Source: Aphanothece saxicola GSE-SYN-MK-01-06B (GTDB lineage: Bacteria; Cyanobacteriota; Cyanobacteriia; PCC-6307; Cyanobiaceae). Taken from it: a stretch of 64,000 bases of DNA. Where the stretch lies: NCBI GenBank assembly GCA_019359745.1, contig JAHHGT010000009.1:62001-126000 (forward strand), in the 5' to 3' direction. The notes beneath the pieces are model-generated. The model ran no database searches, was not told where the DNA came from, and saw only the letters and a program-made list of their open reading frames with translations. The position numbers were made by a program, and so were the translations under genes. This document shows, piece after piece, positions 1 to 64,000 of this stretch. Each line of letters begins with the position of its first letter. Within the stretch, counting starts at the first letter, position 1.

Positions 1-1
1 G

Positions 2-721
2 CTGGATCGTGAGGACTTCTGGATTTCTCTGAATCAGGTCGACGAATGCCGGGGATTGCGGCGATCCGATGTGATCCTTGGCATCCAGGAGCGGGAATCC
101 AGCTACTTCCGGCGCTTGATCCATGGCCGGCGTGTCGTCAGGACCGTCGGCCACATCATTCCATCCGATCCATTGCCCTTCGCCGAAGATCAGGCTCCCG
201 TCGTGGGCTATCTGGCCTCGGCGAATCCCCTCAATCGGGTGGCGCTGAACTGGTTTCTCGAGGCGGTGTGGCCGCTGGTCAGGGACAGGGGTGGCGTCGG
301 CCGGCTGGTGGTGGCCGGTGGGATCTGCGAGGCGATGTCCTTCCCTGAAGACGTCCAGCTGCTGGGGATCGTGCCATCACCCCGCGCGATCTATCAGTTG
401 TCACTGTTCATGATCAATCCCATGCGCTCCGGCACGGGCTTGAAGATCAAGACGGTTGAAGCCATGGCCCATGGCCGGGCGATCGTGACCACGCCGGTCG
501 GTGTGGAGGGGATGGCCCTGGCCCCGGGGATTTCGGTGGCTGGAACGGCTGACGATTTCGCGACGGCCGTGCTTGCCTATCTCCGCGACCCTGGGGAAGC
601 CCGCAACGCTGGCGCCGCCGCAGCGGAGTATCTCGGCGGCCTGCGCCAACAGACGCGGGAGGCCCTGCTTGAGGCCCTCGACACCCCTCCGCTTCAACGG
701 TTTCGGCCGGCTTTCCGGTAG
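2..721 (+). CDS. Glycosyltransferase family 4, C-terminal part (5' end outside window)
   Basis: The reading frame is open from the left edge of the window, so only about 239 C-terminal residues are visible. They form the donor-binding half of a GT-B fold enzyme. The stretch PMRSGTGLKIKTVEAMAHG followed by RAIVTTPVGVEG is the usual nucleotide-sugar-binding region with its conserved Glu. The enzyme should transfer a sugar from an activated donor onto a growing surface glycan; donor and acceptor cannot be told. It runs tail to tail into the next gene and the two coding ends overlap by 28 bp. Two more glycosyltransferases follow, so this is part of a polysaccharide locus. Confidence 0.8.
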   Translation: MDREDFWISLNQVDECRGLRRSDVILGIQERESSYFRRLIHGRRVVRTVGHIIPSDPLPFAEDQAPVVGYLASANPLNRVALNWFLEAVWPLVRDRGGVGRLVVAGGICEAMSFPEDVQLLGIVPSPRAIYQLSLFMINPMRSGTGLKIKTVEAMAHGRAIVTTPVGVEGMALAPGISVAGTADDFATAVLAYLRDPGEARNAGAAAAEYLGGLRQQTREALLEALDTPPLQRFRPAFR

Positions 722-1803
722 GATTTGGCGATGGTCTTGGCCATGGCTTCCCAGGTCAGGGTTCGGCCGAGGCTGCTGTTGTGGGCGCGCATCCCCTCGA
801 GATCGCGCGCCTCGATCCTGGCCAGGGCCTCCGGCAGGAGGCCGGGGGCGAAGTACTCCGCTCCGGCCTCACCCGGCAGGTCGTAGACCCTGGCAGCCTC
901 CGGGAGCACCATGGGAGAACCGAAGGTGAGCCCGAGTGAGACCACCCCCGAGGTGAGGGTGGCGCTGTAAGGCGCCACCAGCACATCCGCGAGGGCAAAG
1001 AGCGCGGATACATCCGCGTCCGACACGTAGCCGATGCGCAGGCGAATCCGCGGGTCCCTGGAGGCGGCGTCGAGCAACCACTCCGTTGATACCCCCGGGA
1101 TGGGGGCACCGGCGATCAGCAGCCGATGGTGCGATCCAGGCCGTTGGCGGAAGGCCTCAACGAGGGTGTCCAAGCCCTTGTAGCGGCGGATGGTGCCGAA
1201 GAAGAGAAAGGTGAAATCACCCACGCCGATGCCGATCTCTGCCGCCACTGCTGACGCCCTGGCCGGGTCCGGTGGGTAGTCCTCGGGATAGCTGGCGTGG
1301 GCCGCGACGATCGCCTTCGATTGCAGCGCGGTGGCGTAGGCCGTTTCGGCACAGGCGATCGCCGAGCGGCTGTGAAAATGAAGGCCATCGGCAAACCGCG
1401 CCACCAGCCGCCGCATCCTTTTCTCCCTGGAGGGGTTCGGACATTCGTGACTGATCAGATTATGGACGGTCCAGAACAGCCTTCCTCCCCGCAGTCTGAA
1501 GATGGCGAGGTCCGCTGCCATGAGCAGATACCAGGTGAGAAATCGGAGTCCGGAGTGGGCATACACAGCCTTGTCGGTCAGGCCATTGAGCCAGTGAAGA
1601 TGAACAATCACACCCCTGGAGTGCAACCACTGCTGTCGAACGAAGGCTCCCAGAAGCGGTGGATGATCCTTGACCACCAGTCGGAAACCCTGGCGGGAGA
1701 GGGCTTCCGCCAGCCGTGTCTGGTAGGGGTTGAAAGACCGCTTGTCCGGAAGAAAGACGACCGTCGCCTCCTTCCCTTCCCCCGCCGTGGCAGACCCTGG
1801 CAT
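694..1803 (-). CDS. Glycosyltransferase family 4 protein
   Basis: A 369-residue protein if started at the ATG at 1803; the frame stays open to 1926, but that extension is proline-rich and unlike a GT N-terminus. The N-terminal half has HLHWLNG and FWTVHNLISHE, as in GT-B transferases that work on lipid-linked intermediates. The C-terminal half has FFGTIRRYKGLDTLVEAF and APYSATLTSGVVSLGL, the usual donor site. It probably adds one sugar in exopolysaccharide or O-antigen assembly at the cytoplasmic face of the membrane. It is convergent with the gene on its left (28-bp overlap) and divergent from the one on its right. Specificity is unknown. Confidence 0.78.
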   Translation of the reverse strand: MPGSATAGEGKEATVVFLPDKRSFNPYQTRLAEALSRQGFRLVVKDHPPLLGAFVRQQWLHSRGVIVHLHWLNGLTDKAVYAHSGLRFLTWYLLMAADLAIFRLRGGRLFWTVHNLISHECPNPSREKRMRRLVARFADGLHFHSRSAIACAETAYATALQSKAIVAAHASYPEDYPPDPARASAVAAEIGIGVGDFTFLFFGTIRRYKGLDTLVEAFRQRPGSHHRLLIAGAPIPGVSTEWLLDAASRDPRIRLRIGYVSDADVSALFALADVLVAPYSATLTSGVVSLGLTFGSPMVLPEAARVYDLPGEAGAEYFAPGLLPEALARIEARDLEGMRAHNSSLGRTLTWEAMAKTIAKSYRKAGRNR

Positions 1804-1951
1804 GGCTGGCGAGTGGGGAGGTGTGATGCAGACCAAGGATACAGGCTTCGGCGTGGGCTCTTTTCCCGTCGCTGATCGATATGGAAGGCATCCCGATGGT
1901 TGGTGATGACCAGCACCTAGGATCATCGATGCCTGTTCAACTCATTCTGTC

Positions 1952-3175
1952 GTGACTGATTCAGGCAGGACAAGTTCAGACAGGACGGCTTCAAAGGGGA
2001 CCACGTCCCCCAGCACGACTTTCGTTGCGGCTTCCGGGCTTCGCCGCGTCTTTGTGGTGGGTTGTGAGGAGCCAACGCACGCGGCTCTCTTCAAGGCACT
2101 GGAGGCGATCTGCGAGGTCCAGCTTCTCGCTCCCCGACTGAGCTGGCGGGGGTGGCTGCCCGGCTTCGGCCGCAGGCGGCGCCAGCCTCCCGACCTCCCC
2201 AGGGGGGCCTTCTCCCGTCGCCGCTGGCTGGTCAGGTTGCTTGCTCCCATGGTGAAGCGGCGCTTGCTCGACGCCTATGGCCGGGCTGACGCGCTGATCA
2301 TCACCGATCCCTACTTCTGGCCCTACGCGACTCATTACCGCGCCCTGGCTTCCGTCATCGCTTATCACGTCTGCGATGACTATGCGGCCTATCCCTATGT
2401 GCGGCTGGATCAGGAGAATGATCTGGTCCGCCATGCCGATCTACTTTTCCCGGTGTCGCGGCGTCTTGCCGAGGTGCTCCGCGCTCGGTACGGGCTGGGG
2501 GATTCCCGCTTTCACATCATTCCCAACGGCATTCCCGACTCCTGGCTGCCCGCCGAGCCTCCCACCGGTCTGCCGCCCACGCCATCCCCCCGTCCAGCCC
2601 TGCCGGCGGATCTGGTGCCGGCCGATTTCCGGCCCCTGATCGGGATCATCGGCGTGATCGGCAGCCGCGTCGACCTGCTGCCGATCGTGGCGGCTCACGA
2701 TGCGCTGCCGCATCTCCGCTGGCTGTTCGTGGGACCGGTGCGTCGACAGGTGAGCGGCCTCGCCCATCTCCAGCGCAGCCCGCGCTGCCGCTTCCTCGGC
2801 GCCATGCCCTACAGCGAACTCCAGGCCTTTTTCGCCACCCTCGACTCGGCCGTGCTGCCCCTCACCGCCGGCGACATCAACCCCTGCAGCAGCCCCGTTC
2901 GTTTCTTCTCCCAGCTGCCCACCGGCCAGCCGATCCTCTACACGGGCACCTGTGCCCAGATCGCCGAGACCCCCCATTTGGCCTATCACTGCGACGATGG
3001 GCAGGCCCTCACGGCCACGCTTGAGCGCCTGGCCGCTACCGGCTTCCAAGACGGCCGTGCCGGTGAGCGCTATCGCTTCGCCATGGGATGCACCTGGCAG
3101 AAGCGGGCCGCGGCGATGGCCCAGGCCCTGGAGGCGGCGCTGGATGCCCGCCCCCGCACCCCCGCAGCCTCCTAG
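1952..3175 (+). CDS. Glycosyltransferase family 1/4 protein
   Basis: A 407-residue protein with a GTG start; the first 30 residues are Ser/Thr-rich and the true start could be internal. After the Rossmann-like strand VFVVGCEEPTH come YHVCDDYAAYP and PNGIPDSWLP in the acceptor half, then IGIIGVIGSRVDLLPIV and FLGAMPYSELQAFFATLD in the donor half. This arrangement resembles TuaH-like transferases of wall and capsular polysaccharides. It is the third glycosyltransferase in a row. Its TAG stop shares a CTAG tetranucleotide with the convergent rdgB stop. The sugar is unknown. Confidence 0.78.
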   Translation: MTDSGRTSSDRTASKGTTSPSTTFVAASGLRRVFVVGCEEPTHAALFKALEAICEVQLLAPRLSWRGWLPGFGRRRRQPPDLPRGAFSRRRWLVRLLAPMVKRRLLDAYGRADALIITDPYFWPYATHYRALASVIAYHVCDDYAAYPYVRLDQENDLVRHADLLFPVSRRLAEVLRARYGLGDSRFHIIPNGIPDSWLPAEPPTGLPPTPSPRPALPADLVPADFRPLIGIIGVIGSRVDLLPIVAAHDALPHLRWLFVGPVRRQVSGLAHLQRSPRCRFLGAMPYSELQAFFATLDSAVLPLTAGDINPCSSPVRFFSQLPTGQPILYTGTCAQIAETPHLAYHCDDGQALTATLERLAATGFQDGRAGERYRFAMGCTWQKRAAAMAQALEAALDARPRTPAAS

Positions 3176-3810
3176 GGCGCCGTTGGCGCTGGTCCGTTGC
3201 CGCCCAGCAGTTGCCACAGCTCTGGCTCCAGCTGGGCGAAGGCCCTGCCTCGGTGACCGATCCGGCCTTTGAGGTCCTTGTCCATCTCGGCGTAGCTCAG
3301 ACCTGCGGCGGGCACGAAGAACACCGGGTCGTAGCCGAAGCCACCGCTGCCCCGTGGGGATTCGAGGATCACCCCGTCGCAGCGGCCCTCCACCTCCAAC
3401 CGGATCGCTCCGCTTGGATCGGCCACCGCCAGGGCGGCCACGAAGGCCGCTCGCCGATCCGATGGCAGACCCTGCCCTTGGCGCTCCCGATCGGCTGCGT
3501 CCAGTTCCTTCAGCAGCCGGGCGATCCGGGAGGCGTCGTTGTCGGCGTAGCGGGCTGAATGCACCCCGGGGGCGCCGCCCAGGGCCGCCACCGCCAGGCC
3601 CGAGTCGTCGGCCAGGGCCCAGTGGCCCGTGGCGCACGCCACCGCTTCGGCCTTCAGCCGGGCATTGGCGGCAAAGCTGCTGCCCGTTTCCTCCACCTCC
3701 AGGCCGTCGGGCTGGGGCTGCACCGCCAGGGGCAGGGAGGCGAGCAGATGGGCGAACTCCCTGATCTTGCCCGTATTGCCGCTGGCGATCACCAGCACGG
3801 TGGCTGCCAT
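3172..3810 (-). CDS. rdgB: RdgB/HAM1 non-canonical purine NTP pyrophosphatase
   Basis: A 212-residue protein that hydrolyses dITP, ITP and XTP to monophosphates and pyrophosphate and so cleans the nucleotide pool. The start VLVIASGNTGKIREF is the family P-loop-like signature. ALADDSGLAVAALGGAPGVHSARYA and GGFGYDPVFF are the other family blocks. The ATG at 3810 overlaps the TGA of the upstream phosphohexomutase as TGATG, so the two are translationally coupled. A longer in-frame start at 3882 would lie inside that gene and is not preferred. The stop is shared with the convergent glycosyltransferase. Confidence 0.95.
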   Translation of the reverse strand: MAATVLVIASGNTGKIREFAHLLASLPLAVQPQPDGLEVEETGSSFAANARLKAEAVACATGHWALADDSGLAVAALGGAPGVHSARYADNDASRIARLLKELDAADRERQGQGLPSDRRAAFVAALAVADPSGAIRLEVEGRCDGVILESPRGSGGFGYDPVFFVPAAGLSYAEMDKDLKGRIGHRGRAFAQLEPELWQLLGGNGPAPTAP

Positions 3811-5279
3811 CAGATGGCCTCCGCCAGCTGTCGTGCCCAGGCCAGAACCGCCTGCACCCGGCCGGCGTCGGGGGCTTCGCAATACAGGCGCAGCAGGGGC
3901 TCGGTGCCGGAGAAGCGCAGCATCAGCCAGTGGCTGGGGCCCATCCGCAGCTTGACGCCGTCGGTGCGGTTCACCTCCAGAACGGCGGCACCGGCTACCT
4001 CCTGGGGCGGATCCTGGGCCAGGAGTGCCTCCAGCCGTCCGCGGCTGGCCATGTCCGGCAGGCGCAGGTCGAGGCGGTCGTAGACGCTGGCGCCACCGCA
4101 GCGCTCCTGCAGGGCTGCCAGCCGCGCACCGAGGGGCAGCCCTCCCTCCACCAGGGCCTCGATCAGCAGCAGGGCCGCGAACAGGGCATCCCGCTCCGGC
4201 AGGTGGATGCCGAAACCCACCCCGCCCGACTCCTCTCCGCCCACCAGCACCTCTCCGCTGAGCATTTCGGCGGCGATGTACTTGAAGCCGACGGGCATCT
4301 CGATCACCTCCCGGCCCAGATCGGCCGCCACCAGGGCCATCAGATCCGAGCCGCTCACGGTCTTGACCACGCGGCCCCCCAGCCGGCGGGCCCGGGCCAG
4401 GTGGTCGATCAGCAGGGGCATGAGCAGCTGGGTGCTGCAGAACCGGCCCTGCTCGTCCACCGCGGCGATGCGGTCGCCGTCGCCATCGAAGACGATGCCC
4501 ACCGCCGGTCTTCCCGCCGCCGTCTCACGGCGCACGTCGGCGATCAGCTGCCCCAGGTAGGGCGCCAGCGGTTCGGGGGGGTGGCCACCGAACAGGGGAT
4601 CCCGTTCAGAGCGAATCTCCCTGATCACACCGGCGGCGGCGCCCGCCTCGCCCAGCAGGGCCGGCAGCCCCCCGGCGGCCGAGCCATGCATCGGATCCAC
4701 GATCACCTGCAGGCCGATGGCAGCCAGGCCCCGCACCAGGGCCTGGGCATCGATCTTGGCGCCGAGCCCGGCCAGGTAGGTGCCCATGGCATCGAAACGC
4801 TCGGTGCCGCCGGGGATCGGCACGTTCAGGCCCCCCGCCGCCAGGCGCCGCTCCACCCGGGCGGTGAAGTCGCCCTCCACCGAGCCCCCGAAGGGGCCCT
4901 TGATCTTGAGGCCCAGCCATTCCGGAGGGTTGTGGCTGGCGGTGATCACCAGGGCCCCCAGGGCCTTCCGCTCCACCACCGCCCAACTGCAGGCCGGCGT
5001 GGGCACGGGGCTGGTCGCCAGCAGGGGCACCAGATCGGCTCCTCGCACGGCGGCGCCGATGGCCTCGGCCAGCTCCGGGGCCAGGAAGCGACGGTCGTAG
5101 CCGATCACCACCTCCCGGCTGGTCAGACCCTCCGGGGCGCTGGCGGCCAGCTCCCGGGCGGCGGCGGCGGCCACCGGCAGCAGGCGGTCCATGGTGATGT
5201 CCACACCGAGGATGCCCCGCCAGCCATCGGTGCCGAAGTGGATCGGTCCGGCCTCGAGGGGCAGGGGGGCGGAGACCAT
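3810..5279 (-). CDS. Phosphoglucomutase/phosphomannomutase family protein
   Basis: A 489-residue alpha-D-phosphohexomutase that interconverts hexose 1- and 6-phosphates. All four family loops are visible: FGTDGWRGI near the start, the phosphoserine loop TASHNPPEWLG, the metal-binding DGDGDR, and the sugar loop GGEESGG. The EES form of the last loop is closer to phosphoglucomutases than to PMM or GlmM, but specificity cannot be fixed from sequence alone. The ATG at 5279 is chosen because the conserved domain starts about 13 residues later; the frame stays open to 5426. It is coupled to rdgB. It could feed sugar nucleotides to the nearby glycosyltransferases or serve glycogen metabolism. Confidence 0.9.
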   Translation of the reverse strand: MVSAPLPLEAGPIHFGTDGWRGILGVDITMDRLLPVAAAAARELAASAPEGLTSREVVIGYDRRFLAPELAEAIGAAVRGADLVPLLATSPVPTPACSWAVVERKALGALVITASHNPPEWLGLKIKGPFGGSVEGDFTARVERRLAAGGLNVPIPGGTERFDAMGTYLAGLGAKIDAQALVRGLAAIGLQVIVDPMHGSAAGGLPALLGEAGAAAGVIREIRSERDPLFGGHPPEPLAPYLGQLIADVRRETAAGRPAVGIVFDGDGDRIAAVDEQGRFCSTQLLMPLLIDHLARARRLGGRVVKTVSGSDLMALVAADLGREVIEMPVGFKYIAAEMLSGEVLVGGEESGGVGFGIHLPERDALFAALLLIEALVEGGLPLGARLAALQERCGGASVYDRLDLRLPDMASRGRLEALLAQDPPQEVAGAAVLEVNRTDGVKLRMGPSHWLMLRFSGTEPLLRLYCEAPDAGRVQAVLAWARQLAEAI

Positions 5280-5394
5280 GGCGCAGCGCGGACGCAGGGG
5301 AAGGGCACGCCGGTCGTAGCAGGCGGGCCCCTGCGATTGGCCGTTGCGGGTGCCGGCCTGATGGCAGGCCACCGGCCCCCCTAGCCTGCAGCCC

Positions 5395-6936
5395 ATGCCC
5401 CAGTCCTCGGACGCTCCCGTCCTCACCGACCGTCTGTTGCGCAGCTGGGTGCGCTGCCGGCGGCGGGCCTGGCTCGACCTCCACGGTCCCTCCGAGGAGC
5501 GATCGTGGAGCGCCCATCGCGCCCTGGCCCTCGACGACCAGTTGCGCAGCTTCCAGAGCCTGATGCCGCAGCGCCCTGGCCACGGGGAGGCGGCCTGCCA
5601 CGCTGGCGCGCCTGGTGTGGTGGGTCTGAGACTGGTGGGAACCGGCCCCCGGGGGCTGCGGCTGGAAGCCCACCCGAGCCTGCTGGAGCGGGTCGAGGAG
5701 CCCAGCCGCTGGGGAGGCCACAGTTACCGGCCGGTGCTGGCCCGTCAGGGCCGGCGCCTCACCCGCGAACACCGCGTGCTGCTCGCCCTCTGGGGGCGGT
5801 TGCTGGCGGAGCACCAACGGGCCCCGGTGTCCCATGGCCTGGTGGTGGCCGGGGCCGACCGGGGGTTGGAGCGGGAGCGGCTGGCCCTCGGGGGCTCGTT
5901 GCAGCGTCAACTCGACGAGAGCCTCGAGCGGCTGGCCCTCGAGCTGGTCCGCCGCGAGCCGCCGCCCCTGGTCAGCGATCGCAAGAAATGCACCCTCTGC
6001 AGCTGGCGCGGGGCCTGTGATCGGGTCGCAGCCGCCGAGGGGCACCTCAGCGAGGTGAGCGGCATCGGCGGCAAGCGTCGTGAGCTCCTGCTGGAGCTGG
6101 GCATCACCAGCCTCGACCAGTTGGCGGCGGCCGACCCGGACCGGCTGGCTGAGGACCTGGCCGTCCACAGCGAGCAGCATCGCGAGGTGGCCCCCAAGCT
6201 GGTGGCCCAGGCCAGGGTGCAGCAGCAGGGCGTGCCCCGCCGCAGCGGCGAGGCGGCCGGCCCTGCTCTGCCCGAGTTGGCGACCGCCCCCGGCGTGCTC
6301 CTCTACGACATCGAGTCCGATCCCGATGCCCGCGATGACTTCCTGCACGGCCTGGTGCGGCTGGAGCGTGGACCGGACGGTCGCTGGCCCGGGGCCCCGG
6401 GCCCGGGGGAGATCCTGGGCCGCTACCAGCCCCTGATGGCCCTGCACGAGCACGGCGAGGCGCTTCTCTGGCGGCGCCTGAGCACCCTGCTGGCCCGCTA
6501 TCCCGACTGGCCCGTCCTCCACTACGGCGAGACCGAATCGGTGTCCCTGCTGCGCCTGGCCGAGCGTCAGGGGGCCAGCGAGGCGGAGCGGCAGCGGCTG
6601 CGGGCCCGGCTGGTGGACGTGCATCAGCGGCTGCGTCGCCATTGGCTGCTGCCGGTGAACAGCTATGGGCTCAAGGCCGTGGCGGGTTGGCTGGGCTTCC
6701 GCTGGAGCCAGAAAGGGGTCGACGGCGCCCGTTGCCTGCTCTGGTGGCGCCAGTGGCGGGAGGGTTCCGGCGGGCCGCGGCGTCCGAGCCGGGACGCCCT
6801 GGCACGCAAGCTGCAACGGATCTTCCGTTACAACCAGGACGACAGCCTGGCCACCTGGGCGGTGGTGCGCTGGCTTCTGGATCAGGACGCCTTAGCGGCC
6901 CCTCCACCGCCCCCCGCCCCGACCGGCGGCGACTGA
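5395..6936 (+). CDS. TM0106 family RecB-like putative nuclease
   Basis: A 513-residue protein. The N-terminus (TDRLLRSWVRCRRRAWLDLHG) is the RecB/Cas4-like entry segment. Around residues 195-205 is CTLCSWRGACDR, a cysteine cluster as in Fe-S-containing PD-(D/E)XK nucleases. A helix-hairpin-helix follows (SGIGGKRRELLLELGI). The C-terminal half is an RNase H-like 3'-5' exonuclease domain starting at LLYDIESDPD. This domain order is that of the TM0106 family, whose cellular role is not known; a role in DNA processing is inferred. It is divergent from the phosphohexomutase. Its last 55 bp overlap the convergent ygfZ, so both C-termini are coded on opposite strands of the same DNA. Confidence 0.82.
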   Translation: MPQSSDAPVLTDRLLRSWVRCRRRAWLDLHGPSEERSWSAHRALALDDQLRSFQSLMPQRPGHGEAACHAGAPGVVGLRLVGTGPRGLRLEAHPSLLERVEEPSRWGGHSYRPVLARQGRRLTREHRVLLALWGRLLAEHQRAPVSHGLVVAGADRGLERERLALGGSLQRQLDESLERLALELVRREPPPLVSDRKKCTLCSWRGACDRVAAAEGHLSEVSGIGGKRRELLLELGITSLDQLAAADPDRLAEDLAVHSEQHREVAPKLVAQARVQQQGVPRRSGEAAGPALPELATAPGVLLYDIESDPDARDDFLHGLVRLERGPDGRWPGAPGPGEILGRYQPLMALHEHGEALLWRRLSTLLARYPDWPVLHYGETESVSLLRLAERQGASEAERQRLRARLVDVHQRLRRHWLLPVNSYGLKAVAGWLGFRWSQKGVDGARCLLWWRQWREGSGGPRRPSRDALARKLQRIFRYNQDDSLATWAVVRWLLDQDALAAPPPPPAPTGGD

Positions 6937-7859
6937 AACGTCACCGGCAGCGAAAGCCCAAGCCGGGCACCGGGCGCATCTCCGGCCAGCAGCGCGGGCT
7001 CCTGCAGCCAGGCCCGGCGCACCAGGGCCAGGCCGATCCACCCCTCGCCACCGGGGAGTTCCAGGCTGGAGGTGATCACTCCGGCGCGTCCCCCGGCCCC
7101 GTAGTGCAGGGAGGTGCCGGCGGCGACGGCTTCGTCGGGGACAGCCGTGGCCTGCCAGCGCCGCAGTTGCTGCTTCACCCCGTCGTAGGTGGCGAGCTTG
7201 GCCAGGGTCTCCTGACCCACATAGCAGCCCTTGGTCAGGCTCACCCGCGCCGCCAGCCCCAGTTCAAACGGGTTGGTGTCCCCGTTGATCTCCCCCGGCG
7301 CCGCCGGCAGGCCCTGCTGGAGCCGCCAGCGTTCCGCCTCCAGTGGCTCCAACGGCCTCCGCTCCGCCAGCCAGGGGGGCATAGGCGCGTCCGCCGGCAG
7401 CAGCAGGGCCTCCCCCAGCTGCCAGCCCGGCAAGCCCTCCAGCGGCGTCCAGGTCCCGGCGGGCGTGGCGTCCAGCCCCGCTGATCCCAGCGGCTGGTGC
7501 AGGGTGGCCGCTGTCACCGGGCCGAGCCGCACCTTGTCGGCGGGGAACAGCACCCGGTCGAGGGCGACGCGCACGGCCTCGGGGTCCCCATCGACGATCA
7601 CCAGCCAGGCCCCATCGGCGTCCACCAACACCTCCGCGACCGCCGCCAGGCGGGCTGTGGGGCTGATGCAGCAGGTTCCGAGCCATTGGCCCGGCCGGGC
7701 CGCTTCGAGCGCCTGACTGGTCTGGCCGTGCAGCACCCGCAGGGTGTCGTGGCCGTCGAGCCGCAGCAGCCCCACGGGCCGCGACCACCGGCTCTGGGCC
7801 GGCGGCGTCCAGTTCCAGGGATCGGCCGCGGCCGACGTCGGGACGGAGGGGGAGGTCAT
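6882..7859 (-). CDS. ygfZ: Folate-binding YgfZ/GcvT-like protein
   Basis: A 325-residue protein with the GcvT-like folate-binding fold. The signature KGCYVGQE is present around residue 215, with the conserved cysteine. In other bacteria and in mitochondria (IBA57) this family uses folate to help maturation or repair of certain Fe-S enzymes. It lies 20 bp downstream of pyrE on the same strand, so the two are likely co-transcribed. The C-terminus ends in a glycine/alanine run and overlaps the convergent nuclease by 55 bp. Confidence 0.88.
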   Translation of the reverse strand: MTSPSVPTSAAADPWNWTPPAQSRWSRPVGLLRLDGHDTLRVLHGQTSQALEAARPGQWLGTCCISPTARLAAVAEVLVDADGAWLVIVDGDPEAVRVALDRVLFPADKVRLGPVTAATLHQPLGSAGLDATPAGTWTPLEGLPGWQLGEALLLPADAPMPPWLAERRPLEPLEAERWRLQQGLPAAPGEINGDTNPFELGLAARVSLTKGCYVGQETLAKLATYDGVKQQLRRWQATAVPDEAVAAGTSLHYGAGGRAGVITSSLELPGGEGWIGLALVRRAWLQEPALLAGDAPGARLGLSLPVTFQSPPVGAGGGGGAAKAS

Positions 7860-7879
7860 GGCGTCGCTTGGGGCGGGGT

Positions 7880-8473
7880 TCAGCCTGCCGCGCCGTCCAG
7901 CCCGGCGGCTGTGGCGGCCACCTCCTCAAGCAGGAAGAGACAGCGCAGGTCGAGGCCGACGGCCTGCATCGCCTCCGCCCCGCCTTCCTGGCGATCCACG
8001 ATCGCCACGACCCGCTCCACCGCATAGCCCGCGTCCTGCAACTGGGTCACGGCCTTCAGGGCCGAGCCGCCTGTCGTCACCACGTCCTCAAGGACGGTGA
8101 TCCGGGATCCCGCCGGCGGCAGCGGGCCTTCAAGCCAGGCCCCGGTGCCATGGCCCTTGGCCTCCTTGCGCACGATCAGGGCATCGAGGTCGCGGCCGGC
8201 CAGGGCGGCCTGGAGTGCCACCGCGCTCACCAAGGGGTCGGCCCCCAGGGTCAGCCCCGCCACCGCCCCGGCCTCGGCCTCCACTTCCTCCAGCATCAGG
8301 CGGCCCAGCAGGGCCAGGCCGATGCCGCTCAGGCTCACCGGCTTGCAGTTGACGTAGTGCTCGCTGCGGCGGCCCGAGGCCAGGGTGAAGTCGCCCAGCC
8401 GATAGGCCCGCTGCGCCAGCAGGGCGAGCAGGGTCGAGCGCTGTTGGCTGGGGCTGGAGGGCAGGGAGACCAT
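7880..8473 (-). CDS. pyrE: Orotate phosphoribosyltransferase
   Basis: A 197-residue enzyme that joins orotate to PRPP to make OMP in pyrimidine synthesis. The PRPP-binding motif [15 protein letters not shown] is clear near residue 120. [14 protein letters not shown], with the conserved Arg-Ser-Tyr positions, is near the N-terminus. The length is normal for the family. It is first in a probable two-gene unit with ygfZ. The ATG at 8473 fits the N-terminal helix of homologues. Confidence 0.95.
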
Positions 8474-8594
8474 CGGTGCTGACGGATCGTGGTGAAGTAG
8501 CGGTTGGCGGGCGCGGCTGGGAATGGATGGTGAAGTGCGTCAGAGGTCGCTAACCTGCAAGCAAATCGCCCCGGAGCTGGGGCCGCACGACCCC

Positions 8595-9134
8595 ATGACA
8601 GCACCGATCCTGGCAGTGCCCGCCTCCCTCGCAGCGCCCCTGTCGGCCTTGGTGCCGTTTGCGGCGGCGACCCTTCTGGTTCCTGCGATCGCCGGGCCGG
8701 TGCTCTGCACCACCACCCTTGAAGCGCCCATGCCCGCCTCGGCCGGCACCGGACCGGTGGAGGTCACCCGTTGCGGTGTGGCCCGCTCGGCCCCTGAGGT
8801 GATGCAGCAGCGCTTCTACAGCTTCTCGGCGCCCTTTGCCCAGGGTGTCAACCTGCTGCATCAGATCACCGATCCCCTGGGCCTCTCGATCCCTGGTCGG
8901 GATGGGGGCAAGATCGTCGCCTTCGGTTTTCCTGACCAGAACATCGTCTGGGACGGCACCGCCATTGAGAACACAGCCTCGGTGATGCTCACCGACCAAA
9001 GCACCCTGATGCCGCTGCGCACCTCCGACATCACCAACGGCTTCAGCACCAGCCTCGGGGCCGGCGCTGGGCCCACCTACGTGAGGCCGCCGGCCAGCAC
9101 CACCTGGACCCCCCCGATCCGGGGTCTCTGGTAA
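8595..9134 (+). CDS. Secreted cyanobacterial conserved protein of unknown function
   Basis: A 179-residue protein if started at ATG 8595; an upstream in-frame start at 8523 would put a charged stretch before the signal sequence. Residues 1 to about 33 form a hydrophobic Sec signal ending near VPAIAGP. The mature part has two cysteines (VLCTTTLEAP and VTRCGVA) and the block FGFPDQNIVWDGTAIENT. I recall the same block in Prochlorococcus and Synechococcus proteins annotated as occludin/ELL family, a name that says nothing about function here. It probably acts in the periplasm or at the surface. It stands alone, 19 bp before a tRNA gene. Confidence 0.7.
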   Translation: MTAPILAVPASLAAPLSALVPFAAATLLVPAIAGPVLCTTTLEAPMPASAGTGPVEVTRCGVARSAPEVMQQRFYSFSAPFAQGVNLLHQITDPLGLSIPGRDGGKIVAFGFPDQNIVWDGTAIENTASVMLTDQSTLMPLRTSDITNGFSTSLGAGAGPTYVRPPASTTWTPPIRGLW

Positions 9135-9153
9135 GCCGTTCTGGCCGGCCTCA

Positions 9154-9226
9154 GGGGGTCTAGCAATCTGGTGAATGCAGCGAACTCATAATTCGCCTTA
9201 GCCGGGTTCGATCCCCGGGACCCCCA
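9154..9226 (+). tRNA. tRNA with CAU anticodon (elongator Met, or Ile2)
   Basis: A 73-nt cloverleaf. The acceptor stem GGGGGTC (9154-9160) pairs with GACCCCC (9219-9225), with discriminator A at 9226. The D-stem has only 3 bp (GCA/TGC). The anticodon stem GCGAA/TTCGC (9180-9196) carries loop CTCATAA, so the anticodon is CAT at 9187-9189. The T-stem CCGGG/CCCGG has loop TTCGATC. The paired first base pair excludes initiator tRNA. CAU can be elongator methionine or the lysidine-modified isoleucine tRNA that reads AUA. CCA is not encoded. Confidence 0.9.
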
Positions 9227-9232
9227 TCTGGC

Positions 9233-9898
9233 TCACTCGCCCCACATCCGCAACAGATTGGTGTAGCTGCGGGTGAGAAGGTCGAAGATCTCGTCCTTCC
9301 CCTGTTGCTGGAAAAGGGCCCGGCGGGCGGTGTCGAGCTCGAACAGCAGTTCACGTCTGTCGCTGCGGCGCACCCGGCTCTGGATCCAGCCCACCGCCAC
9401 CAAGCGTTCGCCCCAGCTCACCGGCTCCACCCGATGCAGCAGGGAGCTCGGGTAAACAAGGGCGTGGCCCGCTGGCAGCCTGACGCTGCTTTCTCCGCCC
9501 GGATCCTCCAGCACCAGATCGCCGCCCCGGTAGTGGTCGGGCGCGCTCAGGAACAGGGTGAAGGAGAGATCGGAGCGGCCCCCGGCCATGTAGGCGTTGT
9601 CGACGTGGCGGCCATAGCCCTCGCCGACCCCGCAGCGGCTGAAGCGAAGGTTGTGCAGCTGCATCGGCAGGGCCGCCGACTGCAACAGCGGATGCTGCAG
9701 CAGATGGCCGCTGATGGCGGAGGCGAGGGTCTGGTGCAGGGTGGAACTGGGATCCAGCTGCCGATTGCGCTTCACGCCGCGGGCGTGCCAGCCGGCCGTT
9801 TCAGCACCGTCCCGCCAGGGGGTGGCCTCCGCCAGCAGGGCCAGGCGCAGCTCTTCGACCTGGCCGTCGCTCAGCAGCGGTTCGAGACGGAAGTGCAT
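9233..9898 (-). CDS. PKHD-type Fe(II)/2-oxoglutarate dioxygenase (PiuC/YbiX family)
   Basis: A 221-residue protein close in plan to E. coli YbiX and Pseudomonas PiuC. The iron ligands are the HVD of GYGRHVDNAYM and the His of SLLHRVEPV. The 2-oxoglutarate Arg is expected in the ERLVAVGWIQSRVR block. GGDLVLEDPGG and LPAGHALVYPSSLLH are family signatures. In other bacteria members sit with iron or siderophore uptake genes and their substrate is unresolved. The ATG at 9898 gives the usual family N-terminus; the frame is open to 9967. It ends only 6 bp from the tRNA gene and faces it. Confidence 0.88.
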   Translation of the reverse strand: MHFRLEPLLSDGQVEELRLALLAEATPWRDGAETAGWHARGVKRNRQLDPSSTLHQTLASAISGHLLQHPLLQSAALPMQLHNLRFSRCGVGEGYGRHVDNAYMAGGRSDLSFTLFLSAPDHYRGGDLVLEDPGGESSVRLPAGHALVYPSSLLHRVEPVSWGERLVAVGWIQSRVRRSDRRELLFELDTARRALFQQQGKDEIFDLLTRSYTNLLRMWGE

Positions 9899-9993
9899 CA
9901 CCCTCCTGGCCGATCGGTCAGAGGCCACGGTGGCATCGGATCGGGGACTGGGCCGGTGCTGCGGCACAATCGCCTCTACCTCGATGTCTTGCC

Positions 9994-10200
9994 ATGGCCC
10001 GCTCGAGCGTTGCTCTGTTTCTGGTCACGACTGGTCTGATCACGGCCACCATGGGCTGCGGCCAGGTCCCCAAGTCGAAGGATCAGGAGGGCGGCGAGAA
10101 TGGCGTCAGCGCCCCTGCCCCGGGCAAGCCGGCGGCAGAAGCTCCGTACGGGGGCAGCAAGGACGATGACGGTGAAGGTGGCGAGGGCGGCGAGGAGTGA
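9994..10200 (+). CDS. Small predicted lipoprotein
   Basis: A 68-residue protein. A positively charged start (MARSS) is followed by a hydrophobic segment ending TATMGC, a plausible lipobox with Cys22 as the lipidated residue. The mature part is short and very acidic, ending in Asp/Glu/Gly repeats (DDDGEGGEGGEE). No domain is recognised. It is probably a membrane-anchored periplasmic peptide of unknown role. It lies 42 bp upstream of the CorC-like gene on the same strand and may be co-transcribed with it. Confidence 0.6.
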   Translation: MARSSVALFLVTTGLITATMGCGQVPKSKDQEGGENGVSAPAPGKPAAEAPYGGSKDDDGEGGEGGEE

Positions 10201-10242
10201 GCCTGCCAGCGGGGCCTAACCTGCTTTCAACTCTCCCCACCG

Positions 10243-11517
10243 ATGCGCTTTCTGGTCCTGGCGATCCTGTTGGCCCTGCTGGCCTTCTTCGCTGCCGGGG
10301 AGCTTGCGTTGATTCGCCTGCGGCCCAGCCGTGTCCAGCAGCTCGAGGAGGCCGGGGAGCCCGGGGCCCGTTCGGTGGCCCGGCTGCAGCACCGCATGCG
10401 CAGCGTCCTGGTGGCCACCCAGCTGGGCCTGGTGCTGGCGTTGCTGGCCATGGGCTGGCTGGCCCGCGGCCTGGCGGAGCAGGTGGCCGGCTGGATGGGC
10501 TGGCGCGAACAGGCCTGGATTGACGCCGGCGTCTTCCTGGCCCTGGCCCTGCTGGCCACCCTCCTGGGCGGACTCGTGCCCAAGGCCTGGGTGCTCCACC
10601 GCCCCGAAGGCTCGGCCCTGCGGCTGGCACCGCTGCTGGAGTCGCTCACCCGCACCCTGGCGCCGTTGCTGCTGCTGATCGAGCGCTTCAGCGGGGGCCT
10701 GCTACGGCTGCTGGGCTTGCCGCGCAACTGGGATGAACTGGTGCCGGTGCTGTCGGCCGGTGAACTGGAGACCCTCATCGAGAGCGGCAGTGTGACCGGC
10801 CTGATGCCGGATGAGCGCAGCATCCTGGAGGGGGTGTTCTCCCTGCGGGACACCCTGGTGCGGGAGGTGATGATGCCGCGCTCCGGCATGGTCACCTTGC
10901 CGGTGGACGTGACCTTCGCCGAGATGATGGAATCGGTGCACGCCAGCCAGCACGCTCGCTTCCCGGTGATCGGCAGCTCCCTCGATGACGTGCGCGGCAT
11001 GCTTGATCTGCGGCGGCTGGCCGAGCCCATCGCCAGGGGTCTGCTGCGCCCCGAGACCCCGCTGGCCCCCTGGATTCTGCCGGTGGCCCAGGTGCAGGAA
11101 AGTGCCTCGCTGGCCGACCTGCTGCCCCTGATCCGCAGTGGCCAGCCCCTGCTCGTCGTCGTCGATGAGCACGGCGGCACCGAGGGCCTGGTCACGGTCT
11201 CCGACCTCACCGGCGAGATCGTCGGTGAGGACGACAACCCCCTGGAGACGGCCCAGGATCTGCTGCAGCTCGTCGACGGCACCTGGTCGGCCGCGGGCGA
11301 TCTGGAGATCGTCGAACTCAATCGCCAGCTGGGCCTGCAGCTGCCCGAGGCGGACGGCCACCACACCCTGGCCGGATTCGTGCTCGAGCGGCTGCAGCAC
11401 ATCCCTGCCCCTGGGGAAGGCCTCAGCTGGCACGGCGTTCGCATCGACGTGCTCACCATGGACGGCCCCCGCATCGAGCGGGTGCAGATCACCCTCGCCA
11501 GCATGGAAGGAACCTGA
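10243..11517 (+). CDS. HlyC/CorC family membrane protein (DUF21 and CBS domains)
   Basis: A 424-residue protein. Residues 1 to about 170 hold the DUF21/CNNM membrane domain with about four hydrophobic segments. About residues 190-320 are a CBS pair, with VREVMMPRSGM at its start and VVVDEHGGTEGLVTVSDLTGEIVG at its end. About 335-415 are the CorC/HlyC C-terminal domain. Family members act in Mg2+ or Co2+ efflux and homeostasis in the inner membrane. Names such as hemolysin are historical. Ion specificity is not visible. Confidence 0.88.
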   Translation: MRFLVLAILLALLAFFAAGELALIRLRPSRVQQLEEAGEPGARSVARLQHRMRSVLVATQLGLVLALLAMGWLARGLAEQVAGWMGWREQAWIDAGVFLALALLATLLGGLVPKAWVLHRPEGSALRLAPLLESLTRTLAPLLLLIERFSGGLLRLLGLPRNWDELVPVLSAGELETLIESGSVTGLMPDERSILEGVFSLRDTLVREVMMPRSGMVTLPVDVTFAEMMESVHASQHARFPVIGSSLDDVRGMLDLRRLAEPIARGLLRPETPLAPWILPVAQVQESASLADLLPLIRSGQPLLVVVDEHGGTEGLVTVSDLTGEIVGEDDNPLETAQDLLQLVDGTWSAAGDLEIVELNRQLGLQLPEADGHHTLAGFVLERLQHIPAPGEGLSWHGVRIDVLTMDGPRIERVQITLASMEGT

Positions 11518-11552
11518 TCATCGATAATGCGCCCACCTGCACCGCCCCTGCC

Positions 11553-12545
11553 ATGAACCCAGTGCGCGTGGGTGTCATCGGCATCGGCAACATGGGCTGG
11601 CACCACGCCCGGGTGCTGAGCCTGCTGCGGGATGCCGAACTGGTGGGTGTCGCCGACCCCGACGAGACCCGGGGCCGTCTGGCGGTCGAGCAGTTCGATT
11701 GCCGCTGGTTCCCCACCTACGAGGACCTGCTGGGTGAGGTGGAGGCCGTCTGCATTGCCGTTCCCACCCTGCTGCACCACCGCGTCGGCATGGCCTGCCT
11801 GCAGGCGGGGTTGCATGTGCTGATCGAGAAGCCGATCGCCGCCACCCAGGAGGAGGCGGCTGATCTGATCCGCGCCGCCGAAACCGCCGGGCGCCTGCTG
11901 CAGGTGGGCCACATCGAGCGCTTCAACCCCGCCTTCCGGGAGCTGCTGCGGGTGGTGGCCAACGAGGAGGTGGTGGTGCTCGAGGCGCGGCGCCACAGCC
12001 CCAACGCCGACCGGGCCAATGACGTGTCGGTGGTGCTGGATCTGATGATCCATGACATCGACCTGGTGCTCGAACTGGCCGCCTCTCCCGTGGTGCGGCT
12101 GGCGGCGGCTGGCGGCCGCAGCTCCGACGGCCCGATCGATTACGTCAATGCGACCCTCGGCTTCGCCAATGGCGTGGTGGCCAGCCTCACGGCCAGCAAG
12201 ATGGCCCACCGCAAGATCCGCAGCCTCAGCGCTCACTGCCGCAGCAGCCTGATGGAGACGGATTTCCTCAACCGCAATCTGCGCATCCACAGGCGCTCCC
12301 ATGAGTCGGTGAGTGCCGACCACGGTGAACTGCTCTACCGCAACGATGGTTTCATCGAGGAGGTGAGCACCACCTCCATCGAACCCCTCTACGCCGAGCT
12401 CGAGCATTTTCTGCAGTGCGTGCGGGGCCGCGAAACCCCGGCCGTCGATGGCCTTCAGGCTTCTCGGGCGTTGCAGCTGGCCGACCTGATCGAGCAGTGC
12501 GTCGAGCAGCCCAACCTCTGCATGGCCCTGGAGGCCCCGATCTAG
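11553..12545 (+). CDS. Gfo/Idh/MocA family NAD(P)-dependent oxidoreductase
   Basis: A 330-residue protein. The N-terminal Rossmann fold starts RVGVIGIGNMGWHHARVL. It is followed by the signature HVLIEKPIA with the catalytic-site Lys near residue 95. VVLDLMIHDIDLVLELA supplies the conserved His/Asp of the C-terminal domain. The plan is close to bacterial enzymes that oxidise UDP-N-acetylglucosamine or other nucleotide sugars at C3, so a role in surface-glycan precursor synthesis is possible but not shown. It lies 35 bp after the CorC-like gene on the same strand. Confidence 0.85.
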   Translation: MNPVRVGVIGIGNMGWHHARVLSLLRDAELVGVADPDETRGRLAVEQFDCRWFPTYEDLLGEVEAVCIAVPTLLHHRVGMACLQAGLHVLIEKPIAATQEEAADLIRAAETAGRLLQVGHIERFNPAFRELLRVVANEEVVVLEARRHSPNADRANDVSVVLDLMIHDIDLVLELAASPVVRLAAAGGRSSDGPIDYVNATLGFANGVVASLTASKMAHRKIRSLSAHCRSSLMETDFLNRNLRIHRRSHESVSADHGELLYRNDGFIEEVSTTSIEPLYAELEHFLQCVRGRETPAVDGLQASRALQLADLIEQCVEQPNLCMALEAPI

Positions 12546-12560
12546 CCCGCCAGAGCCCCC

Positions 12561-15500
12561 TCACCCGGGCACGCGAATCAGCTCCCGGTCAGTGAGCTCC
12601 TGCAGGGCCAGCAGTTGCCAGCGGCGGCAGTCGGCGGGGGAGGAGCGATAGAAGAGGTCCCAGGCTTCCGCCTTGTGCGGGCCGTACTGGTCGCTGGGCA
12701 CCTCGGGATGGCGCTGCTGCCAGCCGACGCGAACGGCATGGCCGATCACCACGTCGAGGGCGAGGTCGTCGTCGAACTGGACCTGGGGGTTGGCGGCCAT
12801 GAAGGCCATCAGGGTGAGCAGGGTTTCGATGCACAGCCGGCGGTATTCCGGGGCTTCGATCTTGCTCAGGAGGTGCTCCACCAGCATGGCGAAGTTCTTT
12901 TCGCCGGGCGTCTTCTCCCGCAGCAGCGGAGCGCTCTCCAGGCGGTTGCGCCGCTCCAGTTTGTCGCCGATCACCAGGCCTCGGCAGTGGTGCAGCAGGT
13001 CCCAGATGCCCGGATAGAAGTCCTTCGGCACCCGCTGCAGCGCCCCCAGCCGCATGCGGTGCTGCAGCCAGCTGCCGTCCTTCGGCAGCTCGGCCAGGGG
13101 ATCGGGGACCTCCCAGCGCACCCGGCCGCGCAGGTGCAGTTGCTCCTTGCGCTGCAGGGAGGCCCTGGCGTGCTCCACGTCGGCCAGCACGGCCTGGAGC
13201 CGGCGGCGGATGGCGTGGGGGGGCAGGCTGCAGAGGCTTTCGAAGGCCTCACTGGGGCTGAGGTTGGTCTCGGCCGCCAGTTCACCGGTGAGCAGCAGCA
13301 GGAACTGGCCCAGCTGCAGGGTGAGGCTGCCGCTGAGCAGGTTCACGTTGGAGCGGGCCAGGGCGTCGATGGCCAGCAGCAGCTCCTGCTGCAGCATCCA
13401 TTCGCGGCCGTCTTCGCCACTGAAGCGGCGCACCATGGCGGCGATGGCCAGGCTGCCCTCCGGCTGGCTGAGCAGGGAGTCGTGGGTGTAGTTGCGGCCC
13501 ACCACCACCTGCTTCTGGCGCAGCAGCAGATCGGTGAGGGCATCCTCGAGCTGGGGGTGCACCAGGCCCATGGCGCCGGCGGCGCGGCGCACCACACTCC
13601 AGTCGGCATCGGCCAGACCGCGGCGGTAAACCTCCTCCAGCAGCACCATCAGCCGCACTCCCGGACCACTGCGGGGCCCCTGCAGACGGGCATTGGGACC
13701 CAGCCGGCGGCTGAGCAGTTCCAGCACTTCAGCCTGCTCCTCCAGGGAGTGGCTGCTCCAGAGCCGCTCGACCAGATGGCCCAGCGGAACGTCCTCCAGC
13801 TCCTGTTCCTGGCGGGCGGTGAGCGGTTGGTGGCTGGCGCTGGCCGGCAGCAGGGTGTGGCCGTCGGGCACCAGGTCGCAGGCGGCCAGGGCCTGGGGGG
13901 GCAGGTCGACCAGGCTGGCGAGGGGGACCGCCTCCTCCAGGGACACCAGGCGCACGGGCACCGAGCCCAGCTGGCCCCGCTGCAGGTCTCGGCCGAGGTT
14001 CAGGAACGCCTCGGGGTCCCTGCGGAAGGGGCCTGCGTGGACCGGCACGAGCAGCAGGGGGGCTCCCTTGCCCCGCCAATGGCGCTGCAGCACCCGCACT
14101 TCGGTGGCCACCGTGTCCACCAGCACCTGGGCATCGTCGGCCAGGTAGAAGGTGTCCTCCTCCAGAACGGCCGGCAGGAAGCCGATCAGCTCACCGTTGT
14201 GGCGGTAGAGCCTGGCGGTCGCCTGGGTCTCCATGCGCACGGGCGGATGGCCGGAGAGCCCCAGCCGCCCATTGGCGCCCACCGTCGCCAGGCGACGGGC
14301 CAGCTCGCGGGAACTGGCCACCCGCAGGGGGGGCGTCTGGCCGGCCGGCGGCGTCTGCACCGGCAGGCCGGCCTCCGCCAGGGCCGCGGCGACGCTGGCA
14401 TCGGCGGGAGCCAGGGCCACCAGCACCTCCTCGGCCCCTGGAGGGTTGGGGTTTCGGCGGCCGCAGGGATCGAGATCGTCGGCGGTGATCAGGCCGTGCA
14501 GCAGCAGATCCGACAGCCAGGTGAGGCTCTGGGTCCAGAGCAGTGGGACGTTCTCGTTGGCCACCCGGATCTGGCTGCCGGGTTGGCGCCGTTCGGCCTC
14601 GATCAGCCGCGCCGGCACCAGGTAGAGCTCCGGCAGCAGGGCCTCCCCGTCGACCGACACGCTCAGCTCCTCCAGCTGCTGGCGCCACTGGCGGGCCTCG
14701 TCCCAGCGTCCCTCGCAGCAGGCCGTGATCAGCTCGTAGGCCAGGAAGAGAGGCCACTCACATTCGATGTGCTCGAACTGGGCCAGCTCCTCCCGCTCGT
14801 AGTGGTGCCGGCTCACGTCCTCCAGCACGGTCTGGTGGCCGTCCCGAAGGAAGCGCTTGTAGCCGTAGGAGCCGGCCAGCTCGCTGCGGATCTTCTCCCG
14901 GGTGCGTTCCACCAGCGCGGGATCCTCGACGGCCCAGGCGGGGTAGCCGATCACCGAGAGGCAGGCGCTGTCTGCCTCCTTGCTGGCGGATTCCCTCGGC
15001 AGCAGGCCCCGCAGGGCGCGCCGCAGCCGCACGATGGCGTCGTGGGGAATGGTCAGGCAGCTGCTGCCGTCGCCGTGGGGCCCGTAGAGATCCAGCCCGA
15101 CGAGGGATTCGAGGGCCGCCTTCACCATGCCGATCGAGCTGGCGTTGCGCTCCGGCTGGCCGTGGTTGCCCTTGTCGCCCCGTTCCCAGATGCCGTAGTC
15201 GGCCACCCGGTAGGCGCGGGCCACGTAGTAAACGAGGTTCTGGAGGAAATCGCGTTCGTGGCTGGTCTGAATGATCACGATCCCCGAGCGGGTCAGCTGG
15301 GCCAGCTGCAGCAGGAACAGGGCCGTGGCATCGAGCTGCAGATGGCCCCATCCGTCGTCGGCCACCACCGGATCGCCCGTGGCCGTGTCGAATTTGGCGT
15401 GGATGGCGTCGATCCGCTCGAGGCTCGTCTTGAAACGCTCCACCTTCGCCGACTGGCGCATCATCGAGCGCATCAGCCCCCGCATCAGCTGCAGGACCCG

Positions 15501-15770
15501 CTGCTCCAGCTCGAAGCAGCGACGGCAGGGCCCCTGCAGCCGCCGGTGCGCCAGGGCCAGTCCCCAGACGCACTGGATCGAGTAGACGCAGTCCCGTACC
15601 CAGGCGTCGCCGTAGTTGCCGTGCACGGTGCTGGCGGTGCTGGCGGGCAGCAGACCGGTGATCGGATGCTGCCGGCGCAGGACCACGTGCTCGATCTGTC
15701 GGTCCAGCCGTTCGAGAAGCTGTTGGGCCTCTGCCGCTCCCCTGTCGCCGTTGCTCGCCGTGGTGCTCAT
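12561..15770 (-). CDS. Glycoside hydrolase family 15 / phosphorylase-kinase-alpha-like protein
   Basis: A 1069-residue cytoplasmic protein started at ATG 15770. The frame is open further upstream, but that part overlaps the region ahead of wecG. The N-terminal third resembles the (alpha/alpha)6 glucoamylase-like domain shared by GH15 and phosphorylase kinase alpha/beta, with HPITGLLPAS, GNYGDAWVRDCVYSIQCVWGLA and DDGWGHLQLDATALFLLQL. The long C-terminal part is helical and has no signature I recognise. Such proteins occur across cyanobacteria. Whether this one cleaves alpha-glucans or is a regulatory pseudo-enzyme cannot be decided. It is convergent with the oxidoreductase. Confidence 0.75.
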   Translation of the reverse strand: MSTTASNGDRGAAEAQQLLERLDRQIEHVVLRRQHPITGLLPASTASTVHGNYGDAWVRDCVYSIQCVWGLALAHRRLQGPCRRCFELEQRVLQLMRGLMRSMMRQSAKVERFKTSLERIDAIHAKFDTATGDPVVADDGWGHLQLDATALFLLQLAQLTRSGIVIIQTSHERDFLQNLVYYVARAYRVADYGIWERGDKGNHGQPERNASSIGMVKAALESLVGLDLYGPHGDGSSCLTIPHDAIVRLRRALRGLLPRESASKEADSACLSVIGYPAWAVEDPALVERTREKIRSELAGSYGYKRFLRDGHQTVLEDVSRHHYEREELAQFEHIECEWPLFLAYELITACCEGRWDEARQWRQQLEELSVSVDGEALLPELYLVPARLIEAERRQPGSQIRVANENVPLLWTQSLTWLSDLLLHGLITADDLDPCGRRNPNPPGAEEVLVALAPADASVAAALAEAGLPVQTPPAGQTPPLRVASSRELARRLATVGANGRLGLSGHPPVRMETQATARLYRHNGELIGFLPAVLEEDTFYLADDAQVLVDTVATEVRVLQRHWRGKGAPLLLVPVHAGPFRRDPEAFLNLGRDLQRGQLGSVPVRLVSLEEAVPLASLVDLPPQALAACDLVPDGHTLLPASASHQPLTARQEQELEDVPLGHLVERLWSSHSLEEQAEVLELLSRRLGPNARLQGPRSGPGVRLMVLLEEVYRRGLADADWSVVRRAAGAMGLVHPQLEDALTDLLLRQKQVVVGRNYTHDSLLSQPEGSLAIAAMVRRFSGEDGREWMLQQELLLAIDALARSNVNLLSGSLTLQLGQFLLLLTGELAAETNLSPSEAFESLCSLPPHAIRRRLQAVLADVEHARASLQRKEQLHLRGRVRWEVPDPLAELPKDGSWLQHRMRLGALQRVPKDFYPGIWDLLHHCRGLVIGDKLERRNRLESAPLLREKTPGEKNFAMLVEHLLSKIEAPEYRRLCIETLLTLMAFMAANPQVQFDDDLALDVVIGHAVRVGWQQRHPEVPSDQYGPHKAEAWDLFYRSSPADCRRWQLLALQELTDRELIRVPG

Positions 15771-15849
15771 GGTTGCGTCAGGACGGGGCGTGCCGGAGGC
15801 GGCAGTCGTGGAGCCAGGCCATAGATTCTCCCCGCCGTCGTTCCTTCCC

Positions 15850-16578
15850 ATGGCAGCCCTCGCGACCACGCCGGTCCGTGCCCGCGTCCTGGGCATGCCT
15901 GTGAATGTAAGCAACGACGTTTTCGGCGATGCCGTCGCGCTGCACGGAGCCGGCGGCGGCCAGATCGTCACCCTCAATGCGGAGATGACCATGGCGGCCC
16001 GGGCGGATCCCGCCCTGGGGGCGGCGATCGAGGCGGCCCGGATGGTCATCCCCGATGGCGCCGGGGTGGTCTGGGCCCTTGGCCGCCAGTCCTATCGCGT
16101 CCGCCGCAGCCCCGGCATCGAGCTGGCCCGTCGCCTGCTGGAGCATGCGGCGGCCGTGGGCTGGCGGGTGGCCCTGGTGGGGGCGAGTCCGGCGGTGATG
16201 GATCAGCTGCGGGAGCGCCTGGCCCACGACCTGCCGAACCTGCAGCTGGTCTTCGCCGTCCACGGCTACCAGCCTGCCGAAGCCTGGCCTGGCCTCGAGA
16301 GTCAGCTGCTCCAGTGCCGCCCCGATCTGGTGCTGGTGGCCCTGGGCGTGCCCCGCCAGGAAACCTGGATCCAGGCGCTGCCCCAACCCCGCACCGGGCT
16401 GTGGATGGGGGTGGGGGGGAGTTTCGACGTCTGGGCCGGCGTCAAGAAGCGGGCACCCGGCTGGATGGGCGCGCTGCAGATCGAGTGGCTCTATCGGCTG
16501 ATCAAGGAACCCAGCCGCTGGCGTCGCATGCTTTCCCTGCCGGCCTTTGCCTGGGCCGTGCTGCAGGAACGCCGCTGA
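15850..16578 (+). CDS. WecG/TagA/CpsF family glycosyltransferase (GT26)
   Basis: A 242-residue enzyme. Family blocks are QIVTLNAEMTMAARADP, MVIPDGAGVVWA (with the catalytic-site Asp), GWRVALVGASPAVM and DLVLVALGVPRQETWI. Members transfer ManNAc or ManNAcA from UDP-sugar onto undecaprenyl-PP-GlcNAc, the second step of a lipid-linked glycan. The WecA-like transferase near 33 kb could make its acceptor. The ATG at 15850 gives the normal length; the upstream frame overlaps the divergent GH15-like gene and is rejected. Confidence 0.9.
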   Translation: MAALATTPVRARVLGMPVNVSNDVFGDAVALHGAGGGQIVTLNAEMTMAARADPALGAAIEAARMVIPDGAGVVWALGRQSYRVRRSPGIELARRLLEHAAAVGWRVALVGASPAVMDQLRERLAHDLPNLQLVFAVHGYQPAEAWPGLESQLLQCRPDLVLVALGVPRQETWIQALPQPRTGLWMGVGGSFDVWAGVKKRAPGWMGALQIEWLYRLIKEPSRWRRMLSLPAFAWAVLQERR

Positions 16579-16605
16579 GCGTCGGGGCTGGGCGGACGCC
16601 GCTGA

Positions 16606-16764
16606 TCAGCGGAAACCGACCGAGGCCTGCCAGACGAAGGCCAGCAGCAGGAAGAACAGGGGGATGATGGGCAGGATGTCCACCAGGGGGCCGAAGGCCT
16701 GGTAGGCCTCGGGCAGCTGGGCGAAGGTGTGGGGCGCGGAGCCGGCCAGCAGGGAGAGAGCCAT
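16606..16764 (-). CDS. psbK: Photosystem II reaction centre protein K
   Basis: A 52-residue peptide. A short leader ([14 protein letters not shown]) is followed by the conserved mature sequence [19 protein letters not shown] and a single transmembrane helix ending [10 protein letters not shown]. PsbK binds CP43 at the periphery of the PSII core and helps stabilise the complex and its plastoquinone and carotenoid sites. The gene stands alone, between the wecG end and tgt. It faces the wecG gene. Confidence 0.95.
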
Positions 16765-16796
16765 GCCTGGAGGAAAACCATTGCAATGGCCGGAAC

Positions 16797-18011
16797 CTAC
16801 CACGTGTGGGCGGCCGGGGAGTCGGGCTCCCAGGGAGCGAAATCCTCTGCAAAACATCCCTCGCTGATCGCCTGCGCCATGGCGGTCGTGAAGCGCAGCA
16901 GGGTGGTGAGATTGTGCAGGCTCAACAGGGTGCGGCCCAGCAGCTCCTCGCTGCGGAACAGGTGGTGCAGGTAGCTGCGGCTGTGGTGCCGACAGGCCAG
17001 GCAGCCGCAGCTGCGATCGAGAGGGCCGTGGTCGTGGCGGAAGCGGGCGTTGCGCAGGTTCCAGCGCTCCCCGCCCACCAGGGCTGTGCCGTGCCGGCCC
17101 AGCCGGGTCGGCAGCACGCAGTCGAACAGGTCGAAGCCGTTGGCGACCGCGATCGCCATTTCCCGCAGGCTGCCCACCCCCATCAGGTAGTGGGGTCGCG
17201 ACTCCGGCAGCAGGGGACCCACCTGGCGGACCACCCGGTGCATCTCTTCGACGGGCTCGCCGACGCTGACGCCGCCCACGGCGATGCCCGGCAGGTCCAT
17301 CGCCGCCACCATCCGGGCCGAGGCCTCGCGCAGATGGGGGAAGCAGCCCCCCTGCACGATGCCGAACAGGGCCTGGGCGCCACCGCCATGGCAGGCGACG
17401 CAGCGCTCCAGCCAGCGGTGGGTGCGCCGGCAGGCCTCGGCCACCGCCGCTTCGCTGGCGGGATAGGGCGGGCACTGGTCGAAGGCCATGGCCACATCGG
17501 CACCCAGGGCCCGCTGGATGGCCATGGAGCGCTCGGGGGTCAGGTCGATGCGCGAGCCGTCGCGGGGGGAGCGGAACACCACCCCGTCGTCGTCGATCCG
17601 GTTGATGGCGTCGAGGCTGAACACCTGGAAGCCGCCCGAATCGGTGAGCAGGGGCCCCCCCCAGCCCATGAAGCGATGCAGGCCGCCGGCCTCGGCCACC
17701 ACCGACTCCCCCGGCTGCAGATGCAGGTGGAAGGTGTTGGCCAGCACCATCTGCGCCCCGGTCTCCTGCAGCTGCGGCGTGGTGACGCCCTTGACCGTGG
17801 CGGCGGTGCCCACCGGCATGAACCGGGGCGTCTGAACGGTGCCGTGGGGGGTGGTGAAGCAGCTGCAGCGGGCCCGGGTCCTCGGGCAGCGAGCCGTGAT
17901 CGTGAAGTCGAAGGCGATGGCGCCGAACCTGCTCTGCTGCGACGCTACGCGGGGTTCCTGCCGCCACCTCCACCGACGCCCCCGCCCCCATGCCCCGCCT
18001 GAGCGCTCCAC
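16797..18011 (-). CDS. tgt: tRNA-guanine transglycosylase (queuine/preQ1)
   Basis: The enzyme exchanges G34 for the queuosine precursor in tRNAs with GUN anticodons. The catalytic aspartates lie in [13 protein letters not shown] and [17 protein letters not shown]. The zinc ligands are in [16 protein letters not shown]. The start is uncertain. GTG at 18011 is the nearest standard codon and gives 404 residues with an arginine-rich leader that overlaps cobS by 22 bp. The conserved part begins around 17918, where the frame has only an ATC; starting there would give 373 residues, the usual family size. It is divergent from cobS. Confidence 0.92.
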
Positions 18012-18766
18012 TGTGGCTGCGGGATCTGGCCGGGGCCTGGATCTTCTATTCGGTGCTGCCGGCCTGGCCGGCGCCGTCGCCCCGTTTCGTGCGGATCGCC
18101 CGCTTCGCACCCTGGATCGGTGCCGTCCTCGGCGCCCTGCAGGCCCTGCTGTGGTGGGGGCTGGAGGGACGGGTGCCCCTGGTGGCCCAGGTGGCCCTGG
18201 TGCTGGCGCTGGGCCTGTGGCTGAGTGGTGGCCTGCACATGGATGGCGTCATGGACAGCGCCGATGGCCTGGCCGCCGGCGATCGCTGCCTGGAGGCGAT
18301 GGCCGACAGCCGGGTGGGGGCCAGCGGGGTGCAGGCCCTGGTGCTGGTGCTGCTGCTGCGGACCGCGGCCCTGGCCCTGCTGGGGGCGGCGGCGCCGATG
18401 GCCCTGGTCTGGGCGGCGGTCTGCGGGCGGGTGGCGCCCCTGCCCGCCATGGCCTGGTTCCCCTACCTGCGGCCCGGTGGCAGCGCCGCCTTCCATCGCG
18501 CCCAAGGGGCTGCCCTGGCGGTGGAACTGCGCCCCACCCTGCTGCTGCTGCCGCCGTTGCTGCTGCTGCCCTGGCCGGGCCTGGGGGCCTGGCCCGTGCC
18601 CACCGGCCTGGTGGCCCTGGTGCCGGCCCTGCTCGTTCCAGTAGCCCTGGGCCGCCGTCTGGGCGGCCACAGCGGCGACACCTACGGGGCCTGCGTGGAG
18701 TGGAGCGAATCGGTGGGCCTGCTGCTCATCGCCGCAGCGTTACGGCTGGCGGCCGCGGCAGGCTGA
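17990..18766 (+). CDS. cobS: Adenosylcobinamide-GDP ribazoletransferase (cobalamin synthase)
   Basis: A 258-residue integral membrane protein catalysing the last joining step of the cobamide lower ligand. The family signatures are [32 protein letters not shown] and [11 protein letters not shown]. Six or so hydrophobic segments lie between them. Picocyanobacteria make pseudocobalamin, so the base joined here may be adenine rather than DMB; that is known biology, not visible here. Its start overlaps the tgt leader and its last 41 bp overlap the convergent histidine kinase. Confidence 0.93.
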
Positions 18767-19859
18767 GCCGGAAGGCGTTGCCCTGCTCGGGCAGCGTCTC
18801 GGCCAGCGCCCGGGGCGGCACCACCAGCTCCAGTTCGCCGCCCAGGCTGCGGGCCAGATCCCGCCCCAGGGCCAGCCCCAGACCGGTGCCGGGCAGGTCC
18901 TGGCCCCGCGTTCCCCGCACACCACGCCCGAAGATCGCTTCACGCTCCGCCGGCGCGATGGGCGGTCCGCCATCCCACACGGTGAGCTGGAGCAGCGCGT
19001 CGTCGCTGGCCGTGTGCAGGCCCACGCTGACGCCGTGGGGGCTGTAGCGAAAGGCGTTCTCGAGCAGGTTGGCCAGGATTTCCGCCACCGCTCCGCTGTC
19101 GCCGCTCCAGTCCGGCAGGGCCTCCGGTCCATGCCAGCCGCGGCCCTGCAGGGTGGCGGTGGCGGCCGCCCGCTGCAGCAGCGGTTCGAGCAGCCCGGCC
19201 AGGGGCTGGCCCTCCGGTCCGCTCAGCAGCGGCGGCAGCAACAGGGGTTGGGGGGAAGCGGTGCCGGGGAGCAGTCCTTCGGGGTGGACCAGCTCGCTGA
19301 TGGCATCGACATAGCGGTTGATCTGGCGCTCCTCGGCCAGCAGGCCCTGCACCAGGGAGCGGTCGCTGTGCTCGGGGCCGAGGCGCCGCAGCAGCAGCTG
19401 GCCGAAGGTGCGCAGGGCGGTGAGGGGGTTGCGCAGCTGGTGGAGCAGCAGACCCAGCTGTTCCTCGCGTTCCGTCAGCCGCTGGCGCAGCTCTCCGCCC
19501 TCCAGATCCAGCCGCAGCGCTTCGGTGAGGGCCAGGGCCACGGCCTGGAGCCGCTGGGCGAGGGGCTCGGGCCAGGGATTGCTGGAGGCCTCCACCTGCA
19601 GGGCACCCAGCAGGCGCTGGCCGTCGCGCAGGGGCAGCCAGCGCCGCTGCTCGGCGGGCACCCGCAGCCGGCTGACCGTGTCCACCGGAGGCAGGGCCCT
19701 CTCGTCCGGGGGCCAGTGGCCGACCGGTAGCAGGCTGGGTTGGCCTGTTTCGCCCTGCTGGGTGACGTAGACCACCAGCGACCGGACCTCCGGGCAATCG
19801 ATGAATTGACCCAGCTGGAAACCCACCAGCGCCAGAAACCGCTCGGAGACTGGCATCAC
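18726..19859 (-). CDS. Sensor histidine kinase, GAF-like, possibly Hik2/CSK type
   Basis: A 377-residue soluble kinase with no membrane segments. Residues 1 to about 115 look like a GAF-type sensor domain. The phospho-acceptor is His140 in LLHQLRNPLTALRTFGQLL. The N-box EILANLLENAFRYSP and G-boxes VWDGGPPI and GTGLGLALGRDLA make the ATPase domain. The NPLTALRTFG form of the H-box recalls cyanobacterial Hik2 and plastid CSK, which sense redox or salt state; this is an inference from memory. No response regulator is nearby. The 3' end overlaps cobS by 41 bp. Confidence 0.85.
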   Translation of the reverse strand: MMPVSERFLALVGFQLGQFIDCPEVRSLVVYVTQQGETGQPSLLPVGHWPPDERALPPVDTVSRLRVPAEQRRWLPLRDGQRLLGALQVEASSNPWPEPLAQRLQAVALALTEALRLDLEGGELRQRLTEREEQLGLLLHQLRNPLTALRTFGQLLLRRLGPEHSDRSLVQGLLAEERQINRYVDAISELVHPEGLLPGTASPQPLLLPPLLSGPEGQPLAGLLEPLLQRAAATATLQGRGWHGPEALPDWSGDSGAVAEILANLLENAFRYSPHGVSVGLHTASDDALLQLTVWDGGPPIAPAEREAIFGRGVRGTRGQDLPGTGLGLALGRDLARSLGGELELVVPPRALAETLPEQGNAFRLSLPRPPAVTLRR

Positions 19860-20263
19860 GACCCGCCGTCAGCGTCTGTGCGGGGAATTTTGAAAAGAGG
19901 CGTGTCGAAACGCAAAAATAGTTTTAAGCTGTCGGTAACGACCACTACCTCGCAGTCCTCGGACGGGCGGAAAGTTGCAGTCGTAACGGCCAGTGTTGCG
20001 CTTCGCTCGCATCCGAGGCTACAGCAGAGGCAGCTGCGTACCGCCTCTGTCCCGGCCACCACCCCTCCAGGGGTTCAGGCCGGCGTTACCGACGGTGATC
20101 CTCTCCGACCCGCTTCAGGTCGACAGTCGTGTGGACGTGGACCCGCCATCTTTCCAGGGTGGCGGGCCCGCCATGGCGCTCGTCGTCGGCACCCGCCGAC
20201 CCTCGCTCGTCTGCAGCCCCCCCCAATTCCACCTTTCGGCCTCCCTTCACCGGGATCCATTCC
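19860..20263. promoter_or_regulatory. 404-bp divergent intergenic region with a strong 5'-leader hairpin
   Basis: This gap separates the divergent histidine kinase and the DUF3155 gene and holds no convincing ORF. Positions about 19885-19945 are AT-rich and probably contain promoters for one or both genes. At 20139-20169, GGACCCGCCA and TGGCGGGCCC can form a 10-bp hairpin with one mismatch, and 20161-20172 (GGCGGGCCCGCC) is a perfect 12-bp palindrome. These structures lie 95-125 bp before the DUF3155 start and would be in its mRNA leader. Confidence 0.4.
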
Positions 20264-20635
20264 ATGTCCAAGAAGCGCAAGCGGATCAGTCGCCGTCGTC
20301 TCGCGGGTCAGCGGGTCCTCGCCCATGTCCCCACCTTCAACCTCGAAACCGGCGCCCACAAACCGGTCACGGCGGCCCGCCGCTACATCGCCGAAACGGA
20401 GCTGATGGCCCCGGCGATTCTCAATGTGCGCCGCAACGAGCACACCACCGATCGCTTCTTCTGGGGGGAGAAAGGTCTGTTCAGCGCCCAGTACGCCGAA
20501 GAGAACCACTTCCTGTTCCCGTCCCTGCGCCTGATCGTCGACAGCATCGGCGAAGAGGTCCTGTTCGAAGGCCTCGAAGCGCTGGCCTCCGACGACTGGG
20601 AGGAGATGGAAGAGTACGAGTACGCCTTCGTCTGA
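20264..20635 (+). CDS. DUF3155 domain-containing protein
   Basis: A 123-residue cyanobacteria-specific protein. The start MSKKRKRISRRRLAGQRVL is very basic. The core THNLETGAHKPVT-like segment (here FNLETGAHKPVTAARRYIAE) and NEHTTDRFFWGEKGLF, YAEENHFLFPSLR are the family hallmarks. The tail is strongly acidic (DDWEEMEEYEYAF). No function is established for the family; the basic N-terminus hints at nucleic-acid contact. The ATG at 20264 gives the family N-terminus, and a longer upstream frame is not supported. Confidence 0.85.
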   Translation: MSKKRKRISRRRLAGQRVLAHVPTFNLETGAHKPVTAARRYIAETELMAPAILNVRRNEHTTDRFFWGEKGLFSAQYAEENHFLFPSLRLIVDSIGEEVLFEGLEALASDDWEEMEEYEYAFV

Positions 20636-20657
20636 TTGGAGAGGGCTGGCGGAGGGG

Positions 20658-21335
20658 TCAACCTCCCCGCCAGCCACTCAGCAGGAAGTCCCGCATGGCG
20701 GCGATCAGATCGGGATCGATGCAATGGCCGCCGGGGAAGGCAATCCGGCGCACCGATCCACCGGCCTCGACCAGGGAGCGCTCCAGCGACTGACTCGCCG
20801 CGAACGGCACCACAGGATCCTGCTCACCATGGGTGAGCAGGATCCTTGTGCGGGGAGCCTGGGGTAGCCAGTCGGGGTGCGGGTAGCCGCTGCAGGCAAT
20901 CAGACCCGCCAGGCTGAGGGGGGGGCTGGCGTCGGCGCCACAGCCGGTGGCCACATCGATGGCCATGGCGGCCCCCTGGGAGAAGCCCAGCAGGCTGGTG
21001 CGCTCCAGCGGCACCGTGTTGCCCAGGGCCAGCAGCCGCTGCCGCAGGTCGCGGCGAGCCTGGGGCAACTGGGGCCATTCGGGCTGCTGCAGGTCGTACC
21101 ACTGGCGGCCAAAGCCGCCGGCATGGGGCAGGGGCGCCCGCAGGGCCACGACGCTCAGGTTGAGGCTGGCGGGATCGGCGCCGATCAGTTCCGCCCCTAG
21201 ATCAAGCAGGTCATCGGCGTCAGCACCCCAGCCGTGCAGCAGCACGAGACGGTGCTCGGCCTGGCGGGGGCCCAGCCAGAGGGCGGTGCCGTCGTCTTCG
21301 CTCAGCTGGGCTTCGGCGGAGGGATCCGTGGGCAC
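20658..21335 (-). CDS. Alpha/beta hydrolase, carboxylesterase/phospholipase family
   Basis: A 225-residue serine hydrolase of the YpfH/EstB acyl-protein-thioesterase-like group. LVLLHGWGADADDLLDLG forms the oxyanion region. GFSQGAAMAID holds the nucleophile Ser. Asp in THGEQDPVVPF and His in FPGGHCIDPD complete the triad. It is likely cytoplasmic, as there is no signal peptide. The substrate is unknown. It is convergent with the DUF3155 gene and divergent from purH, 56 bp away. Confidence 0.87.
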   Translation of the reverse strand: MPTDPSAEAQLSEDDGTALWLGPRQAEHRLVLLHGWGADADDLLDLGAELIGADPASLNLSVVALRAPLPHAGGFGRQWYDLQQPEWPQLPQARRDLRQRLLALGNTVPLERTSLLGFSQGAAMAIDVATGCGADASPPLSLAGLIACSGYPHPDWLPQAPRTRILLTHGEQDPVVPFAASQSLERSLVEAGGSVRRIAFPGGHCIDPDLIAAMRDFLLSGWRGG

Positions 21336-21391
21336 GGTGGCAATCGGCTGCTGCTGCGTAGGTTGGCTCCTCCACTGCCCTTTCCGCCGTC

Positions 21392-22954
21392 ATGGCTCCC
21401 ACGGCCCTTCTGAGCGTGTCCGACAAGCGGGGCCTTGTGCCGCTGGCGGAGGGGTTGCTGGCCCAGGGCTTCGCGCTGCTCTCCAGCGGCGGCACCGCCG
21501 CAGCCCTGGCGGCCGCCGGCCTGCCGGTCACGAAGGTGGCAGAGCATACCGGCGCTCCGGAGATCCTGGGCGGACGGGTCAAGACCCTCCATCCCCGCAT
21601 CCACGGCGGCATCCTGGCGCGCCGTGACGACCCTGCCCACCGGGCCGACCTGGAGGCCCAGGGGATCGTCCCGATCGATGTGGTGGTGGTCAATCTCTAT
21701 CCCTTCCGCGCCACCGTGGCGGACCCCGACGTCAGCTGGGAGACCGCCATCGAGAACATCGACATCGGTGGACCGGCGATGGTGCGTGCCGCCGCCAAGA
21801 ACCACGCCGATGTGGTGGTGCTCACCGATCCGGACCAGTACCCGGGCTTCCTGGACGCCCTGGCGGCAGGCCGGGTCGATGGGGCCCTGCGGCGCCGGCT
21901 GGCCCTGGCCGCCTTTGCCCACACCGCCGCCTACGACGCCGCCATCGCGTCCTGGATCGAGGGCCGCCTGGCTGATCAGGATCCCGCCGCCGCCCCGGAG
22001 GCGCAGCCCCTGCGGCTGGAGCTGCCCCTGCGGCAGGTGCTTCGCTATGGCGAGAACCCCCACCAGAGCGCCCGCTGGTGCGGCGAGGCCGACGTGGGCT
22101 GGGGGGCGGCCCGCCAGTTGCAGGGCAAGGAGCTCAGCTACAACAACCTCATCGACCTGGAAGCGGCCCTGACCACGGTGGCGGCGTTCGGGTATGGCCC
22201 CGGGGCCGAGGCGGCCGCGGTGGTGATCAAGCACACCAACCCCTGCGGCGTCGCCCTCGGCGACGACACCGCCGACGCCCTGCTGCGGGCTCTGGATGCG
22301 GATCGGGTCTCGGCTTTCGGTGGCATTGTTGCCCTCAACGGGGCGGTGGATCGGGCCGCCGCCGATCACCTGGCGGGGTTGTTCCTGGAGTGCGTGGTGG
22401 CGCCGTCCTTCTCGGAGGAGGCCCGCCAGAGGCTGGCGGCCAAAGCCAACCTGCGTCTGCTGGAGCTTGACCCCACGGCCGTGGCGGAGGCCTCCGGGCG
22501 CCTGCAGCTGCGCAGCGTGCTCGGGGGTGTGCTGGCCCAGCAGGCGGACGATGGCCCTGCCGATCCCGACAGCTGGCAGGTGGTGAGCGACCGCCAGCCC
22601 AGCGAGCAGGAGTGGCGCGATCTGCGCTTCGCCTGGCAGGTGGTGCGCCATGTGCGCTCCAACGCGATCCTGGTGGCTCAGGGCGGTCGCACCCTGGGGG
22701 TCGGTGCCGGCCAGATGAACCGGGTGGGCTCGGCCCGGCTGGCCCTGGAGGCCGCCGGCGACGCCGCCCGCGGGGCGGTCCTGGCCAGCGACGGCTTCTT
22801 CCCGTTCGATGACACCGTGCTGCTGGCGGCACGCCATGGCATCACCGCGGTGATTCAGCCGGGCGGCAGCAAGCGCGACCCGGATTCGATCGCCGCCTGC
22901 AAGGCCAACGGCATGGCGATGGTGATCACCGGCCGTCGTCATTTTCTTCACTGA
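21392..22954 (+). CDS. purH: Bifunctional AICAR transformylase/IMP cyclohydrolase
   Basis: A 520-residue enzyme for the last two steps of IMP synthesis. The N-terminal IMP cyclohydrolase (MGS-like) domain starts [18 protein letters not shown] and has [16 protein letters not shown]. The C-terminal transformylase domain has [17 protein letters not shown] with the catalytic His, and [25 protein letters not shown] and QPGGSKRD near the end are typical. Formyl donor is 10-formyl-THF, whose one-carbon units come partly from GlyA, encoded at 31 kb. The length is normal. Confidence 0.97.
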
Positions 22955-23034
22955 GGTTCTGCACGGAGGCCGCCGGCAGTTGTAACTTCGATGGACCCAC
23001 AGCCGGCCCTGGCCCGGTGGAGTTCCCACGCGTG

Positions 23035-23511
23035 ATGTTCGCCGCCCTTCCCAGCTCAATTGCCTTCGGCCTCAACTTCGTGCATCCCCTGCTGATGTGG
23101 GTGCTCCTTGGCCTGGCCGGCTACGCGATGTTTCTGGGCATCAAGGCCAAGAAGACCCGCACGGCCACGCCCGAGGACCGCAAGGAGCTGATCAAGGGCC
23201 AGTTCGCCAAACGCCATTACCTCTTCGGCAGCCTCGTGCTGGCCGTGCTCGTGCTCGGCTTGGTCGGCGGCATGGCCGTCACCTACATCAACAACGGCAA
23301 GCTGTTCGTCGGTCCGCACCTGCTGGTGGGACTGGCCATGGCCTCCCTGATCGCCATGGCGGCGGCCCTCTCCCCCCTGATGCAGACGGGCAATCTGATC
23401 GCCCGCAAAGTGCACGTGGGCCTCAACATGACCGTGATGACCCTGTTCCTCTGGCAGGCCGTCACCGGCATGCAGATCGTCAACAAGATTCTGACTGCCC
23501 CCGCCGCCTGA
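23035..23511 (+). CDS. DUF4079 family membrane protein
   Basis: A 158-residue integral membrane protein with about four hydrophobic segments: near the start (FVHPLLMWVLLGLAGYAMFLG), about 55-80, 90-110 and 130-150. KARKVHVGLNMT-like segments (here IARKVHVGLNMTVMTLFLWQ) with conserved His suggest a cytochrome b561-like four-helix arrangement, which is an inference. The ATG at 23035 has GGAG upstream; a GTG at 23017 in frame would add six residues. It has no known function and stands alone. Confidence 0.8.
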   Translation: MFAALPSSIAFGLNFVHPLLMWVLLGLAGYAMFLGIKAKKTRTATPEDRKELIKGQFAKRHYLFGSLVLAVLVLGLVGGMAVTYINNGKLFVGPHLLVGLAMASLIAMAAALSPLMQTGNLIARKVHVGLNMTVMTLFLWQAVTGMQIVNKILTAPAA

Positions 23512-23550
23512 GGGATCTGAGCCTCGGGAGCTCTCCGAAAGACCCGTCCA

Positions 23551-24228
23551 TCAGAACTGGGCCCGGCGCCGGGGCGGACAGGGGATGCCATGGCTGGCAT
23601 GGAAATCCTCCTGCACTTTCCAGGTGAGCCGGCGGGAGATCTGTCGCACGATCTGGCGCAGCAGGTGGTCACCGCTGCTCTGGACCAGGTGGTCGGGGAG
23701 GATGGAGAGCATGCCGGGCAGCCGCAGCCAGACGGCCAAATCCAGCTGCCAGCGCACCAGGGTGTGCACCATCACCCCATCCACCTCCTCGTGGGACACC
23801 TCCGGTCCACCGGCCTCGTCGAGCCGTAGCGAGGCGGCGAATTCGACGTCGTAAAGCTCCTGCAGGGCCTCGTCCACCTCGGGCAGGGGCACGGTGAGGA
23901 TGCGATAGACGCCGGCGGCCTGGGGGAGCAGTTCGAGGCCGATCGTCGGTTCGACCTCGAAGCCGAAGTTGCCGAAGCGGCCAAGCGTGAGCACGTAGCC
24001 CTGGCTGCCGATCGGTTCGACCGTCATGGGGGCGGCGCAGCGGCGGAACCAGCCTTCGTGACGATCGAGGTAGGCGCCCACCACGGAAGCGGGGGCCCGC
24101 ATCTCCATCAGATCGGCGAAGGCGCTGGCGTAGCGACGCACGGAGGGGTCGGACCGCTCCCGCAGGGGTTCGCTCTTGGGGGCTCCAGGATCGTCGGGAG
24201 CCTGGTGCAGGGAGGAACCTGCCGCCAT
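23551..24228 (-). CDS. DUF1997 domain-containing protein
   Basis: A 225-residue soluble protein of the DUF1997 family found in cyanobacteria and plastids. The core runs from APASVVGAYLDRHEGWF through YVLTLGRFGNFGFEVEPTIG to WQLDLAVWLRLPGMLSILPD and LTWKVQEDFHASHG. The beta-rich plan recalls START/SRPBCC-like lipid-binding folds, an inference. The function is unknown. It is convergent with the DUF4079 gene. Confidence 0.82.
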   Translation of the reverse strand: MAAGSSLHQAPDDPGAPKSEPLRERSDPSVRRYASAFADLMEMRAPASVVGAYLDRHEGWFRRCAAPMTVEPIGSQGYVLTLGRFGNFGFEVEPTIGLELLPQAAGVYRILTVPLPEVDEALQELYDVEFAASLRLDEAGGPEVSHEEVDGVMVHTLVRWQLDLAVWLRLPGMLSILPDHLVQSSGDHLLRQIVRQISRRLTWKVQEDFHASHGIPCPPRRRAQF

Positions 24229-24383
24229 CGTGATCTGGGGCGTGCGGTGGGTCAGAAGGGAGCTGCTGGAAAGGACCGGGGTTGCGCTCTCCCCGGCGGC
24301 CGTGGGGGGAGAGGAGAACCTTTCCTGAATCTAAAGCCACCCGGTCGGCCCCGGCCCTGGGCGGGGTCATCCGGGCTGGTGGC

Positions 24384-25592
24384 TCACTCCTCGCTGAGGC
24401 CCACCAGGCGCTCGATCACATCCTCCACCACCCGGTCGGGGGTGGAAGCACCGGAGGTGATGCCCACCCGGACAGGGCCGTCCGGCAGGAAGGGTTCCAG
24501 CGTCTCCATGGCACCCCCCAGGGGCTTGTGCTCGATGCGGTTGCCCGGGCCGATCCGCTCGGGGGTGTCGATGTGGAAGGAGCGGATGCCGCGACTGACG
24601 GCGATTTCCTGCAGGTGGGTGGTGTTGGAGGAGTTGTAGCCGCCGATGACGACCATCAGGTCGAGGGGTTCGTCCACCAGGGCGAACATGGCGTCCTGGC
24701 GCTCCTGGGTGGCATCGCAGATGGTGTTGAAGGCGAGGAAGTGTTCGTCCAGCTCGGCGGGGCCGAAGCGCTGCAGCATGGTGCGCTCGAACAGGCGGCC
24801 GATCTCCTCGGTTTCGCTCTTGAGCATGGTGGTCTGGTTGGCGACGCCCACCCGCACCAGGTCCCGGTCCGGGTCGAAGCCCGGGGAGCAGGCCTTGGCG
24901 AACCGGGTCATGAAGGCCTGCCGATCGATGGCCCCCTGGCCCCGCTCAAGGATGAAATCGCTGACCATGCGGGCTTCGGCCAGGTCGAGCACCACCAGGT
25001 AGGTGCCGGCGAAGGAGCTGGTGGCGAGCGTTTCCTCGTGCTTCACCTTGCCGTGGATGATTGAGGTGAAGGCATGCTTCTTGTGCTTCTCCACGGTGTT
25101 CCATACCTTCGACACCCAGGGGCAGGTGGTGTCGACGATGTGGCAGCCGCGTTCGTTGAGCAGCTGCATTTCCTGCACGGTGGCGCCGAAGGCCGGCAGG
25201 ATCACCACATCCCCGGTCCCCACCTCGGAGAAGTCCTTGACATCGTCGTCGACCGGGATGAAGCGGACGTCCATCTCGCGCAGATGGGCGTTGACCGAAG
25301 GGTTGTGGATGATCTCGTTGGTGATCCAGATCCGCTCGCTGGGGTAGTGGCGGCGGGTTTCGTAGGCCATCGCCACGGCCCGCTCCACGCCCCAGCAGAA
25401 GCCGAAGGCCTCGGCCAGGCGGATCTTGAGGCGACCCCGCTGCAGGAGGTGGCCGTTCTCTCTGAGGCTGGCGATCAGATTGCTCTGGTAGGCCTGCTCA
25501 AGGCTGCCCGCGACCTCCTCCCCCAGGCCGAAGCCGCGGCGGTTGTAGCGATCCGAATGGTGCAGGGAACGCTTGAAGGCACGGGTGTCCAC
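24384..25592 (-). CDS. ispH: 4-hydroxy-3-methylbut-2-enyl diphosphate reductase
   Basis: A 402-residue enzyme of the last MEP-pathway step, making IPP and DMAPP for carotenoids, phytol and quinones. The three cysteines that hold the 4Fe-4S cluster are in [21 protein letters not shown] and ICDATQERQ. The His/Glu residues of [19 protein letters not shown] and the SSNTTHL diphosphate site are present. The N-terminal extension [20 protein letters not shown] is the cyanobacterial/plastid form, longer than in proteobacteria. Electrons would come from ferredoxin. Confidence 0.96.
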
Positions 25593-25643
25593 AGGCCATG
25601 TCCAGGTGTGCCGACTCTATGGGGGTCGGCGGTGGGGCGGTCG

Positions 25644-25673
25644 AAAAAAAACCGCGGCCGAAACCGCGGTTTT
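25644..25673 (-). terminator. Intrinsic terminator downstream of amt
   Basis: AAAACCGCGG (25648-25657) and CCGCGGTTTT (25664-25673) form a perfect 10-bp stem with a 6-nt loop. On the minus strand the hairpin is followed by a run of eight T (complement of 25644-25651). It lies 24 bp after the amt stop and blocks read-through towards ispH. The T run on the other strand is only four long, so activity is mainly for amt. Confidence 0.85.
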
Positions 25674-25696
25674 ACGAAGGGAACAAAGCCCTGTGC

Positions 25697-27142
25697 TCAG
25701 TTGGAGGACGAGACGAAGTCGGGGTAGGCCTCCATGCCGTGCTCGCTGATGTCGAGACCGACCTGCTCCTCTTTCTCGTGGACCCGGATGCCCCCGGAAA
25801 GGGCTCCCAGGATGCTCCAGAGAAGCCAGGCCGTGACGATGGTGAAGACCGCGTAGGCGAAGACTCCCAGGAACTGGAGACCGAGCTGGTTGAAGCCCTT
25901 GCCGAGCAGGAGGCCGGCGTCCTTGTTGAACAGGCCCACGGCCAGAGTGCCCCAGATGCCGCCCACACCGTGGACGGAGAAGGCGCCCACAGGATCGTCG
26001 ATGCCGATCGAGTCGATGAAGGTGACGGCGTAGACGACGATGGATCCTCCGATGAAGCCCACGACCCAGGCGGCCCACATCGGGAAGCCGTCGCAGCCGG
26101 CGGTGACGCCCACCAGGCCGGCCAGGATGCCGTTGATGGTCATCGTCAGGTCGGGCTTGCCGGAGTGGAACTGGGAGATCAGGGTGCCGGCGATGCCGCC
26201 GCCGGCGGCACCGAGGGTGGTGGTGACGGCGATGTAGGGAACGGCTTCGGTCATGGCCAGAACGGAGCCAGGGTTGAAGCCGTACCAGCCGAGCCAGAGG
26301 ATCAGGGCGCCCAGGGTGGCCAGGGCGAGGCTGTGGCCGGGGATGGCCTGGGGCTTGGAGTCGACGTACTTGCCGATGCGTGGGCCGAGAATCATGGCGC
26401 CGACCACGCCGGCCCAGGCGCCGACGGAGTGGACCAGGGTGGATCCGGCGAAGTCGATGAAGCCGAGCTGGTTGAGCCAGCCGTTGGCGTTCCACTTCCA
26501 GCTGCCCGCGATCGGGTAGATGATGCCCACCAGGATCAGGGAGAAGATCACGAACTCCTTGAACTTGATGCGCTCGGCCACCAGGCCGGAGACGATCGTG
26601 GCGGCGGTGCCGGCGAAGGCGGCCTGGAAGAGGAAGTCGACGCTCGGGGTCAGCTTGCCTTCGGTCACCATTTCAGCGGTGACGGTGGGGTCAAAGAACA
26701 GACCCTTGAAGTGCAGCCAGCCACCGGCGATCGAATCCCCGTACATCAGGGAATAGCCGATGACCCAGTAGGCCGTCACCGCCAGGGCGAAGACGATCAG
26801 GTTCTTGGCCAGGATGTTGACGGCGTTCTTCTGGCGGCAGAGACCGGCCTCCACCATCGCGAAGCCGGCGTTCATGAAGATCACCAGGAAGGCCGCGATG
26901 GCCAACCAGAGGTTGTTGATCAGGAACGCAGGGGTGAGCTCGGGCAGTTCGGCCGCGTGGGCGGAGAGGTTGAACACACCCAGCCCGAACAGAGCCAGCG
27001 GCACGCAGGCGAGCCAGGTGAGCCCCTCCTGTGAGGAAAGACCACGAACCTTGCGCATTAACAGGGTGGGCGCCTCAAGGAGACTGGCCTCCCTGAGGCT
27101 TCTCGGAGGTCGAACCTTGGGCTGGTGACTTGAAGCGATCAT
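25697..27142 (-). CDS. amt: Ammonium transporter (Amt/Rh family)
   Basis: A 481-residue channel for NH4+/NH3 uptake. The eleven-helix Amt core is complete: FMNAGFAMVEAGLCRQKNAVNI early, DFAGSTLVHSVGAWAGVVGAM in the middle, and the conserved twin-histidine region and HGVGGIWGTLAVG late. A hydrophobic leader ending LSAHAAELPE precedes the first channel helix. The start is ambiguous: ATG 27142 is chosen because it lies about 54 bp after the predicted NtcA promoter start; ATG 27058 (453 residues) is also possible. Starts at 27211 and 27265 lie upstream of that promoter. It stands alone with its own terminator. Confidence 0.93.
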   Translation of the reverse strand: MIASSHQPKVRPPRSLREASLLEAPTLLMRKVRGLSSQEGLTWLACVPLALFGLGVFNLSAHAAELPELTPAFLINNLWLAIAAFLVIFMNAGFAMVEAGLCRQKNAVNILAKNLIVFALAVTAYWVIGYSLMYGDSIAGGWLHFKGLFFDPTVTAEMVTEGKLTPSVDFLFQAAFAGTAATIVSGLVAERIKFKEFVIFSLILVGIIYPIAGSWKWNANGWLNQLGFIDFAGSTLVHSVGAWAGVVGAMILGPRIGKYVDSKPQAIPGHSLALATLGALILWLGWYGFNPGSVLAMTEAVPYIAVTTTLGAAGGGIAGTLISQFHSGKPDLTMTINGILAGLVGVTAGCDGFPMWAAWVVGFIGGSIVVYAVTFIDSIGIDDPVGAFSVHGVGGIWGTLAVGLFNKDAGLLLGKGFNQLGLQFLGVFAYAVFTIVTAWLLWSILGALSGGIRVHEKEEQVGLDISEHGMEAYPDFVSSSN

Positions 27143-27202
27143 GGGAACGTGGTGAAGAGAACGTCCGACTTCTGACGCCAGTGCTGGCATCAACAAGTTC
27201 CG

Positions 27203-27244
27203 ACTATCCATGACGTGCCCCCATCGCAATGTTTGATTCGCTAC
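27203..27244 (-). promoter_or_regulatory. Putative NtcA-activated promoter of amt
   Basis: Read on the minus strand, GTAGCGAATCAAAC (27244-27231) is GTA-N8-AAC, one base away from the NtcA consensus GTA-N8-TAC. Exactly 22 bp further is GATAGT (27208-27203), a -10-like hexamer. This spacing is that of class II NtcA promoters, placing the transcription start near 27196. Ammonium channel genes are known NtcA targets. Confidence 0.6.
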
Positions 27245-27449
27245 CAAAAGCAGCGCAAGGCACACGCCTCGCCGCAGGGGCCCTTCCAGCCGTTTTGCTT
27301 AAAGGATGCAAAGAGTTTGCATAAATGTTCATTCTGAACACTGCAAAGGCGCTAGAAATGCATCAGGCAGGTCCATGCCCCGTTGGCGCACTCCGGCGCG
27401 ACCAGAGCGGGCCCCAGCTCCAGCCGTTCCATCTCCGCTCCTGTCCCCC
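27245..27449. other. Intergenic remainder between amt promoter and DUF4278 gene
   Basis: This is the rest of the gap between the divergent amt and DUF4278 genes. It has an AT-rich patch at about 27295-27345 that may hold the promoter of the small gene. I see no RNA gene or repeat in it. Confidence 0.3.
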
Positions 27450-27644
27450 ATGGCCCATTCCGCCCTCTGCTATCGCGGCCTCCCCTACGACCATTCCCAC
27501 GACGAGCGCCCTTCAGCGGCCCCGATCGAGCACGTGTACCGCGGCCACCACTACGCCTTGCCGCTGCTCCATCAGCCGTCCCCCACCGATGAAGGGCTCG
27601 ACCTCGTCTACCGGGGCAGCCACTACCACCCTCACCACGCCTGA
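27450..27644 (+). CDS. DUF4278 domain-containing small protein
   Basis: A 64-residue protein. The motif YRGxxY occurs three times: CYRGLPY, VYRGHHY and VYRGSHY, the hallmark of DUF4278, a small cyanobacterial family with no assigned role. It is histidine-rich at the end (SHYHPHHA). The ATG at 27450 puts the first motif at residue 8; the longer upstream frame has no family similarity. It overlaps the convergent sfsA by 13 bp. Confidence 0.82.
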   Translation: MAHSALCYRGLPYDHSHDERPSAAPIEHVYRGHHYALPLLHQPSPTDEGLDLVYRGSHYHPHHA

Positions 27645-28390
27645 GCGGCCAGGCCGAGGAACGCCACAGCGGTGTCCGTGAAGCTGTAGCGGCAGGGAAG
27701 CACCTCCACCCCGGCCGCCACGGCCGTGCGGAACAGCTCCCCGTAGCGGGGGTCGGCACTGTCCCCCGGCGCGAAGCGGCTCACGTCGCCGCGGCTCAGG
27801 CACGGCACCAGCACCGCCCGGGCCCCTGGCACCAGGGCCGTGAGCTCCACCAGATGCTTCTGGCCCCGTTCGGTGACTGTGTCGGGAAACAGGGCCAGAT
27901 CGCCATCGCTCCAGGTCGTGTTCTTCACCTCCACATAGATCGGCCGTGGATCGGCGGCCCCCGCCGCCGGCGTCAGCAGCAGATCGATCCGGCTGCGGCG
28001 TCCCTCGCCGTAGGGCACCTCGGCCCGCACGCTGCCGATGGGGCCCAGCCAGGCCTCCAGGCTGCCCGCCTCGATCGTGGCCCGCACCAGCCGGTTGGGC
28101 AGCGCCGTGTTGACGCCCACCCACACCAGGCCACCGCCATGGGCGCCCACCTGGGCCTGTTCCCAGGTCCAGGCCAGCTTGCGGCTGGGTGAGGGGTCGT
28201 GGCGCAGGCGCACCCGCCCGCCCGGCAGCAGCACTCCGGTCATGGGCCCGGTGTTGGGGCAGTGGGCCGTGACCGTCTGGCCATCGTCCAGCGCCACATC
28301 GGCCAGGAAGCGCTTGTAGCGCTTCAGCAGCACGCCTTCCACCAGCGGACCGGTTGGGAGCACGGGCACGGCAACGGTGGCTGGGGCCAT
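27632..28390 (-). CDS. sfsA: SfsA family DNA/RNA nuclease
   Basis: A 252-residue protein (ATG 28390; another in-frame ATG is at 28420). The family signature AHCPNTGPMTGVLLPGG follows an OB-like N-terminal domain. The PD-(D/E)XK-like site is RRSRIDLLL followed by IYVEVKNTTW. SfsA was first described as a sugar fermentation stimulation protein in E. coli, but the nuclease fold suggests nucleic-acid processing. It is divergent from murJ, 66 bp away. Confidence 0.9.
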   Translation of the reverse strand: MAPATVAVPVLPTGPLVEGVLLKRYKRFLADVALDDGQTVTAHCPNTGPMTGVLLPGGRVRLRHDPSPSRKLAWTWEQAQVGAHGGGLVWVGVNTALPNRLVRATIEAGSLEAWLGPIGSVRAEVPYGEGRRSRIDLLLTPAAGAADPRPIYVEVKNTTWSDGDLALFPDTVTERGQKHLVELTALVPGARAVLVPCLSRGDVSRFAPGDSADPRYGELFRTAVAAGVEVLPCRYSFTDTAVAFLGLAAQAW

Positions 28391-28456
28391 GGGATCGGGT
28401 GCCCGAGGAAGGAGGGCCATACTGCCGTGCGTCCCGATGGGCACTGCCCCGCCGCC

Positions 28457-30061
28457 ATGGCCCGATCCCTGCGCCGGATTGCCCTGATCGTGGGGGCGGC
28501 CACGGCCCTCAGCAAGGTGGCCGGTCTGGTGCGTCAGCAGGTGATCGCCGCTGCCTTCGGCGTCGGGGCGGCCTACGACGCCTACAACTACGCCTACGTG
28601 CTGCCGGGCTTCCTGCTGATCCTGCTCGGCGGCATCAACGGGCCCTTCCACAGCGCCATGGTGAGCGTGCTGGCCCGGCGGCCGCGCCACGAGGGTGCCC
28701 ATGTGCTGGCCAGCATCAACACCCTGGTGGGCGCGGGCCTGATCGTCGTCACGGTGCTGCTGCTGGTGGCCGCCGATCCGCTCATCGATCTGGTCGGTCC
28801 AGGCCTGGATCCGGAGCGCCATGCCCTGGCCGTGCTCCAGCTGCGCTGGATGGCGCCGATGGCCCTGTTCGCGGGCCTGATCGGGCTCGGCTTCGGCGCC
28901 CTCAACGCCGCCGACGTGTTCTGGCTGCCTTCGGTGAGCCCTCTTCTCTCCAGCGTTGCCGTCATCGGCGGCATCGGCCTGCTCTGGTGGCAATTGGGCA
29001 GCAGCATCACCCTGCCCGCCACGGCGGTGATCGGTGGGGTGGTGCTGGCCGCCAGCACCACGGTGGGGGCGATCCTGCAATGGCTGATCCAGTTGCCGGC
29101 CCTGGCCAAGGAGGGTCTCAACCGGCTGCAGCTGGTCTGGGACTGGCGTGATCCCGGCGTGCGGGAAGTGCTGCAGGTGATGGGTCCGGCCACCCTCTCC
29201 TCGGGGATGCTGCAGATCAACGTGTTCGTGTCCCTGTTCTTCGCCTCGGGCATGCCGGCGGCGGCGGCGGGTCTGGGGTACGCCAACCTGCTGGTGCAGA
29301 CGCCCCTTGGCCTGCTCTCCAATGTGCTGCTGGTGCCGCTGCTGCCGGTGTACGCCCGGCTCACGGCACCGCAGGACCGGCCCGAGCTGATCGGCCGCAT
29401 CCGCCAGGGGCTGATGCTTTCCAACGCCACGATGCTGCCCCTGGGGGCGTTGATGGTGGCCCTGGCGGTGCCGATCGTGGCCCTCATCTACCAGCGCGGC
29501 GCCTTCGACCGCAGCGCCGCCACCCTGGTGGGCCAGCTGCTGATGGCCTACGGCATCGGCATGCCGGCCTACCTGGGCCGGGACGTGCTGGTGCGTGTCT
29601 TCTATGCCCTCGGCGACGGCAACACCCCCTTCCGCTGGTCGTTGGCCGGGATCGGGCTCAATGCCCTCTTCTGCTGGGCCTTCACCGGCGGCCCCACCCC
29701 CGCCTGGGGCAACCAGCTGCCGATGCTGAACGCCGGCGCCGCTGGCCTGGTGCTGGCCACCGTGGCGGTGAACCTGATCACCTGCGTCGGGCTGCTGCTG
29801 GCCCTGAGCCGCCGGCTCGGGGGCCTGCCCCTGCGGCTCTGGGCCGCCGACAGCGGCAAGCTGCTGCTGGCCGCCGTGGCCGGCGGGGCCGCCTGCTGGT
29901 GGCTCTCCCTGGCCGTGGCCTGGCCCCCCGGTCTGGGGGGCCTGCTGCTCCAGAACGTGATCTGCAGTGCCCTGGCCGTGGGTCTCTACGGACTGCTGTC
30001 GAGCCTCGCCGGCGTGCCCGAGGCCTGCCAGCTGCTGCGGATGGTGCGCCGCCGGGCCTAG
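28457..30061 (+). CDS. murJ: Lipid II flippase MurJ
   Basis: A 534-residue MOP-superfamily membrane protein that flips lipid II across the plasma membrane for peptidoglycan synthesis. It has about fourteen hydrophobic segments. Family blocks are ATALSKVAGLVRQQVIAAAFG at the start, PGFLLILLGGINGPFHSAM, and VYARLTAPQDRPEL and YQRGAFDRSAATLVGQLL further on. The ATG at 28457 gives the usual basic N-terminus; the upstream extension covers the sfsA start region and is rejected. Its TAG shares CTAG with the convergent small gene. Confidence 0.95.
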   Translation: MARSLRRIALIVGAATALSKVAGLVRQQVIAAAFGVGAAYDAYNYAYVLPGFLLILLGGINGPFHSAMVSVLARRPRHEGAHVLASINTLVGAGLIVVTVLLLVAADPLIDLVGPGLDPERHALAVLQLRWMAPMALFAGLIGLGFGALNAADVFWLPSVSPLLSSVAVIGGIGLLWWQLGSSITLPATAVIGGVVLAASTTVGAILQWLIQLPALAKEGLNRLQLVWDWRDPGVREVLQVMGPATLSSGMLQINVFVSLFFASGMPAAAAGLGYANLLVQTPLGLLSNVLLVPLLPVYARLTAPQDRPELIGRIRQGLMLSNATMLPLGALMVALAVPIVALIYQRGAFDRSAATLVGQLLMAYGIGMPAYLGRDVLVRVFYALGDGNTPFRWSLAGIGLNALFCWAFTGGPTPAWGNQLPMLNAGAAGLVLATVAVNLITCVGLLLALSRRLGGLPLRLWAADSGKLLLAAVAGGAACWWLSLAVAWPPGLGGLLLQNVICSALAVGLYGLLSSLAGVPEACQLLRMVRRRA

Positions 30062-30315
30062 GTGAGCCTCACCTGGCGCTCCTCGCGGACCTGCACGGGA
30101 ATCTCCAGGTGGGAGCGGCCGATCATCTGGGGGCCGTCGATCGAGAAGATCCGGGCTTCGATGCCGAAATCGCGGAAGGCGGTCTCCAGTTCCTGAATCA
30201 GGACCTTTTCCACCTGGGCCTCCGCATCGACCACCTTGCCGATCAGACGACCCCCGAGCCTGCCGATGCGCTGGCGCACCACGTCGCGGGCATTGGTGAC
30301 TTCGATGACCAGCAC
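30058..30315 (-). CDS. Conserved hypothetical protein
   Basis: An 85-residue soluble protein with no recognised domain. It has an alternating plan of strand (MLVIEVTNAR), basic helix (VVRQRIGRLGGRLIGKVVDAEAQVEKVLIQELE), and strands (IEARIFSIDGP, HLEIPVQVREERQVRL). Similar short proteins next to murJ exist in picocyanobacteria as far as I recall. Its stop overlaps murJ by 4 bp at CTAG. It is separated by 56 bp from the DUF3181 gene upstream on the same strand and could be in the same transcript. Confidence 0.65.
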   Translation of the reverse strand: MLVIEVTNARDVVRQRIGRLGGRLIGKVVDAEAQVEKVLIQELETAFRDFGIEARIFSIDGPQMIGRSHLEIPVQVREERQVRLT

Positions 30316-30371
30316 GACCCGCCTGCGTGGGGCGTCACCCTATCGGTAGAGGGGGCTTCTGGCTGCGCGTG

Positions 30372-30659
30372 TCAGCAAAAGGGTTGCAGCACGTCTTCGA
30401 GATCCCGCAGTTGGCCGGCGGGCACGAGCCGGGCCAGGGGCAGGCGCGTGCCGCCGCCGCCGATCGGCACCTGCACCGCCTCCAGGGCCTGGCGGGCACA
30501 GACCTCGGCGCCCTGGTCAAGCCGGGCGGCGCACTCGATCGCCAGGATCTGGGCCAGGCCCGCATCGCCCAGGTACAGATGCCAGCCGGCCACCTGCACG
30601 TAGAGCCGATCGGCGATCGCGCGGGTCAGTTCTTCGAGATCGGCGGCGGCAAGCGTCAT
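30372..30659 (-). CDS. DUF3181 family protein
   Basis: A 95-residue cyanobacterial protein of unknown function. LEELTRAIADRLYVQVAGWHLYLGDAGL is the typical core, followed by a stretch with two cysteines and a Gly-rich turn (PIGGGGTRLPL). It is soluble. Its ATG overlaps the stop of the upstream gene as ATGA, so the two are co-translated. Confidence 0.8.
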   Translation of the reverse strand: MTLAAADLEELTRAIADRLYVQVAGWHLYLGDAGLAQILAIECAARLDQGAEVCARQALEAVQVPIGGGGTRLPLARLVPAGQLRDLEDVLQPFC

Positions 30660-30895
30660 GGCTGGGGCTGGGGGCGTTGCAGCACCACCACGCTGCCATG
30701 GATCAGCAGCAGCCCGGCCCAGCCGAGCGTCAACCAGTTCAGGTGGGACCAGGGGTGCCGCATCCCCTGGACGAACCAGAGGCCGCTGTTCACGGCGGCG
30801 AACAGGGCGGCATGGAGGGTGAGGTTCACGATTCGCGCGAAGTGCCGATAAGTGGGATCGTCGGGATCGGCGGGGCCGTACCAGCGGATCGGCAT
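30656..30895 (-). CDS. 2TM domain-like small membrane protein
   Basis: A 79-residue protein. MPIRWYGPADPDDPTYRHFAR is a cytoplasmic start. Two hydrophobic segments follow (NLTLHAALFAAVNSGLWFV and NWLTLGWAGLLLIHGSVVVL), separated by a short loop with HPWSHLN. This plan matches the 2TM domain family, whose role is unknown. The ATG at 30895 is used; a longer start at 30973 would add a Ser/Pro-rich leader. It is coupled to DUF3181 by a 4-bp overlap. Confidence 0.7.
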   Translation of the reverse strand: MPIRWYGPADPDDPTYRHFARIVNLTLHAALFAAVNSGLWFVQGMRHPWSHLNWLTLGWAGLLLIHGSVVVLQRPQPQP

Positions 30896-30994
30896 GGGGA
30901 AAGATCTGGGCTCTGAACCGGACCCTATCGGGGCGGGGGTGGCAGGGGCGTTGTTGACGGATCGGCACCCCATGGGGTGAGAATGACCTGGCAG

Positions 30995-31068
30995 GCGCTT
31001 GTAGCTCAGCGGATTAGAGCATCTGACTACGGATCAGAGGGTCGGGAGTTCGAATCTCTCCAGGCGCG
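30995..31068 (+). tRNA. tRNA-Arg (ACG)
   Basis: A 74-nt cloverleaf. Acceptor GCGCTTG (30995-31001) pairs with CAGGCGC (31061-31067), discriminator G. The D-stem is GCTC/GAGC. The anticodon stem TCTGA/TCAGA holds loop CTACGGA, anticodon ACG, read as inosine-CG for CGN arginine codons. The T-arm has TTCGAAT. CCA is not encoded. A terminator follows 12 bp later. Confidence 0.97.
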
Positions 31069-31080
31069 TTCCACCTCTCA

Positions 31081-31104
31081 CCGCCCCACGGGGCGGTTTT
31101 TTTT
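31081..31104 (+). terminator. Intrinsic terminator after tRNA-Arg
   Basis: CCGCCCC and GGGGCGG form a stem at 31081-31096 with a very small loop, followed by eight T (31097-31104). It ends the tRNA-Arg transcript and separates it from glyA. Confidence 0.9.
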
Positions 31105-31186
31105 GGCCGTCCGGCCGGGCACCACGTCTGCGGCCCGGCCAGCCCAGCGCCGTTTGCCTACGATCGGTTTCACCTTGCGTAGCCCC

Positions 31187-32506
31187 ATGGCGGACCGAAT
31201 GGATCACGGCCCTGCTTCCACCTCCTCGAGCGTGGCTGCCATCGACAGCTCCCTGGCCACTGGTGATCCGGCCATTGCCGCCCTGATCGAGAAGGAGCTG
31301 CGGCGCCAGCAGAGTCACCTGGAGCTGATCGCCAGCGAGAACTTCACCTCCCGGGCGGTGATGGAGGCCCAGGGCTCCGTGCTCACCAACAAGTACGCCG
31401 AAGGCCTGCCCCACAAGCGCTACTACGGCGGCTGCGAGCACGTCGACATCATCGAGGAGCTGGCGATCGAGCGGGCCAAGCAGCTGTTCGGTGCCGCCTG
31501 GGCCAACGTCCAGCCCCACAGCGGCGCCCAGGCCAACTTCGCCGTCTTCCTGGCCCTGCTCGAGCCCGGCGACACGATCCTGGGCATGGATCTCTCCCAC
31601 GGCGGCCACCTCACCCACGGCTCCCCGGTGAACGTGTCGGGCAAGTGGTTCAAGGCCGTCCACTACGGCGTCGACCCCGACACCCACCAGCTCAACTTCG
31701 ACACCATCCGGCAGCTGGCCCTGGAGCACCGGCCGAAGCTGATCATCTGCGGCTATTCCGCTTACCCCCGCACCATCGATTTCGCCGCCTTCCGCGCCAT
31801 CGCCGACGAGGTGGGCGCCTACCTGCTGGCCGACATGGCCCACATCGCCGGCCTTGTGGCCTCCGGGGTGCATCCCAGCCCGTTGCCCCACTGCCATGTG
31901 GTCACCACCACCACCCACAAGACCCTGCGGGGCCCCCGGGGTGGCCTGATTCTCTGCAACGACGCCGACTTCGGGCGCCAGTTCGACAAGGCCGTTTTCC
32001 CCGGCTCCCAGGGCGGCCCGCTGGAGCACGTGATCGCCGCCAAGGCCGTGGCCTTCGGGGAAGCGCTGCAGCCGAACTTCCGCAGTTACAGCCAGCAGGT
32101 GGTGCGCAATGCCCAGGCCCTGGCCGAACGCCTCCAGGAGCGGGGCATCGCCGTGGTCTCCGGCGGCACCGACAACCACCTGGTGCTGCTCGATCTGCGC
32201 TCCATCGGACTGACCGGCAAGCTCGCCGACCGCCTGGTCAGCGACGTCAACATCACGGCCAACAAGAACACGGTGCCCTTCGACCCGGAGTCTCCGTTTG
32301 TGACCAGCGGTCTGCGCCTGGGCAGCGCAGCGCTCACCACCCGCGGCTTCGATGCCGAGGCCTTCCGCGAGGTGGCCGATGTGATCGCCGATCGCCTGCT
32401 GCTCCAGGACGATGCCGCGGTCGAGCTGCGTTGCCGGGAACGGGTGGCGTCCCTCTGCGGGCGTTTTCCCCTCTATGGGCGTCAACGTGAGCTCCAGCAC
32501 GCCTGA
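31187..32506 (+). CDS. glyA: Serine hydroxymethyltransferase
   Basis: A 439-residue PLP enzyme converting serine and THF to glycine and methylene-THF, a main source of one-carbon units and part of photorespiratory metabolism. [20 protein letters not shown] is the family start. The PLP lysine lies in [26 protein letters not shown] and [11 protein letters not shown] are present. The ATG at 31187 is chosen because the frame further upstream runs through the tRNA-Arg gene; a second ATG is four codons later. Confidence 0.96.
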
Positions 32507-32564
32507 CGGCCCCGTTCACCCGTAACGTGTCGCCTTCAGGACCGCTGTTTTCCGGCCCGTCGAT

Positions 32565-33647
32565 GTGACCCTCGCCTACAGCCCCAACGCGGCGGCCTTG
32601 CTCACGGCCACGGCGGCGGCCCTGCTCACGGCGCTGATCGTGCCGGTGATCCGAAGGATCGGCCTGCGCTGGGGGCTGGTGGATCCGCCCGATGACCGCA
32701 AGCAGCACACCTTGCCCATGGTGCGGCTCGGTGGCGTGGGCATCGTGGCCGGCTTCAGCCTTTCGCTGGCCTGCACCTGGGCCTTCGGTGGCTTCGCCGA
32801 ACTCACTCCCATCAAGGACCAGCTGATCTGGACCACCCTGGCGGGGGCCCTCTGCTATTTCGTCATCGGTCTGGCCGATGACCTGTTCGCCCTGCCTCCC
32901 CTGCCGCGCCTGTTCGGCCAGGTGCTGGTGGCCGCGGCGGTCTGGAACCAGGGCGTGCGCATCGGCAGCATCGACCTGCCGTTCGGCCTGGGGAACTCCT
33001 ACGCCGGGCTGCCGCTGCCGGAGGGGCTGAGTTTGCTGGCCACGGTGGTCTGGCTGGTGGGCATCACCAACGCGATCAACTGGCTGGATGGCCTCGACGG
33101 GCTGGCAGCCGGGGTGAGCGGCATCGCCGCCGTGGGGCTGCTCTCGGTGAGCTTCAGCCTCAGCCAGCCCGCCGCCGGCCTGCTGGCGGCAGCCCTGGCG
33201 GGCAGTTGCCTCGGCTTCCTGCGCCACAACTTCAACCCCGCCCGCATCTTCATGGGGGATGGCGGCTCCTATTTCCTCGGCTTCGCCCTGGCGGCGATCA
33301 GCATCGTGGGTCCGGCCAAACGGCTCACCAGCGTCAGCCTGCTGCTGCCCCTGCTGATCCTGTCCCTGCCCCTGGCCGACATGTCGGCGGTGATCATGGG
33401 CCGCCTCAAGGCCGGCCGCTCTCCCTTCTATCCGGATCGCCGTCACCTGCATCACCGCCTGCTGCGGGCTGGCTTCAGCCACCGCCGCACCGTGGTGGTC
33501 ATCTATGCCTTCACCCAGTGGCTGGCCTCCATCGCCCTGGTGCTGGCCAATGCGGAGATGCGGTTCCTCTGGCTGGCCCTGGCCACGGCGGTGCTGATCG
33601 CCGTGCTGGTGGTCTGCCGCCGCCAGATGCAGCAGGAGGCCAAGTGA
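32565..33647 (+). CDS. WecA/MraY-like polyprenyl-phosphate sugar-1-phosphate transferase
   Basis: A 360-residue membrane protein with about ten helices. The MraY/WecA motifs are [10 protein letters not shown]-like (here [15 protein letters not shown]), [29 protein letters not shown] and [11 protein letters not shown], then [10 protein letters not shown], which is typical of WecA rather than MraY. It would load GlcNAc-1-P or similar onto undecaprenyl phosphate and so start a lipid-linked glycan. The WecG-type enzyme at 15.8 kb could act next. The GTG at 32565 sits inside ATGTG. It overlaps cinA as GTGA. Confidence 0.9.
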
Positions 33648-34918
33648 GCAGCTTCCCCGGCGGCGCCGGGGTGGAAGTGCTCTGCATCGGCACCGAACTG
33701 CTGCTGGGCAACATCGTCAACGGCAATGCCCGCTGGCTGGCCGAACAGCTGGCGGCTCTCGGGGTGGTGCACCACCGCCAGCAGGTGGTCGGCGACAACC
33801 GGGAACGGCTGATCGAAGCGGTGCAACAGGCTTCGGGCCGCTGCCGGGTGCTGATCACCACCGGCGGCCTGGGCCCCACCCCCGACGACCTCACCACCGA
33901 GGCGATTGCGGCGGCCTTCGGAGCCGACCTGGTGGAACACGCTGAAATCTGGGCGGCGATCCAGGCCCGGATCACGGCCCGGGGCCGCCGTGTCGCCGCC
34001 AGCAACCGCAAGCAGGCCCTGTTGCCACGCGGTGCCGCCGTGCTGCCCAACCCCACCGGCACCGCGCCCGGAATGATCTGGACCCCGGTGCCGGGGTTCA
34101 CCGTGCTCACGTTTCCAGGGGTGCCCAGCGAGCTGCGGGCGATGTGGGAGGCCACCGCCGCCCCCTGGCTGCGGGAGGCGGGCCTGGCGGGCGGGGTGTT
34201 CGCCAGCCGCATGCTGCGCTTCTGGGGCGTGGCCGAATCCGACCTGGCGGAACGGGTGCAGGACCTTCTGGCCCTGGAGAACCCCACCGTGGCGCCCTAT
34301 GCCGGGGCGGGGGAGGTGAAGCTGCGCGTCACGGCCAGGGCCGCCGATGGGGCCGCCGCCGCCGCCCTGCTGGCCCCGGTGGAGGCAGAACTGCGTCGCC
34401 GCGGCGGTGCCAGCTGTTTCGGCGCCGATGGTGACAGCCTGGCCTCGGTGGTGCTGGCGGAGCTGGGTCGCAGGGGCGAGACCCTGGCGGTGGCGGAGTC
34501 GTGCACCGGTGGCGGCCTCGGTGCGGCCCTGGTGGCGGTGCCGGGGGCCTCGGAGGTGTTTCTGGGCGGGGTGATCGCCTATGCCAACGCCGTGAAGCAG
34601 GACCTGCTGGGGGTGCCGGCCGCGCTTCTCGAAGCCCATGGGGCGGTGAGCGACCCGGTGGCCGAGGCGATGGCGGCAGGGGCACGGCGCCTGACGGGGG
34701 CGACCTGGGCGGTGGCGGTGACCGGCATCGCCGGGCCCGGCGGTGGCAGTCCTGAAAAACCCCTGGGGCTGGTGCACATCGCCGTGGCCGGCCCTGACGG
34801 CCTCCGCAGCGAGGCGGTGCGCTTCGGCGGTGGCCGCGAGCGCACCTGGATCCAGACGCTGACGGTGGGGGAAAGTCTGAACCGCCTGCGGTTACGGCTG
34901 AACACTGCGGCCATCTGA
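33644..34918 (+). CDS. cinA: CinA family competence/damage-inducible protein
   Basis: A 424-residue protein. The N-terminal MoaB-like domain has [22 protein letters not shown] and [16 protein letters not shown]. The C-terminal CinA domain has [16 protein letters not shown] and [17 protein letters not shown]. In other bacteria these domains act as ADP-ribose pyrophosphatase and NMN deamidase in NAD recycling, and the gene is co-expressed with recA in competent species. The start GTG overlaps the stop of the upstream gene by 4 bp (GTGA). Confidence 0.94.
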
Positions 34919-35275
34919 TCGGCCCCCATCGGAACATCTGCTGCCCCGGCCGCCAACGATCACAAATCCTGTGGCATGGACTTTTCCCCCCTGCCTGCCA
35001 CTTTTCCCCCGAAACGGGAGGGTTTTTCCACAGGATGCCGGGGGCGGGCGGGAGCTGCCGGAGGGGTCCTCGCGGCTTGCTGCGGGAAAGGCCTTCCCCC
35101 CTTGACCGGACGCACCCCTGCAGGCAGGTCCGACCGCCGCCCCCGACCGGTGGCCGGGAAACCGCCCCCTGCGGTGATTCTCAGCGGCGGTCCCTTGGGA
35201 CCGGACCGGTGAGGTCCGCTTTGACGCCGGGGGGAGCCCCGTGGCCTGATGGGGGGGACCGACGACCAGCGCCGC
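34919..35275. repeat. Intergenic region with a 9-bp inverted repeat enclosing an 11-bp direct repeat
   Basis: ATCCTGTGG (34966-34974) and CCACAGGAT (35028-35036) are perfect inverted copies. Between them ACTTTTCCCCC occurs twice, at 34980-34990 and 35000-35010, exactly 20 bp apart, or two helical turns. The right arm includes TTTTCCACA, which looks like a cyanobacterial DnaA box. The rest of the gap is GC-rich with short Gly/Arg-coding frames and no convincing gene. The element lies upstream of the DUF2811-leuCD genes. Confidence 0.6.
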
Positions 35276-35554
35276 ATGAGCCAGATCCCCGACCACGCTC
35301 CCAGGACCGTGAGCATCGAAAACCAGATGCCGGAGGACCTCTTCGAGGCCATGCGGGAGTTCATCCGGGTGCACCCCCAGTGGGACCAGTACCGGCTCAT
35401 GCAAGCCGCCCTGGCCGGCTTCCTGGTCCAGCACGGCAGCCACGACCGCGCCGTGGCCCGCCACTACCTCGACGGCCTCTTCCGGCGGGAGCCCGCCCCG
35501 GCGGAACAGACGCCTTCTAGGGTGGTTTCAGACCGTCTCGATCCATCCTCTTGA
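35276..35554 (+). CDS. DUF2811 family protein
   Basis: A 92-residue cyanobacterial protein. The core [20 protein letters not shown] followed by [22 protein letters not shown] and [11 protein letters not shown] is the family signature. It looks like a compact helical, possibly ribbon-helix-helix-like protein, which is an inference. The function is unknown. The ATG at 35276 fits; the frame extends a little upstream. Its TGA overlaps the TTG start of leuC, so it may be translated together with leuCD. Confidence 0.8.
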
Positions 35555-36999
35555 GCGCCGGCACCCTCTACGACAAGGTCTGGGAGTTGCACCGGGTCGC
35601 CGACCTGCCGGGTGGTGCCACCCAGCTGTTCATCGGGCTGCACCTGATCCATGAGGTCACCAGCCCCCAGGCCTTCGCCGCCCTCGACGACCTGGGCCTG
35701 ACCGTGCGCCATCCCGAGCGCACGGTGGCCACGGTGGACCACATCGTGCCCACGACCTCCCAGGCCCGTCCCTTCGCCGATCCCCTCGCCGAGGCGATGC
35801 TCGCCACCCTGGAGGGCAACTGTGCCCGCCACGGCATCACCCTGCATGGCCTCGGCAGTGGTCGCCAGGGGATCGTTCATGTGATCGCTCCCGAGCTGGG
35901 GCTCACCCAGCCCGGCATGACCGTGGCCTGCGGCGATTCCCACACCTCCACCCACGGCGCCTTCGGCGCCATCGCCTTCGGCATCGGCACCAGCCAGGTG
36001 CGCGACGTTCTCGCCAGCCAGAGCCTGGCGATGGGCAAGCTGAAGGTGCGGCGGATCCGGGTGGACGGGGCCCTGCAGAGCGGCGTCTACGCCAAGGATC
36101 TGGTGCTGCACGTGATCCGGACCCTGGGGGTGAAGGGCGGCGTCGGCTATGCCTACGAGTTCGCCGGACCGGCGATCGAGGCCCTCTCGATGGAGGAGCG
36201 GATGACGCTCTGCAACATGGCCATCGAGGGCGGCGCCCGCTGCGGCTATGTCAACCCCGATGCCGTCACCTTCGCCTACCTGAAGGGGCGGCCCCACGCC
36301 CCCAGCGGCGACGCCTGGGAGCGGGCCGTGGCCTGGTGGAGCTCCCTGGCCTCGGGGCCCGAGGCCAGCTTCGATGATGAGGTGGTGTTTGATGCCGCCA
36401 CGATCGCCCCCACCATCACCTGGGGGATCACGCCGGGCCAGGCCATCGGCGTCGATGAAACGGTGCCCACCCTCGAGCAGACCGAGAGCGACGAGCGGCC
36501 GATCGCCGAGGAGGCCTACCGCTACATGGATCTGCGACCCGGTGCGCCGATCGAGGGGGTGCCGGTGGACGTGTGCTTCATCGGCAGCTGCACCAACGGC
36601 CGCCTCAGCGATCTGCGGGCCGCCGCCGCCGTGGCTCGCGGCCGCCAGGTGGCCGCCGGCATCAAGGCCTTCGTGGTGCCGGGCAGTGAGCAGGTGGCGG
36701 CCGAGGCCGAGGCCGAGGGCCTCGATGCGGTGTTCCGCGCCGCCGGCTTCGAGTGGCGCGAGCCGGGCTGCTCGATGTGTCTGGCCATGAACCCCGACCG
36801 CCTCGAGGGGCGCCAGATCAGCGCCAGTTCCAGCAACCGCAACTTCAAGGGGCGCCAGGGTTCAGCCACCGGCCGCACCCTGCTGATGAGCCCCGCCATG
36901 GTGGCGGCGGCGGCGGTGAGCGGCCACGTGGCCGACGTGCGCCGCCTGGTCGCCGTCCCGACCACCCCACAGCCTGAGCCCGCCAGCACCCGAGCATGA
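35551..36999 (+). CDS. leuC: 3-isopropylmalate dehydratase large subunit
   Basis: A 482-residue aconitase-family protein isomerising 2- to 3-isopropylmalate in leucine synthesis with LeuD. The 4Fe-4S cysteines are in IGSCTNGR and [29 protein letters not shown] and [12 protein letters not shown] are further active-site blocks. The start is TTG at 35551, overlapping the DUF2811 stop. Its own stop overlaps the leuD ATG by 4 bp, as expected for equimolar subunits. Confidence 0.96.
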
Positions 37000-37628
37000 G
37001 CGCCACCCCTTTCCCGGCCGGACCGATCCAGCGCTGCCAGGGCCGCGCCGTGGTCGTGGCCGGCGACGACATCGACACCGACCGGATCATCCCAGCCCGC
37101 TACCTCAAGTGCGTCACCTTCGACGGGCTGGCGGAGGGTGTCTTCGCCGATGACCGCAGCGAGCGGGCCGGCGATCACCCCTTCGACCGGGCCGAGAACC
37201 AGGGCGCGGCGATTCTTGTGGTGAACCGCAACTTCGGCTGCGGCTCCAGCCGCGAACACGCCCCCCAGGCGCTGATGCGCTGGGGCCTGCGGGCGGTGAT
37301 CGGCGAAAGCTTCGCCGAGATCTTCTTCGGCAACTGCCTGGCCCTGGGAATCCCCTGCCTCAGCGCCGACCACGACGCCGTGCTGGCCCTGCAGGCCGCC
37401 ATCGGCGCCCATCCCGGCGCTGTTCTCCAGCTCGATCTCGAACCACCCCGCGTGCGGCTGGACGCCGGCAGCGAGGTCCTGGAATGGCCGCTGACCCTGG
37501 CGGCCGGTCCGCGCCGCATGCTGGTGAGCGGCGAATGGAACGGCACCGCCCAACTGGTGGCCCATGACGGCGAGCTGCGGGCCACCGCCAGCCGGCTGCC
37601 CTACCTGAACAACTTCGCGGCCGCCTAG
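36996..37628 (+). CDS. leuD: 3-isopropylmalate dehydratase small subunit
   Basis: A 210-residue swivel-domain subunit. [16 protein letters not shown] and [22 protein letters not shown] are the substrate-recognition signatures. [15 protein letters not shown] follows. It works with LeuC in a heterodimer. ATGA overlap couples it to leuC. Its TAG shares CTAG with the convergent DUF3769 gene. Confidence 0.96.
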
Positions 37629-40600
37629 AAGGGCCGCTGCAGGGCGCCCTGGGTGGGGTGGTAAGGGATGAACGGGGTACCGGGTCCCTTGAAGTTGAAG
37701 TCGTTGAGCCGCACCCTGATGCCGCCCAGTCCGTCATAGGGGCTGTAGTACACGCCGATCTCGTAGGCACGCCGCTGCCAGCGCAGCTCCAGGTAGGAGC
37801 CGGTGACATCGCCGTAGAAGCCCGAATTGGGATCCACGTTGAAGCCGATGCCGCCGCTGAAGACCAGCGGGCCGATCAGTTGCTGGGACAGGCCGATGCC
37901 GACCGTGCCCAGGTCGACGGCGCGGTCGAAGTTGAGCGGGCTCTGGCCCTGGCGCAGGGTGATGCCGCCGGTGACCGTGAGCTGGGTGTAATCGAGGAAC
38001 GGCTTCTCGAAGCGCCCCAGGGTGAGGGTGGGGCCACCGGAGAGGCCGATCGTGTTCTGGTTGGTGCCGTCACTGAAGTAGGCGGCCACCCCGAGCAGGT
38101 TGGCGTTGAAGCGCAGGCCAGGCACGATCGGCACCGGTGAATTGGCCAGCGAGATCACCGGTGGGCTGGTGGTGGGCTTGCCGGTCCAGATCGGGTAGGA
38201 GAAGTTCATCGAGCCGATGGCGTTGGCACGCCACACCTGCAGCAGGTCGGGGCTGGTGGCCTGGACGGCCTGGAAGTTGCCCACGCCCATGCGCCAGTAG
38301 TAGCTGCGGGACAGCTGGCCCCAGCTGGGCAGGCTTCCCTGCTGCTCGAGCGAGACGCCATAGGCGGAGTAGACGTCCTGTTCGCCCAGGGAGCCGTTCC
38401 AGGTGCGGAAGCGATAGGCACCGAAGAGGCGGAAGGTGCTGGGGCCCAGCAGGGGCATCTTCACCACCCGGGCCAGGTCGCCGAAGCTGCGGGTGCCGTT
38501 GGCAAAATTGTCGGGATTGAGGGTGGAGAGGCTGAGGCGGGCATCGGCGTTGAAGCCCAGCAGGGGCCCGGTGAGCCGGGCATCCAGACCGAAGTAGTCG
38601 CCGCCCTTGGCCGGCTGCTCGACGATGTTGGTGGAACCTGCCGGTGATCCGGGCAGGGGATAGGCGTCGGTGTTGCCGGTGTAAAGGCGCTGGATCATCA
38701 CCTGCGGCTGCAGGTTCAGGAGTCCCTTCTGGCCGATCTTGATCGGAATGTTGTAGCCGAGGAAGAAGCCGTCCCGGTCTTCCCGGTCGTTGCCGATCAC
38801 CAGCGGATTGCTCACCTCGTCCTGCTTCTGGATGCGGCGCTGGCGCACGACCCGGATCGGCAGGCGATCCTCCAGCCGCAGTGTGTTGCGGCGGGCCTTG
38901 ACCAGGGTGTCGCCGTTGGGCAGCAGGGTGATGACGACCTTCTCCGAATCCATCCACGACTGGGCCGGCGTGAACGGGTCGTTGGTGAAGCCCACCCGGT
39001 CGCCGGAGAGGGTGTTGGGGGTGAGCTTGAGGCGCCGGGCCTGGATGCGCCAGCGGCTCACGGTGCCCTTGATCAGTTCCTGGTTTCCTTCGGTGGTCTG
39101 GTCCTTGAGCTGCTCGGGGCGGGTGGTGCCGAAGTCGTTGGCCACTTCAGGCGTGGTGAACTCCCGCGGGAAGCCGAAGCGGCGCTCGGCCTTGAGGCTG
39201 CGCTCGAAGGTCACGTTCTCGACCCGTTGGGGAATCCGGGCGATGGCCTCGCGGCGCCGCCGTTCCTGGTCCCGCGCGTTGCGCCACACCCCCCCCTTGT
39301 CCGGGACCGGCTGAACCGGAGGTGGCGGGGCCGGCTGGCCGCTGGTGCCGGTCCAGCCGGGGCCCATGGTCACCTGCTCGAGCTGCTGGGCCAGCCCATC
39401 GGGCTGCTCGCTGGAAAGGGGTGGGGCCCCCGGGCAGCCCTGGGCGGGCGGCACCGGCAGTGGCTGGCTGGCGATCTTGTCGGTGCCGAAGCGGTAACGC
39501 AGACCCAGCAGGTAGGCGTTGCTGCCCTCGCTGACACCGCTGAAGGTGCCGTAGGCGCCGGAGCGGTGGTGGATGCGGCCCACGGCCGACCAACGGGGCG
39601 TGACCAGGGCCTCCACCTCGAAGGCCAGGTAGTTGAGCAGGCGCGCCGAGTTCTGGCGGAAGGTCTGCTCGTAGTTGCTCTTGGCCGTGGTGACGCTCAG
39701 GCCCTCGACGAAGAAGATGTTCAGCCAGGGCCGCAGCCACAGGCGCAGGCCGAGACCACCGGTGAACTCGCCGAAGTTCTGGGCGGGGGTGTTGGAAAAG
39801 GGGATGGTCTGGTTGAAGCCGCCCCCCGGCTGGGCGCTGGCCCGGTGCCCCAGCAGGTTGGCATCGAACTCCAGCGACAGCGGGCCTGCCTGGAACAGGC
39901 GGCGCTGCATGCCGATGCCCCCGAGGTATTCGGGCCGGAAGCGACCGCTGAAGGTGAAGGTGTCGCCGAACTCACCGGCATACATCTGGCCGGCCCAGGC
40001 GGTGACAGCCCAGGGGTAAGGCTGCCACTGGGGCACGGCCGGATAGGAGGGCGTGCAGCTGATCGGCTCGGGCGGAGGCAGGGGCGTGGAGGCGGCCTGC
40101 TCGAGGTCGAAGTCCTCCTTGGTGGTGTCCAGGTCGATGACGCCATAAACGTCGTCGATTTCCCCCACCCCCTCCAGCAGGGCGTAGCGGAGGCGGCTGC
40201 CCTGCAGATACTGCTGGCCGCGCTGGAAGCGCACGTTGCCCACCGCCAGGAGGGTGCGGGTGCTGGCCTCGAACTCCAGCCGGTCGGCCAGCAGGCGGCC
40301 GCCGGCGAGGCGGGCCATGACGCTGCCGGTGGCGACGAAACGCTGCAGCTGGCTGTCATAGCCCTGCTGGTTGGCGGTCAGCTCCAGCTCCAGGGGCACC
40401 GCGTCGCTGGCGGTGGCGGCGTAGATGTCCGCCGCCGGGGCTGTGGCGGCCGCGGGCGCGGCTGGGGTGGGCTCCGCCGGGGGCTGGGGCGTGATCGCCA
40501 GGGGCCGCCGCCTCGGCGCTGGGGGCTCCCCTGGAGGTTCGGTCCCGGCCTGGGATGGCGGCAGGCCTTGGGGCTCGCCCTGGGGCTCGTCGTCGAAGGG

Positions 40601-40807
40601 ATCGGGGGTGGAAGCGGTGCTGGGGGTGGCGGCCGGCGCCGGGGCGAGTTGCGCCTGGGCGGCCTGGAGCCTGGAAGGGAGTTCCGGTCGGGCCTGGGCC
40701 GGTGCGGCCGTCAACGCCAGCACGCCACCGATGCCCAGCCACAGGCCCAGCCCAGAGGTCAGGCCTTCAGGGGCCTGGCGACGTCCCGAGCGGGGATGGA
40801 GCACCAC
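37625..40807 (-). CDS. DUF3769 outer-membrane beta-barrel protein (LptD-like)
   Basis: A 1060-residue protein with GTG start at 40807 (a second GTG follows at once); the open frame continues upstream but that part lacks a signal and overlaps the psbI side. A signal-like segment LGLWLGIGGVLALTAAPAQA is followed by a Pro/Ala-rich linker, an OstA-like part (GSVMARLAGGRLLADRLEFE) and a long C-terminal region of alternating aromatic strands as in barrels, ending SYLELRWQRRAYEIGVYYSPYDGLGGIR-like repeats. Cyanobacterial DUF3769 proteins are thought to be the LPS-assembly LptD counterpart. That role is inferred. Confidence 0.8.
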   Translation of the reverse strand: MVLHPRSGRRQAPEGLTSGLGLWLGIGGVLALTAAPAQARPELPSRLQAAQAQLAPAPAATPSTASTPDPFDDEPQGEPQGLPPSQAGTEPPGEPPAPRRRPLAITPQPPAEPTPAAPAAATAPAADIYAATASDAVPLELELTANQQGYDSQLQRFVATGSVMARLAGGRLLADRLEFEASTRTLLAVGNVRFQRGQQYLQGSRLRYALLEGVGEIDDVYGVIDLDTTKEDFDLEQAASTPLPPPEPISCTPSYPAVPQWQPYPWAVTAWAGQMYAGEFGDTFTFSGRFRPEYLGGIGMQRRLFQAGPLSLEFDANLLGHRASAQPGGGFNQTIPFSNTPAQNFGEFTGGLGLRLWLRPWLNIFFVEGLSVTTAKSNYEQTFRQNSARLLNYLAFEVEALVTPRWSAVGRIHHRSGAYGTFSGVSEGSNAYLLGLRYRFGTDKIASQPLPVPPAQGCPGAPPLSSEQPDGLAQQLEQVTMGPGWTGTSGQPAPPPPVQPVPDKGGVWRNARDQERRRREAIARIPQRVENVTFERSLKAERRFGFPREFTTPEVANDFGTTRPEQLKDQTTEGNQELIKGTVSRWRIQARRLKLTPNTLSGDRVGFTNDPFTPAQSWMDSEKVVITLLPNGDTLVKARRNTLRLEDRLPIRVVRQRRIQKQDEVSNPLVIGNDREDRDGFFLGYNIPIKIGQKGLLNLQPQVMIQRLYTGNTDAYPLPGSPAGSTNIVEQPAKGGDYFGLDARLTGPLLGFNADARLSLSTLNPDNFANGTRSFGDLARVVKMPLLGPSTFRLFGAYRFRTWNGSLGEQDVYSAYGVSLEQQGSLPSWGQLSRSYYWRMGVGNFQAVQATSPDLLQVWRANAIGSMNFSYPIWTGKPTTSPPVISLANSPVPIVPGLRFNANLLGVAAYFSDGTNQNTIGLSGGPTLTLGRFEKPFLDYTQLTVTGGITLRQGQSPLNFDRAVDLGTVGIGLSQQLIGPLVFSGGIGFNVDPNSGFYGDVTGSYLELRWQRRAYEIGVYYSPYDGLGGIRVRLNDFNFKGPGTPFIPYHPTQGALQRPF

Positions 40808-40922
40808 AGGTAGCGGATGGGCAGCAAGGTCGCGGCCGATCCTGCCATGGGAGATCGGGGACGACCCCCCGAAGCGGACCGGTTGTCGGGACGGGTGGCG
40901 GGTGGCGACGCCGCCGAAGGAG

Positions 40923-41042
40923 TCAGTCCTCCAGGTCCTTGCGGCTGGGGGAACGGGTGGGATCGCTGGCCAGGAAGCCGAAGACGAAGATCCCGATGAA
41001 GAAGAAGACGACGGAGTAAACCGAGATCTTGAGAGCGAGCAT
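40923..41042 (-). CDS. psbI: Photosystem II reaction centre protein I
   Basis: A 39-residue single-helix peptide. [19 protein letters not shown] starts the helix, then [21 protein letters not shown]. This matches PsbI, which binds D1 and CP43 early in PSII assembly. It lies 115 bp upstream of the DUF3769 gene on the same strand and is divergent from the GH38 gene. Confidence 0.97.
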
Positions 41043-41204
41043 GGTCTGTCCGGCGGGTGACAGGGAGTGACGGGCGCCGGTACGGGTCTCAATGACCCCT
41101 CGGCAGCCGCATCATCTTATGGGTGGTGGTTGGCCATCCAGCCTGTCCGATGCCGTTTGGCAGGGGCAACCGGCTCCGATTGAAACGTTTCGGTCACGTT
41201 CCCC

Positions 41205-44135
41205 ATGCCACGGCCCCTGGATCTCCAACCGCTCTGGCAGGCCCTGCAGCCCGGGGGCGGAAGCGGTCCGGCCCTGGGGGAGGCGTGGGGACGCTGCCAC
41301 CGCCCCGACTGGGCGGCCCGGGGCCTGATCATCTGGCCCCGGGGCGGCCAGTGGCGCCAGTTGCAGCTGCGCTGCCCCTGCCCGGAGCCCTGGCGGCCCC
41401 TGGCGGCCGGCGCCCGGGCCCGGCTGGTGCTGTCCTGGTGGGCCGATCGGGCCGAACTGTGGGTCGATGGCCAGCGGGTCCACAGCGGCGATCTGTTCGA
41501 CACCGCCTGCCGCTGGCCCCTGCCCGAGCGCTGGTGGCAGGGGGAGGCCCTGGAGCTGGAGCTGCGGCTGCGCAGCCCGGTGCACGATGACGGCGCCCTG
41601 ATCACCAGCCGGATCGAGCTCGAGCCGCTGGACCCGGCCGATCCCCTGGGCCTGCTGGCGGCCACCGCTGCTGAGCTGCGCGAGTTGCGTCGCGCCCATG
41701 GCCATGGGGAGGCCCCGGGGGAGGGCCGCCTGCAGGTGCTGGGCCACGCCCACCTCGACCTGGCCTGGCTGTGGCCCGTGGCCGACACCTGGCAGGCGGC
41801 GGAGCGCACCTTCGCCTCCGCCCTCGACCTGATGGAGCGCTTTGGCTCGCTCCACTTCGGCCACTCCACCCCGGCCCTCTACGCCTGGCTGGAGCGCCAC
41901 CGGCCGGCCCTGTTCGCCCGGGTCCGACGGGCCATGGCGGAGGGCCGCTTCGAACCCATCAACGGCCCGTGGGTGGAGAGCGACTGCGTGCTGCTCTCCA
42001 CCGCCTCGCTGTTGCGCCAGTTCCAGGAGGGCCAGCACTACAGCCAGCGCACGTTCCCGGAGTGGAGCCACCGGCTGGCCTGGTTGCCGGACAGCTTCGG
42101 CTTCGCGGCCGGTCTGCCGGCGGTGGCGGCCGCCACCGGTGTGCGCTGGTTCTGCACCCACAAACTGGCTTGGAACGCCACCAACCCCTTCCCCCATCGT
42201 CTGTTCCGCTGGCGCAGCCGCTGTGGCGCCGAGGTGCTGGCCCTGATGACGGCGCCGATCGGCACCAATGGCGACCCGGTGGCGATGGAGCGCTACCGGC
42301 TGCAGTGGCAGCAGGCGAGCGGCTGCGCCGACGCCCTCTGGCTGCCGGGGGTGGGGGACCACGGCGGCGGACCCACCGCCGAGATGCTGGAGCAGCTGGA
42401 GCTCTGGCAGGGGCAGCCGGTGGCGGCCGGCCAGCGGCACGGCACCCTGCGGGCCTACCTCGATCCCCTGGAGTCCCTGGCGGGCCAACTGCCGGTGTGG
42501 CGCGACGAGCTCTACCTGGAGCTGCACAGGGGCTGCGCCACCAGCCGCCCGGATCAGAAGCGCCACAACCGCACCCTGGAGCGGCTGCTGCGGGAGGCGG
42601 ATCTGGCCGCGGCGCTGTTCGCTCAGCCGGCCGAGGCCGCCGACGACGACTGGCGCAGCCTGCTGTTCCAGCAGTTCCACGACATCCTGCCGGGCACCTC
42701 GATCCCGGAGGTGTTCGAGCAGGCCGAACCCCAGTGGCGGGCCGCCCGCCGCCGGGCCGCCCGCCGCCGCGACCGTGCCCTGGGACGGGCCCTGGCTGGT
42801 GGGGCGCCAGCCGGGGCTGTGGACGCCTGGTGCGCCGTGCAGCTGCAGCCGCTGCCGGCCCAGCCGCGCACCCTGCGGCTGCCGGGGGGCGACTGGTGGC
42901 TGGCAGGGGCACAGGGCGACCGGCGCCTGATCGGGCAGCCGGCCCCCGGCGGCGGCCAGTGGCTGCAGATCCCAGGCATCGACGGGGTGGGGGTGCAACG
43001 CCTGCGGCGCCAGGGCACCGGCGACGGGGCCCCCTGGCCCGTGGCGGCCCCGGTGCGGTTGGAGCGGGTCGCCGGCGAGGGGCCGGAGCGCTGGCACCTG
43101 GGCAACGGCCTGGTGGCGGCCCTGATCGGCCCGGCGGGGGTGGAGCAGCTGTTTGATGGAGCTGGCATGCCCCAGCTGGCGGGGCCGCTGGCCTGGTGCC
43201 GTTGGCGCGATCGGGGCGAGTTCTGGGATGCCTGGGACCTGGCCGCCGACTACCGCCAGCACCCGCTGGCCTGGAGCTGGCAGGGGGCACCGCAATGGTT
43301 GGAGACGGGGCCACTGTGTGGCCGCTTCGTCTGGCGCGGCCGCTGCGGCGAGAGTCCGGTGCGCCTGGACGGCCGCCTGCTGGCGGGCAGCCCCTGGCTG
43401 GAGCTGGTGCTGAGCACCCAGTGGCAGCAGCGCCATGAGCTGCTGCGGCTGGAGATTCCCCTGGCCTCGCCGGCCTGCCGCTGGGCGGCCGACACCTCCG
43501 GCGGGGTGATCGAGCGGCCGGCCACGGCCCGCACCGCCCGGGAACGGGCCCGCTGGGAGGTGAGCGCCATCAGCTGGCTGGCCTCGGTGGGGCCGGGCCG
43601 CGGCGATGGCCTGGCGGTGCTGCTGGACGGCCCCCAGGGGGTGTCGGGGACGGCCGATCGCCTGGGGGTGTCGCTGCTGCGGGGCCCCACCTGGCCCGAT
43701 CCCGGCGCCGACAACGGCTGGCAGCGGCAGCGGCTGGCCCTGCTGCCCTGCCCTGATGGCTGGCGGGCGGCCGCCGCTCCCCAGCAGGCCACCCGGCTGC
43801 GGGAGCCGCTCTGGTGCCGGCCGGTGGCGACGGCGGGGGGCTCAGCCGTGGCGGCCGAAACGTTCTTTCCTTCGCTCGGCGACGATCTGCAGCTGGTGGC
43901 CCTGCGGCCGCTGCCGGCGCCAGCCGACCAGGGGGGGGCGAGGCAGGCGCTGCTCAGCGTGCAGAATCTCGGGCCCTGCCGGCGCCGCCTCTCGATCGGT
44001 CCCGACTGGACGGTGCTGGAGCGCTGCGATGGCCTGGGCCAGGGGGTGGCGGATGGCGGCGGTCTACTGCAGTTGAGCCCCTGGCAACTGGGCCACTGGA
44101 CAGTGCGCAAGGCCGCGGCGGCTCAGTCGTCGTGA
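41205..44135 (+). CDS. Glycoside hydrolase family 38 alpha-mannosidase
   Basis: A 976-residue cytoplasmic enzyme. The zinc-binding [12 protein letters not shown] is near residue 181. The nucleophile Asp is in [10 protein letters not shown] near residue 258. [16 protein letters not shown] is near 490. The large C-terminal beta domains follow and contain WHLGNGLV. It would hydrolyse terminal alpha-mannosides. A use in turnover of storage or surface glycans is inferred. The last 13 bp overlap the convergent psbN. Confidence 0.92.
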
Positions 44136-44272
44136 TCGTCGAAGGGATCGGTGAGGCCCTTGGAAGGGGGGCCGAAGGCGGTGTACACCCCGAAACCGGT
44201 GAGGGCCAGGAGCACGGCGAGCACCGCGAGGGCCACGGAGAGGGCGGGGGAGGTGCTGGCGGCGGGATCCAT
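44123..44272 (-). CDS. psbN: PsbN protein
   Basis: A 49-residue single-helix protein: a short leader ([12 protein letters not shown]), a helix of Ala/Val/Leu, then [19 protein letters not shown] and the acidic end DDHDD. PsbN is not a PSII subunit but is needed for early assembly and repair of the reaction centre. It is on the strand opposite psbH, the same arrangement as in plastid genomes, with a 127-bp shared promoter region. Confidence 0.97.
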
Positions 44273-44399
44273 GGGGGACTCTCAGGCGGTGCAGGGGACG
44301 CGGTGTTTGCGTCACAACTCTCGACAGCCCAACTCGGTGGGGCCGGCAAGACCCTTACAGTAAGCACCGCGATCCCGTGCCCGAGAGGTCCGAGCTGCC

Positions 44400-44600
44400 A
44401 TGGCCCAACGCACCCGTCTGGGAAACCTGCTGCGCCCCCTGAATTCCGAGTACGGCAAGGTGGTGCCCGGCTGGGGTACCACCCCCGTGATGGGCGTGTT
44501 CATGCTGCTCTTCCTGGTGTTCCTGCTGGTGATCCTGCAGCTGTACAACAAGTCCCTCCTGCTCGAGGGCATCAACGTCAACTGGAACGGCGTCGGCTGA
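44400..44600 (+). CDS. psbH: Photosystem II reaction centre protein H
   Basis: A 66-residue protein: a basic N-terminus ([19 protein letters not shown]), [13 protein letters not shown], one transmembrane helix ([19 protein letters not shown]) and the tail [14 protein letters not shown]. PsbH stabilises CP47 and the quinone site of PSII. The tatA and pth genes follow on the same strand at 19 and 13 bp, so they may be co-transcribed. Confidence 0.97.
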
Positions 44601-44619
44601 TTCCTCTCGCCCCCTGTCC

Positions 44620-44931
44620 ATGAACATCTTCGGCATCGGTCTGCCCGAGATGGCGGTCATCGCCGCCATCGGGCTGCTGGTCTTCGGACCCAAGCGCCTG
44701 CCCGAGCTCGGCAAGACCCTTGGACGCACCCTGCGCGGCTTCCAGTCGGCCTCGCAGGAGTTCGAGAAGGAGTTCCGCACGGCGGTGGGCACCGATCAGT
44801 CCATCGACATCTCCGGCCCCCCCGCCGCCATTCCGCCAGCCGCCGAGACAGCAGTCGTCGCTGCGGCTGAAACCACCCCGGCGGTGGTGGTTGAGGACAG
44901 TGCCGCACCGTCCACCGGCCCCTCCAGCTGA
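44620..44931 (+). CDS. tatA: Sec-independent protein translocase TatA
   Basis: A 103-residue protein. MNIFGIGLPEMAVIAAIG is the short periplasmic end and helix, with the conserved Glu at residue 10. FGPKRLPELGKTLGRTLRGFQ is the amphipathic hinge helix. The tail is Ala/Pro-rich. It forms the pore of the twin-arginine system in thylakoid and plasma membrane. No tatC is in the window. Confidence 0.95.
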   Translation: MNIFGIGLPEMAVIAAIGLLVFGPKRLPELGKTLGRTLRGFQSASQEFEKEFRTAVGTDQSIDISGPPAAIPPAAETAVVAAAETTPAVVVEDSAAPSTGPSS

Positions 44932-44944
44932 GGGCGATCGGCCG

Positions 44945-45553
44945 TTGGATCTGCAATTGCTGGTGGGCCTGGGCAATCCCGGTGCCCGCTACGCCGACAC
45001 CCGCCACAACGTCGGCTTCATGGTGCTGGAGCGGCTGGCCCGCGCCGGTGGCGCCAGCTTCCGCAACCAGGGTCGCCTGCACGGGCTGCTGGCCGAGGTG
45101 GGGCAGGGGGACCAGCGGCTGCGGCTGCTGATGCCCCAGACCTTCATGAACGACAGCGGCCGCTCGATCCGCGCCGCCATCGACTGGTTCCGGCTTGAGC
45201 CCGCCCAGATGCTGGTGCTGGTGGACGACATGGACCTGCCCCTGGGGCGCCTGCGGGTGCGCGCCGCGGGCGGCGCCGGCGGCCACAACGGCCTGCGCAG
45301 CACGATCGCCCACCTGGGCAGCGAGTCCTTCGCGCGGCTGCGCATCGGCATCGGTGCCCCTGGTGAGACGCCCGAGGAGCGCCGGGCCCGCACGGTGTCG
45401 CACGTGCTGGGCAAGTTCGCCGCCGCCGACCGGCCCGTGCTGGACACGGTGCTGGCGGAGGTGGAGGCGGGCATCGACCTGATCCGCCGGCAGGGCCTGG
45501 AGCGGGCTGCCAATCGCCTGAACAGTTTTCGCCCCGATCCGCCGCCATCCTGA
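44945..45553 (+). CDS. pth: Peptidyl-tRNA hydrolase
   Basis: A 202-residue enzyme that frees tRNA from stalled peptidyl-tRNA. LLVGLGNPGARYADTRHNVGF holds the catalytic His. LMPQTFMNDSGRSI and VLVDDMDLPLGRLRVR with GGAGGHNGLRS are further signatures. The start is TTG at 44945, 13 bp after tatA, the only start giving the normal length. No ATG lies in a suitable position. Confidence 0.95.
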   Translation: MDLQLLVGLGNPGARYADTRHNVGFMVLERLARAGGASFRNQGRLHGLLAEVGQGDQRLRLLMPQTFMNDSGRSIRAAIDWFRLEPAQMLVLVDDMDLPLGRLRVRAAGGAGGHNGLRSTIAHLGSESFARLRIGIGAPGETPEERRARTVSHVLGKFAAADRPVLDTVLAEVEAGIDLIRRQGLERAANRLNSFRPDPPPS

Positions 45554-45595
45554 GAGCATCGATCGACACCGACGCCACCCCCGCCCCCGCTTCCC

Positions 45596-45853
45596 GTGAG
45601 TCGCCTTCCTGCCACCAACGCACAGCTGCGGGTGCTGCGCCAGAGCTTCAGCCCCTGCCTGCTGGAGGGGGAGATCAGCGCCGGCAGCTTCCAGTGGCGC
45701 TTCCGTTGGGCCTTCGATCGGGGAGAGCTGCAGGTGGAGCCGTCCCTGGGGCGCGCCCTGATCCAGGACGCGCTGCTGCGCTTCCTGCTCAAGGCCGACT
45801 ACCAGCTCGAACCCGGCGGCGACTACGTCTTCACGGTGCGGGCGTCGTTCTGA
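45596..45853 (+). CDS. DUF3146 family protein
   Basis: An 85-residue cyanobacterial protein with GTG start. LEGEISAGSFQWRFRWAFDRGEL followed by VEPSLGRALIQDALLRFLL and YQLEPGGDYVFTVRA is the family core, a small alpha/beta fold. The function is unknown. It follows pth by 42 bp. Its 3' end overlaps the convergent YqgF-like gene by 23 bp. Confidence 0.78.
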   Translation: MSRLPATNAQLRVLRQSFSPCLLEGEISAGSFQWRFRWAFDRGELQVEPSLGRALIQDALLRFLLKADYQLEPGGDYVFTVRASF

Positions 45854-46259
45854 GCAGCGTCCGCCCCAGCCGGCGTTCCAGCAGCAGCTGGGCCACCACG
45901 TCGTCCCAGTCGCGGGGGGGCAGGCGCAGGCCCAGTGGCAGCAGCCTCCGCCAGCCCCGGGCGGGGAACAGCTCCCAGTAGCGGCGTCGCGCCGCCAGGG
46001 TGGTGCCGCGCTCATCCACCAGCTCCACCGGCAGCAGGGGCTCCAGGCGCCGCCGCCAGGGGCCGCTGCCGGTACCGTCGCCGATCACCACCGCCGCCAG
46101 GGCCTGGTGGCGGTGCCAGTCCTGCAGGCGCTGCCAGGCCGCTTCGGGGGGCAGCACCAGGGCCTGGCGGATCTCCAGGCGCTCGGGATCGGTGAGCACC
46201 AGGCCGCATTTGCTGCGGCCGGGATCGAGGCCGGCCAGGGGGCCGGGCGAGGCGGTCAT
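45831..46259 (-). CDS. RuvX/YqgF-like RNase H-fold protein
   Basis: A 142-residue protein. GLDPGRSKCGLVLTDPERL is the first catalytic-strand motif of the RNase H-like RuvC/YqgF superfamily, with Asp12. AAVVIGDGTGSGPW and VELVDERGTTLAARRRYWEL resemble the second and third blocks. It is similar in plan to the pre-16S rRNA nuclease YqgF but divergent, and could be a cyanobacterial paralogue. Its ATG overlaps the DUF3084 stop by 4 bp, so the two are coupled. Confidence 0.75.
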   Translation of the reverse strand: MTASPGPLAGLDPGRSKCGLVLTDPERLEIRQALVLPPEAAWQRLQDWHRHQALAAVVIGDGTGSGPWRRRLEPLLPVELVDERGTTLAARRRYWELFPARGWRRLLPLGLRLPPRDWDDVVAQLLLERRLGRTLLRTTPAP

Positions 46260-47503
46260 GGCCGCACGGGACGGGTGCCGGCGTCCTTGCGAACCCAGCG
46301 CAGCTCCACACTGATCGGATCGGGGGTGTCGGCGTTCTGGCTGGCCACCGCTTCGAGATTGGCGGTGACAGCGGCGGGCCGCTCGCTGAGTTCGCGGGCG
46401 AGGGCGTTTAGGCTGGCGGCATCGAACTGGAGGCCGTTGGCCAGGGTGCCCTGGCGCTGGACCTTGGCGAAGGCGGCGGCCAGCAGCAGGTTGAGGCGGC
46501 TGCGCACGGCATCGAGGTCGCGCACGTCGGGCTCGAGGGCGGTGCGGGAGAGCACCTCCCCCTGCTCCACCACCTGGCGGTTGGGGCGCAGGTCGGGGAA
46601 GGCCAGCACCTGGGCCTCGCCCCGCAGTACGTTGGCGGCCGAGCGGATGCTGACCACCCAGGTGCCGGGGGTGGCGAGCAGCGATTCGAGCCGGGTGATG
46701 TCGCTGCGGGGCACCAGCAGGATCTGGCGGTTGGGGGCCTGGCCGGGCAGCAGCAGCTGGAAGGCCGCCCGATTCGACTCCTGCAGCAGGGCATCGATCA
46801 CCTGCTTGGCCTGGTCGGGGCGCTGCAGCAGCACCTTGGCGGTGGCCAGGGGCTGGCCGCTGGCGATCACCACATCACCACGGCGCAGGGCGATGACATT
46901 GGTTTCGAGGTCCTTGAGCTCCTTGGCGCCGGCGGCGATGCGCTGGCGGACGCTGGCCAGTTCGGTCTCGGTGCGGCGGATCTCCGCGTCCCGGCCGCGC
47001 ACCTCGCTGGTGAGCCTGGCTCGCTCGGCCTCCAGCCGGACGCGCTCGGCCTGCAGGGGTTGCAGCTCGCGGCGCAGGGTGTCGATGCGGCGTTCGGCGG
47101 CCAGCAGCTGGCTCTGGGCCCGGCGCTGGCTGGCCAGGGCCTGGTCACGGCGGCGTTCGGCGGTGGTCAGATCGAGGCGGCTGCGTTCCAGCTCGCCCCG
47201 GGTGCGTTGCAGTTCACCCTTGTTGCGCTGCAGGGCGCTGCGGCTGTCGCGCAGGCGGTCCTCGATCTGATCGAGCTGGAACAGCCCCACCCGCAGGCGC
47301 TCGCTCACCAGCAGCATCAACGCCAGGGACACGGCGCTGATCAGGCTGCCGGTGAGCACCGTGATGACCACGGCGGTCTTGCGGGGCCGCAGGTTGAACA
47401 GGCTGAGGCGCGCCTTGCCCACGCGGCTGCCGAGCCGGTCGCCCAGGGTGGAGAGCACTCCGCCGAGCACCAGCAGGGCCAGGATCAGCAGCCAACCCGA
47501 CAC
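46256..47503 (-). CDS. DUF3084 domain-containing coiled-coil membrane protein
   Basis: A 415-residue protein (GTG start at 47503; in-frame TTG/GTG at 47533/47530 are alternatives). Two hydrophobic segments (VSGWLLILALLVLGGVLSTLG and TAVVITVLTGSLISAVSLALML) enclose LGSRVGKARLSLFNLRPRKT. A long coiled coil follows (about residues 65-180, Gln/Arg/Glu-rich heptads). The C-terminal domain begins near IVLRRGDVVIASGQPLA-like residues. The family is common in cyanobacteria, the function unknown; an envelope role is inferred. It lies 75 bp after ntcA. Confidence 0.8.
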   Translation of the reverse strand: MSGWLLILALLVLGGVLSTLGDRLGSRVGKARLSLFNLRPRKTAVVITVLTGSLISAVSLALMLLVSERLRVGLFQLDQIEDRLRDSRSALQRNKGELQRTRGELERSRLDLTTAERRRDQALASQRRAQSQLLAAERRIDTLRRELQPLQAERVRLEAERARLTSEVRGRDAEIRRTETELASVRQRIAAGAKELKDLETNVIALRRGDVVIASGQPLATAKVLLQRPDQAKQVIDALLQESNRAAFQLLLPGQAPNRQILLVPRSDITRLESLLATPGTWVVSIRSAANVLRGEAQVLAFPDLRPNRQVVEQGEVLSRTALEPDVRDLDAVRSRLNLLLAAAFAKVQRQGTLANGLQFDAASLNALARELSERPAAVTANLEAVASQNADTPDPISVELRWVRKDAGTRPVRP

Positions 47504-47578
47504 CTTCTGCGCCTCGGTTCCGCGGTGCACCAAGTATCCCTGCCGGTGGCCTCACGGCACCCGCCAGGGGCCGCCCGT

Positions 47579-48319
47579 TCAGCTGAATCGCTTGGCCAGG
47601 GCGATGGGATCGAAGACGGTGATCTTCTTGCGGTCGATCTGGACAAGGCCGTCGTTGCGCAGGTCGCCCAGCAGGCGGGTGATGGTGACGCGGGTGGAGC
47701 CGATCGCCTCGGCGATGGCCTGGTGGGAGAGGCGCAGATCGATGGTGATCCCCTCGCTGCCAGGCACGCCGAAATCGCGGCAGAGCACCAGCAGGAAGCT
47801 CACCAGCCGGGAGGACATGTCCCGGTGGGTGAGGGTCTCGATCATGGTTTCGGTCTGGAGGATGCGGGAAGAGAGGCCCTGCAGCAGCAGCAGACCGACG
47901 CTGGCGTCCTGCTCGATGGCGCGCCGGACCGAGGTGGCCGGAGCGGTGACCATCTCCACCCGGGTGAAGGCGATGGCGTGATAAAAGCGGTCGGAGCGCT
48001 GGCCGGTGAGCAGGGAGAGCACCCCGAAGAGGCTGTTCTCGCGCAGCAGGGCGACGGTGATCTCCTCGCCGGACTCGTAGACGCGCGAGAGGCGCACGGC
48101 GCCGCGCCGCAGCAGGTAAACGCGTTCGGCGGGGTCGCCTGGGAAGAAGATCGTCTTGCCGCGCTCGATGGTTTCAACGCTGCTGCCGGCCAGGCCCCGG
48201 ATCACTTCCAGCAGGGTGACGGTGGTGGCGCCCGAGGCGCCCATGGGCGTCACGGAGCCGGGGGATCCGCTGGATGGGCTGCTGGGATAGCGGCTGAAGC
48301 CACGCGTGGCGCCGACCAT
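47579..48319 (-). CDS. ntcA: Global nitrogen regulator NtcA
   Basis: A 246-residue CRP-family activator that responds to 2-oxoglutarate and binds GTA-N8-TAC sites. The effector domain has [22 protein letters not shown]-like residues and [19 protein letters not shown]. The long C-helix follows ([19 protein letters not shown]). The recognition helix is [21 protein letters not shown]. The extra N-terminus starting [12 protein letters not shown] is the picocyanobacterial form. Its own promoter carries a near-consensus NtcA site, and amt in this window has another. Confidence 0.97.
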
Positions 48320-48341
48320 TAAGGCGTGGCGAATGGTTAGG

Positions 48342-48383
48342 AACCTATGGATCGGCCTGGCTGATCCATGTAGCCAATGACAC
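48342..48383 (-). promoter_or_regulatory. NtcA-type autoregulated promoter of ntcA
   Basis: On the minus strand GTGTCATTGGCTAC (48383-48370) is GTG-N8-TAC, one base from consensus. Exactly 22 bp later is TAGGTT (48347-48342), fitting the TAN3T -10 form. The predicted start is near 48335, leaving a leader of about 16 nt before the ntcA ATG. The site starts 4 bp after the rph stop. Confidence 0.75.
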
Positions 48384-48386
48384 TCT

Positions 48387-49127
48387 TTAGCCGGTCGTGG
48401 TGCCTGGCGCCACAGCCAGGGCCTGGCGCTGCGCCTCCTGCAGGGCGCGCAGGCCCGGTTCGGCGAGATCCAGCAGGGCGTCGAGGCGGGAGCGGGGGAA
48501 GGGGGCGCCTTCGGCGGTGCCCTGGATCTCCAGCAACCGGCCCTGCTCGTCCATCACCACGTTGAGGTCGACCTCGGCGCGGGAATCCTCGGAGTAATCG
48601 AGATCCAGCAGGGCCTGGCCGTCCACCAGCCCCACCGACACGGCCGACACCTGCTGGCGCAAGGGTGAGGCCTGCAGCACGCCCTGCTGCTGCAGGCGCT
48701 CCAGGGCGGCGGCCAGGGCCACCCAGGCGCCGGTGATCGAGGCGGTGCGGGTGCCGGCATCGGCCTGGAGCACGTCGCAGTCGACCAGCAGGGTGCGCTC
48801 ACCGAGCGCCTCCAGGTCGAGGGAGGCCCGCAGGCTGCGGCCGATCAACCGCTGGATCTCCTGGGTGCGTCCGGAGAGCTTCATCAGTTCGCGGCCCTGG
48901 CGGCTGGGGGTGGAGGCCGGCAGCAGGCGGTATTCGGCGCTCAGCCAGCCGCTGCACGAGCCCCGACGCCAGCGGGGCACCTCGGGATCGAGGCAGACGC
49001 TGCAGAGCACGCGGGTGCGACCCGCCGAGAAGAACACCGAGCTCAGGGCGAAGCCCATCGGGTCCCATTCGAGGCCCACGGGACGCAGCTCGTCGGCGCG
49101 GCGGCCGTCGTTGCGGGGAGTGGGCAC
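48387..49127 (-). CDS. rph: Ribonuclease PH
   Basis: A 246-residue phosphorolytic 3'-5' exonuclease that trims tRNA 3' ends. The start [33 protein letters not shown] and [24 protein letters not shown] are the family signatures. [22 protein letters not shown] supplies the metal-binding Asp residues. The length is normal. It is directly upstream of ntcA on the same strand, separated by the NtcA promoter. Confidence 0.96.
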
Positions 49128-49291
49128 GCGGGCTTTGGCAGGGAAGGGGCAGCGTAAACGCCGCCAGTGGTACGCCTGTTCCGAGCCACTACCGATGGTG
49201 TGCCGAGCCGGCAGGGGCCGCTACATTCGGGAGGTGAGGGGCTGGGGCTAGCCGTCCGGACCCTTCACACCAACGCTTCCTTGGGGTGTCC

Positions 49292-49867
49292 ATGACCGCC
49301 AGCCTCATTGACACCACCCACCCCCATCGGCCTGTGGCCCTGGTGCCGCCACTGCGGCTGGTGAGCCAGCCGGAGGGGCTGCTGCAGATCCACACGGCGC
49401 CGTTCCGGGGCAGCTTCGCGGCGGTGTTCAGCCAGGCCCTGCGCAGCGCTGGGCTGGGCAGCCGGGTGCTGGTGAGCCAGTTCCTCAAGGGGGGCGTGGA
49501 GCAGGGGCCGGCCGGAAGCCTGCGGCTGTGCGGCCGGCTGGAGTGGCTGCGGCCGGGCACGCCCCATTGCCTCGATGGGCCGCCGGGCTCCCAGGGCCCC
49601 GAGGGGGCCACGGCCGAGGAGGCGCTCGAGGCGGTGGCCGAGGTGTGGGAGGTGAGCCGCCAGCGGTTGCTGAAGGGCGATCTGGATCTGCTGGTGCTCG
49701 ATGAGCTGGGGCTGGCGGTGGCCCTGGGCTATTTGAGTGCTGAGGCGGTGATCGAGGCGCTCGAGCAGCGGCCAGCCCATCTGGATGTCATCCTGACGGG
49801 CCCCTCGATGCCGGCCAGCCTGATGGCGATGGCCGATCAGGTCACCCAGTTGCGCCGCGGCGGCTGA
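49292..49867 (+). CDS. CobO/BtuR-like P-loop protein with degenerate Walker A
   Basis: A 191-residue protein (ATG 49292; GTG 49286 possible). The middle and end resemble cob(I)alamin adenosyltransferases of the CobO/BtuR type: SRVLVSQFLKGG, LDLLVLDELGLAVALGYL and RPAHLDVILTGPSMPASLM. But the place of the phosphate-binding GxGKGKTT is taken by TAPFRGSFAAVFSQAL, without the Lys. It may have lost ATP binding and have another role. It is 4 bp upstream of dcd and surely co-transcribed. Confidence 0.75.
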   Translation: MTASLIDTTHPHRPVALVPPLRLVSQPEGLLQIHTAPFRGSFAAVFSQALRSAGLGSRVLVSQFLKGGVEQGPAGSLRLCGRLEWLRPGTPHCLDGPPGSQGPEGATAEEALEAVAEVWEVSRQRLLKGDLDLLVLDELGLAVALGYLSAEAVIEALEQRPAHLDVILTGPSMPASLMAMADQVTQLRRGG

Positions 49868-49871
49868 CGCC

Positions 49872-50465
49872 ATGCTCAAGAACGACCACTGGATCAACGA
49901 ACAGGCCTCCGGCGGCATGCTGGAGCCGTTCCAGCCGACGCTGGTGCGCCACCTGGATCCGGAGGGCCGCACGGGCCCGGTGCTGAGCTTCGGGTGCTCG
50001 TCCTATGGGTACGACCTGCGGCTGTCGCCGAAGGAGTTCCTGATTTTCCGCCATGTGCCCGGCACGGTGATGAACCCGAAGCGGTTCAACCCGGCGAACC
50101 TGGAGCCGGCGCCGCTGCACAGCGATGAGGATGGCGATTACTTCATCCTGCCGGCCCATTCCTACGGGCTGGGGGTGGCGCTGGAAAAGATGAAGGTGCC
50201 GACGAACATCACCGTGATCTGCCTGGGCAAGAGCACCTACGCGCGGCTGGGCATCATCGTCAACACCACCCCCGCCGAAGCGGGCTGGGAGGGCCACCTG
50301 ACGCTGGAGTTCAGCAATTCCTCCGGCGCCGACTGCCGCATCTACGCCAGCGAAGGCATCTGCCAGCTGCTGTTCTTCGAAGGCGACCCCTGCGCCACCA
50401 CCTACAACGACCGCCAGGGCAAGTACCAGCACCAGCCCGAGCGGGTGACGCTGGCGAAGGTTTGA
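49872..50465 (+). CDS. dcd: dCTP deaminase
   Basis: A 197-residue trimeric enzyme making dUTP from dCTP on the way to dTMP. SFGCSSYGYDLRLSP, VICLGKSTYARLGIIVNTTPAE with the catalytic Glu, and WEGHLTLEFSN are the family signatures. ICQLLFFEGDPCATTY is near the end. The length is normal. It is the last clear core gene before the accessory region. Confidence 0.95.
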   Translation: MLKNDHWINEQASGGMLEPFQPTLVRHLDPEGRTGPVLSFGCSSYGYDLRLSPKEFLIFRHVPGTVMNPKRFNPANLEPAPLHSDEDGDYFILPAHSYGLGVALEKMKVPTNITVICLGKSTYARLGIIVNTTPAEAGWEGHLTLEFSNSSGADCRIYASEGICQLLFFEGDPCATTYNDRQGKYQHQPERVTLAKV

Positions 50466-50522
50466 GGGGGGATGGGTCAGCCGGTAGGGGGATGGGGTTT
50501 CTGTAGCGGTACGGACAGTTGA

Positions 50523-50720
50523 TTGTCGGGTCTTCCTAAATTCCTCGTCCCGTTCGGTGCCATGGTGCTCATCGGCTGCGGCGGAAGGGTTCCAGGGGAA
50601 TGGCCTGCGTCGCGACCTCTGTTGATGCGGCTGCGAGTCTTGCTTCAGGGTGGTTATCGGAACCGTTCAATGAAGAGTTATACGGGTCTACCCTTGTCGA
50701 GCAAGATCAGGACCGCGTAA
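50523..50720 (+). CDS. Possible small lipoprotein in the first cassette-like segment
   Basis: A 65-residue frame with TTG start. Its N-terminus (LPKFLVPFGAMVLIGCGGRV) has a short hydrophobic stretch and a lipobox-like LIGC. The rest (VLLQGGYRNRSMKSYTGL) has no recognised domain. Its stop falls inside the inverted repeat at 50686-50759. This could be a real small gene or a chance frame. The remainder of the 294-bp gap after dcd shows nothing else. Confidence 0.3.
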   Translation: MSGLPKFLVPFGAMVLIGCGGRVPGEWPASRPLLMRLRVLLQGGYRNRSMKSYTGLPLSSKIRTA

Positions 50721-50759
50721 TCTTCTACCGACCTTTTCTCATTTGCCCAAGGGTTAGAT
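50686..50759 (+). repeat. attC-like site 1
   Basis: The right box is GTTAGAT (50753-50759), a match to GTTRRRY. The left arm GTCTACCCTTG (50686-50696) matches the complement of the right arm, ATCTAACCCTTG, with one base missing. GCAA continues the pairing. The ATG of the next gene starts at the next base, as in integron cassettes. Confidence 0.5.
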
Positions 50760-51254
50760 ATGACGGGGTTGTGGTCTAAGCCTGGAGTTCCTCACAAAGG
50801 CTGGCTATGTGTCGATGTTTATGACGTCCGCGCGGATGGGGCTTCCGCAGAGGAGGCTGATTATGCTACTTGCGAGATGTGCGGACAAGAGAGAATTCGA
50901 TTTGTTCACGTTGTTGAACATGATCACTTTCCTGGCCAGCTCGGCGTTGGATGCATTTGCGCAGAAAAGCTGAGTGGAGACTACGTCAATCCACGTAGTC
51001 AAGAGGCCAAGCTTAAGCGAAAGTCTTCACGCAAAGAAAAATGGCTGACGCGAAAGTGGAGGTCGTCGACGAAGGGGAATGAGTTTATCAATGTTGACGG
51101 GTATAATCTTGGGGTTTTGCCCGATAAGTATCGGCCAGGAATGTGGAAATATCGTATTGACGATCAGTTTGCCAAGAAATCATATCAAACATCCGATCAG
51201 GCAAAGCTGGCTTTATTTGAGGAGTTCTGGAGAGTTTCTCAGATTGACTTTTAA
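50760..51254 (+). CDS. Hypothetical protein with possible zinc-binding cysteines
   Basis: A 164-residue protein I do not recognise. The N-terminal part has CEMCGQERIRFVHVV then EHDHFPGQLGVGCICAEKLSG. The spacing C-x2-C ... H-x-H ... C-x-C suggests a bound metal. A very basic middle follows (KLKRKSSRKEKWLTRKWR), then a part ending ALFEEFWRVSQIDF. Base composition is clearly AT-richer than the core genes, a sign of transfer. It lies alone between two attC-like repeats. Confidence 0.7.
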   Translation: MTGLWSKPGVPHKGWLCVDVYDVRADGASAEEADYATCEMCGQERIRFVHVVEHDHFPGQLGVGCICAEKLSGDYVNPRSQEAKLKRKSSRKEKWLTRKWRSSTKGNEFINVDGYNLGVLPDKYRPGMWKYRIDDQFAKKSYQTSDQAKLALFEEFWRVSQIDF

Positions 51255-51290
51255 AGAGCCGGATATGTGAATTGTGCTGCCGTGAGGACC

Positions 51291-51380
51291 GTATAACTTT
51301 GCCGTTCACCAGTACCGCCACCGTTCAGTGTTGCCAACTGAGAGAAGGCCCATTGCAGCCTAGTGATAGCAGCGTTGGGC
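51291..51380 (+). repeat. attC-like site 2
   Basis: The right box GTTGGGC (51374-51380) matches GTTRRRY. The left box is GTATAAC (51291-51297). After each come 5-bp spacers (TTTGC and complement GCTGC). Then CGTTCACCAG pairs with complement TATCACTAG with one extra base in the left arm, the asymmetry known for attC sites. The rest of this 241-bp gap shows nothing else. Confidence 0.55.
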
Positions 51381-51495
51381 TTCTTAACCGATGACAAACC
51401 GGCCAAGCATGCAATTGCAGTGTTCTGCGGATCACCTTTGCATTGAGCTCGCACTTAAGTCGCAATGGTAGCCATTCCAGGGGCTGAAGTCCGAG

Positions 51496-52188
51496 ATGGA
51501 AGCATTTACTCCACGACCTATCTTGGACTATCAGGAGGAGCAGGAAAGCGAGACTCAACGGCTGCATATGCTGAATCCCCAGTCATCAAGAGAATCAATT
51601 GCTTGGCTTGTAGCAGCTCGGATAGAGTTTGCAGCGAGCGAGCGGGTTCTATTTAGCAATCTGTTCTCGGAACGCTTCATGGCCAGCTACGTGACTATAG
51701 TCTTGCTAGCACACGCCCTCTGCGAGGCCGCGATCAATTCAATCTTGGCGGTAGGCCTCTCCAAAAACGAAACATCGGAGCTCTTTCCACTTTTGGAGCG
51801 TTCTGAATTGAGAGAGAAGTGGCGTCCTGGCCCAACGACATACTTGCCTACATACCACCTGCATCCAGGTGATGCGTTATCCCATTCACTAAACGAACTA
51901 GTAAAACGCCGAAATGCGCTAGTACACTACAAGCCCCACATCCAGCTCGACGGTAAAACCAGCATTCGAGGGAGTAAGTATGAGCGTATTCCCCTTCAGG
52001 ATGGTACTCGATGGATTGAGCGTTTCTTTAGCCTTCCCTGCGATTTGGCGGATCACTTTCGCGGTCACGCAAGCCCAGCAAACGCATTTTTCATGATGAT
52101 GCTTGATGGCACTGCACCAATCGTTCGCGCATCTACGTATAGGCCACCCGACAACTCGCTTCAGCGGACCGCCTCCGGGGGGGCCTGA
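51496..52188 (+). CDS. HEPN-like hypothetical protein
   Basis: A 230-residue, mostly helical protein without recognised family. KRRNALVHYKPH around residue 140 contains R-N-x3-H-Y, like the R-x4-6-H catalytic motif of HEPN RNases, and it follows a helix (DALSHSLNELV). The region ASYVTIVLLAHALCEAAINSIL looks like the first HEPN helix. The last residues (DNSLQRTASGGA) are coded inside the attC-like repeat that follows. AT-rich codon use marks it as acquired. It could be a toxin or defence RNase, but no partner gene is next to it. Confidence 0.6.
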   Translation: MEAFTPRPILDYQEEQESETQRLHMLNPQSSRESIAWLVAARIEFAASERVLFSNLFSERFMASYVTIVLLAHALCEAAINSILAVGLSKNETSELFPLLERSELREKWRPGPTTYLPTYHLHPGDALSHSLNELVKRRNALVHYKPHIQLDGKTSIRGSKYERIPLQDGTRWIERFFSLPCDLADHFRGHASPANAFFMMMLDGTAPIVRASTYRPPDNSLQRTASGGA

Positions 52189-52203
52189 TCTTGAATGTTA
52201 GAC
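52149..52203 (+). repeat. attC-like site 3
   Basis: The right box GTTAGAC (52197-52203) is a perfect GTTRRRY. The left arm CGACAACTCGCTTCAGCGGACC (starting 52149) pairs partly with it through TCAG..GG.CC. The arm also codes the end of the HEPN-like protein. The tract AACTCGCTTCAGCGGAC resembles left arms of known environmental cassettes as I recall them. Confidence 0.5.
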
Positions 52204-52332
52204 TTCTTTGCCTCATCAACTATGAATATCTGACGGATTCAGCATGAATCACCCCATGCCTTGGCTCACAATTCTAGCCGTTCTGTCAGTCTGGATGTCT
52301 ATCTAAGCGCTACATCTTTATCGCTGCTATCT

Positions 52333-53268
52333 ATGGGTTGGACGACACAAGACTCAATATCTGTCGAGGTTGAGCTCGCAACGTTAACGGGCGCACTCCA
52401 TGGCACACAGATGATTCCAGCGTCTGATGTGCCAGGGCCAGCGGTACTGATCATTGCGGGTTCAGGTCCGACCGATCGCAATGGAGACAGTTCTCTCGCC
52501 GGGAAGAATCATAGTCTCAAGCTCCTCGCTGAAGGATTAGCGGATCATGGCATTGCCTCAATCCGTTATGACAAGCGCGGCATTGGAGCAAGCGCACCCG
52601 CAGGACCGGAAGAAGCTGATCTACGTTTCGATGCCTATGTTGAAGATGCTGCACTCTGGATTCAGCAAATGCAGGCAGACTCTCGTTTCTCGAGCGTCAC
52701 CGTAATTGGTCACAGCGAAGGCTCTCTGATTGGAATGCTGGCAACCCAAGCAAGCGGTGCAGATGCACTTGTCTCCATCGCCGGACCTGCCCAACCTGCA
52801 TCACAGCTTTTTCGAGATCAGCTGCGACCCAGCTTGCCAAAGGCATTATGGCAAGAGAATGAGCAGATTCTTGCTGCTCTGGAGCAAGGGAAGAGAGTAG
52901 CCTCCATTCCACCAGAACTCCACGCTCTCTATAGATTGGGCATCCAACCCTACCTCATGTCCTGGTTTCGCTATACCCCTACCCAGGAGATTGCTCGACT
53001 CGCTGTGCCCGTCTTAATTGTTCAAGGAACCACTGATATTCAAGTGCCTGTCAGTGAGGCGCGAGCCCTGAAATCGGCTAAGCAGGATGCGGAGCTTAGA
53101 ATAATTGAGGAGATGAATCACGTCTTAAAAGCCGTTTCATTAGACCCTCAACAGCAAATTGCTTCCTACTCTGACCCATTGCTACCAGTTGTGCCTGAAC
53201 TCGTTGAAGGGATCTGTCAGTTTATTCATACTGGTGAGACGCGCCATGAGGCTAGCCAGTCGCTGTAA
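52333..53268 (+). CDS. Alpha/beta hydrolase (secreted-type, possible N-terminal frameshift)
   Basis: A 311-residue hydrolase if started at ATG 52333; TTG 52261 in frame adds 24 residues. AVLIIAGSGPTDRNGDSSL is the oxyanion region. The nucleophile is in VIGHSEGSLIG. Asp is in QGTTDIQVPVSEA and His in EEMNHVLKA. Homologues of this plan are often exported. Just upstream, another frame from ATG 52243 codes a perfect signal-like start (MNHPMPWLTILAVLSVWMS) that stops at once, so a one-base shift near 52300 may have split the leader from the enzyme. Its stop lies in a repeat. Confidence 0.78.
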   Translation: MGWTTQDSISVEVELATLTGALHGTQMIPASDVPGPAVLIIAGSGPTDRNGDSSLAGKNHSLKLLAEGLADHGIASIRYDKRGIGASAPAGPEEADLRFDAYVEDAALWIQQMQADSRFSSVTVIGHSEGSLIGMLATQASGADALVSIAGPAQPASQLFRDQLRPSLPKALWQENEQILAALEQGKRVASIPPELHALYRLGIQPYLMSWFRYTPTQEIARLAVPVLIVQGTTDIQVPVSEARALKSAKQDAELRIIEEMNHVLKAVSLDPQQQIASYSDPLLPVVPELVEGICQFIHTGETRHEASQSL

Positions 53269-53336
53269 CGGAACGTGCCAGAATGATTGATTGAGTGGCA
53301 TCGGTTCTTTGCGTCTGGTGGGCTTGGTTGTTACCC
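53263..53336 (+). repeat. Weak attC-like site 4
   Basis: CTGTAAC (53263-53269) overlaps the hydrolase stop. The far arm ends GTTACCC (53330-53336), which breaks the GTTRRRY rule at two positions. GTAAC and CCAGA are shared between the left arm and the complement of the right. It is supported mainly by its place in the series. Confidence 0.3.
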
Positions 53337-53430
53337 ATTCCCTGACGGCGATTTCGACTTTGTCTTCAGCTCGCCTCTTTTTTTCTTGTATACCCAACAG
53401 CTAGACGAGGCGTTTTATCATTTCTCCCTG

Positions 53431-53625
53431 ATGGAGCGATGTCGCGTTGCCAAGGACGTCAGGGCGTTGCCACGGCTTGCATTGGGCGGAGCGCGTTCGC
53501 CCCATCTGGAAGGGAGTGTGGCGATGCTACGTAGGGCTGGGTATCACGTATCGATTCAGCGGGTGAACACCGTGTTCCAAAGAGGCGCTTGGGAAATGCT
53601 CCGGACTGAGCACGCCGATGGCTAA
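53431..53625 (+). CDS. Small hypothetical protein, uncertain
   Basis: A 64-residue frame starting MERCRVAKDVRALPRLALGG and ending VFQRGAWEMLRTEHADG. The frame is open upstream to 53287. It matches no family I know. Its TAA falls in GGCTAAC, the left box of the next repeat, as in other genes of this series. That placement and the intact frame are the only support. Confidence 0.35.
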   Translation: MERCRVAKDVRALPRLALGGARSPHLEGSVAMLRRAGYHVSIQRVNTVFQRGAWEMLRTEHADG

Positions 53626-53706
53626 CATCAAGATTCGGCGCACGGCTCCAATGGTGCTGGGTCATTAGGCAAGGCCACGGTCCGCCGCTGATCTGGAGCC
53701 TTAGAC
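53620..53706 (+). repeat. attC-like site 5
   Basis: The left box GGCTAAC (53620-53626) contains the upstream stop codon. The right box is CTTAGAC (53700-53706), one base from GTTRRRY. Inside the boxes GATTCGGCG pairs with the complement AGATCAGCGGCG. The next gene starts 57 bp later. Confidence 0.4.
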
Positions 53707-53762
53707 GTAGGGAGTGCGACCGGACGTCTTCCGATCCATCGAAGACCCGAAGAGGATCAGGT

Positions 53763-54974
53763 ATGCCTCAGCCAGACCCCAGCTTCACGGCCAGTGAAGG
53801 GCTGCACGCCGCCGTGGAGCTGATGCGTTCGCTAGGTGGCACGCCGGTTGACTTGCCCTCAGAGCTTCCGGAGACCGGACTTGGTGACAGGCAGGCGCTC
53901 GAAATGCTCTCCTGCCATGTCCTCGGCAAAGCAGCCCAGCTGAGCGCACCCACCTCACTGGCCCACATGGACCCGCCCACTCCCTGGATCACGTGGGCCA
54001 TGGCGCTCTGGGACGCCAGTCTCAACCAGAACCTGCTTCACGAGATGACGTCCCCCTTCGCAACACAGGCCGAGGCGCGAGTTATGTCATGGCTGGCTCC
54101 GTACTTCGGGATGGAGGGCGGTCATTTTTGCTCGGGTTCGACCATCGCCAACCTCACGGCCCTCTGGGCGGCGCGAGATTCCTCGGGAGTGCAGACGGTC
54201 GTCACTTCTGAGGCGGCGCATCTCAGCATCGATAAAGCGTGCCGCCTGTTGGGGCTTCCGCTCGTGAAGGTTCCCGTGGATTCGCTCGGACGGCTGGACC
54301 GTGAGCAGTTGCCCGACCTCAACGACGCCTGCCTTGTGCTGACCGCTGGAACAACCGCCACGGGCTCCATCGACACGCTCGACCTCATCGGCGAGACGCG
54401 ATGGACACACGTCGACGCCGCATGGGCCGGCCCATTGCGACTCAGCCCAGCGCATGCCTCCAAGCTCGACGGGATCGAAGCGGCCGATTCAGTGGCGGTG
54501 TCGGCTCACAAGTGGCTCTTCCAACCAAAGGACTCGGCGCTTGTGATGTTCCGTGAGCTTGAGGCTGCCAATGCCGCGATCAGCTTCGGCGGAGGCTATC
54601 TCGTCAGGCCCACCGTCGGCGTCCAGGGCTCCCGATCCGCGGCGGCCATCCCGCTGCTGGCGACCTTGCTTGCGTGGGGCCGCATGGGACTTGCTCAGCG
54701 GCTCGACCGCCTGATGGAGGTCGCTGAGTCGCTAGCGGATGCCATTGAGGCGAACGAGTGTCTTGAGTTGTGGGGTCGCCCGCAGACTGCGATCAACGTC
54801 TTTCGCCCGGTGGATCGGCAGACGGACGCTTTTGTTGCGGTCTTGCCGACTGGCATGCTGTCGAAGTGTGTTCTCAATGGTGAGACTTGGGCCCGTTCGG
54901 TGGCTGCAAATCCATCGGTGGATATCGATGGCGTGATCAGGAGTGTGCTGGCCGCCAGCCGCGGTGCCGACTAA
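53763..54974 (+). CDS. Group II PLP-dependent decarboxylase-like protein
   Basis: A 403-residue protein of the aromatic-L-amino-acid/glutamate decarboxylase group. GGHFCSGSTIANLTALWAAR binds the cofactor phosphate. Asp in WTHVDAAWAG contacts the pyridine N. The Schiff-base lysine is in VSAHKWLFQPKDSAL near residue 249. It is shorter than typical members of about 470 residues, mainly at the C-terminus. The substrate is unknown. Its GC content is higher than the preceding cassette-like genes. The TAA lies in GACTAAC. Confidence 0.82.
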   Translation: MPQPDPSFTASEGLHAAVELMRSLGGTPVDLPSELPETGLGDRQALEMLSCHVLGKAAQLSAPTSLAHMDPPTPWITWAMALWDASLNQNLLHEMTSPFATQAEARVMSWLAPYFGMEGGHFCSGSTIANLTALWAARDSSGVQTVVTSEAAHLSIDKACRLLGLPLVKVPVDSLGRLDREQLPDLNDACLVLTAGTTATGSIDTLDLIGETRWTHVDAAWAGPLRLSPAHASKLDGIEAADSVAVSAHKWLFQPKDSALVMFRELEAANAAISFGGGYLVRPTVGVQGSRSAAAIPLLATLLAWGRMGLAQRLDRLMEVAESLADAIEANECLELWGRPQTAINVFRPVDRQTDAFVAVLPTGMLSKCVLNGETWARSVAANPSVDIDGVIRSVLAASRGAD

Positions 54975-55027
54975 CCAAGGCATTGAGCAGACGGCGCAGA
55001 CGCTAGTGCGATGAACCTTATGGTCCA
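54969..55027 (+). repeat. Weak attC-like site 6
   Basis: GACTAAC (54969-54975) with the decarboxylase stop inside it is the left box. The arm AAGGCATTGAGCA matches the complement AAGGTTCATCGCA of the far arm. The expected right box near 55021-55027 (TGGTCCA) no longer fits GTTRRRY. Confidence 0.3.
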
Positions 55028-55065
55028 CCGCCCAGGCCCACAACGTCAGACACGCACCTCTACCT

Positions 55066-55482
55066 ATGGTATTCGCTGCTTTCTCTCTCCTTGCAGGTGC
55101 CGCCTTGGTTTGGTTGTCTCTGTGGATGAAGCTCCGCTCACATCAGTGCGAGCACTGGCCCAGCGTTATGGGCCGAGTCATGGAGTCACGTGTGGACGAC
55201 GCACACTTGGAAACGACAAAGCCCATTCTGCGCTATCGCTATAAAGTTGGTGGCCAAACCTACGTCGGCTTCCGTGCCTCCTTCTCAGGGTATGGTGTCA
55301 GCCGAGCGGCGATGGAGGCGGTCGTCAGGCCGTACGCTCAAGGAAGCATGGTCAGGGTCTACTACCACCCAAGAAATCCAGCATCCGCCGTACTCGACAC
55401 CACCGCAACGTCTGATTGGCTCTATTGGTTCATGTTCGGTGTCGGTTTCTTGGTGCTCGCTGCCTTTCTGATTCCGCGATGA
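55066..55482 (+). CDS. DUF3592 domain-containing membrane protein
   Basis: A 138-residue protein with one hydrophobic segment at each end (AAFSLLAGAALVWLSLWM and WFMFGVGFLVLAAFLI). The middle has WPSVMGRVMESRV, PILRYRYKVGGQTYVG and MVRVYYHPRNPASAVLD, the strands and VYY-P-pattern of DUF3592. The family occurs widely in mobile and surface contexts with no known role. Confidence 0.82.
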   Translation: MVFAAFSLLAGAALVWLSLWMKLRSHQCEHWPSVMGRVMESRVDDAHLETTKPILRYRYKVGGQTYVGFRASFSGYGVSRAAMEAVVRPYAQGSMVRVYYHPRNPASAVLDTTATSDWLYWFMFGVGFLVLAAFLIPR

Positions 55483-55485
55483 GCT

Positions 55486-55541
55486 CTATCCCAAGGCGAG
55501 GTAAGCTTGCCTCGGCGGGTCGATAGGCTCAAAGGTTAGGC
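55486..55541 (+). repeat. attC-like site 7 (right box clear, left arm poor)
   Basis: GTTAGGC (55535-55541) is a perfect GTTRRRY box 13 bp before the next start codon. The upstream arm is hard to align. A near-palindrome, CGAGGTAAGCTTGCCTCG, sits between the arms and could form the stem end. Confidence 0.35.
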
Positions 55542-55554
55542 ATGACTTAGTCCC

Positions 55555-56058
55555 ATGGCGCTTTGTCTGAATTTCGCCTACGGCTCCAACATGCTCACAG
55601 CCAGGCTGCGTCAGCGCGTGCCATCCGCGCGTCCGCTCGGCGTGGGGGTGCTGCGGGCGCATGAGCTGAACTGGCATAAGGTCGCCAACGATGGATCGGG
55701 CAAGTGCGACATCGTGACGGCAGCCGATTCAAGCCGTCTCGTTTACGGGGTTGTCTACGAGATTCCTCTCGCTGAGAAGCATCGGCTGGATCGTGCGGAA
55801 GGTCTCGGGTTTGGATATGAGGAACAGACGAAGACCGTCGATTTGGCTGGTCAGCGCATTGATGTGCAAGCGTATGTAGCCGCCAGGATCGATCCGGACA
55901 TCCTGCCCTATTCGTGGTATCGGGCCCTGGTGGTTGCCGGCGCCATGGAACACAACCTCCCTTCCGCGTACATCGATGGGCTCAGAAGGGTCCCGGTCAT
56001 CCAAGACCCTGACCAGAAACGCCATGCCGAACACATGTCTATTGCCGGCGAGGCCTGA
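55555..56058 (+). CDS. Gamma-glutamylcyclotransferase family protein
   Basis: A 167-residue protein. NFAYGSNMLTARLRQRVPSA is the family substrate loop. The catalytic Glu is expected in LDRAEGLGFGYEEQTKTV. YSWYRALVVAGAMEHNLP is near the end. Members release 5-oxoproline from gamma-glutamyl peptides or amines, and many small stand-alone copies ride on mobile DNA. No downstream attC-like repeat is clear, so the cassette series may end here. Confidence 0.85.
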   Translation: MALCLNFAYGSNMLTARLRQRVPSARPLGVGVLRAHELNWHKVANDGSGKCDIVTAADSSRLVYGVVYEIPLAEKHRLDRAEGLGFGYEEQTKTVDLAGQRIDVQAYVAARIDPDILPYSWYRALVVAGAMEHNLPSAYIDGLRRVPVIQDPDQKRHAEHMSIAGEA

Positions 56059-56126
56059 CCCCTCTCTCCATCGGATTGACACCGCCTTCGCTGATTCGCA
56101 CATCGGAGAGGCATCGCAAAATCGTC

Positions 56127-56291
56127 ATGCGATTCGTAGGGTTTGATCCGGGTGGCGAAAAGGCCCTTGGCTGGGTAGTCGTTGAAGCCACGACAGATGG
56201 CCTCCGTTATGTTGCCGGTGACGTCGTGAGTGCTCCCCGCTTTTCCCTGGCGGTACGGAGTGCCTACTGGTTTCCGAAGGAGCGAGCCTGA
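56127..56291 (+). pseudogene. N-terminal fragment of an RNase H-fold (DUF429-like) protein
   Basis: MRFVGFDPGGEKALGWVVVE is a first-strand motif of the RNase H superfamily, with the metal-binding Asp. Only about 36 residues look conserved before the frame runs into unrelated sequence (RSAYWFPKERA) and stops. A full family member needs more than 150 residues. It is probably the remnant of a truncated gene. Confidence 0.4.
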
Positions 56292-56649
56292 TCAGACCCT
56301 TGGAGGGCCTCTCCACGTCAGGTGGCTCTCGCAGCTCGTTGTACGTGCTTTGCTGATTAGCCCCCAGGCTTGTCTTTTGCTCATGGGCTGCGAATCTCTA
56401 TGGAGCGCTGCCAGTCGGTCGGCGCTTGAGAGCCTGCTTTCGTCAACGGATGTTCCATCTCCCCCCGCTCGCCTTGTCGCCCAAGCCGGCCCGAGCTGTG
56501 TAGAGGGTGAGGCCACGTCCCTATCACCCTACAGCCATTCGGGTTGTCCAAAGTCCCTGCGGCTCCCCAGTGGCTCGGCTTTCGAGTTTCCTCTTCTTTC
56601 GATCAACAAGACCACGGGGCAGGCCTGTATTCAGGTTTCGTCTGCGTAG
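56230..56649 (+). CDS. Possible lipoprotein, uncertain
   Basis: A 139-residue frame. WLSQLVVRALLISPQACLL ends in LLMGC, a plausible lipobox. The part after it holds three more cysteines and ends in ATTGQ-like polar strands (LLSINKTTGQACIQVSSA). No good start codon lies near the signal: the first ATG is 38 residues before it. It overlaps the DUF429-like fragment. The gap from 56292 to 56843 contains nothing better. Confidence 0.3.
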   Translation: MLPAFPWRYGVPTGFRRSEPDQTLGGPLHVRWLSQLVVRALLISPQACLLLMGCESLWSAASRSALESLLSSTDVPSPPARLVAQAGPSCVEGEATSLSPYSHSGCPKSLRLPSGSAFEFPLLSINKTTGQACIQVSSA

Positions 56650-56843
56650 GTGTAGGTGCGCCCACTTGCATTGCGTGTGCGTTATGCGTCGCCCTGCTGT
56701 CGACGACATCCCGATCCTCCAGGAGTCTGGGCCGTAAGTCGGCAGGTATCACGGCAGCAGCCATGTGGCCCTTCTGAAGATCGTGCAACCCCAGGAGGAA
56801 TCGCCCTTTTTTGCTAGGCTCCCAAGCCGCTGCCCAAGGCTGC

Positions 56844-57335
56844 ATGGCCGCCACCGCGACACTGCATTTCTTTTGCGGGAAAGCCGGAGCTGGAAAGACG
56901 ACGCTTGCACAGATTGTGGCGCAGGACACCAACGCGATCCTGATCTCCGAAGACATCTGGCTGGCCCGCTTGTTCGGAGATCAGATGACGACCTTCCAGG
57001 ACTACATCCACTTCTCAAGGAAGCTGAAAACTGTGGTGGGTCCCCTCGTGGTGGACCTCCTGAACACCGGTCAATCTGTGGTGCTTGACTTTCAGGCCAA
57101 CACCAAGGCTGGGCGTGCCTGGTTCCGTTCGCTGTTCGAGGAGGCAGGGGCAGATCACCGTCTGCATTTTTTGAACACGCCCGATGCAGAGTGCCTGGCA
57201 CGGATCGCCAGGCGGAATGACGAGCAACCGGAAGGTTCCCACCCACTGACGGAAGATGATTTCAACCACATCTCCTCGTTCTTTGAAGCCCCGGAAGACT
57301 ACGAGAACTTCGCTGTACTGATGCACACGATGTGA
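56844..57335 (+). CDS. AAA/zeta-toxin-like P-loop kinase
   Basis: A 163-residue protein. The Walker A is FFCGKAGAGKTTLAQ near residue 12. ILISEDIWLARLFGD and SVVLDFQANTKAGRAWF are the other strands of an AAA_33-type small-molecule or nucleotide kinase fold, as in chloramphenicol phosphotransferase and zeta toxins. LNTPDAECLARIARRN is the lid arginine region. The substrate is unknown. ATG 56844 is chosen for the usual spacing to the P-loop; ATG 56811 is also in frame. Confidence 0.78.
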   Translation: MAATATLHFFCGKAGAGKTTLAQIVAQDTNAILISEDIWLARLFGDQMTTFQDYIHFSRKLKTVVGPLVVDLLNTGQSVVLDFQANTKAGRAWFRSLFEEAGADHRLHFLNTPDAECLARIARRNDEQPEGSHPLTEDDFNHISSFFEAPEDYENFAVLMHTM

Positions 57336-57409
57336 ATCGGCAGCGCCCTGAATGACGGCCCAGGTGCCGCACCCGCGTTCATCATCAGACTTCATGCTGG
57401 AGCACTCCC

Positions 57410-58018
57410 ATGACCCATTCCGCCATTGCCGCAGCGTACGACCAACTCGCTCCCCGGTGGCAGGATGACAACTTCAGCGCTGTCGATGGCGTAGGCCAGC
57501 ATCAACGTGCTCTGGCGTTTCTTGGCTGCATCGATCGCGGCTGGGCCCTGAGTGTGGGTTGTGGCTGCAACACAAGGTTCAATGCCTTGCTGCGTGACCA
57601 CGGCCTGTTTCTGGAAGGAATTGATCTGTCGCACCAGATGATCGCGCTGGCTCAGGAAGCCGACCCATTCATCGTGTTGCACCATGCGGATGTCTGCGAC
57701 TGGAGCCCACCGCGGATGTACCGCTTCATTTCGGCGTGGGACAGTCTCTGGCACGTGAAGCTTCAGCGTCAGCGCTCGGTGATGCTCAAGCTCATGGAAG
57801 CGCTTGAGATGGGAGGAGTCTTTCTGTTCACCGCCGGAGGATTGGATGGCCCGAGCGAGCACTTCGATGCGACGATGGGGCCGGACGTTTACTATGCCAC
57901 CCTGGGAATTCCTGCTCTTCTCGAGGTCCTCAAGGACGGACGTTGCGTGTGTCGTCACCTCGAATTCGATCAGTTCCCAGAGACACACCTTGCCGTCATC
58001 GCCCAACGCACGGCCTGA
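57410..58018 (+). CDS. Class I SAM-dependent methyltransferase
   Basis: A 202-residue protein. Motif I is ALSVGCGCNTRFNALL, in which the usual GxGxG is GCGCN. LEGIDLSHQMIALA supplies the acidic residue for the ribose. LHHADVCDWSPP and FISAWDSLWHV follow, then ALEMGGVFLFTAGG. The GCGxN form is common in small methyltransferases of unknown target. It is 74 bp after the kinase gene. The last 23 bp overlap the convergent MFS gene. Confidence 0.82.
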   Translation: MTHSAIAAAYDQLAPRWQDDNFSAVDGVGQHQRALAFLGCIDRGWALSVGCGCNTRFNALLRDHGLFLEGIDLSHQMIALAQEADPFIVLHHADVCDWSPPRMYRFISAWDSLWHVKLQRQRSVMLKLMEALEMGGVFLFTAGGLDGPSEHFDATMGPDVYYATLGIPALLEVLKDGRCVCRHLEFDQFPETHLAVIAQRTA

Positions 58019-58898
58019 GCGGCCATTCAGCCATGCCCCTGATCACCCCGTGGGCGAGCAGGGAGGCCGCCAGCGCCGCCCCGATCGCCTGGCCGAAGTT
58101 GCGCGCCATCGTCAGGAACCCGTTGGCCACACTGAGGTGCTCCGCGGACACCGTGTTGAGCGTGGCGCTGTTGTGGGGGGGATGGAAGAGGCCGCCGCCC
58201 ATGCCCAGCAGCACCAGAGAGAGCCGCACGATCAGCACCCCCGCCATCACTGTCGAGCGCCCCAGCACCAGCTGCGCGTATCTCGGCAGCAGGAAGTAGC
58301 AGGACACCGCGGCGACGTAATAGAAGGCTGCCGCCACCGAGCTGAAGCTGAAGGCCCGCGACCGGAACAGGCTGAGCGTCAGCAGCGGCTTCGGCCGGCG
58401 CTGCTCCATCGCCACGAACAGGGCAAGGGCCAGGATCGAGGCATTGACGGCCATGGCCTTGCGTCGCTCCTGCTTCGGGAAGACGGCGGTGATCTCGGCC
58501 ATCACGTTGGCCAGCACCAGGCCGCCGCCCACCCCCTGGAGCACGCGGAAGGCGATCAGGGTTTCCACCGTCGGCGCCAGCGCGCACAGCACCGACGTGA
58601 CCACCAGGACGCCCATGCCGATGACGACGATGCGACGGCGCCCCCAGATGTCGGCCAGCCGTCCGGCCGGCAGCAGGGTGACCGTCACAGTCAGCAGGTA
58701 GGCGACGATCACCCACTTGAGAACCGGCAGCCCGACGCCGAACTCAAGCGCCATCGCCGGCAGGGCGAGGGTGACGATGAACCCGTCCATGTAGACAACG
58801 AAGTTGCCGCATTCCACGGCGGCCAGGGTCCACCAGCGCTCGGGATTGGCCGGTGGCGCTTCCCCCGGACGCTGGACGGCGGCGTTGCCCTGGTCCAT
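57996..58898 (-). CDS. MFS drug-transporter remnant with internal deletions
   Basis: A 300-residue open frame of the EmrB/QacA type, which normally has about 450-500 residues and 14 helices. The first four helices are intact (MDGFIVTLALPAM, WVIVAYLLTVTVTLLPAGRL, GRRRIVVIGMGVLV). Then VNASILALALFVAM jumps directly to RPKPLLTLSLFRSRAFSFSS, which belongs before helix 9. A second gap joins VMAGVLIV to LVLLGMGGGLFHPPHNSATL. The frame is kept through both losses. It is unlikely to transport and is probably decaying. Confidence 0.75.
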   Translation of the reverse strand: MDQGNAAVQRPGEAPPANPERWWTLAAVECGNFVVYMDGFIVTLALPAMALEFGVGLPVLKWVIVAYLLTVTVTLLPAGRLADIWGRRRIVVIGMGVLVVTSVLCALAPTVETLIAFRVLQGVGGGLVLANVMAEITAVFPKQERRKAMAVNASILALALFVAMEQRRPKPLLTLSLFRSRAFSFSSVAAAFYYVAAVSCYFLLPRYAQLVLGRSTVMAGVLIVRLSLVLLGMGGGLFHPPHNSATLNTVSAEHLSVANGFLTMARNFGQAIGAALAASLLAHGVIRGMAEWPLRPCVGR

Positions 58899-59319
58899 GG
58901 CCGTTGTTGCCCTGATGCTGACGTCTCAGGTGCGCGACGCTAGGGGACGCCGCCGGTTGGTGGGGTGTCAGAACATTGCCAGGCCTCAACCACGACAGGC
59001 CTTCTTGATGGCATGGCTGGGCGAAGTTGGCGGTGGAAGGGATCGAAAGTGGTCCCCTTCTTAAGATGCCCGCATGAAGATGTCGCGCCCGAGTTCCTTC
59101 CCGAGTCCCGAGCCATGGACGACCCTGCGCGGTTCCGGAGCGCTGCATGCTGAGCCCGAGGAATCCGTGCTGGAAACCCGGGCCTTCGATGCCCCGCACC
59201 ACACCCACTCCCTTCGGGGTGGAGCCACAAAGCTGGCTACCTCACCCGTCGGGGAGCCGCACACTGGCTTGAGCCAGGTGCCGAAGGGCAGGAACGGGCC
59301 CTTTGCCTATCCTGAGCCC
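58899..59319. other. 421-bp gap without a convincing gene
   Basis: This region lies between the MFS remnant and the HepT-like gene. The + frame is open from 59074 into the next gene, but its composition (Pro/His/Ser-rich) does not look like protein. The promoter of the toxin-antitoxin unit is probably here. I see no repeat or RNA gene. Confidence 0.3.
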
Positions 59320-59742
59320 ATGGCAGACGCTGACATCCGCTGGCGCCAGCGGTTTGACAACTTCGAGCGGGCCTTGCAGGTGCTGGCCCGCGGTGTTGAG
59401 CTGGCGCAGCAGCGCCCGCTGAGCGAGCTGGAGCAGCAGGGGCTGATTCAGGGATTCGAGTTCACCCATGAGCTTGCCTGGAATCTGCTCAAGGACTATC
59501 CGCAGTATCAGGGAAGTGAGGGCCTCATTGGATCACGCGATGCCACACGCCTGGCCTTTCAAAGTGGTCTTGTCGACGATGGTGAGGGCTGGATGGCGAT
59601 GATCAAGGCCCGCAATCAGTCATCCCATACCTACAACCTTGAGCAGGCCAAGGCGATCGCCCACGACGTGATCGATCGCTTTGCGCCGCTGTTCGAGGCC
59701 CTGCGTGTGCGCTTCGTGGCACTCAGCGATCCCCGGCCGTGA
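59320..59742 (+). CDS. HepT-like HEPN toxin (HI0074 family nucleotidyltransferase partner)
   Basis: A 140-residue helical protein. KARNQSSHTYN contains R98-x4-H103-x-Y105, the exact R-X4-H-X-Y motif of HepT RNase toxins. In the Shewanella HepT/MntA pair the Tyr at this place is adenylylated by the antitoxin. IQGFEFTHELAWNLLKDY is typical of HI0074-type proteins. The frame is open upstream, but ATG 59320 gives the family start. It overlaps the nucleotidyltransferase gene by 4 bp (GTGA), toxin first, as in known type VII modules. Confidence 0.87.
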   Translation: MADADIRWRQRFDNFERALQVLARGVELAQQRPLSELEQQGLIQGFEFTHELAWNLLKDYPQYQGSEGLIGSRDATRLAFQSGLVDDGEGWMAMIKARNQSSHTYNLEQAKAIAHDVIDRFAPLFEALRVRFVALSDPRP

Positions 59743-60095
59743 TCAGCACGGTCCCGCTGGCGTCAGCCCAGGCCATCGGCCTGCCGGAGTCGGCCGTGGC
59801 GGCCATCCAGAGGGTGCTCGCCGGCTACCCCGAGGTGGAGGCCGCGATCCTCTACGGCTCCAGAGCCCTTGGCCGCCATCGCCCGGCCTCCGACATCGAT
59901 CTCACCCTGACGGGTCACGCCATCAGCAACACCACCCTGGCCCGCATCGATGCCGACCTGGATGATCTGCTCCTGCCCTGGGTGATTGATCTTTCCGCAT
60001 GCGCCGCCATCGGCCATCCCGCCCTCCTGGCCCACATCCAACGTGCAGGCGTGCGGCTGTACCAACGCCTGGATCCCCCCGCCTTGCCTGCCTGA
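59739..60095 (+). CDS. MntA-like minimal nucleotidyltransferase antitoxin
   Basis: A 118-residue protein with GTG start. ILYGSRALGRHRPASDIDLTL holds G40-S41-x10-D52-x-D54, the MNT active-site motif GSX10DXD. ALLAHIQRAGVRLYQR ends the domain. In MntA-type antitoxins this enzyme adds AMP to a Tyr of the HEPN toxin and silences it. All required catalytic residues are present. It is coupled to the preceding toxin-like gene. Confidence 0.88.
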   Translation: MISTVPLASAQAIGLPESAVAAIQRVLAGYPEVEAAILYGSRALGRHRPASDIDLTLTGHAISNTTLARIDADLDDLLLPWVIDLSACAAIGHPALLAHIQRAGVRLYQRLDPPALPA

Positions 60096-60149
60096 CCGTC
60101 AGGGTGGTTATGGCTGGTCTAGTCTGGTCTGGTTGAGCCGTAGGCCGCC

Positions 60150-60404
60150 ATGGTGTCCCGTCCCAGCCGGGTGGTGAACATGCTCGAAGCCAAGACCCAC
60201 CTCTCCCGGTTGGTGGAGGCGATCGAAACCGGCGCCGAGGCCGAGGTGGTGATCGCCCGCAACGGCCGCCCCGTGGCGCGGCTCACCAGCCTGCAGACCC
60301 CGGAGCGACCCCGCCGGCTGGGCCTCGCCCGCGGGCAGTTCGTGGCGCCCGAGTCCATCGATGGCGCCAATCCCCTGATCGCCGACCTGTTCGAGCAGGG
60401 CTGA
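60150..60404 (+). CDS. Phd/YefM family antitoxin
   Basis: An 84-residue protein. RVVNMLEAKTHLSRLVEAIETG is the DNA-binding N-terminal fold. EVVIARNGRPVARLTSL follows as usual. The toxin-binding C-terminal tail ends DGANPLIADLFEQG. It represses its own operon and neutralises the PIN toxin next to it. It is 54 bp after the MntA-like gene. Its TGA overlaps the toxin ATG by one base. Confidence 0.9.
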   Translation: MVSRPSRVVNMLEAKTHLSRLVEAIETGAEAEVVIARNGRPVARLTSLQTPERPRRLGLARGQFVAPESIDGANPLIADLFEQG

Positions 60405-60796
60405 TGCGTCTGCTGCTCGATACCCACACCTTTCTCTGGGCCATCACCGATGACCCGAAGCTGGGGCCCCGCAGCCGTGAGCTGATCACCAGAGAGGCCA
60501 GCGCGGTGTTTCTCAGCCACGTCTCGCTCTGGGAGATCGCCATCAAGCACAGCCTGGCCAGCAGCGACATGCCCCTGTCGGCGGGCGAGGCCATCGCCTG
60601 GGCGGAGCCATCCGGCTTTGCGCTCCTCCCCATCGGCCTTCCCCATCTGCTGGCGCTCGAGCAGCTGCCTCTGCACCACCGCGATCCCTTCGACCGTCTG
60701 CTCGTGGCCCAGGCCATCAGCGGCCCCTTCACCCTGCTCAGTGCCGATACGGCCTTCGCGGCCTACGGATGCCCGCTGCAAGACGCCCGCGCCTGA
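60404..60796 (+). CDS. VapC-type PIN domain toxin
   Basis: A 130-residue RNase. The acidic residues of the PIN site are visible: LLLDTHTFLWAI at the start, SLWEIAIKHSLA near residue 50, and HRDPFDRLLVAQA near 95. LLSADTAFAAYG is the last strand. The domain is of normal length and intact. It would cleave RNA, often tRNA anticodon loops or rRNA in this family. The start codon is tied to the antitoxin stop (TGATG). Confidence 0.92.
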   Translation: MRLLLDTHTFLWAITDDPKLGPRSRELITREASAVFLSHVSLWEIAIKHSLASSDMPLSAGEAIAWAEPSGFALLPIGLPHLLALEQLPLHHRDPFDRLLVAQAISGPFTLLSADTAFAAYGCPLQDARA

Positions 60797-60805
60797 GCAC
60801 CCGAA

Positions 60806-61453
60806 TCAGCCCGGCGCCCCCGGCGGCGTGCTCACCAGCCGCACCAGCAGCTCGGCGTAGGCCTCCCGGTCCACCGGGGCCACTTCGCGGCCGTGCAGCA
60901 GGTCCTGCATCAGGATCAGGTGCACCAGGGCGCCCATGAACAGCCGCGCCCGCAGCTCCGCCTCCGCTGCGCCGGTGATGGTCTCGAACAGTGCCGACAC
61001 CCGGCCCACGCCGGTGCGCTCCAGCTGGGCCAGGAAGGTTTTGGCCAGTTCGGGGAACCGCTCCGACTCGGCGATCACCAGGCGCAGAAAGTCCAGGAAC
61101 TGGGGTTGGCTGTGGCGGCACTCCAGGCAGCGGGCGGCCAGTTCCCGCAGGGCCGCGGCGGGCTCGGCCGGCAGGGCTTGCTGGGGTGAGGCGCCGAACA
61201 GTTCGCTGAGGCGCTCGCCCACCATCGCCTCGGTGAGGGCGCGGAACAGGGTCTGCTTGTCGGCGAAGTGGCCGTACACGGTGGCCTTCGAGACGCCCGC
61301 CGCCGCGGCGACGCGGTCCATCGAGGTGGCGGCGTAGCCGTGCTGCAGAAACTCGCACCGGGCGCCGTCGAGCACGGCCTGGCGCTTGTGCTGGCTGCGC
61401 CGCTGGCGGGGGCTTGGGACGGCAGCGTCACCACCGGCATCGGCTGGGGGCAT
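60806..61453 (-). CDS. TetR family transcriptional regulator
   Basis: A 215-residue repressor. RRSQHKRQAVLDGARCEFLQHGYAA precedes the HTH TSMDRVAAAAGVSKATVYGHFADKQTLF. The C-terminal ligand domain is of AcrR-like type. It is divergent from the DevBCA-type genes, with only 61 bp between, so it very likely controls them and itself. Its ligand could be a compound exported by that system. It ends 10 bp from the convergent VapC gene. Confidence 0.9.
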   Translation of the reverse strand: MPPADAGGDAAVPSPRQRRSQHKRQAVLDGARCEFLQHGYAATSMDRVAAAAGVSKATVYGHFADKQTLFRALTEAMVGERLSELFGASPQQALPAEPAAALRELAARCLECRHSQPQFLDFLRLVIAESERFPELAKTFLAQLERTGVGRVSALFETITGAAEAELRARLFMGALVHLILMQDLLHGREVAPVDREAYAELLVRLVSTPPGAPG

Positions 61454-61470
61454 GGCGCGTCCTGCTCAAA

Positions 61471-61497
61471 AACTGAACTGAACCGTATAGTAACTGC
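61471..61497. promoter_or_regulatory. Probable TetR operator between divergent genes
   Basis: An AT-rich imperfect inverted repeat centred on ACCGTATAGT lies between the two start codons; flanking ACTGAA and TAACTG extend it. TATAGT could serve as a -10 box for the exporter genes. A good ribosome site GGAGG (61503-61507) follows before the ATG at 61515. Confidence 0.5.
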
Positions 61498-61514
61498 AAC
61501 TTGGAGGGCGGTGG

Positions 61515-62573
61515 ATGGTGGGGCGGCGGGCACGGCTGGGGCTGGTGGCGGCGGGCGGGGCCGGGCTGCTGGCCCTCGGCGTCGGCCTGCTGCGCCGCGC
61601 CACCCCGCCGCCGCCGCCACCGGTGGTCGAGCGGCCGGTCCGCACCGTCACCGCCCTGGGCCGGCTGGAGCCGGTCAGCGCCCTGCGCACGATCGCCGCG
61701 CCGCTCTCGGGCGCCGGCCAGCCCATCCTGCAGGCCCTGCTGGTCGACCGCGGCGATGCGGTGCAGGCCGGCCAGCTGCTGGCCCTGCTCGACAACCAGC
61801 CCCAGCTGGAGGCTGCCGTGGCGGCGGCCCGGGCCGAGGTGAACCTGGCCCGTTCGCGCCTGGCGATCGCCAGCGCCGATGCCGGCAGCGGCGAGGACGG
61901 CCAGAGGGCCAAGGTGCGCTCCCTGGAGGCCCAGCAGCGCACGGCCGCCACCGAGGCCGCCCGCTACCAGAGCCTGTTCTCCAGCGGCGCCGTCTCGGCC
62001 GAAGAGCGCGACAACCGCCGCCTCAGCCTCGACACCGTGACGGCGTCGCTGCAGGAGGCCCGGGTGCTGCTGGCGCGGCAGCAGGCGCGCAGCACCGCCG
62101 GCACCGGCGGCGTGGATCTGGATGTGGAGGCCTCCCGGCGGGTGCTCGAGCAGGCCCAGGCCAACCTGCAGCGCGCCATCGCCGCCCGCGACGACAACCT
62201 GATCCGGGCGCCGATCGCCGGCACCGTGCTGCAGGTGTTCGCCCGGGCGGGCGAGGCCCCCGGAGCCGCGGGGATCCTGCAGCTGGGCCAGACCGGCCGG
62301 ATGCAGGCGGTGGCGGAGGTGTACGAAAGCGATCTGCCGCGGGTGCGTCGCGGGCAGCCGGTGCAGATCACCAGCCCGGCCCTGACCCAGCCGCTGCAGG
62401 GCCAGGTGGCGCAGATCGGCGCGATCGTGCTGCGCCAGAACCTGATCAACACCGATCCGAGCGCCAACACCGACAACCGGGTGGTGGAGGTGCGCGCCCC
62501 GCTCAAACCGGAGAGCAGTCGGCGGGCGGCGCGGTTCACCAACCTGCAGGTTCGGGTGGTGATCGGGCCATGA
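61515..62573 (+). CDS. DevB-type ABC exporter membrane fusion protein
   Basis: A 352-residue HlyD-family adaptor. One N-terminal membrane anchor (LGLVAAGGAGLLALGVGLL) is followed by a Pro stretch. TVTALGRLEPVSALRTIAAPL starts the lipoyl-like part. A coiled coil runs over about residues 85-200 (LEAAVAAARAEVNLARSRL and similar). IRAPIAGTVLQVFARAGEAP and VYESDLPRVRRGQPVQI close the barrel. In DevB/HgdB systems it links the ABC pair to a TolC channel. ATGA overlap couples it to the permease. Confidence 0.9.
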   Translation: MVGRRARLGLVAAGGAGLLALGVGLLRRATPPPPPPVVERPVRTVTALGRLEPVSALRTIAAPLSGAGQPILQALLVDRGDAVQAGQLLALLDNQPQLEAAVAAARAEVNLARSRLAIASADAGSGEDGQRAKVRSLEAQQRTAATEAARYQSLFSSGAVSAEERDNRRLSLDTVTASLQEARVLLARQQARSTAGTGGVDLDVEASRRVLEQAQANLQRAIAARDDNLIRAPIAGTVLQVFARAGEAPGAAGILQLGQTGRMQAVAEVYESDLPRVRRGQPVQITSPALTQPLQGQVAQIGAIVLRQNLINTDPSANTDNRVVEVRAPLKPESSRRAARFTNLQVRVVIGP

Positions 62574-63718
62574 GAACCCCGCTCGGCTGGCTGCAGCTCC
62601 GCCACGACCGCGGCCGCTTCCTGGTGGCCCTTGCTGGCATCGCCTTCGCCGATCTGCTGATGTTCATGCAGCTGGGCTTCCAGGCGGCCCTCTACGACAG
62701 CAACACCCGCCTGGATCGTGCCTTCCGGGGCGATGTGGTGCTGATCAGCCCGAAGGCCCTGAACCTCCAGAACCTCTCCACCTTCCCGCGCCGCCGGCTG
62801 CTGCAGGCCCTGGATGTGCCCGGTGTGGTGGACGCCCAGGGGCTCTACGTCCGTACGGTGAACTGGCGCAATCCCCAGACGCTGCGCAGCGCCACGGTGC
62901 AGGTGCTGGGTTTCGATCCGGATGCCGATGTGCTGCGATTGCCTGAGGTGCGGGCCCAGGCCGATCGCCTCAAGCTGCCCGACACGGTGCTGTTCGACCG
63001 GGGCGCCCGGGGCCGCTATGGCGAGGTGATCGCCCGGCTCGATCGCGGCGAGCCCGTCACCAGTGAGATCGAGCGACGCACCATTGCCGTGGGCGGCCTG
63101 TTCCGCCTGGGGGCCTCCTTTGGGGCGGACGCCACCCTGATGGCCAGCGACCAGACGTTCCTGCGGATGTTCCCGCGGGCGAAGGCCGGCAGCATCAGCG
63201 TCGGGCTGCTCACCCTGGCGCCGGGCGAACAGGTGGCGCCGGTGGTTCGGGCGCTGCGGCGCCACCTGCCGGACGATGTACAGGTGCTCAGCCATGCCGA
63301 CTACGTGCAGTTCGAGGAGAACTACTGGCGAGTGGCCAGCCCGGTGGGCTTCATCTTCGGGCTGGGCACGGCGATGGCCTTCGTGGTGGGGGTGGTGATC
63401 GTGTATCAGGTGCTCTCCACCGATGTGAACGCCCACCTGCAGGAGTACGCCACCTTCAAGGCAATGGGTTTCCGCCAGCGCTACCTGCTGCTGGTGGTGG
63501 TGGAGCAGGCCCTGATCCTGGCGGCCCTGGGCTTCATCCCCGGCGCGCTGATGCCGCTGTGGCTGTATGCGGTGGCGGCGAAGGCCACCAGCCTGCCGAT
63601 CGCCATGACCCTGGGGCGCGCGACCACGGTGTTCGTGCTGACGCTGGTGATGTGCCTGGCCTCGGGGGCGATCGCCACCCGGCGGCTGCAGGCGGCCGAT
63701 CCGGCCGAGCTCTTCTGA
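62570..63718 (+). CDS. DevC-type ABC exporter permease
   Basis: A 382-residue permease. TPLGWLQLRHDRGRFLVALAGIAFADLLMFMQLGFQ is the family N-terminal helix region. A large periplasmic MacB-like domain follows (SPKALNLQNLSTFPRRRLLQAL, FGADATLMASDQTFLRMFP). Three C-terminal helices (FVVGVVIVYQVLSTDVNAHL, YLLLVVVEQALILAALGFIPGAL and VFVLTLVMCLASGAIA) end it. In filamentous relatives DevBCA exports glycolipids; the cargo in unicellular strains is unknown. It overlaps both neighbours. Confidence 0.92.
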   Translation: MRTPLGWLQLRHDRGRFLVALAGIAFADLLMFMQLGFQAALYDSNTRLDRAFRGDVVLISPKALNLQNLSTFPRRRLLQALDVPGVVDAQGLYVRTVNWRNPQTLRSATVQVLGFDPDADVLRLPEVRAQADRLKLPDTVLFDRGARGRYGEVIARLDRGEPVTSEIERRTIAVGGLFRLGASFGADATLMASDQTFLRMFPRAKAGSISVGLLTLAPGEQVAPVVRALRRHLPDDVQVLSHADYVQFEENYWRVASPVGFIFGLGTAMAFVVGVVIVYQVLSTDVNAHLQEYATFKAMGFRQRYLLLVVVEQALILAALGFIPGALMPLWLYAVAAKATSLPIAMTLGRATTVFVLTLVMCLASGAIATRRLQAADPAELF

Positions 63719-64000
63719 TGGGGACCGGCGCCATGGCCAGCGCGATCGTGATCGAGGGTCTCAACCACCACTTCGGCCGGGGCGCGGTACGGCGCCAGGT
63801 GCTGTTCGACGTGGCGCTGGAGGTGGCCGCCGGCGAGATCGTGCTGCTCACCGGCCCCTCCGGCTCCGGCAAGACCACCCTGCTGACCCTGATCGGCGGG
63901 CTGCGGGCGGCCCAGGGGGGCCGGCTGCGGGTGCTGGGTCGGGAGTTGGTGGGGGCCACGGCGCTGCAGCTCACCCTGGCCCGCCGCGAGCACGGCTACA
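63718..64000 (+). CDS. DevA-type ABC exporter ATP-binding protein (3' end outside window)
   Basis: Only the first 94 codons are in the window. The start TGATG overlaps the permease stop. The Walker A is LTGPSGSGKTTLLTLIGGL, and the Q-loop region is just reached at the edge. It resembles MacB/LolD-type ATPases. It completes a fusion protein-permease-ATPase operon. Confidence 0.92.
   Translation, partial: MGTGAMASAIVIEGLNHHFGRGAVRRQVLFDVALEVAAGEIVLLTGPSGSGKTTLLTLIGGLRAAQGGRLRVLGRELVGATALQLTLARREHGY

Follow-up and report, generated by a model that had tools for sequence, protein, structure and literature searches.

Arrays of putative DnaA boxes precede DUF2811 genes across cyanobacteria

Three direct boxes between cinA and DUF2811

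We analysed a 64,000-nt stretch of contig JAHHGT010000009.1 of Aphanothece saxicola GSE-SYN-MK-01-06B (the window), in which the spacer between cinA and a DUF2811 gene followed by leuC holds a group of short repeats (Table 1). A preliminary description of this DNA had reported a 9-bp inverted pair enclosing two identical 11-mers, all of which we recovered in place. The 11-mers and TTTTCCACA together form three direct boxes, TTTTCC[A/C]C, that belong to one array and are spaced by 20 and 22 bp. The DUF2811 protein scored 91.3 bits against PF10929, for which the curated cut-off is 26.6, and is a member of that family.

Table 1 Features of the cinA-DUF2811-leuC locus, in positions of the window
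Feature	Position	Strand	Remarks
Upstream element CGATCACAAATCCTGTGGCA	34957..34976	+	occupies the place of the GATNAG-N-CTNATC palindrome of relatives; contains the left arm of the inverted pair
9-bp inverted arms	34966-34974 / 35028-35036		100% complementary, 53 nt gap
Identical 11-mers ACTTTTCCCCC	34980-34990 and 35000-35010		20 bp apart
Box 1, TTTTCCCCC	34982..34990	+	C-variant of the cyanobacterial DnaA box
Box 2, TTTTCCCCC	35002..35010	+	20 bp past box 1
Box 3, TTTTCCACAG	35024..35033	+	22 bp past box 2; TTTTCCACA at 35024-35032
Possible degenerate reverse box, CTGCGGGAAAG on +	35080..35090	-	CTGGGGAAA / CTGTGGAAA at the same place in relatives
TTGACC, possible -35 hexamer	35102..35107	+	in 14/14 aligned genomes; 78 bp past box 3 start
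Perfect palindrome GGTCCCTTGGGACC	35189-35202		between array and DUF2811 start; identical in 12/14 aligned genomes
DUF2811 gene (PF10929), the array's gene	35249..35554	+	profile match E 4.6e-26; start perhaps ATG 35276
leuC	35551..36999	+	overlaps DUF2811 end; bystander or operon partner

The direct boxes are not a product of chance. TTTTCCACA occurred once in the window against a mean of 0.04 per shuffle (100 shuffles), CTTTTCCCCC occurred twice, a count that 0/100 shuffles reached, and three TTTTCCMC words on one strand within 50 bp turned up in 0/200 resamplings of the window. The inverted pair, treated in the preliminary description as part of the same device, is ordinary for a GC-rich window, with 75 perfect 9-bp inverted pairs (gap ≤60 nt) in the window and 30–49 in five first-order random resamplings.

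We aligned the cinA-DUF2811 spacers of 14 genomes of the same genus, the window's own and 13 relatives, these being the closest of 18 loci with cinA adjoining DUF2811 among 30 fetched. Comparison with these close relatives, which the preliminary description had proposed as a check, showed that the array was kept. Box 3 and the G that follows it (TTTTCCACAG) were identical in 14/14 genomes, and the boxes were spaced by 20 + 22 bp in 13/14 and by 20 + 21 bp in the remaining one. The 11-mer around box 1 was identical in 12/14 (locus L014 has TTTTCCACG) and the full 11-mer at box 2 in 7/14, where changes fell mostly in the first two letters. Among the four loci outside the alignment, L025 and L027 had three boxes, and L016 and L018 had two exact boxes 42 bp apart. 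The 9-bp inverted pair was perfect in the window's genome alone, with the other 13 matching at 4–8 of 9 positions; at chance level and unconserved among the aligned genomes, it was rejected as a functional element.

Within the upstream element, CGATCACRAATCCTGWG was kept in 14/14 aligned genomes. The GATNAG-N-CTNATC palindrome is intact in other genera (e.g. TGATCAGCACTGCTGATCA) and partly decayed in the leuC-linked copy; by strict pattern it was found in 24/130 upstream regions. As an observation in its own right, this palindrome (TGATCAGcactgCTGATCA) lies ≤90 nt 5' of some arrays, namely L136, L138, L151, L176, L217 and others. The second palindrome in Table 1, at 35189-35202, may bind a second regulator or fold as an RNA hairpin. 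Rfam at gathering thresholds returned a tRNA alone for the whole window and no known RNA at the array, and a terminator-like match at 35002-35022 overlaps box 2.

Association of the array with DUF2811 genes

Comparison among genomes tied the array to DUF2811 and not to leuC. In the 3.25-Mb genome of the window (G000), TTTTCCACA occurred eight times and its reversed word three times. One of the eight (G000:C11:187833), found by the genome copy count that the preliminary description had suggested, repeats the three-box layout on another contig, and a DUF2811 paralogue lies downstream of it. Two further copies stand in opposite orientation 291 bp apart (G000:C5:260106-260114 and 260397-260405; L033 and L034), beside tRNA-like sequence. 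At the genome's third DUF2811 gene (L185, G000:C3:156083) the boxes are all drifted (GATTCCCCAG, TTCTCCCCAG) and similarly laid out, and a conserved GTGTGGAGAA stands near the gene start.

The pattern TTTTCCMCN{12,17}TTTTCCAC matched 30 times in 20 same-genus genomes, and its reversed control 0 times; 13 genomes had two matches, four had one and three had none. A tblastn match to DUF2811 began 236–324 nt downstream, in the same direction, of 28/30 array matches. At L101 (G019:C1:703585) an array without DUF2811 stands beside apparently the same neighbour gene as at the paralogue's locus, and at L108 (G020:C10:15336) an array like those of L109 and L111 is followed by no open DUF2811 frame. L101 and L108 look like relic arrays from which DUF2811 was lost. 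The link to leuCD made in the preliminary description did not survive this comparison: the array accompanies DUF2811 genes into other neighbourhoods. A link to leucine biosynthesis was rejected on the same grounds, as the DUF2811 copies read with their neighbours do not adjoin leuC and the arrays lie in varied neighbourhoods.

DUF2811 was present in 113/121 Cyanobiaceae genomes and in 24/24 genomes of another set (eight of the same genus; two common to both sets). From a first set of 134 DUF2811 genes of Cyanobiaceae and other groups we retained 105 whose domains were distinct and whose upstream DNA reached 600 nt. Searching both strands of these 600 nt gave TTTTCCMC at least once for 99/105 genes, and two or more forward boxes were present for 59/105. 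The six genes without an exact box were L135, L148, L183 and, in three genomes of the window's genus, the third copy of DUF2811 (L185 included). For a second set we took the top 80 named loci that one scan gave in other cyanobacterial groups, 78 of which had enough upstream DNA. TTTTCCMCA was found upstream in 77/78, with two or more forward copies in 46. These named loci held 184 copies in 46.8 kb upstream (3.93/kb) and 25 in 400,064 nt elsewhere (0.062/kb), a 63-fold higher density upstream of DUF2811 than in the flanks, while the reversed-word control gave 2 upstream and 7 elsewhere. Of the upstream copies, 177 were forward and 7 reverse. We take the arrangement to be old in cyanobacteria.

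Neighbouring forward boxes in the named loci were 11–12, 21–22, 33, 43–44 or 54–55 bp apart in 91/101 cases, the remaining spacings being 36, 69 and eight of >120 bp. In the first set, spacings ≤60 bp were mostly 11–12, 20–22, 33–34 and 42–44 bp (Rayleigh ~1e-26, a value from related sequences and hence no true probability). With most spacings at multiples of ~11 bp across the sampled groups, and the window's 20 + 22 bp likewise in helical phase, the suggestion of the preliminary description that a protein binds one face of the DNA appears well founded. Nostocales had a single exact box in 27/28 loci.

DUF2811 genes also occur on large cyanobacterial plasmids (e.g. L362, L364, L366), and a ParM/StbA partition gene is found two genes away from the plasmid gene L361. 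Boxes were present at 6/8 plasmid-borne genes read (of 13 plasmid records) and at 2/8 there were none.

This distribution bears on a different reading, in which the array serves to titrate or activate DnaA, comparable to E. coli datA or DARS, its own position matters and DUF2811 is merely a stable neighbour. Non-coding box clusters away from oriC work so in E. coli, according to the available text of PMC12371093, and the apparent relic arrays remain at two loci without DUF2811. However, paralogues in varied neighbourhoods and most plasmid copies read have the same box orientation at a similar distance, and 177/184 boxes point towards DUF2811. We regard the titration explanation as decidedly improbable.

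Box identity, dnaN and genomes without dnaA

The DnaA-box likeness that the preliminary description saw in the right arm of the inverted pair was borne out and proved the key to the array. TTTTCCACA is the cyanobacterial DnaA-box consensus, found beside dnaN, where oriC lies, and purified domain IV of Cyanothece DnaA bound oriC in EMSA and footprint experiments, in the text available of PMC4674748. In the same source, binding by this domain was cooperative at two boxes separated by 2 nt and not clear at a single box. Box 3 of the window is an exact TTTTCCACA, and boxes 1 and 2 (TTTTCCCCC) differ from the strict TTWTNCACA at two core bases. Of 183 TTTTCCMC boxes found before DUF2811 in the named loci, 78% had A as the seventh base.

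The motif is shared with the dnaN region. Among 31 dnaN loci, 16 had TTTTCCMCA upstream, five had no exact box and ten were unscored because the start codon was unplaced. Boxes at dnaN (17 whole loci) and at DUF2811 favoured the same flanks, with G before the core and A then G after it, and the seventh base was A/C in 81%/19% at dnaN and in 78/22 and 60/40 in the two DUF2811 sets. Within the window's genus, the form of box 2 (TTTTCCCCCG) also stood at -153 upstream of dnaN in 4/5 genomes, so that the genus's own dnaN region and the array carry the same motif. In the relative G022, ~770 kb contained nine copies of TTTTCCMCMG, four at its two DUF2811 arrays, two upstream of dnaN and three elsewhere.

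Clusters of DnaA boxes serve to predict oriC, and G000 had no exact TTTTCCMCA in ~700 nt upstream of dnaN, both of which would suit an array that belongs to the chromosomal origin of replication in the genus. Against this, two unlinked loci carry arrays in 13/20 genomes, and boxes that are conserved and drifted stand at dnaN itself in the window's genus. The array and dnaN are on separate contigs in G000 and about 310 kb apart in G022. G022, a complete relative, also showed no clear skew minimum at the locus (20 places + 430 kb), a weak test as skew is weak in the genus. Being neither unique nor adjacent to dnaN, the array was rejected as a member of the chromosomal oriC, a reading with next to no probability. 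Box clusters by themselves are thus no proof of oriC in Cyanobacteriota.

We scanned 339 genomes of the class for the DnaA DNA-binding domain PF08299 and found 14 without it. In these dnaA-less genomes DUF2811 was absent from 11, broken by two stops in G396 and intact in G271 and G411. In 16 controls chosen from the same families, out of 325 dnaA-bearing genomes, it was present in 16/16 (the match in G367 being partial). This comparison points to co-loss of the two genes (Fisher 6.7e-6, counting the broken copy among those present and ignoring phylogeny). Within genus g101, DUF2811 was absent from 2/2 dnaA-less genomes and present in the five dnaA-bearing ones tested. Another genome, G069, had neither gene. 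Both genes were found in all of 58 Cyanobiaceae and 16 other genomes sampled for them. Lineages losing dnaA may have shed several genes together. Genus g27 of the Cyanobiaceae (G062, G091, G107, G119, G128, G138, G147) kept dnaA and had no DUF2811 in 7/7 genomes sampled, so DUF2811 is dispensable for some users of DnaA.

The boxes themselves followed dnaA in one clear case. G271, without dnaA and with DUF2811 intact, had 0 boxes in 700 nt, and its dnaA-bearing congener G380 had three at 22-bp steps. All 16 dnaA-bearing controls had at least one forward box upstream of DUF2811. In the dnaA-less G411 we counted one exact box plus two with a single mismatch, and at the broken G396 locus one reverse box. 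G411 is weak as a case of box decay because the exact box is kept and the variant TTTTCCTCA is also found in dnaA-bearing controls.

Another protein, possibly DUF2811 itself as an autoregulator, could read the boxes and also act at oriC. The array accompanies DUF2811 even onto plasmids (6/8 read with boxes), and co-loss with dnaA is also compatible with a protein that partners DnaA. To the eye, DUF2811 has a strand-helix-helix pattern like that of ribbon-helix-helix repressors, an impression only, which we take to be a point for this other reader. However, G271 keeps DUF2811 intact while the boxes are gone along with dnaA, and DUF2811 matched no DNA-binding family by sequence or fold. Pfam found DUF2811 alone in the window's protein and, in 52 relatives, other families only weakly (best E 0.0087; ≤8 members each). 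A profile search of PDB sequences gave 0 matches. Two AlphaFold models (mean pLDDT 76.7 and 71.7) had three main helices, and two Foldseek searches with these monomers, which are of moderate confidence, returned no significant fold match. These Pfam, PDB-sequence and fold searches gave no support to DUF2811 as a ribbon-helix-helix DNA-binding protein, and are weak evidence given the moderate confidence of the models. In addition, TTTTCCACA is already a known DnaA site, as the available text of PMC4674748 describes. A reader other than DnaA is therefore unlikely. Searched with the window's protein, phage records contained no relative of DUF2811, and none was confirmed in viral contigs.

Proposed DnaA control of DUF2811 and known systems

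Our main reading is that the boxes at 34982-35033 are a DnaA-box operator that would place DUF2811 under the control of DnaA, here and across many cyanobacteria, to which we assign a probability of roughly 0.78. It is favoured because the arrays precede DUF2811, are in phase with the helix and share their motif with the dnaN region, and because the gene tends to be missing from genomes that lack DnaA. The phased boxes would be bound by DnaA, probably by a short oligomer of it lying along one helical face, and bound DnaA would set the transcription of DUF2811 as at other DnaA-controlled promoters. The array is repeated at DUF2811 paralogues and would fade with dnaA. Boxes in the window's genus have drifted towards TTTTCCCCC(G) at the array and upstream of dnaN alike, which is expected if one protein reads both. 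We infer from genome comparison the binding of DnaA at the array, its effect on transcription and the sign of that effect, and a role for DUF2811 in replication or the cell cycle.

The position of the promoter bears on the sign. No convincing -10 followed the TTGACC of the window, and a consensus scan of 34850-35600 found no promoter. In other groups, TTGACA-17/18-CANAAT candidates lay downstream of arrays. A TTGACA-like/TATAAT-like pair was present in 45/78 upstream regions of the named loci and in 20/76 control regions, and in 15 of the 28 regions with a -35 following a box, the -35 was 180–189 bp past the last box. With the array upstream of the promoter, simple occlusion is a poorer fit than activation or than repression by an extended DnaA complex. 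The distance from the end of the array to the likely -35, about 80 bp in the window and about 180 bp in other groups, counts against a DnaA operator. So do the intact DUF2811 genes in the dnaA-less G271 and G411 and the single exact boxes of Nostocales, as lone boxes were bound poorly in the experiments described in the accessible part of PMC4674748. Further points against it are the core mismatches of boxes 1 and 2, the six DUF2811 genes with no exact box, the two plasmid copies with none, the boxes kept in G411 and G396, and the g27 genomes with dnaA alone.

A broader proposal is that DUF2811 is a cyanobacterial part of DnaA-dependent cell-cycle control that is itself under direct DnaA control, forming a feedback loop, and is the reason that DnaA is retained in Nostoc, Synechocystis and PCC 7002, whose replication has ceased to require it. 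As one example, DUF2811 might be a small protein that regulates DnaA, or that regulates initiation in polyploid cells. We hold this tentatively, at somewhat less than even odds.

In the literature searched, we found no paper naming DUF2811 or PF10929. Searches on the cyanobacterial DnaA regulon, DnaA-dependent transcription and DnaA regulators gave, in the text available, nothing on control of DUF2811; the cyanobacterial DnaA papers found concerned, as far as their available text goes, oriC, essentiality, ploidy or genome description. In S. elongatus, binding of DnaA to oriC declines in darkness (PMC6478999). A term search of the accessible text of a review of DnaA as a transcription factor (PMC8203912) found no cyanobacterial mention. 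DnaA-controlled promoters are known as a kind, and we could not find DUF2811 as a target in print. Arrays that stand before DUF2811 throughout the phylum and are usually lost with dnaA make it a concrete candidate DnaA target and offer a lead to the function of the family. Since Nostocales loci still have a box upstream of DUF2811, the gene is a natural first candidate, and its control by DnaA is addressable through existing viable dnaA deletions of Synechocystis PCC 6803 and Synechococcus PCC 7002.

The array resembles several known systems in part. Like the DnaA-controlled promoters of other bacteria presented in the available text of PMC8203912, it has several putative DnaA boxes at fixed short spacings upstream of a non-oriC gene. 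It differs from them in that the target is the cyanobacterial DUF2811 family, the boxes are kept in most sampled groups and the seventh base may be C. With the cyanobacterial oriC by dnaN, as given in the accessible part of PMC4674748, it has in common the box TTTTCC[A/C]CAG, similar flanks and some steps of 11, 21 and 22 bp. In contrast to that region, it lies away from dnaN, is present in several copies in many genomes and has boxes nearly all oriented towards a gene. In the E. coli loci datA and DARS, too, DnaA boxes cluster outside oriC; the portion available of PMC12371093 presents these as control loci that are non-coding, whereas the DUF2811 array is tied to one gene family. E. coli DnaA favours pairs of boxes 2–3 bp apart, according to the text available of PMC11317965, and the resulting start-to-start step of 11–12 bp is the unit step seen in DUF2811 arrays, whose neighbouring exact boxes, unlike the E. 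coli double boxes, are mostly two steps (20–22 bp) apart.
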